Source: a virus
Reading direction: 5' to 3' (one strand)
IMG/VR virus record: IMGVR_UViG_3300035698_015452
Span: 1-21,945 of that record
DNA: 21,945 nt
Both the position numbers and the translations under genes were made by a program. The notes beneath the pieces are model-generated. The model saw only the letters and a program-made list of their open reading frames with translations. It searched no databases and had not been told where the DNA came from. Below, one piece after another: positions 1-21,945 of the stretch; position 1 is the stretch's first letter; each line of letters opens with the position of its first letter.

Positions 1-14
1 AAATAGTTAATTCT

Positions 15-50
15 AAAAAAACTAGCACTCAAGATTATAAGAGTGCTAGC
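15..50 (-). terminator. Intrinsic terminator ending the portal/R-M transcription unit
   Basis: Read on the minus strand, CTAGCACTC (49-41) pairs perfectly with GAGTGCTAG (30-22) across a 10-nt loop, and seven T residues (21-15) follow at once. A run of A lies just before the stem. This is a textbook Rho-independent terminator. It lies about 35 nt past the stop codon of the 36-residue gene and so probably closes the minus-strand unit that contains portal and the restriction-modification gene. Confidence 0.85.
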
Positions 51-84
51 TTTAAAAAGCAATATTAGGGAATTATATACTATC

Positions 85-195
85 TTACCCATTTCTCATC
101 ATAACTACTTTCGCCACATTCTCAGGAGTGTCTTCTATAGGCTCTATTATGTTTTTTACAGGTCTCCCTGCTTTTTTGGGTGTTTCTTTATTCAT
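85..195 (-). CDS. Small 36-residue phage protein of unknown function
   Basis: A 36-codon frame starts MNKETPKKAGRPVKN and ends in MMRNG-TAA. The N-terminal KKAGRPVK stretch is basic, with an AT-hook-like GRP core, and the middle is acidic (EPIEDTPENV). The gene lies 32 nt past the stop of the restriction-modification gene and just before the intrinsic terminator, on the same strand, so it fits as the last gene of that unit. There is no Shine-Dalgarno sequence before the ATG, as for its neighbours. Function is unknown; minor-groove DNA binding is only a guess from the GRP motif. The frame is short, but the amino-acid composition reads like a protein. Confidence 0.5.
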   Translation of the reverse strand: MNKETPKKAGRPVKNIIEPIEDTPENVAKVVMMRNG

Positions 196-227
196 TTTTT
201 GAGAGAGGTTATTTTTTATTTAACATA

Positions 228-2579
228 TTACAAACTCCAAACAGAATCTATATTATCATCAATCTGATCTTTAAGATTAAGAATTTCTAATTTTTTCTTT
301 TTTATTGTTTCTTGCTTACTATCTAGTGCTGTAATTATATTTTTTTGTTCCTCTAGTGTAGGTAGTGGTATGTGAATAGATAGAATATTCTCTAAATTCA
401 AATGCTTAACGTTATTCCCAACTGAAAACTTTCTTGCTTCATTTAAAAAATCATCACCATTCAATAAATAATGTAAATATCTAGGTAGGCAAATTGATTG
501 ATTGATTTTTAACTTTGCCAAATCCATAGAAAATAACCCATCCTCGCCAACGATGGTAGTCCTCCCAATTATTTCAGAAGTCGGAGTAAGGTCGGTTATA
601 GCCATTAACAATGCACCCTCAGAACATTTATATTTATCCGCAATTTCAATTTTTTTATTTATGTACTTAAAGTCATAAATTAAAGATAAGTCCTTCTTAA
701 TTGATTTTAAGTTGTACATGGGAATACCTACATCTGCTAATATAGAACTCTTATAAGAATATCCCCGAGTAAATTCCATAATATCGATTAATTTATAGAA
801 AGGATAACGACTGTTTTTTTGTATTTCTCTATAAACGCTTCCGACAAGGTTATAGTTATTATTCTTAACTTTCTCTAAGTCTATGATTTCAAAACCAACG
901 GCAAGCATATTGTTTTGCAAATCTGGATGTTTATCTACTTTCTTAATATCAGAACTTTCTATCCTCTTGAAATCGTTGTCTCCATTAATTTTCGTCTTGT
1001 GATTATCCAGTGTAACTCCAATATTTTTAGCATCAAAAAACCAGTAATTTTTCTGCTTATTCGGTTTATGTGCATCAACAAAATAAAGAATGTCTGTTTT
1101 AACCCCAGTGTACGGTAAAAATGTTCCTTGTGGTAAAGAAATAACGCTCTGTAGTTTTGCTTTTGATAATAGTAACTTCCTAACTTCTATGGTGCTTTTT
1201 CTAAATAAAAACCCCTCAGGCACAACTAGAGCCATTCTGCCACCTTCCTTTAGTGCATTTAGACAATGTAAGACACAAGCAGAGTCGCCACTATTCTTAG
1301 AGATTCCATTATAGTAAAGAGGGGATATTTTATTCTCCGTTTTTGTTTTTCCATTTTCCGTGGTTTTTGTGGTTATAGTCTGAGAAAATGGCATGTTCGT
1401 AATAACAACGTCAAATTTTTGCTTGTCGCCATTATCTAATAAGTAGTCAGGATTCGTCAGGGTGTTTATTTGCTGTATGCCACTATGCCCATCTCCATGC
1501 AAAATCATATTCATTTTCGCAATTCTAGAGGTTGTAGTTATTTCCCTGCCATACAGCGTCTCATTTTTCAGTCTCCTTAAATCTTCTTTTCCCTCAATGA
1601 TGTTATTCTCTTTTATGTAGTTAAAAGCCTCCGTCAAAAATCCCCCTGTACCACAAAAGGGGTCATAAACTGTTTCTTTAAACTTAGGGTCAACAAGATT
1701 GATTATAGTTCTTACAACATTTCTTGGCGTAAAATACTCTCCTAGGTCATTCTCTGTTGAAGCTGTCTTCTCTAGGAAATATTCAAAAGCATCTCCTTTT
1801 ATATCTGTTGCTATTGTGGATAAAACAAGCGGATCGATTGCGTCAATAATATGTCTAAGCGTTTCAGGATTTTTAATTGAGATTGGAGTAAAAACATCTC
1901 CTTTATATTTTTTTTGTATCTGGTTTATAACACAACTATTTACGTACCCTATAATATCATCATTTGATTGTGCTTTTATGGAATTCCACCATGATTTCTC
2001 ACCACCCTCACTTAACAATTTTAGAAACAAGATATTTGCAAACTCACCAAATCTTTCAATCCCAGCTCTTAGACCCTCTCCCCTTAATACATCGTTTAGG
2101 TTTTTAAATTGTGATATTAATTCGTCCCTAGAAATCTTTACCTCTTTAGGGATTGTCCAAGCTTCGTTGCTGTTAGAATTTAAAAATTCTAAAGCTTCTT
2201 TTTCTCTTATTAGCTCTCTTACTTCTTCACCATTTAAAATTAACTCTTTATTGTTTGGCACAAAACGAGTTTCACAATATGCTCCGTTCATCGCAAAAAC
2301 AAGTGGAACATTTAGGGATTTAGCGTACTCCGTAGCTTGTGCTAAAGCTGGTTCAAGATTTACACCACCTTTTTTTGCCTCAATTATTGCTATTGGTCTA
2401 TTTGTACCTGTTTGATAAAGAATATAATCGGGCTTTTTCCCTTTTAATTTTTTTTGCTGGTCTTTATAAGGAGGTTTTTGGAAATATACGTTTTTTAGTT
2501 TTGAGCCACTGTCTATATCCCACCCCTTATTTACAAGGTTGTTACTTATTATCCACTCTGTTTGTTGTTCTGCTAACAT
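228..2579 (-). CDS. Single-chain restriction-modification enzyme (nuclease-like + N6-adenine methylase + specificity domain)
   Basis: This 783-residue protein appears to combine three parts. Residues about 1-120 resemble the N-terminal nuclease domain of type I HsdR: P50-D51 followed by E67-A-K69 fits a PD-(D/E)XK active site. Residues about 150-530 are an HsdM-like adenine methylase with EYFTPR (281-286), the SAM-binding motif DPFCGTGGF (306-314) and catalytic motif IV N-M-P-F (395-398), where most relatives have NPPF. Residues about 560-783 look like one HsdS target-recognition half with a terminal coiled coil (TLEEQKNIITALDSKQETIK). No helicase domain is present, which separates it from type I restriction and points to a type IIG/BcgI-like enzyme or a self-modifying phage methylase. 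It is probably a cargo gene that protects phage DNA or blocks competitors. The start ATG is preceded by an A/T-only leader. The methylase call is secure; nuclease activity is inferred. Confidence 0.85.
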   Translation of the reverse strand: MLAEQQTEWIISNNLVNKGWDIDSGSKLKNVYFQKPPYKDQQKKLKGKKPDYILYQTGTNRPIAIIEAKKGGVNLEPALAQATEYAKSLNVPLVFAMNGAYCETRFVPNNKELILNGEEVRELIREKEALEFLNSNSNEAWTIPKEVKISRDELISQFKNLNDVLRGEGLRAGIERFGEFANILFLKLLSEGGEKSWWNSIKAQSNDDIIGYVNSCVINQIQKKYKGDVFTPISIKNPETLRHIIDAIDPLVLSTIATDIKGDAFEYFLEKTASTENDLGEYFTPRNVVRTIINLVDPKFKETVYDPFCGTGGFLTEAFNYIKENNIIEGKEDLRRLKNETLYGREITTTSRIAKMNMILHGDGHSGIQQINTLTNPDYLLDNGDKQKFDVVITNMPFSQTITTKTTENGKTKTENKISPLYYNGISKNSGDSACVLHCLNALKEGGRMALVVPEGFLFRKSTIEVRKLLLSKAKLQSVISLPQGTFLPYTGVKTDILYFVDAHKPNKQKNYWFFDAKNIGVTLDNHKTKINGDNDFKRIESSDIKKVDKHPDLQNNMLAVGFEIIDLEKVKNNNYNLVGSVYREIQKNSRYPFYKLIDIMEFTRGYSYKSSILADVGIPMYNLKSIKKDLSLIYDFKYINKKIEIADKYKCSEGALLMAITDLTPTSEIIGRTTIVGEDGLFSMDLAKLKINQSICLPRYLHYLLNGDDFLNEARKFSVGNNVKHLNLENILSIHIPLPTLEEQKNIITALDSKQETIKKKKLEILNLKDQIDDNIDSVWSL

Positions 2580-2601
2580 AGAAATAATTTAAAAAATAGT
2601 T

Positions 2602-2664
2602 TTATGCTGTTAAGTCATTATATTTAAGTCTTTTCCCTACCATATTACACATAATGTCCATCAT
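2602..2664 (-). CDS. Possible 20-residue micro-ORF overlapping the portal stop
   Basis: The portal stop TGA lies inside ATGATGG, so a new frame starts in a 4-nt ATGA overlap and runs 20 codons (MMDIMCNMVGKRLKYNDLTA) to TAA. The overlap is typical of translational coupling, and similar ATGA junctions occur at 17958-17961. The peptide is very short and resembles nothing I know, so it may be chance. It would otherwise fill most of the gap between portal and the restriction-modification gene. Confidence 0.2.
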   Translation of the reverse strand: MMDIMCNMVGKRLKYNDLTA

Positions 2665-4676
2665 TTGAAACATTGTATCTGATGTTCTTGTGTTATGCCT
2701 TCCTTATCTTTAAAAGTTAAATGTTGTGAAATATGTTCAGCTATGATTGCTTGTGATTCAGGAGTCAGGCTTTTTTCTTCTCTTACTACAAAATCTGCAT
2801 GAGCTTGTATTTCCATATCATGAGGTTGATTTCTCTCAGCTTGTACTGGTTCTTCACCTCCCATAGCTTCATTCTCTTCATCTATTCTTGTTACTGTCTC
2901 TTCATTCTCTGCTTGTTTTTGACCTTCTTTCTCTGCTTCCTCATCAATCCCAAATACTTCATTGATATCATTTACTCCCAAAGAAGTTAAAGTTTTTTCC
3001 AAACTAAACTTAGCCATTGCTTGTTTATCAGGTGACATTTGTTCTAAAGGAAGAGAAATATAATTATTAACAGCTTGCGTTATTAAGTTAGCATTATTTT
3101 GTTCTGCTACACTATTTTTTAGTCTAGTTGAATCTTTCTCTATTTGAATTTCGACATCAGCTAAAGGGAATGGTCTGATAGATTTAAAATTGTTTTTATT
3201 CTTTTTCCCAGTAGGTATATTCTTAGACTTACTCATAAATTGAGCATTCTGATACAACCTTATTCTCATTATTTGTTTAATGAAATATTCGATATTTCTT
3301 AGCTTCTGATTAAAAGTCTTATTACCTACTTCAGCACCTAAAACAGCCTCCCTTGCTGTTCCTGCATTAGCTCCAGCCTGAGATTGTTCCCCTATCCCAC
3401 TCACTTTACTAGCTTCTCCTTCTAGATATTGAATATCATTAAAAATACTAGCTGTTACATCTGGAATAGCTAACGTAGAAGGAGGTGGGGCTTGTGAACC
3501 TCTTTCCATCATAACTATAGCTCCTGCCTCATCAGTTTCTAAAGCATCAGGATTCTTTACACTTCCTTCATACATTATATTCTTAGGTCTTAAGACTTTA
3601 TCAACATTTTTCATTCTTTGTCTGTAGAATGTATTGATAACAGCTTGTAATCCCTGTACTTGTTCAACTTCACCTACCCCGTAATACCAAAGCGGATTAT
3701 TTATATCGTGACAATCTGCAAATGGTCTATAAGGTTTTTTAGCTTCATCCTGATAAAAATTCTCTTCAAATCTAATTAACTCAAACCCTCCACTTGCACC
3801 AGCTACACTGATAATATACTCAACTGGAGTTTGTCCTTTTTCAACTTCAAATAATCCATAATAATGTATTACAGTTTCAACTTTAGCGAGTTCGGTAATG
3901 GTTCCAGTATCTACTCCCTCTCCATCTTCAATAGTTTCACTTTTCTTGTCATCAACATTAGGATTATTAGGAACATCTTCTAAATATTTTACTGAATCTA
4001 AATTGAAATATAATCCACTAGTTTCAAGATCAGTTCTTAATATATTATGTTCTTTATAAGCTAGCCCAGGAGCTTTCTGGAAGTTTTGATACTTTGGGTC
4101 TACCATCCAATCAAATACTGGTATATGTTTCATTCCCTCAGTATCTCTGGCTATGTATTTTTCCATTATTGGTTTTCCTACTGGATCAAACATATCCTTT
4201 CCTTGTTCATCTTTTTTAGTTCTTTGTTTTCTTACAATATCAGTTCCTACAAAAACAGCATGCGTTCCAAATGTAAAAGTATAATCACCAACTGACTTAA
4301 CCGTAGCGTCAGTGTCATAATCATCCCACTGAAAATCTAAAAGATCTTTAGCTTCATCAAGCCTGCTTAATTCTTTTAAAGGATTTCTTGGAATTAGTTG
4401 ATATTTAGGTCTTTGAGCGAATACATTTGCCTTTACTGTTTGAATATTTTTAAAAGAAGTATTAATGAGCGTCTTGTTGTCTTTTTCAACTTTATTTAAC
4501 TTCTTAAATTCCCACGCTATCTTTTGAATACTTTTCATCTTCTCCATAAAATCATGCGTCGAAGTCTCCCAATTTGTGAAATAATCCTCAACCCATTTCA
4601 AAGCTCTTTCCTGTGTTTCTGTATAAACTGGGTTTGTTACTGTGTTTTCAGTCGTATCTGTAGGCGTTTCAGGCAT
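2661..4676 (-). CDS. Portal protein
   Basis: This protein of about 671 residues matches the portal (head-tail connector) proteins of podovirus-like phages. These form the dodecameric ring at the capsid vertex through which DNA enters and leaves. Supporting segments are the central NNPLWYYGVGEVEQVQGLQ helix region, followed by RQRMKNVDKVLRPKN, then GSQAPPPSTLAIPDV, and the GIGEQSQAGANAGTAREAV segment typical of the portal stem/crown region. The C-terminal 90 residues are Glu/Gln-rich and probably disordered or helical. A TTG 21 nt upstream would extend the frame, but that codon lies inside the 21-bp dyad at 4690-4710, so the ATG at 4676 is the better start. The large terminase lies just upstream, as expected for packaging genes. 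Family assignment is by pattern recognition; no homology search was possible. Confidence 0.85.
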   Translation of the reverse strand: MPETPTDTTENTVTNPVYTETQERALKWVEDYFTNWETSTHDFMEKMKSIQKIAWEFKKLNKVEKDNKTLINTSFKNIQTVKANVFAQRPKYQLIPRNPLKELSRLDEAKDLLDFQWDDYDTDATVKSVGDYTFTFGTHAVFVGTDIVRKQRTKKDEQGKDMFDPVGKPIMEKYIARDTEGMKHIPVFDWMVDPKYQNFQKAPGLAYKEHNILRTDLETSGLYFNLDSVKYLEDVPNNPNVDDKKSETIEDGEGVDTGTITELAKVETVIHYYGLFEVEKGQTPVEYIISVAGASGGFELIRFEENFYQDEAKKPYRPFADCHDINNPLWYYGVGEVEQVQGLQAVINTFYRQRMKNVDKVLRPKNIMYEGSVKNPDALETDEAGAIVMMERGSQAPPPSTLAIPDVTASIFNDIQYLEGEASKVSGIGEQSQAGANAGTAREAVLGAEVGNKTFNQKLRNIEYFIKQIMRIRLYQNAQFMSKSKNIPTGKKNKNNFKSIRPFPLADVEIQIEKDSTRLKNSVAEQNNANLITQAVNNYISLPLEQMSPDKQAMAKFSLEKTLTSLGVNDINEVFGIDEEAEKEGQKQAENEETVTRIDEENEAMGGEEPVQAERNQPHDMEIQAHADFVVREEKSLTPESQAIIAEHISQHLTFKDKEGITQEHQIQCFK

Positions 4677-4689
4677 GGTTATATTGTTA

Positions 4690-4710
4690 ATGAACAAATT
4701 TAGTGTTCAA
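4690..4710 (-). promoter_or_regulatory. Operator-like dyad upstream of portal (site A)
   Basis: On the minus strand the site reads TTGAACA, CTAAATT, TGTTCAT: 7-bp half-sites with one outer mismatch around a 7-bp spacer. It ends 13 nt before the portal ATG. Its upstream flank (to 4722) is also shared with site C at 16300-16322, 22 of 23 bases being identical. The same dyad occurs twice more in the window, each time in front of a gene. I infer a binding site for a dimeric regulator, or a phage-specific late promoter element. Confidence 0.55.
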
Positions 4711-4730
4711 TATCAATATACAATATCATT

Positions 4731-4826
4731 TCAAAATAAACAAGATTTGCGTTTACTTAAGAACTGCCGTCTTATAACAAACATTGCATCAATTAGTTTC
4801 ATATTTATTTTAATAAGTTGTTCCAT
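4731..4826 (-). CDS. Possible 31-residue micro-protein between terminase and portal
   Basis: An ATG directly abuts the large-terminase stop (TAG-ATG) and opens a 31-codon frame beginning MEQLIKINMKLIDAMFVIRR and ending SCLF-TGA. The N-terminal half is amphipathic or hydrophobic and the C-terminal half is strongly basic (RRQFLSKRK). The abutting start and the empty space it fills suggest a coupled gene. It has no recognisable relatives and a composition compatible with chance. Confidence 0.3.
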   Translation of the reverse strand: MEQLIKINMKLIDAMFVIRRQFLSKRKSCLF

Positions 4827-6356
4827 CTAAAAACCTGTTATAGGATCTCGGTAAGGGTCGGTTGAGTAAGAAGGTGGAGTATAACTGCTAGTAGTGTTGG
4901 GTTTATGACTCACCGCTTGCATCCTTACCGTGTCTAAAAAATGACTAGCTTCATCATGTAAAAACCCATCATATTTACCTAATTTATCATTCCATTTCTT
5001 TCTATATTTTCTAGCCATTCTTATAAAAATAGAGCATTTATTTTTATCAAACCAATATTGACTGAAATATTTTCTTACATCTCTCACCCCTTCAACAACA
5101 GCTTTATTAGGAGCAATTTCTACTCTTTTAAGATTTAATTCAGGATAATTAACTGATTCTTCAAGAAAATCATCATACGTGCTTTTTTTATCGCTTAATC
5201 TTCTTGTTCTGGCATCCCAAGGCAAAATATGCCCACCATATTTCTGATAACCCTTTTCTTTCATAACTGCAAAATAATAACTTAATTTCTTGTCATTATT
5301 ATGATAACAATCAATCCACCTAATTTCTTTTCCAAAATATTGTACAAATCCTATTACTAATTCATCACTTAGTCCTAAATCCCAATAAGTATATACGGGA
5401 AGAGAAGGATCATAAGGAATAGAACATATTCTATTATCATTATCCATCTGCATCATCTCCTCTTTATACACAGCCCCCTCAATTTGTTGTTTAAAAGCTT
5501 CCTCAGGTGTTGTAGGGTATTCTTGGCGTAATAATGCCCAGTTCTTACCTAAGGTCAACCATTTCAAATATAAATAAGTAATCTCAATGTCTGTCAAACT
5601 ATGTTCTTTCTGATATTCTATGAATTTATCTGGCAAACCCTTTATGGGTTCTTTGATGTTATTCATTTCCTGTTCATCCCATTGCCAATTATAGAAGTGT
5701 GCTTTCCATTCCATAGGGTTGGTTGGCTCTTTCCCCCAAGCATCCCAAAACATATCATAGAAAGCTCCTTCTTCTCCTTCTGCTGTTGATTCTATGTCTA
5801 CACGACCTCTATTAACCGCTGGAATTGATCCTGTCAATATTTCTTTTGCTTTATGCGGGTATAATAAACATATCTTCCCAAACTCTGATACATGAAGTCT
5901 CTGATAAGTTCCAGAACGTCCAGAAGTTCTTACATAAATAGAACTCTCTGAACCATCACCAAACCCTAGTTTTAGAGTATTTTTATTATCTTGATCTAGA
6001 GTAAACCCATTCTTTATTATTGCTGGTGAATTACTAAAAGCATACTTTATCTTATTCTTAAATATATCTGTTGCTGAATCTTTATCATAAGAAATAAACA
6101 AAGAATCTCTGTCTTTGTTAAACATAGTCTCATCTAAAATATCAATTGATATGTCTGTAGTAAATCCTAATTGTCTGCTCTTCAATATGATATTCCTATT
6201 GTGAAAGTTCTTAGCATAATGAGCCTGTGCTTTATTCCTAGTAAATACTACTTTATCACCGTCTTTATTCTTCACATAGTAAAAACGCCCCATCCTCCAT
6301 TCTTTATTAGCTAACTTTGTAAGTTGATCTTTATTCATAGTGTGTTTGTTATTCAA
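4827..6356 (-). CDS. terL: Terminase large subunit (packaging ATPase and nuclease)
   Basis: This 509-residue motor protein pumps DNA into the procapsid through the portal and cuts the concatemer. The ATPase half has a deviant Walker A (LKSRQLGFTT, residues 58-67), a Walker B with catalytic glutamate (RLHVSEFGK, E158) and a coupling motif (ESTAEGEEG, from 189). The QEYPTTPEEAF element (278-288) is usual in this family. The RNase H-fold nuclease half shows YWDLGLSDE (D326), a PWDAR segment, and HDEASHFLDTVR near the end (D475), giving plausible metal-binding acidic residues. A second ATG six codons in (6338) has the AACAAA-type leader seen before other genes and could be the true start. Its usual partner, the small subunit, is about 11 kb away at 17268-17678, which is unusual. 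Confidence 0.93.
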   Translation of the reverse strand: MNNKHTMNKDQLTKLANKEWRMGRFYYVKNKDGDKVVFTRNKAQAHYAKNFHNRNIILKSRQLGFTTDISIDILDETMFNKDRDSLFISYDKDSATDIFKNKIKYAFSNSPAIIKNGFTLDQDNKNTLKLGFGDGSESSIYVRTSGRSGTYQRLHVSEFGKICLLYPHKAKEILTGSIPAVNRGRVDIESTAEGEEGAFYDMFWDAWGKEPTNPMEWKAHFYNWQWDEQEMNNIKEPIKGLPDKFIEYQKEHSLTDIEITYLYLKWLTLGKNWALLRQEYPTTPEEAFKQQIEGAVYKEEMMQMDNDNRICSIPYDPSLPVYTYWDLGLSDELVIGFVQYFGKEIRWIDCYHNNDKKLSYYFAVMKEKGYQKYGGHILPWDARTRRLSDKKSTYDDFLEESVNYPELNLKRVEIAPNKAVVEGVRDVRKYFSQYWFDKNKCSIFIRMARKYRKKWNDKLGKYDGFLHDEASHFLDTVRMQAVSHKPNTTSSYTPPSYSTDPYRDPITGF

Positions 6357-6397
6357 ATAACACTATATATTGAAATATTTACATTTTCAAAGGATTA

Positions 6398-6418
6398 TTG
6401 AACACTAATCTTGTTCAA
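6398..6418 (+). promoter_or_regulatory. Operator-like dyad before the lone plus-strand gene (site B)
   Basis: This is the most perfect of the three dyads: TTGAACA, CTAATCT, TGTTCAA, with exact 7-bp half-sites. The conserved CTAA of the spacer points it along the plus strand, opposite to sites A and C, and the gene it faces (6475-6696) is the only plus-strand gene in the window. It also lies 42 nt upstream of the divergent large-terminase start, so it may control both. A TGGTAGAAT extended -10-like element at 6443-6451 follows downstream. Confidence 0.6.
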
Positions 6419-6474
6419 AACCTATGATTGTTATTTTAAAGATGGTAGAATGTGCAGCAATTTAACCAAACCTT

Positions 6475-6696
6475 ATGTTTCAAAAAATCTTTAACGCCGT
6501 GATTGTTTTATTAATTATTACTTTGTTTTTATCTATCCCAAAACAAATTAAACCAACAGATAATTCAAATCTATTTACCTCTTTAAAGGAAATGTCTGTT
6601 GCTAATAATGGGTTAATAGAAAACAATCAAAATGCCATTATAGGGTTGTACGAAACCATGCAAGAGGCACATAATTATTATCTTAGCTTAGATTGA
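6475..6696 (+). CDS. Small single-pass membrane protein, only plus-strand gene
   Basis: This 73-residue protein starts MFQKIFNAVIVLLIITLFLS, giving one hydrophobic N-terminal segment (about residues 7-22) without a lipobox or obvious signal-peptidase site. A hydrophilic tail of about 50 residues with helical character follows (NNGLIENNQNAIIGLYETM) and ends LSLD. The topology suits a membrane-anchored protein with an exported or cytoplasmic tail. In phages such proteins can be holin antagonists, spanins or superinfection-exclusion factors, but nothing here decides between these. Its 3' end overlaps the convergent 779-residue gene by 19 nt. It has its own dyad (site B) and an extended -10-like TGGTAGAAT upstream. 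Opposite orientation inside a late module is typical of an independently controlled accessory gene. Confidence 0.6.
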   Translation: MFQKIFNAVIVLLIITLFLSIPKQIKPTDNSNLFTSLKEMSVANNGLIENNQNAIIGLYETMQEAHNYYLSLD

Positions 6697-9017
6697 GTAA
6701 AAACTCTTATCAGAGTTCTGGCAAATTCATTATCAATACCTCTCAAAGCAGTCTTCAAAGCGTTTTGACCTCCTGATATTACTGCATCTGCACCAACTAA
6801 ACCTAAGACACTTTTAATAGTTTCTACAGGCTGTTTAAATGCATTAAACATTAACCCTGTAATTGCTGTTTTACTTGTATTAAAGTCTCCTGGAATTGAA
6901 TCAACATAATCAACGAGTTCCATTAATATTTCCTTTTGCTCTCCTGGTAATAGTTCATCGATAAACTCGTCATCAAGTTTATTCATTTTAGACAATAAGC
7001 TTTTTGCACTAAATCCTTTCGTTGACTGAGCAAGATCATTCAGATATACAGATTTTGCTTGGTCAAACGTTTTTTCACTAACTAATTCCTTAACTTGTCT
7101 TAAATCTTTTATCTTATTCTTATTAAAGAATTTAGATATTGCTTTCTCTGGATTCTCTTTTAAATTCTTAGTTAAAGCTTTATTTATAACACCCTTGAAC
7201 TGTCCATACTGAGATTGCAAAGCTCCATAAACTTCTGATAAGTTAGGGTCAACCTTTTTGATCCCAGCTTGTATTTGAGTTGATATTTCTCCTTTAAGTT
7301 TACCCATTATACGACCTATGTTGTCTCCTATTGCCTCACCCCCAAACCCTGTTTGAGTATTTATGAATTTAGTAATATCATTAAAGTCTTTTAGTGATGT
7401 AGCTTCTCCAACTTTCTTATACACATCATCTATAAGGCTTTTCTCTCCTCCTGTTAATGATAATCCAGCATCATCTACCTCTTTCAATATAGATCCTTGC
7501 AATGCTGACTTGATTTGACTATCTCCTTGCTTAGCCCCTCCTTTTGCTGTGTTGTAGATGTCTTTTAGTTGGTATTTAGTTATATCTCCTTTTCTTAAAA
7601 GCTGTCTAGTTTTAGCATCAAATTTATTTAAATTTTTAGAAGAACTAACTAGAGATTTGCTTACTTCTTTTTCCATGCTTATCAGTTTTCGTAAACTAGT
7701 ATTAATGTTTTTAAATTCTGTAGTATTTCTGATTTTATCAGGAACATTTAAAAGACTTCTACCTCCCTTTGATTTCACAAAATCATTCAATTCATTAATT
7801 TTTAAAAATACTAATTCTGAATATTTATTTTGTTTAGGTAGTACACTATTAATAAACTCATCAGCACTCTTAAACTTACTAGCTTCTTTAGCTAAAGGTT
7901 CTAAATCTGAATGAACCGCCACTTTTCCTGCATCATCAACCAAACTAACACCTTTCTCAACTTGTTTGACTTTATCAAACAAATCTCCGAATGCTTTTTG
8001 ACCTGACTTCTTATATCTAGTTAAATCATCAATGAATGATTGCCCTACTTGAGACCTCTCGCCTCCTGTTCCTATAAAATCTTGAATAGCTTCAGTTCCA
8101 GCTTTCAATCTTGCTTTTCCTTTAGTAAAAGCTTCTACGAATGGAGTTTGTTGTAATATACCTTCTATTCCAGCAGCAGCACTATCTTGTCCTGCTAATT
8201 GTCCAGTAGATGCTTTTGGTAATTTAAATTTCTCAATCACTCTAGCGAATTTACTAACCAAAGGTTTCCCGAACTTTTGAGCTAACTTACCTAACCCTCT
8301 TCCTACAGCTCCACCCACTAATTCACCAGCCCCACCAATAACAGCTTCCTTTCCTATTTCACCAAGTTCACTTGGTAACTGTTTCAAACCCTCAACTCCT
8401 GTCTCCCTAACTCCTAATAAACGACCAGTTGCTTGTTTTAATGCAGTACCAGCAGCGGCACCTCCAGCGGCTCCAGCAACCCCAACAGGGACAGACCCTA
8501 TTCCAGCACCAGCTACAGCACCCCCTATACCTCCTAGAGTAGCACCAGCAACTACAGGTATGTCCCCAGCTAAATCAGCTAAGTCACCTAAACTAAACCC
8601 TTTTTCATCTGCTCTAAATCTCTTGCCATCTTTTGATAAAATAATATTTCCTTCTTCATCTTTTTCTGTTTCAAATCCTAGTTCTTTAAAAAGACTCTCT
8701 TTACCCCCTTCGCTAGCAAAACTAGCTTTAAATCTTTGACCAAAAGTTAACGGAGATTCTTCTTCTATAGGAATTTCTGGAACTTCTTTTTGTACTTCTG
8801 GAGCAACTGCATTCTTATACATATTACCATCAGAACCTTTTAATTGTTGTTGTTTTTCTTCTTTCTCTCCCAACACCGATAATTCTTCTTTATTTATTTG
8901 CTCTCTATATTGTGGGTATTGAGAAATTATCTTAGACGTTAAAGTGTTATCATCAACATTAGCATATTGAGGATATTTTTGTTTGATCTTTTTTGAGAAA
9001 TCAGCTATTGAAACCAT
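6678..9017 (-). CDS. Large internal virion / DNA-ejection protein
   Basis: This 779-residue protein has the layout of podovirus ejection proteins. The N terminus carries two YPQY elements in a short helical repeat (FSKKIKQKYPQY at 7-18, IISQYPQY at 30-37). After an acidic linker comes the FGQRFKASFASEGGKESLF segment, then GFSLGDLADLAGDIP, and then a Gly/Ala-rich hydrophobic stretch at about 147-192 that could insert in a membrane. The remaining roughly 580 residues are lysine-rich and mainly helical. In related phages such proteins leave the capsid with the DNA and help form a channel across the host envelope. It is the last gene of the tail module and ends convergently with the plus-strand gene. 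No lytic transglycosylase motif was seen. The role is inferred from layout and position. Confidence 0.6.
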   Translation of the reverse strand: MVSIADFSKKIKQKYPQYANVDDNTLTSKIISQYPQYREQINKEELSVLGEKEEKQQQLKGSDGNMYKNAVAPEVQKEVPEIPIEEESPLTFGQRFKASFASEGGKESLFKELGFETEKDEEGNIILSKDGKRFRADEKGFSLGDLADLAGDIPVVAGATLGGIGGAVAGAGIGSVPVGVAGAAGGAAAGTALKQATGRLLGVRETGVEGLKQLPSELGEIGKEAVIGGAGELVGGAVGRGLGKLAQKFGKPLVSKFARVIEKFKLPKASTGQLAGQDSAAAGIEGILQQTPFVEAFTKGKARLKAGTEAIQDFIGTGGERSQVGQSFIDDLTRYKKSGQKAFGDLFDKVKQVEKGVSLVDDAGKVAVHSDLEPLAKEASKFKSADEFINSVLPKQNKYSELVFLKINELNDFVKSKGGRSLLNVPDKIRNTTEFKNINTSLRKLISMEKEVSKSLVSSSKNLNKFDAKTRQLLRKGDITKYQLKDIYNTAKGGAKQGDSQIKSALQGSILKEVDDAGLSLTGGEKSLIDDVYKKVGEATSLKDFNDITKFINTQTGFGGEAIGDNIGRIMGKLKGEISTQIQAGIKKVDPNLSEVYGALQSQYGQFKGVINKALTKNLKENPEKAISKFFNKNKIKDLRQVKELVSEKTFDQAKSVYLNDLAQSTKGFSAKSLLSKMNKLDDEFIDELLPGEQKEILMELVDYVDSIPGDFNTSKTAITGLMFNAFKQPVETIKSVLGLVGADAVISGGQNALKTALRGIDNEFARTLIRVFTQSKLR

Positions 9018-9035
9018 GATTATTTTATTATTAAT

Positions 9036-11111
9036 TTAAAAACCTAAACCTAAAGGGTCTACATCTCTTCCTGATAACTGTTCAGGGTTAATATCTAGAT
9101 TAAGAGGATTAATTTTCTTTTCTTTTTGAGATTGTTGTTGAGCTTGTTCTTGAGGACTTGCTTGTGCTTTCTCTAACCCGACAAACTGCCTTAAACCTTT
9201 CTCATCTCCTAGAGCAAATTGAGAGATTGTAGCCCGCATAGTTTCGTTAAAATCTTGCTCAAATTTTTCTATAGATTTATCAAATTGTCCGTCCTGTTGC
9301 TCAATATTTGGAATATTTCTAGCTAACCTATCGGCTTCTTGCTCAGAAACTGCAGCCCCTGAAATTTGCTTAATATATTCAGATAAAGACTTCCCTGTAA
9401 TAGTTTCTAATTCATTAAAATCATCTAACCCTTGATCTATACCAATAAACCTCCTAGCCCTTGAGAATCCTGTCTCAATCCCCCCAGTATTCACTGTTTT
9501 TTTCAACTCTTTCATTTCGTCAATTCTGTTTCTTAGCTGAGCTAAATCCACTAATTTATCATAATCTTTGTCATCAAAGTTTTTAGTCTTAATAAATTTA
9601 AGAGTGTCAAATCCTTTATCAGCAAGAGAGGATAAAATCTCAGTTCTAGTTTTTAAATTAACACTTCCTTTAGAGAGAGTAATAGGATCTTTCAAGGCAT
9701 TAGCTTCTAATCCACTTAATTGAACGCTTTCTCCAAACCTATTAATAAATCCTCCACTTTCTCCTGATGTCAATTCACCCGTTCCTGCATCAAAACCAAA
9801 GCTACTTCTCCCGACTGTTCCTGTGGTAGAAACACTACCTTTAGCTAACCCCTGTCTCAACTTCTGAACATTCAACTCATGCAACTCTAATTCCCTTTCC
9901 TCCCTTCCTTTCTCAGCTATTACAGATCTTGTTTTTTCTACCATACTAATAAACGCCCCTCTCTTCGCTTCATTTATTTTTGCTGTATTACCAGCATACG
10001 CTTTCTCTATCTCAAGTTTTTTATTCATGTAATTCATCCCAATATTAGAAGCTGTATTGAGAGCTGTTGTTTCAATATCAGATCTAGCAAGAGAAAAACC
10101 TCTAGCTGTGAAATTATCACTAGCTACAATATCAGATACTTGTTTATCTCTCTTTTCCTGTTTTCTACTAATAACCTTATTATAATCATCATTAATTCCT
10201 TGTAATACTTTTTGTCCAGCTGGATCACCAGCGGAACTACCTAACATTATACGAGCCTTTTTAAGAGCCGTTGTTTGTGCATCTCTTAAATCTGCCACCT
10301 CATCATCAACACGATCTTCTAAGTCTTCTTTAGAACGACCAGAGATGTATTGTGCTTCGTCTTCTTGTAATTCTTGACCTACCAAAGCCCTTTTTCTTCT
10401 TTGCTCTAACATATCCATATCATTCCCAAACCTATCTTCCAAAATACCTCTTTGATCTTGTCTCAAAGCAACTTGATTATTAAAATCTTCATTCAAACTA
10501 TCTTCTGCAAACTTAAACTGTAATTGTTCAAGTGTTTTTGGGTCATCTAGATCGAAACCCTGTCTTGCTGCAAATGTAGCTATATCTCTATCAACTCCTT
10601 TTAATTTAGGATCATAATCAACAAATTCAGTTGTAAGATTAGAGTCAAATGTACTGGAGCTAGTAGCAACTTGTGTTTTAGGAGTGCTAGCTACTTTTAT
10701 CCCTAAATCACTTGCCTCTTTCACTCCTCTATCTCTAGTCTCAAAATCTTCTGAATTAATCTTTTCCCCTACGTTTCCATAAGATGATTTAAATTCACCA
10801 CCACCTCCAAGTCTCTCTAATTCTCTTCTATGAGCTTTTGTATCTTTTCCGAACTCAGCATTAAAAGCTCCTCTTTGTGCCTCATTAAACCTATCAGAAA
10901 CAACTCCACGTCCTTTTATCTCAGACGTTGAAGCTCTAGCTGGTAATGGTGCTGGAGAAGTAAGATCATCAACTGATTGATTAATCCCTGTTTTAGAAGC
11001 CGTAAATACTGGATTCTCTTTTACATTAATATCAGCTACTTTCTGTCTACCATTGAAATTAGTTATTTTTCCTCCACTCGTTTTTGTTCCTCGAAATTTT
11101 CGTATTGGCAT
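9036..11111 (-). CDS. Large coiled-coil structural protein, probable ejection protein
   Basis: This 691-residue protein is highly charged, with long stretches predicted to be helical or coiled-coil (about residues 230-430, rich in D/E/R/K/Q, including GKDTKAHRRELERLGG earlier and EKGREERELELHELNVQKL later). Low-complexity Gln-rich sequence lies near the C terminus (QASPQEQAQQQSQKEKK). It has no transmembrane segment or enzyme motif that I can identify. It lies 18 nt upstream of the 779-residue gene and 3 nt from the 297-residue gene, so the three are almost certainly co-translated. Position between fibre-like genes and the membrane-interacting protein suggests an internal core or injection protein. 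A function in virion assembly is an inference from context only. Confidence 0.5.
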   Translation of the reverse strand: MPIRKFRGTKTSGGKITNFNGRQKVADINVKENPVFTASKTGINQSVDDLTSPAPLPARASTSEIKGRGVVSDRFNEAQRGAFNAEFGKDTKAHRRELERLGGGGEFKSSYGNVGEKINSEDFETRDRGVKEASDLGIKVASTPKTQVATSSSTFDSNLTTEFVDYDPKLKGVDRDIATFAARQGFDLDDPKTLEQLQFKFAEDSLNEDFNNQVALRQDQRGILEDRFGNDMDMLEQRRKRALVGQELQEDEAQYISGRSKEDLEDRVDDEVADLRDAQTTALKKARIMLGSSAGDPAGQKVLQGINDDYNKVISRKQEKRDKQVSDIVASDNFTARGFSLARSDIETTALNTASNIGMNYMNKKLEIEKAYAGNTAKINEAKRGAFISMVEKTRSVIAEKGREERELELHELNVQKLRQGLAKGSVSTTGTVGRSSFGFDAGTGELTSGESGGFINRFGESVQLSGLEANALKDPITLSKGSVNLKTRTEILSSLADKGFDTLKFIKTKNFDDKDYDKLVDLAQLRNRIDEMKELKKTVNTGGIETGFSRARRFIGIDQGLDDFNELETITGKSLSEYIKQISGAAVSEQEADRLARNIPNIEQQDGQFDKSIEKFEQDFNETMRATISQFALGDEKGLRQFVGLEKAQASPQEQAQQQSQKEKKINPLNLDINPEQLSGRDVDPLGLGF

Positions 11112-11114
11112 AAT

Positions 11115-12008
11115 TTAAAATGTTACAAATCGTTGTAATGAACGCTGTCTTCCAAAAGATGGAAGCTTTCTAGGTGCTGATATATCTCCTACAGCTTGAG
11201 TTCCTCCTAAAGCATCTCCAGCAAAAGATATTGGTGATGCTCCTGTTGTTTGTTGTGTTGAAGTTGGCGAAGGTGTTGGTGACGCTCCAACTGCTCCTGA
11301 AGATCCTCTTTGAGCTGTAGGATTGTATCTATAATTCTGCAAACCTTTTATATCACTCTGTAACTGTGTTTGTCTACCTGTATCGATAGGAGTACTTGTC
11401 ACACCTCTATTAAACTCTCCTACTGATGGTTTACCTAGCCTTCTTAATTCTCTTCGCTTAGAACTTAACTGATTTTGATTATCTCTAGCTGATTGTTTCA
11501 TTTCTCTTCCATTATTTCCTAAAAAAACATTCGGATCATCAAACCCTGATTGTAATAAATTAGCTTTATCTATTTGAGATTGTTCAATTGGAGATAAGTT
11601 TTTTGATTTGAAAGATCTAGCATTAACTCCAGCTAAACCACCAGCCAATTGTCTAGCCGATCCGTTTCCTGTGCCACTAAAGAAAGCTTTCCTTCCCTTC
11701 TCACTTATTCCACTTAAAGCCCCAAAGAATCCTTGACCTGCTGTATTAGCTCTTCCCTCTATGCTCTTTGCGAAATTAGAAGCTATTGTTATGTCATCAT
11801 CATTTATATTTTCAAATTTATTGATTGCATTTTCTAATTCTCCACTGAAATGTTTTAAAAATATTTCATTCCTATCTGATCCTGGACTACTATTAAACTC
11901 TCTTTGAGCTCTGAATTTATCCATTCCTCTTTTTGGCACAACAAACTCAACTAAACCTTTCTTCTGTTCATTGGTTAATCTATCAAATGTATTTTGTTTA
12001 TCTGCCAT
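11115..12008 (-). CDS. Virion-associated protein of unknown function
   Basis: This 297-residue protein begins MADKQNTFDRLTNEQKKGLV, with a helical first third. It then becomes Gly/Ser/Asn-rich and largely low-complexity (SGTGNGSARQLAGGLAGVNA; a Pro/Thr/Ser tract SPTPSPTSTQQTTG near residue 245) and ends in a basic FGRQRSLQRFVTF tail. It lies between the small beta-sandwich gene (1-nt gap) and the 691-residue gene (3-nt gap). The composition suggests a flexible virion component or an ejected protein. I recognise no family, so the structural role is inferred from its place in the tail module. Confidence 0.4.
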   Translation of the reverse strand: MADKQNTFDRLTNEQKKGLVEFVVPKRGMDKFRAQREFNSSPGSDRNEIFLKHFSGELENAINKFENINDDDITIASNFAKSIEGRANTAGQGFFGALSGISEKGRKAFFSGTGNGSARQLAGGLAGVNARSFKSKNLSPIEQSQIDKANLLQSGFDDPNVFLGNNGREMKQSARDNQNQLSSKRRELRRLGKPSVGEFNRGVTSTPIDTGRQTQLQSDIKGLQNYRYNPTAQRGSSGAVGASPTPSPTSTQQTTGASPISFAGDALGGTQAVGDISAPRKLPSFGRQRSLQRFVTF

Positions 12009-12009
12009 T

Positions 12010-12480
12010 TTAATTAAGATTTAATAATAAAATTCCTGCACCTCCTGGACCTATACCAGTTCCATTTAATGATAAAATATGACTAGCTAAAGCATTAAAA
12101 GTATTTGTCCCTGTTGTCTGATCCCCTCCTAAATAATACATCGCTGTACCTCCAGTATTTCCATGTTCCATAGTACCCCCAAAAGGAAAGTAAATACCAA
12201 TAAAATCACCTGCATTTATATTTAAAGATAAACCTGAAAATGTTCTTTCTGCTCCTTGAGTGACTGCCCCTATTAATACCGAATCAACAGCGGTAAAACT
12301 ATTCGCTCCATTAGGGGTAAAAGTCGCAATCTTCACTCCTGTCATACTGGTTGTGCAATAAATTTTTACAGTATCTATTACACCACTCCTATTTGAAGCA
12401 TTGTTCCCGTCAATTATAGTGTTTTGAGCAAAACCTCCGTCACGAGCAATTGCTGCAGAACCAACATCTATTAAAGCCAT
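12010..12480 (-). CDS. Small beta-sandwich tail-associated protein
   Basis: This 156-residue protein is almost entirely alternating beta-type sequence rich in Gly, Thr, Asn and Ile (GVIDTVKIYCTTSMTGVKIA; FSGLSLNINAGDFIGIYFPF). It has no long helix or signal peptide. That pattern fits a jelly-roll or carbohydrate-binding-like sandwich, as used in phage receptor-binding tips and head decorations. It lies just after the fibre-like gene, 9 nt away, which favours a receptor-binding or tail-tip role. No specific family was recognised; glycine-rich ends (GTGIGPGGAG) suggest a flexible terminus. Confidence 0.45.
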   Translation of the reverse strand: MALIDVGSAAIARDGGFAQNTIIDGNNASNRSGVIDTVKIYCTTSMTGVKIATFTPNGANSFTAVDSVLIGAVTQGAERTFSGLSLNINAGDFIGIYFPFGGTMEHGNTGGTAMYYLGGDQTTGTNTFNALASHILSLNGTGIGPGGAGILLLNLN

Positions 12481-12489
12481 ATCAATATA

Positions 12490-13752
12490 TTATTTAAAAT
12501 CTAAACCTGCACCAATTACTTTTAACTGAGAATTACTATAATGTAAAACAAAAGAATCTTCTGCGTATGCCGTAGTTGTTAATGAAGGAGCTGTTCCTCC
12601 GTCATAATGAGCATATTTCTCTATTGTATGATTTCCTGCTCCTTGATCTGTGATATCTATTTGAGTTCCTGCAAAAGCATTAGCTCTTGTTGTAGCAAAT
12701 TGTATTTCTGTGTCACTGACATAAATTAAATAATAATCAGTACTTGCAGAAAGACCAGCTGGTAAAGTGTCATCTGTGCTTATCTGTACTTTCGTTCCTG
12801 TTGTATAAACCTCTGTTACTGTTATTTGATCACTACCTGCCGTTACTGCTGTAAAAGGTACTGTCTCTGTGGAATATTTCCATGTTACTAATCTTGATCC
12901 TGTTCCATCTTGCTTTAAAGTAAGAAGCTTAATAGCTCCATCATATTCATTACTGATTGCTACTATTCTATTTCCTCCTAAAACTACTACATTCTGTTTA
13001 GCTACTGCAAAATCTACAGTTACTGTTGCTCCATCCACTAAAGTAGCGGGAACAGAAGGCATTCTAGTAACTGCTCCAGATATTCTTTCAAAAGTATCTC
13101 CGTTTGTTGTTAATATATCTCCATAAAGTCCACCAGTTATGAAAGGTCTTTTATCTGATAATGTAGAAATATCTGCACTTGCTGTTACTACAATATTCAA
13201 AGGAATATTTCCTACCGTAAATGCTGAAGTATTTATGCTTAATACTCCTGCTGTTGTCAATTCAATATAGTTTGTTGCGTCATCAGTTAAAGCTTGTCCA
13301 GATACGCCAGCATAAGTTACTAACGCTCCTGTACTATTTAACATAAATTCTCCGCTAGCAATATTTATTGTAATTCCTCCTGCGTCAGTAATAGCCATAT
13401 CTGGCACTGCTGTTGCTGAAGTAATTCCAACTATTTGATTCTCTAAATCATAAAGATCTGTTCTTACTTGATCCCCCCATTCTCCAGCTGGTATACCCCA
13501 GAAATTATCCTGACTATCCCATGTCTGAGCTGTTGACCCATCAAGCCCTCTTCCATCTAAAGTTAAAGTTCCTGCAGTATTAACACTCCATGTTACAACT
13601 TCTCCTGAAGCTATACTTGATTTAAATATTGTTCCCCATCCTGTTTGTTTCAAATCTGTTTTTGCACAAATCAACGATAAAGCACCAACAGTAGTAATAT
13701 CTGCTGTCAATGTTGTTTTAAAATACTCGACTTGTTTTGTTGATACTGACAT
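12490..13752 (-). CDS. Beta-rich tail fibre-like structural protein
   Basis: This 420-residue protein is beta-rich and Thr/Gly/Asp-rich throughout. The middle resembles the repetitive blocks of phage tail fibre and baseplate proteins (DAGGITINIASGEFMLNSTG; TAGVLSINTSAFTVGNIPLN). Residues about 310-385 form a module I associate with phage structural proteins: a VQISTDDTLPAGLSASTDYY core followed by FAGTQIDITDQGAGNHTI. It has no chaperone or endosialidase motif at the C terminus. It follows the propeller-like gene by 10 nt and precedes the small beta-sandwich gene. A host-binding fibre or fibre base is the likely role. The precise position in the virion cannot be told from the sequence. Confidence 0.5.
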   Translation of the reverse strand: MSVSTKQVEYFKTTLTADITTVGALSLICAKTDLKQTGWGTIFKSSIASGEVVTWSVNTAGTLTLDGRGLDGSTAQTWDSQDNFWGIPAGEWGDQVRTDLYDLENQIVGITSATAVPDMAITDAGGITINIASGEFMLNSTGALVTYAGVSGQALTDDATNYIELTTAGVLSINTSAFTVGNIPLNIVVTASADISTLSDKRPFITGGLYGDILTTNGDTFERISGAVTRMPSVPATLVDGATVTVDFAVAKQNVVVLGGNRIVAISNEYDGAIKLLTLKQDGTGSRLVTWKYSTETVPFTAVTAGSDQITVTEVYTTGTKVQISTDDTLPAGLSASTDYYLIYVSDTEIQFATTRANAFAGTQIDITDQGAGNHTIEKYAHYDGGTAPSLTTTAYAEDSFVLHYSNSQLKVIGAGLDFK

Positions 13753-13762
13753 AAAATTATAG

Positions 13763-15358
13763 TTATTGTGGAATTACATAAGCTGGCGGATATCTTTTCT
13801 TACTACTTGGTATAAATATAAAACCATGACTCAATAACGTAAAGCCTTCATTTAGATTTTCTGAATCAAAGACAGTTCTAAAAGTTTGAGCTACGATTGG
13901 TTTCATACTTTGACGATCCCTAATATATTGTACTGTTTGTGTTGAACTCACATCCCCATGCCATCCAGCATTGTGCCAAGAGAACTCATGCCAAGCTCCA
14001 GTTCCAGCACTAATACCAACATTGAAAGTAACTGAGTCAACTAATACTTCACTGTTTGTAATTCCTTTTACCGTCACCTTTATCGTCCCAACTACATTTT
14101 CAAACTCATATTCTTTATATCTAGAAAGTTTATATTGATGAACGTCTTGATTGAGCGGATCATCATTTGTTTCATATGTACCAGTATAAGCTACTCCATT
14201 CTTAGAAAAGGTAGCGTTGAATATCATTATATTACCTAAATTATCCCCAAAGTAAAAGTCTCTTGTGAGAAGATTACTTAATGGTGCTTTGATTGGGAAT
14301 GATCCAAACCCAGAGCAAACAGGTCTTACAGCACTTGAATCTTGTATAAATGGTAAATTCATATCCCATCTTAACTGTTTATCATAAACAAAACTATCTT
14401 GAGCTACTGAAACATAACTCAGAATAAGTTTATTATCATGAAAATATAAAATAGCATCTGCTAAATAATCTAAATTCATATCGGATAATATTGACGGCTT
14501 CACATCAAAAGAAAAATCATTAGTTCTACTCTCGGTTGAATAACCTTCGTAAAACCCTAATGCCCTTACTTCTGACCCAGTGAATACATAAATATAATTA
14601 GCTCCTTTTGTCCAAGATCTTTTTCCAATTGATCCGTAATTAGCTGCTAATACTTTTCTATATAAAGAATTAGTATAATCATAAACTAATTTTACTATTT
14701 TATCTGTTTTTATGACATACGGTGCTTTTAACTCCATTAATAACCCTGTGATACCAGACCCATCATCTTCAAATACTTTGATACTGCTACCACCTGCAAA
14801 ATCAGTATAACTATCAACAGCAGTATAATAAACAGTTGAAGGATTATCTTCATCTCCAGCGTTAAATACTCTATTTACCTCACCGTCTAACATCATCAAA
14901 TCCCCTTTTGTTGTTAAAGAACCTCCATTATCAACTACATTACCTGAACCATCCCATTCCCAATAATGAGACTGAGAAGATAAAAGCATCTTGTCTTGAT
15001 ACATCTGATAAGCAAACTTTTCATCTGCATTTGTAATAGCTGGTTGTGTTGGTAAATCTATCCAATCAGCAGTTACCGTATCGTAATATTTTACTTTCGT
15101 TCCTCCATTAGACATTATTACTTGAGTCCTATCTGACTTCTGAAATAATCCCATATCTTGAACTCCATTTGAAAAATCAGTTTGTTTAGTTCCTAAAATC
15201 TCATAACCCGCTGTTTTAGTTATCGCTCCAGTGGTATCAATCTCACAATCAACCATATTTGGACTCATGCCATCAGGCAACAAATGAGGTGCAATACGAG
15301 TATTCATCCCAAGAGCAAAGTTGTTGGTAGATTTTTGTAGTACGTTTCCTTTAGCCAT
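13763..15358 (-). CDS. Propeller-like tail or neck structural protein
   Basis: This 531-residue protein opens with NNFALGMNTRIAPHLLPDGM and then DCEIDTTGAITKTAGYEI. This is the characteristic start of phage tail-hub/needle-region proteins that read like a beta-propeller, in which ring or tube proteins sit below the connector. Short repeated blades are suggested by recurring Y-x-x-x-D-x-x-x-W/V blocks (VKYYDTVTADWIDL; DKMLLSSQSHYWEWDGSG; DKQLRWDMNLPF). It starts 3 nt after the adaptor-like gene, which matches the adaptor-then-tail-tube order in podovirus tail modules. An equivalent of tail tubular protein B (T7 gp12-like) or a P22 gp10-like protein is plausible. It is shorter than T7 gp12, so the assignment is tentative. 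Confidence 0.5.
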   Translation of the reverse strand: MAKGNVLQKSTNNFALGMNTRIAPHLLPDGMSPNMVDCEIDTTGAITKTAGYEILGTKQTDFSNGVQDMGLFQKSDRTQVIMSNGGTKVKYYDTVTADWIDLPTQPAITNADEKFAYQMYQDKMLLSSQSHYWEWDGSGNVVDNGGSLTTKGDLMMLDGEVNRVFNAGDEDNPSTVYYTAVDSYTDFAGGSSIKVFEDDGSGITGLLMELKAPYVIKTDKIVKLVYDYTNSLYRKVLAANYGSIGKRSWTKGANYIYVFTGSEVRALGFYEGYSTESRTNDFSFDVKPSILSDMNLDYLADAILYFHDNKLILSYVSVAQDSFVYDKQLRWDMNLPFIQDSSAVRPVCSGFGSFPIKAPLSNLLTRDFYFGDNLGNIMIFNATFSKNGVAYTGTYETNDDPLNQDVHQYKLSRYKEYEFENVVGTIKVTVKGITNSEVLVDSVTFNVGISAGTGAWHEFSWHNAGWHGDVSSTQTVQYIRDRQSMKPIVAQTFRTVFDSENLNEGFTLLSHGFIFIPSSKKRYPPAYVIPQ

Positions 15359-15361
15359 TTT

Positions 15362-16288
15362 TTATACATTAAAAGAATTATCTGGTGTATCATTCATATT
15401 AAATATAGGATCTAAAATCCTTTGGTGTTGTAAATATGTCTTGAGTGCAATAAGTTCATTATCAAACTCTTGTTTCTTTAATTGTGTATCTTGTTGAGAT
15501 ATTGCTGCATCTAATTCATAAAACTTCCATTCTAACCCTCTAACAAAAGCTCTCTTTGCCTCATTCCCAAACTCAAGCGTTTGAGAATTAGTGGTAATAT
15601 CCTCATGATATCTGAAGTAAACCATATTTATTTTCTTCCCTGCTGTTGGATTAGTCACGAAATTAATCCTTCCATCTTGTAAATATATAGTTCTTCTATC
15701 TGCTGTAAATCTTCGTTCATTAACAGCTTTATTATCTGAAATAAGCCCATACTTAAGAGTATCAACCATAATATTCTTTCCATCTAATTTCTGAAAAGTT
15801 GAAGGTGCAGGATAATCTAGTTGTTTATCTACTGTCACAAGATCTCCTAACATCACATAACCATCTGAAAGAGTCTGCACTCCACTCTCAACAACCCCAT
15901 CAGCATTAGTAATCTCAAAATAATCAAGTAGTTTTAAAGTACTTGATACCGCTGTAGTTGTGAATGTTCCGTTATTATCATCATCCGCTCCTGATATCTT
16001 AATTAGCAATGAGTCTCCACTAGAGAGGTTATCTACACGAGGTTGATATCCGCTAGCATAAGCATATCTATAAGTCGTTCCTACTGTATTTGTGACATCC
16101 CACTTAGTACTTGATTTGGCATATTGCCCATAAGTACTCCTTAATTCAGGAAAATCTACATCATTTGTAATTAAATCTAATATCGAACTAAATTTAGCTA
16201 ATCTTCTGGCAGGAGTGAAGTATTGCTCAGTGCTATCGTTCAAATTCATCAAGGCTTCATCGTAAATATTTTGACGTGTAAATGACAT
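15362..16288 (-). CDS. Tail adaptor / tubular-protein-A-like protein
   Basis: This 308-residue protein has N-terminal helices (TRQNIYDEALMNLNDS and RRLAKFSSILDLITND) and C-terminal helices (AKRAFVRGLEWKFYELDAAI to about 290). They flank a beta-rich insert at about 50-150 (SSGDSLLIKISGADDDNNGT) resembling an Ig-like or LysM-sized beta module. Helical bundles split by beta elements occur in connector-adaptor proteins (T7 gp11-like), which bind under the portal and begin the tail. As the first gene of the tail module, followed by the propeller-like gene, the position fits. The start codon lies only 1 nt downstream of dyad site C. The identification is from architecture and order, not from a signature motif. 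Confidence 0.45.
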   Translation of the reverse strand: MSFTRQNIYDEALMNLNDSTEQYFTPARRLAKFSSILDLITNDVDFPELRSTYGQYAKSSTKWDVTNTVGTTYRYAYASGYQPRVDNLSSGDSLLIKISGADDDNNGTFTTTAVSSTLKLLDYFEITNADGVVESGVQTLSDGYVMLGDLVTVDKQLDYPAPSTFQKLDGKNIMVDTLKYGLISDNKAVNERRFTADRRTIYLQDGRINFVTNPTAGKKINMVYFRYHEDITTNSQTLEFGNEAKRAFVRGLEWKFYELDAAISQQDTQLKKQEFDNELIALKTYLQHQRILDPIFNMNDTPDNSFNV

Positions 16289-16289
16289 A

Positions 16290-16310
16290 TTGAATAATGT
16301 TAGTGTTCAA
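16290..16310 (-). promoter_or_regulatory. Operator-like dyad at the head of the tail operon (site C)
   Basis: On the minus strand the site reads TTGAACA, CTAACAT, TATTCAA: the same dyad as sites A and B with one mismatch in the downstream half. It ends directly before the ATG of the adaptor-like gene, so a bound protein would cover the translation start region, or the transcript would have a very short leader. The flank to 16322 matches that of site A, 22 of 23 bases being identical over the shared block. Confidence 0.55.
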
Positions 16311-16468
16311 TATGAATATACACTGCGTTTGAAAGTTTATCAATTAATTTAATCCATTGTAAACATATTCTGTATTTTCAACAAAATCACTTACAAAACT
16401 ATTTATACTCTTTGACATAAAGATTTTTTAAAGAAAATAGACAGTCGACAGAACCTCTGAAAATGGAA

Positions 16469-16506
16469 GTAAACAAAGGCTCTGTAAACAAAGGCTCTGT
16501 AAACCA
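16469..16506. repeat. 15-bp tandem direct repeat, 2.5 copies
   Basis: The unit GTAAACAAAGGCTCT occurs exactly at 16469-16483 and 16484-16498, and a partial third copy (GTAAACCA) follows at 16499-16506. A fixed 15-bp period in an intergenic region beside the small-terminase gene resembles iterons or a packaging (pac) binding site. Replication slippage is the simple alternative. Confidence 0.7.
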
Positions 16507-16556
16507 AGTTGCATCTCTATATTATCATAGTGACCCCATAATGTCAATAAAAACAT

Positions 16557-16586
16557 TTGACAAAGTAGTAAGTAATAGAGTATTTT
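16557..16586 (+). promoter_or_regulatory. Sigma70-like promoter, plus strand
   Basis: A perfect TTGACA (16557-16562) is followed 18 bp later by TATTTT (16581-16586), which matches TATAAT at four of six bases. Transcription would start near 16593, about 15-20 nt before the long stem-loop. If the host is Bacteroidota its own consensus differs, so use of this site is uncertain. The closest Bacteroidota-like pattern is imperfect. Confidence 0.35.
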
Positions 16587-16608
16587 GCACTTGCATATTT
16601 CTAAAGAA

Positions 16609-16692
16609 TAAAAACCTTACCTTGTGGGTTGTAATTTGGGAGAGAAATCCCAATAGAGATATGCAATCGCAACTCACAAGATAGGGTTTTTT
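16609..16692 (+). ncRNA. Candidate small RNA / strong stem-loop terminator, plus strand
   Basis: AAAAACCTTA plus CTTGTGGGTTG (about 16610-16631) pairs with CAACTCACAAG plus TAGGGTTTTT (16670-16691). This makes a helix of about 21 bp with one C-A mismatch and two G-U pairs when read as plus-strand RNA. The minus-strand RNA would have two A-C mismatches instead, so the plus strand is the better fold. A second hairpin, TTGGGA/TCCCAA, sits inside. The U-rich tail (TTTTTTATTT, 16687-16696) makes this a workable intrinsic terminator. With the promoter-like pair at 16557 it could define a stable RNA of about 100 nt. It may equally be only a terminator blocking read-through toward the small-terminase genes. 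Confidence 0.45.
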
Positions 16693-16712
16693 ATTTATCC
16701 ATAAAGAACCCT
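16683..16712 (+). other. Alternative hairpin competing with the long stem
   Basis: AGGGTTTTTTAT (16683-16694) pairs with ATAAAGAACCCT (16701-16712) around the loop TTATCC: 12 bp with one G-U pair on the plus strand. It uses the same bases as the closing part of the long stem at 16609-16692, so only one of the two folds can form at a time. Confidence 0.5.
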
Positions 16713-16782
16713 GAGCACAGCCTTACTACCAGTCACCGATGTGAGGGCAAGATTATTGTAGACTTGATGCTGATCGCCTCGT

Positions 16783-17265
16783 TTATTTTTGTGTACGTGG
16801 ATATCTTCTTTCTTTATTGTTCTTTCTCTTTGTTAGGGGGTTAGGGGGTGTTTTTTTCTCTTTCTTCTTCTTTCTTTCTTCTTGTAAGCGTGGAGAAACA
16901 AAAGAAACATTCTTCTTTAATTGTTTCCTTTTAAACTTAGTTAGGTTTTCTTTCATCTTTTTACAAACACGTTTTTTCTTATAATTCTCAAATTCTCCAA
17001 GTTCAAGCTTTTCTTTAAACATTCCAAATAAAATAACAGCTGCGTTAATCATCATATCAGCTACAACTTCTTCAGCATCTTTAATGTTTTTTATACCTTG
17101 AGGATTATTATTTTTATCTAAATATTCTTGATCGTAACTTAAGCTAAAACAAAAAAGCTGATTATTATTAAACTTAAAAGGTGTCCAAGAATACCACCAT
17201 TCTTTACCATGTTTAGTTTTTTCGATAATAATATCTTTTTTAAGAGGATCGTGAGGGATTTTCAT
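16783..17265 (-). CDS. Lysine-rich protein of unknown function
   Basis: This 160-residue protein has two parts. Residues 1-95 are mixed alpha/beta with aromatic residues (GKEWWYSWTPFKFNNNQLFC) and a helical stretch VVADMMINAAVILFGMFKEKL. Residues about 95-160 are extremely basic and low-complexity (QEERKKKKEKKTPPNPLTKR), probably a disordered nucleic-acid-binding tail. The stop codon of the small terminase subunit is 2 nt upstream of its start, so the pair are co-translated. This suggests a packaging or DNA-binding helper, though no family was recognised. The leader AAACAATAATT-ATG fits the initiation pattern of the other genes. Confidence 0.6.
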   Translation of the reverse strand: MKIPHDPLKKDIIIEKTKHGKEWWYSWTPFKFNNNQLFCFSLSYDQEYLDKNNNPQGIKNIKDAEEVVADMMINAAVILFGMFKEKLELGEFENYKKKRVCKKMKENLTKFKRKQLKKNVSFVSPRLQEERKKKKEKKTPPNPLTKRKNNKERRYPRTQK

Positions 17266-17267
17266 AA

Positions 17268-17678
17268 TTATTGTTTAATAGTATCTAAAGCGTCAATCAG
17301 TTCACCCATATTTTCATACTCAACTTTAGCGGTGATGGATTTATCAATTAATAATCCATGGAGTTTAGCTTTCCCCATAACACCAGAAATAACAGCATTA
17401 GTTTGTTTATTATCAGTTCCTAAAACGATAGCATCATTTAATTCTTTGGTTAAAGAATCTACAGTAACTTCGTGTCTTTTAGCGAGTTTAGCCTTTAGCT
17501 TATCCACAGTTACCCTTACGTTATCGTTCTTCAACAACAAACAAGCTTTTACTTTTATCGTTTCATTTTTCATGTTTTCAGCGTTATAACATTGCCGATA
17601 AGCTTCACTAGCATTACTAGTTTCAACATATTTCATCGCAAAACATTCTTGCTTTACTGTCAATTGATATTCAGCCAT
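17268..17678 (-). CDS. terS: Terminase small subunit
   Basis: This 136-residue protein has the N-terminal helix-turn-helix typical of the Terminase_2 group: LTVKQECFAMKYVETSNASE, then AYRQCYNAENMKNETIKVKA. These read like the usual L-T-x-K-Q-x-x-F-x-x-x-Y, N-A-x-x-A-Y-R start. A helical oligomerisation part (VDKLKAKLAKRHEVTVDSL) and the KAKLHGLLIDK segment follow, as in small terminases that recognise the packaging site. The protein would bind phage DNA at pac or cos and recruit the large subunit. That subunit is encoded about 11 kb downstream, beyond the whole tail module. The start is preceded by an A/T-only leader. Confidence rests on the N-terminal pattern. Confidence 0.8.
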   Translation of the reverse strand: MAEYQLTVKQECFAMKYVETSNASEAYRQCYNAENMKNETIKVKACLLLKNDNVRVTVDKLKAKLAKRHEVTVDSLTKELNDAIVLGTDNKQTNAVISGVMGKAKLHGLLIDKSITAKVEYENMGELIDALDTIKQ

Positions 17679-17708
17679 AATTTATTTATTAGATATTAAT
17701 AGTATTTT

Positions 17709-17828
17709 TTATTTTAAAGAACTATTTTCCAAATATTCAAGTATTTCAGGGGCTACAAAGGTAATCCCCATCCTTGGTGGTTGACTATTTTCCATAGCCT
17801 CCAGCATTACATCGATTATTTCTTTCAT
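17709..17828 (-). CDS. 39-residue small protein, unknown
   Basis: A frame beginning MKEIIDVMLEAMENSQPPRM and ending EYLENSSLK-TAA fills the gap between the small terminase and the next small gene. It is on the same strand, 30 nt before the small-terminase ATG and 16 nt after the preceding stop. The sequence is acidic and amphipathic with a helical first half, and its composition is protein-like. Function is unknown. Confidence 0.55.
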   Translation of the reverse strand: MKEIIDVMLEAMENSQPPRMGITFVAPEILEYLENSSLK

Positions 17829-17844
17829 GAATTTAAATTAGTTT

Positions 17845-17961
17845 TTATAGATTTGCTAATTGAATAATAGCTTCCTTATACCTCCTGGCATAATACTTCA
17901 GAAAGATATAAGTTCGCTTAGATTGTTTAATTATTATTGGTTGAGTAGAGTTATTCATCAT
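17845..17961 (-). CDS. 38-residue basic small protein, unknown
   Basis: The frame begins MMNNSTQPIIIKQSKRTYIF and ends QLANL-TAA. Its first ATG overlaps the stop of the preceding 71-residue gene in an ATGA junction, a classic sign of translational coupling. The protein is basic and aromatic (KRTYIFLKYYARRYKEA), which suggests a helix that could bind nucleic acid or a membrane surface. No family was recognised. Confidence 0.55.
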   Translation of the reverse strand: MMNNSTQPIIIKQSKRTYIFLKYYARRYKEAIIQLANL

Positions 17962-18173
17962 TCTTTATTAGTAAAATCCTCCCCAGTTGTGAGGTTGTGA
18001 GTGATATCTTTTTCCTCAAATATACTTATAAAAATATTTTTTTTGCCTTCCTTATCATATACAATAGTCTCAAATGTATAAAGACCATTAGCCCATGATA
18101 TTACTTTAGATTGAACTGATTTATTATCTTGCTCAACCACCACCACATCACCAATCTTTGCTTTAAATTTCAT
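17958..18173 (-). CDS. Small beta-barrel-like protein of unknown function
   Basis: This 71-residue protein starts MKFKAKIGDVVVVEQDNKSV and continues with SKVISWANGLYTFETIVYD. The alternating hydrophobic strands with a central turn read like a small SH3-like barrel; the C-terminal third is acidic. The start lies inside the end of the preceding gene (11-nt overlap) and its stop forms an ATGA overlap with the next, so it is embedded in a tightly coupled operon. Function is unknown. Confidence 0.7.
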   Translation of the reverse strand: MKFKAKIGDVVVVEQDNKSVQSKVISWANGLYTFETIVYDKEGKKNIFISIFEEKDITHNLTTGEDFTNKE

Positions 18174-18678
18174 AAGGATTATAGTTAAATATTATTAATA
18201 AGTCTTCTTTGTTGTTTTTGATTGTGTAATAACAAGCCTCTGAAGATGGAAGATAAGGTAACCTACCATCTCTCTGTATTGAATAATTTCTAATATCATC
18301 AAACTCATAAACTCCTTCGTCACGCCTGAGATAAATTGAAAACTTTTCCTGACCTTCGTCCTCCCAATCAGGCACAAAGAAATGATTATCAAGAATATAC
18401 ATCCTTACTCTTCCTAGGGCTTTTAGGTATTCTTGGTATTTCTTCATTTCACCTTCTTTTTCAAAACAGTTGCCTTGTGACAACCTAAATAAATCATCAT
18501 CCATAATACCATTCCATTGATCTCTCCCATCTAGCCCATCACCACTTACATACCAATAATCTTCGCCAGGCATAGGAACGTAATACCCCACCTTCTCAGG
18601 TTCTTCTTTTAGGTTATCTACTCTCTTATTAAGCTCTTTAAGATCTGTTTTGATCTGTTCTAATGTGTCTTTTGACAT
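18163..18678 (-). CDS. Phage hypothetical with tryptophan-rich GNCF-type motif
   Basis: This 171-residue protein starts with a coiled coil (residues 1-28, LEQIKTDLKELNKRVDNLKE). It continues with GEDYWYVSGDGLDGRDQWNG and the signature RLSQGNCFEKEGEMKKYQEY, in which a glycine-Asn-Cys-Phe turn leads into a helix. Many phage and prophage proteins of unknown function share this YW-x-n-GN-x-F-x-(T/K)-E-x-E layout, with a following W-x-P-x-W-E-D segment (FVPDWEDEGQEKFSIYLRRD here). I know of no assigned function for the group. It overlaps the next gene by 11 nt. A role in virion structure is not suggested by its position among early genes. Confidence 0.75.
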   Translation of the reverse strand: MSKDTLEQIKTDLKELNKRVDNLKEEPEKVGYYVPMPGEDYWYVSGDGLDGRDQWNGIMDDDLFRLSQGNCFEKEGEMKKYQEYLKALGRVRMYILDNHFFVPDWEDEGQEKFSIYLRRDEGVYEFDDIRNYSIQRDGRLPYLPSSEACYYTIKNNKEDLLIIFNYNPYEI

Positions 18679-18680
18679 AG

Positions 18681-18872
18681 TTATTTTTTTATTAATAAAA
18701 GTTTTGATTCATACCAATCAAATAATTCATCCCTCGCACGCATCCAGTTAGCGTTCCAGTCATACTTTTGGCATATAGCTTTGAATTTCTTATCCATAAG
18801 TTTATCTAATTCTTGGATAGTATAGTCTTTATATGGTTTTCTAATCTTCTTTGATAAAAAAATAGTTTTCAT
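18681..18872 (-). CDS. 63-residue basic protein, unknown
   Basis: This short, Lys- and Trp-rich protein (MKTIFLSKKIRKPYKDYTIQ; CQKYDWNANWMRARDELFDW) is probably all helical. It sits 2 nt from each of its neighbours in the same operon. The leader CTAACAAATAATT-ATG is the clearest example of the recurring non-Shine-Dalgarno initiation pattern. No domain was recognised. Confidence 0.65.
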   Translation of the reverse strand: MKTIFLSKKIRKPYKDYTIQELDKLMDKKFKAICQKYDWNANWMRARDELFDWYESKLLLIKK

Positions 18873-18874
18873 AA

Positions 18875-19486
18875 TTATTTGTTAGTTGGATTGAAAACAG
18901 TATGTTCCATAAAATAATCTTCTGCTTCTTTTAGTTTGTTTTGTTGGAGGAGGCGTAGGATTTTTGACGGAGCTTTTAACCTTAACATAATTTCTTTTTT
19001 TGAAATCATCTTACATACTAAATGATCTCCTACCTGCCAAAGGCTATTTTTATCTAGATTAATTTCCGCATTCTCAAAATTTGACTGATGATACAGTGGG
19101 GATATAAGACCACCATCATCAATACCAATATCCAACAACACATCAAGTAAAGCTTGCGTTTCTTTGTTTGGCATTCTTCTTATCGCACCTGTAATTTCTT
19201 TTTTTTCGTCATATCCTAGTTTTGTACAAAAAGCTTTCCCAAAAAAAGCTTTAGCCATCTCTCCATCACAAATGATGTCTTTGAGGTTGTAGCAATAAAA
19301 CCAACTAATCCCATAAGCACTAGGATGCAATTCTTCTCTGTAATAAGGCAATTCATGTTGATAATCTCCAACATCCCAACTATAACCATCTTGAGTTATA
19401 GCTCTATGACGATACCAAACATTTTCACTCCCCACAGCACACCCCCACCCCTTCAACGTCTTGCAAGCTTCTAATGATAAATTCAT
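18875..19486 (-). CDS. Phage hypothetical, 203 residues
   Basis: The protein begins MNLSLEACKTLKGWGCAVGS followed by ENVWYRHR, a start I associate with a group of uncharacterised phage proteins (MNLSLEACK-x-L-K-x-W-G). Tryptophan- and tyrosine-rich segments follow, then PNKETQALLDVLLDIGIDDG and a helical C terminus (KILRLLQQNKLKEAEDYF). An upstream ATG at 19513 would add nine residues (MLRHLTNNI). The ATG at 19486 is preferred because TTAACAAATAATATT before it matches the initiation leader of neighbouring genes. It is in one operon with the 63- and 171-residue genes. Function is unknown. Confidence 0.7.
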   Translation of the reverse strand: MNLSLEACKTLKGWGCAVGSENVWYRHRAITQDGYSWDVGDYQHELPYYREELHPSAYGISWFYCYNLKDIICDGEMAKAFFGKAFCTKLGYDEKKEITGAIRRMPNKETQALLDVLLDIGIDDGGLISPLYHQSNFENAEINLDKNSLWQVGDHLVCKMISKKEIMLRLKAPSKILRLLQQNKLKEAEDYFMEHTVFNPTNK

Positions 19487-19525
19487 AATATTATTTGTTA
19501 AGTGCCTCAACACGAGACTTAATAG

Positions 19526-19786
19526 TTAAGAAATACTGTCTTTAAGTAAACGTTTGAGATAAATAAAAGCTGGTTGAGCATCATATAATTCCTCTATCTC
19601 CTCTTCAATCTCAACAAGAATCGCTTCTATAAGATGTTTTTGCGATTGTTTGAAATTCTGTTTAACTAATAACATTTTAGCATCTTGAAATCTTTCTGAT
19701 AAAAGTCCATCTACTCCATTATTCATGAAACTTCCGTCGAATATATTAACACCCTCCTCCATCACTTTTTTAATTCTGTTTGTCAT
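19526..19786 (-). CDS. 86-residue helical protein, unknown
   Basis: The protein starts MTNRIKKVMEEGVNIFDGSF and is mostly helical, with an acidic heptad-like middle (LIEAILVEIEEEIEELYDAQ). It has neither signal peptide nor membrane segment. The leader CTAACAAAACAATC-ATG fits the local initiation pattern. It is the first gene after the palindrome and promoter-like -10 at 19843-19892, so it may head its own transcript. Function is unknown. Confidence 0.65.
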   Translation of the reverse strand: MTNRIKKVMEEGVNIFDGSFMNNGVDGLLSERFQDAKMLLVKQNFKQSQKHLIEAILVEIEEEIEELYDAQPAFIYLKRLLKDSIS

Positions 19787-19842
19787 GATTGTTTTGTTAG
19801 ATTACGGAAAAATATTTTATCTTCCAAATTAATTTTTTCATA

Positions 19843-19892
19843 AGTATATGAGTTAAAGTTTTAGGTATAATTTAGGTGATACATTCACCTAA
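19843..19892 (-). promoter_or_regulatory. Palindromic operator with candidate promoter
   Basis: TTAGGTGA (19872-19879) and TCACCTAA (19885-19892) form a perfect inverted repeat around TACAT, and a third half-site, TTAGGT, lies at 19861-19866. No T-run follows the stem, so it is not an intrinsic terminator. On the minus strand a TATACT -10-like hexamer (19848-19843) lies downstream, with its -35 region against the palindrome. This is the geometry of a repressor site overlapping a promoter for the 86-residue gene and those below it. Confidence 0.5.
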
Positions 19893-19896
19893 CTAA

Positions 19897-20091
19897 TTAA
19901 GAAAGTGAAGCATAAGGCTCATCAGAGCGTACTACTAGAGCCACATCATTGTGAATCTCTTTCATAAAGTTTACTTCTGTTTCTTTTTTACCGAAATCAA
20001 TCTGAGAAATACAATCTAACCCATCTGTCGAAACAAAGAAACTTAGATCTGACCCTTTTTCTGGATCTTCAAATTTTAGATAATCTTTCAT
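19897..20091 (-). CDS. 64-residue acidic protein, unknown
   Basis: This small acidic protein (MKDYLKFEDPEKGSDLSFFV, then TDGLDCISQIDFGKKETEVN) has alternating beta-type sequence and ends EPYASLS. It is the first gene after the structured GC-rich region (20121-20371), with 29 nt between the fold and its ATG. That region may therefore be its leader. Its stop is followed within 5 nt by the palindrome at 19872-19892. No family was recognised. Confidence 0.6.
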   Translation of the reverse strand: MKDYLKFEDPEKGSDLSFFVSTDGLDCISQIDFGKKETEVNFMKEIHNDVALVVRSDEPYASLS

Positions 20092-20120
20092 AAAACATTT
20101 TTTAATTATTAAAATTGGCA

Positions 20121-20371
20121 GGGATCGTAAAGGAATTTAACCTTTTCGACTTTATTCAGTCTTATTGCCACGATCCCATAATTTTACATTCAGAGCGTAG
20201 GAGGCAGAGACTTTCACACCTGCATGTATTTACCAGCATTAAACTTCGCGTGGATTGGGCAATGGAAACATGTTTTATTATTACAGGGGGAATCACCCCT
20301 TCCTCAAACCTTATGCCCGCACACGTATACTTACCTCCACAATGCGTATTAACCGCCTCTCCTACGCCCTG
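20121..20371 (-). ncRNA. Candidate structured RNA or large structured leader
   Basis: In minus-strand RNA, CAGGGCGUAGGAG (20371-20359) pairs with CUCCUACGCUCUG (20203-20191): 13 bp with one G-U, where the plus strand would have an A-C mismatch. Inside lie a GC hairpin (CCCC/GGGG, 20286-20300) and CATGT/ACATG. Downstream is a three-way junction: GGGATCGT (20177-20170) pairs with ACGATCCC (20128-20121), enclosing GACT/AGTC and AAAGG/CCTTT hairpins. GC content is about 48 % over 180 nt, against 20-27 % in flanking 60-nt blocks. A GTG-start frame covers much of it, but its codon use is GC-rich at the third position, unlike every neighbour. It could be a free RNA or a leader controlling the 64-residue gene and those below. 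It matches no RNA family I can name. Confidence 0.55.
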
Positions 20372-20403
20372 ATTGTAACTATTCACCCTTTATGGATACT
20401 TTG

Positions 20404-20619
20404 TTAAATTTTAAGCATTTGTAATTTAATAGAATTATTTGAGAGCATTTTATAAAACTCAAGCTTAGCCCTCTCACTAACATTAGAATCAAGCCAACGC
20501 TCAAGTTCTATTTGATGTTGATCTGATATAGCAATTCTTTTAGCAGTCTTAGAAACTTCAACTGATAATCTTATTCTAGCTTCCATCTTATCAAGTTCTG
20601 AAATTTTATTACAAAACAT
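20404..20619 (-). CDS. 71-residue charged helical protein, unknown
   Basis: The protein (MFCNKISELDKMEARIRLSV; SDQHQIELERWLDSNVSERA) is predominantly helical, rich in charged residues, with no recognised motif. The leader TACAAAACAATT-ATG follows the local initiation pattern. It lies between the LexA-like gene (112 nt upstream) and the structured region (33 nt downstream). Function is unknown. Confidence 0.6.
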   Translation of the reverse strand: MFCNKISELDKMEARIRLSVEVSKTAKRIAISDQHQIELERWLDSNVSERAKLEFYKMLSNNSIKLQMLKI

Positions 20620-20696
20620 AATTGTTTTGTAATAAATAATTAAATGCCTCTTAGGGCTTCGTAAATATAAAAGTTGATAGTTGATACCTGTTACAC

Positions 20697-20711
20697 AATT
20701 GAAATGCTCCT
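20697..20711 (-). repeat. 15-bp direct repeat, copy after the LexA-like gene
   Basis: The minus strand reads AGGAGCATTTCAATT, identical to 21376-21362 inside the LexA-like gene. In the frame matching the upstream copy it reads RSISI and then V-stop (GTG TAA). Confidence 0.8.
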
Positions 20712-20731
20712 CCTACTGTTATTCTTACTTT

Positions 20732-21559
20732 TTAAACTACTTTCAATTCATGCTCTGTTATTTCTTTAAATATTTTTTGATCAAAATACTTACAATTTAA
20801 TATTTTATTCTTATCCTCTTTGCTTGCATTATCTATCCAATCCTTCCAAGCATCTTTATAATTAATTACTTTTAAACCACCTTCCTTTGACAATTTTGTT
20901 AATTTAATTTCAATAGTAGGTAAAGAATTAAAAATATCATTCCATTCTTCTTTTTTCACCTTTTTATTAAAAATCATATAGTTTTGTTGGTATCCAATCC
21001 CATCAAACTCATCGCCAATGCAAAATAACATTTTTTCTGACATTCGAATTTTTTTACAGAAATAACAGAATTTACAGGAATCACAGGATTTACAGGAATC
21101 ACAGAAATAACAGAAATCACAGGAATTACAGGAATAACAGAAATTACAGGAATTACAGGAATTACAGAAATCACAGAAATAACAGAAATTACAGGAATTA
21201 CAGGAATTACAGAAATAACAGAAATTACAGGAATTACAGGAATCACAGAATTTACAGAAATCACAGGATTTACAGGAATCACAGAATTTACAGAAATCAC
21301 AGGATTTACAGGAATTACAGGAATTACAGGAATCACAGGAATCACAGGAATTACAGGAATTAATTGAAATGCTCCTATGTCCCCCTCTTCTCTTAATCTT
21401 ACCTTTCTTTTCTAGAGCCACTATCCTTTTCCAGATACCACTTATTCTTAACTTATGATGATCTGCTATCTCCTGTAGCGTTGGAGGTATATCATTATCT
21501 AGAATAAATCCTTCAATATAAGAAAGTGTTTCTTGTTGTTTTGGCGTTACCTGTTTCAT
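20732..21559 (-). CDS. LexA-type winged-helix protein with a 34-unit x-x-Cys repeat and unique C-terminal domain
   Basis: Residues 1-66 align well with the LexA DNA-binding domain: [36 protein letters not shown] and the wing [16 protein letters not shown]. Residues 67-168 are 34 uninterrupted triplets ending in Cys ([24 protein letters not shown]), encoded by a 9-bp tandem repeat. Residues 169-275 are an ordinary, mixed-composition domain ([55 protein letters not shown]). Its last segment is a kind of ending I associate with other phage repeat proteins. No S24 peptidase follows, so it is not a self-cleaving LexA. The Cys spacing could hold metal, form disulphides or mediate assembly. Regulation of early or late genes is plausible from the winged helix. 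Neighbours are small genes of unknown role. Confidence 0.8.
21056..21361 (-). repeat. 9-bp tandem repeat array, 34 units, coding
   Basis: On the plus strand the unit is ACAG[G/A] followed by AATT, AATC, AATA or ATTT; the array of 34 units covers 306 bp inside the LexA-like gene. Variation is almost confined to three positions, so every unit encodes [N/D/K/Y]-[S/F]-C. Because the period is a multiple of three, the other frames are open as well, which produces spurious long frames on this stretch. There are no spacers, so it is not a CRISPR array. Confidence 0.95.
21362..21376 (-). repeat. 15-bp direct repeat, copy at the wing end of the LexA-like domain
   Basis: The minus strand reads AGGAGCATTTCAATT, encoding R-S-I-S-I at the end of the winged helix, immediately before the Cys array. 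The identical second copy is at 20697-20711, 665 bp away, just past the gene's stop codon. Confidence 0.8.
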
Positions 21560-21569
21560 TTATTCTTTA

Positions 21570-21788
21570 TTAAGATCTAAAATCTTCTACATCCTTTCTG
21601 ATTTCAACTATCTGCTCAGAAAGTTGATCCATTTGGAATTGAGCCGTAGCCACTCCTTCTTCACCTGGTATCTGATACTTAAAAATAGATTCAAGGTGTT
21701 GATTCCAAGATTTACTAAACTCTTCAGGAGCATTGTTAATCAAATCTTGTACTTTAGCTTTTTTTGTTTGCAAATCTTCATTCAACAT
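21570..21788 (-). CDS. 72-residue coiled-coil protein, unknown
   Basis: This short helical protein (MLNEDLQTKKAKVQDLINNA) has a charged, heptad-like C terminus (QMDQLSEQIVEIRKDVEDFR). It lies 10 nt upstream of the LexA-like gene, so the two are probably co-expressed. The leader is A/T-only. Function is unknown. Confidence 0.65.
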   Translation of the reverse strand: MLNEDLQTKKAKVQDLINNAPEEFSKSWNQHLESIFKYQIPGEEGVATAQFQMDQLSEQIVEIRKDVEDFRS

Positions 21789-21820
21789 AAAATATTATTA
21801 AATAATAATTAAAACTAGTA

Positions 21821-21945
21821 TTATCTCATGCAACCTAATTCAGCCATAGCACAAGAAGGAACATAAACCACGAACTTATTATTTTCCTTTAATATTCCAA
21901 CGGGAAACAATCCCATTTCCCATATCTTAAATAATTGCTTAAAAG
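21821..21945 (-). CDS. C-terminal end of a gene cut by the window edge
   Basis: An open frame runs from the window edge to TAA at 21823-21821. It ends FKQLFKIWEMGLFPVGILKE followed by NNKFVVYVPSCAMAELGCMR. The sequence is protein-like and the frame is uninterrupted over about 41 codons. It sits in the correct orientation 32 nt before the 72-residue gene. The rest of the gene lies outside the window, so the family cannot be judged. Confidence 0.5.
   Translation of the reverse strand, partial: FKQLFKIWEMGLFPVGILKENNKFVVYVPSCAMAELGCMR

Follow-up and report, generated by a model that had tools for sequence, protein, structure and literature searches.

The window analysed here, a 21,945-nucleotide stretch of viral DNA (IMG/VR record IMGVR_UViG_3300035698_015452), is a genome fragment in which the genes for a portal protein, the large terminase subunit (terL) and terS, together with a tail operon and early genes, lie almost entirely on the minus strand. 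Three short dyads (sites A, B and C) lie among these genes as follows.

2661-4676, minus strand: portal protein (671 aa), encoded downstream from site A
4690-4710, minus strand: site A, dyad TTGAACACTAAATTTGTTCAT, ending 13 nt ahead of the portal ATG (4676)
4827-6338, minus strand: terminase large subunit (terL), ATG at 6338
6398-6418, plus strand: site B, exact dyad TTGAACACTAATCTTGTTCAA, flanked by terL (minus) and orf73 (plus)
6475-6696, plus strand: orf73, the only gene on the plus strand, located downstream from site B and encoding a small protein whose N-terminus has a hydrophobic stretch
13763-15358, minus strand: stabilisation-like tail protein, from the second gene in the tail unit
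15362-16288, minus strand: gp4-like tail/neck protein, whose gene opens the tail unit downstream from site C
16290-16310, minus strand: site C, dyad TTGAACACTAACATTATTCAA, ending 1 nt ahead of the ATG of the gp4-like gene (16288)
20732-21559, minus strand: LexA-like protein that combines a winged helix with a Cys-rich tract of 9-bp repeats, a candidate binder that the results below leave unsupported

Searches of IMG/VR with the portal, gp4-like, stabilisation and terL proteins recovered one syntenic relative only, the 39-kb L015, and no closer one. The portal protein matches PHROG 332, a head-tail adaptor family (2e-6), and is 37–38% identical to the L015 portal. The gp4-like protein is 39–40% identical to the product of an L015 gene that occupies the equivalent place in its operon, and the alignment of the two backs the start codon at 16288. 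The stabilisation-like protein is 45–47% identical to its L015 counterpart and weakly matches an annotated 'phage stabilization protein'. A family search with orf73 gave no match. Beyond the portal gene, positions 228-2579 encode a fused HSDR_N / N6-methyltransferase / specificity-domain protein, whose relatives in Acinetobacter phages and in a human-faecal phage share 41–45% identity with it.

An earlier note on this DNA had reported three copies of TTGAACA-N7-TGTTCAA, each with a spacer starting CTAA, and no others in the window. All three positions proved right, but the copy at 6398-6418 alone is exact: site A departs from the perfect dyad by one mismatch in an outer base and site C by one inner C/T mismatch. 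No more dyads turned up in the window at up to 2 mismatches, in agreement with that note; at 3 mismatches the scan gave 7 sites against 2.9 ± 1.7 expected, a number reached in 3 of 100 shuffles. Oriented by their spacers (A minus, B plus, C minus), the sites share the consensus TATTGAACACTAAnnTTnTTCA, with 19 of 22 positions invariant. The sequence TTGAACACTAA is the same in all three, and the direction ascribed to the sites holds. Each was also said to face the next gene, which fits the portal (13 nt) and gp4-like (1 nt) genes closely, but the ATG of orf73 (6475) is 56 nt away.

Within positions 1–20700, no 13-mer other than TATTGAACACTAA has three dispersed copies. Since some 13-mer of this kind arises in 8% (order 3) to 18% (order 5) of Markov simulations, the repeat alone is only suggestive, and it is this frequency that would allow a chance likeness of AT-rich intergenic sequence. 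Further properties of the sites speak against such a likeness. All three dyads are wholly intergenic, as are 8.5% of the 21-mers in the window (0.085^3 = 6e-4), and sites A and C extend into a 35-nt repeat of 86% identity. The right arms match the dyad symmetry at 7/7, 6/7 and 6/7 positions. Taken jointly, the right-arm conservation, the presence of three dyads, their intergenic placement and the A/C repeat establish that the dyads are real and beyond chance, and make mere coincidence extremely unlikely.

Differences in the arms among the three sites are all uncompensated, as expected of a site bound by a dimer. The same observation bears on a possible role in RNA, namely a 5' hairpin of the late mRNAs controlling their translation or stability. 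The sites do lie in or beside likely leaders, and A and B fold as hairpins of 6–7 bp; however, site C does not form one (C-A mispair) and folds no better than shuffles, compensatory changes are absent among the three sites, and a hairpin at the gp4 start codon would hinder a message without a Shine-Dalgarno site. A search of Rfam gave no match. We regard an RNA element as very unlikely.

Promoter-like sequences were found next to each dyad:

4711-4744, minus strand: putative portal-unit promoter, TTGTTT-17-TATATT, its -10-like hexamer ending 4 nt before dyad A
6362-6390, minus strand: putative terL promoter, TTGAAA-17-TATAGT (10/12), ending 23 nt ahead of the ATG at 6338
6370-6398, plus strand: weaker promoter candidate on the plus strand, TTGAAA-17-GATTAT (9/12), with its start predicted inside dyad B
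16311-16343, minus strand: putative tail-unit promoter, TTGATA-17-TATATT (10/12), its -10-like hexamer 4 nt before dyad C

Just upstream of dyads A and C lies a block, TGTATATT[G/C]ATA, which includes the -10-like TATATT and is identical at 11 of 13 positions; the block is missing at site B. The TATATT at site C ends 26 nt ahead of the ATG, and dyad B is located 7 bp upstream of the putative terL -35. The scan of this AT-rich window was no richer in promoter-like matches than shuffled sequence (86 vs 80.8), so it is the A/C repeat and the geometry that carry the promoter calls. The relative L015 carries three near-identical phage promoters of about 50 bp, GGGTTTACTTTCATAAAAATTCAGTATATAAT (L019-L020, IMGVR_UViG_3300033146_000459, positions 20127, 23763 and 27677), in which TATAAT ends about 24 nt before the ATG of genes without Shine-Dalgarno motifs. 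At sites A and C, where the hexamer pair looks like a sigma70-type promoter, the dyad probably covers the predicted transcription start, which would lie in the left arm. Beside site B, an imperfect dyad at 6370-6390, TTGAAATATTTACATTTTCAA, gives a -35-like TTGAAA on both strands.

Several near-identical dyads stand at the putative promoters, called from sequence, of one phage genome, as in a multi-promoter operator set. In our judgement the likeliest reading, at about even odds, is that the dyads are operators of one homodimeric DNA-binding regulator that would coordinate the late units, with site A acting on the portal gene and onward, site C on the tail genes and site B on the divergent region between terL and orf73. 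We infer binding and promoter function from several features. The sites are near-identical and intergenic, both of their arms are conserved, and they are confined to the 5' ends of late units. TATATT stands at an equal distance from the dyad in both copies of the 35-nt A/C repeat, and the distances from -10 to ATG (26 nt at site C, 23 nt at terL) resemble the 24 nt of L015. A long and stable minus-strand hairpin (16590-16700; -28.9 kcal/mol, z -3.8) with a T-rich stretch behind it is probably the terminator of the terS unit and would part it from the tail unit behind site C. A dyad with a nearly equal spacer also recurs in a promoter module of a Saccharibacteria genome (below). The position of the sites thus supports the earlier proposal of one regulator for the late genes: they mark three late units and none of the early or middle ones. 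Against an operator set count the small number of sites (three, in one 22-kb fragment), promoter-like matches no commoner than in shuffles, the lack of the upstream block at B and the absence of the dyad from the sole syntenic relative.

At sites A and C, a protein on the dyad would block the start of transcription or early elongation; at B it would overlie the weaker plus-strand promoter just upstream of the terL -35 and could act on both. The likeliest logic would be repression early and release late. It may instead be activation, as the Saccharibacteria module has the dyad upstream of the -35 and not over the start. Either the phage or its host may encode the binder. The arrangement recalls operators of the lambda OR/OL type, where multiple copies of a dimer site overlap the putative starts of separate units, but here there is one 21-bp site per promoter, with an A/T-rich spacer, and late rather than early genes are concerned. 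The CIRCE element of HrcA, TTAGCACTC-N9-GAGTGCTAA, is likewise an inverted repeat near start codons; it differs from the phage dyads in arms and in spacing, and no HrcA is encoded in the window. If the operator reading is true, the dyads provide a control site for late genes in a group of phages that has hardly any sequenced relatives, and also a way to approach by sequence the gene control of Patescibacteria, among which few regulators have been characterised. The dyad can serve as bait to recover the binder from an extract, or as a means of searching for the host.

The conserved block could alternatively be the core of a late promoter, recognised by RNA polymerase carrying a sigma-like factor of the phage or the host, its symmetry being incidental or secondary. 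Its conservation is indeed directional and reaches upstream at A and C, the relative has its own three near-identical promoters, and TTG-18-TAAATTTG at site A also fits the established Bacteroidota promoter form. A promoter has, however, no need of the dyad symmetry in the right arms; site B is without the upstream block, the Bacteroidota-type -7 at site C would be TAACATTA, a poor fit, and only 1 nt separates site C from the ATG, which leaves almost no leader. We hold a core promoter to be possible, though rather doubtful. A Bacteroidota host, suggested by the lack of Shine-Dalgarno motifs and by TAnnTTTG at site A, was considered and rejected, the L015 promoters being of the TATAAT type and site C fitting poorly.

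Lack of conservation in relatives and many copies inside genes had been named beforehand as outcomes that would speak against the late-gene reading. The first was partly borne out, as L015, the sole syntenic relative, is without the dyad at 37–47% protein identity. Copies inside genes were not found in the phage but do abound in several Gracilibacteria chromosomes (below). A pattern search of IMG/VR with the directional motif gave 11 matches, essentially all in reading frames and attributable to chance. With the bare dyad we obtained at least 118 exact matches, of which 108 of the 118 examined were inside genes, mostly as single copies; among the matches listed, no other phage had repeated intergenic dyads. 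A blastn search of the site A region against phages returned nothing convincing.

We also looked for the motif in cellular genomes. The directional form was found in 57 stretches among 85,000 bacterial and archaeal genomes, many of them from Patescibacteria; many of the latter were in genes, which is uninformative, and these were excluded as operators. Among 380 Patescibacteria genomes the exact dyad occurs at 50 sites, compared with 5 for the reversed pattern and 7 when the arms of the palindrome were permuted, a roughly sevenfold enrichment of the dyad class over two controls. Of the genomes singled out below, G383, G392 and G002 were found via the motif, so its presence in them is by selection; selection does not explain why they have more than one copy or why controls are at zero.

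The Saccharibacteria genome G002 (MAG SRR19981124_bin.14) has 22 sites at up to 2 mismatches versus 1 in the control. The sites inspected are mostly directly upstream of a -35, in the arrangement ...CCACCAAAA-[CT]TGAACAAATTTAGTGTTCAA-AGTCTGGACA-N17-TATAAT. They form part of a module of about 100 bp (L197-L211), composed of TTTTGTTGT..TACAACA, CCACCAAAA, the dyad, TGGACA-17-TATAAT and GGAAGGATAGGG, which is repeated before many different genes. The arms are equal to those of the phage, the spacer of the dyad TTGAACAAATTTAGTGTTCAA is nearly that of site A on the plus strand, ATGAACAAATTTAGTGTTCAA, and both are linked to sigma70-type promoters, which in the phage are putative. The two differ in that the G002 dyad lies upstream of the -35 and that G002 genes have Shine-Dalgarno sequences, of which the phage has none.

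In Gracilibacteria the palindrome takes the form TTGAACA-MAWWWTK-TGTTCAA. G383 has 58 sites at up to 1 mismatch versus 0 in the control; across 0.6 Mb of it, TTGAACA is clearly the commonest arm of 7-7-7 palindromes (32; next 12), at a gap of 7 only. Across 192 genomes with control matches in 0, those that stand out (loci L278-L337) have 34 (G383), 36 (G535), 13 (G551), 10 (G392) and 5 (G463) exact copies. Arms, 7-bp spacing and an A/T-rich spacer are shared with the phage, but the Gracilibacteria copies number tens per chromosome, are mostly intragenic or between convergent genes, and are not linked to promoters. On the contigs of G383 that we retrieved, 36 of 51 copies lie in genes and the rest mostly between convergent genes, with an uneven distribution over contigs; in this genome the palindrome is thus no operator. 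The palindrome looks like a chromosome-organisation site of some protein, a separate and testable lead on how these chromosomes are organised. A literature search on the dyad arms or on promoter motifs of Patescibacteria found nothing relevant. These bacterial dyads are more surprising than the putative operator set of the phage.

It follows to ask whether the phage simply carries its host's dispersed palindrome, for organisation, segregation or self-marking, with the sites falling before late genes for lack of other intergenic space. G383 has 58 copies, which on the contigs retrieved lie mostly in genes or between convergent genes, some of its contigs have about one copy per 8 kb, a density similar to that of the phage, and neither G383 nor the phage has a Shine-Dalgarno signal. 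Nevertheless, the phage sites are all at the 5' ends of genes and none is inside a gene. Of the spacer pattern M-A-W-W-W-T-K, site A is a fit, but B and C contain a C where spacers in G383 have only A/T in the middle region. We consider a carried host palindrome unlikely. A host protein as the late-gene switch, with 21-bp sites across Gracilibacteria chromosomes and built into some Saccharibacteria promoters, is a tentative idea to which we give limited credence. It is conceivable, to the same limited degree, that such a switch would be a protein that regulates genes or organises the chromosome and of which the literature searched has no description.

A host among the Patescibacteria is a guess that agrees with the data. 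Shine-Dalgarno motifs are absent from 22 of 22 phage genes, and the signal in G383 is at background level (7%), whereas G002 genes have it. Profiles of the portal and stabilisation proteins found only remote matches in the Patescibacteria samples (2/380, 1/380 and 1/163), so assignment of the host by protein failed; a portal search of genome contigs gave no match.

The earlier note had also remarked that the half-sites resemble those of Gram-positive LexA and proposed the LexA-like protein as a speculative binder. The Gram-positive LexA (DinR) box is CGAAC-N4-GTTCG, and both the inverted GAAC/GTTC half-sites and a LexA-type winged helix are indeed present in the window. The likeness deserves little weight, for the spacing is 9 rather than 4 bp in 3 of 3 sites, none of which forms GAAC-N4-GTTC; the phage sites have, in addition, flanking TT..AA and a directional CTAA spacer, and they precede late structural genes and not SOS genes or the lexA-like operon in the window. 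Upstream of that operon, no dyad was found at up to 2 mismatches in the 157 bp that the window holds before its first listed gene. The protein matches LexA over residues 1–68 only (PF01726 winged helix-turn-helix, residues 1–60; TIGR00498, model positions 1–70 of 203), and a profile search returned no match to the S24 autoprotease expected alongside the winged helix in such a regulator. Directly before the start of lexA in the Gracilibacteria G392, G535, G551 and G383 (L350-L353) is ATACGAAGTGTATACTTCTGTATG or a close variant, a candidate LexA box of these bacteria. As these four genes share another box, LexA is disfavoured as the binder in the dyad-rich Gracilibacteria. With a winged helix only, no operon dyad in the window and a different box in Gracilibacteria, the proposed binder is left unsupported, and the half-site resemblance is the sole remaining support for LexA in the phage. 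SOS-type operators, whether for the phage protein or for host LexA, are thus highly improbable.

Two repeats in the window are of separate note. In the intergenic region with the hairpin at 16590-16700, positions 16469-16508 hold 2.7 copies of the 15-bp repeat GTAAACAAAGGCTCT, adjoining a promoter-like TTGACA-17-TAATAT (16547-16519, minus). Within the LexA-like gene, a 9-bp/36-bp tandem repeat at 21054-21362 is joined to the winged helix and encodes a Cys-rich tract (NSC/DSC/KFC) of about 100 residues; another frame of this repeat is open too (IPVIPV...).
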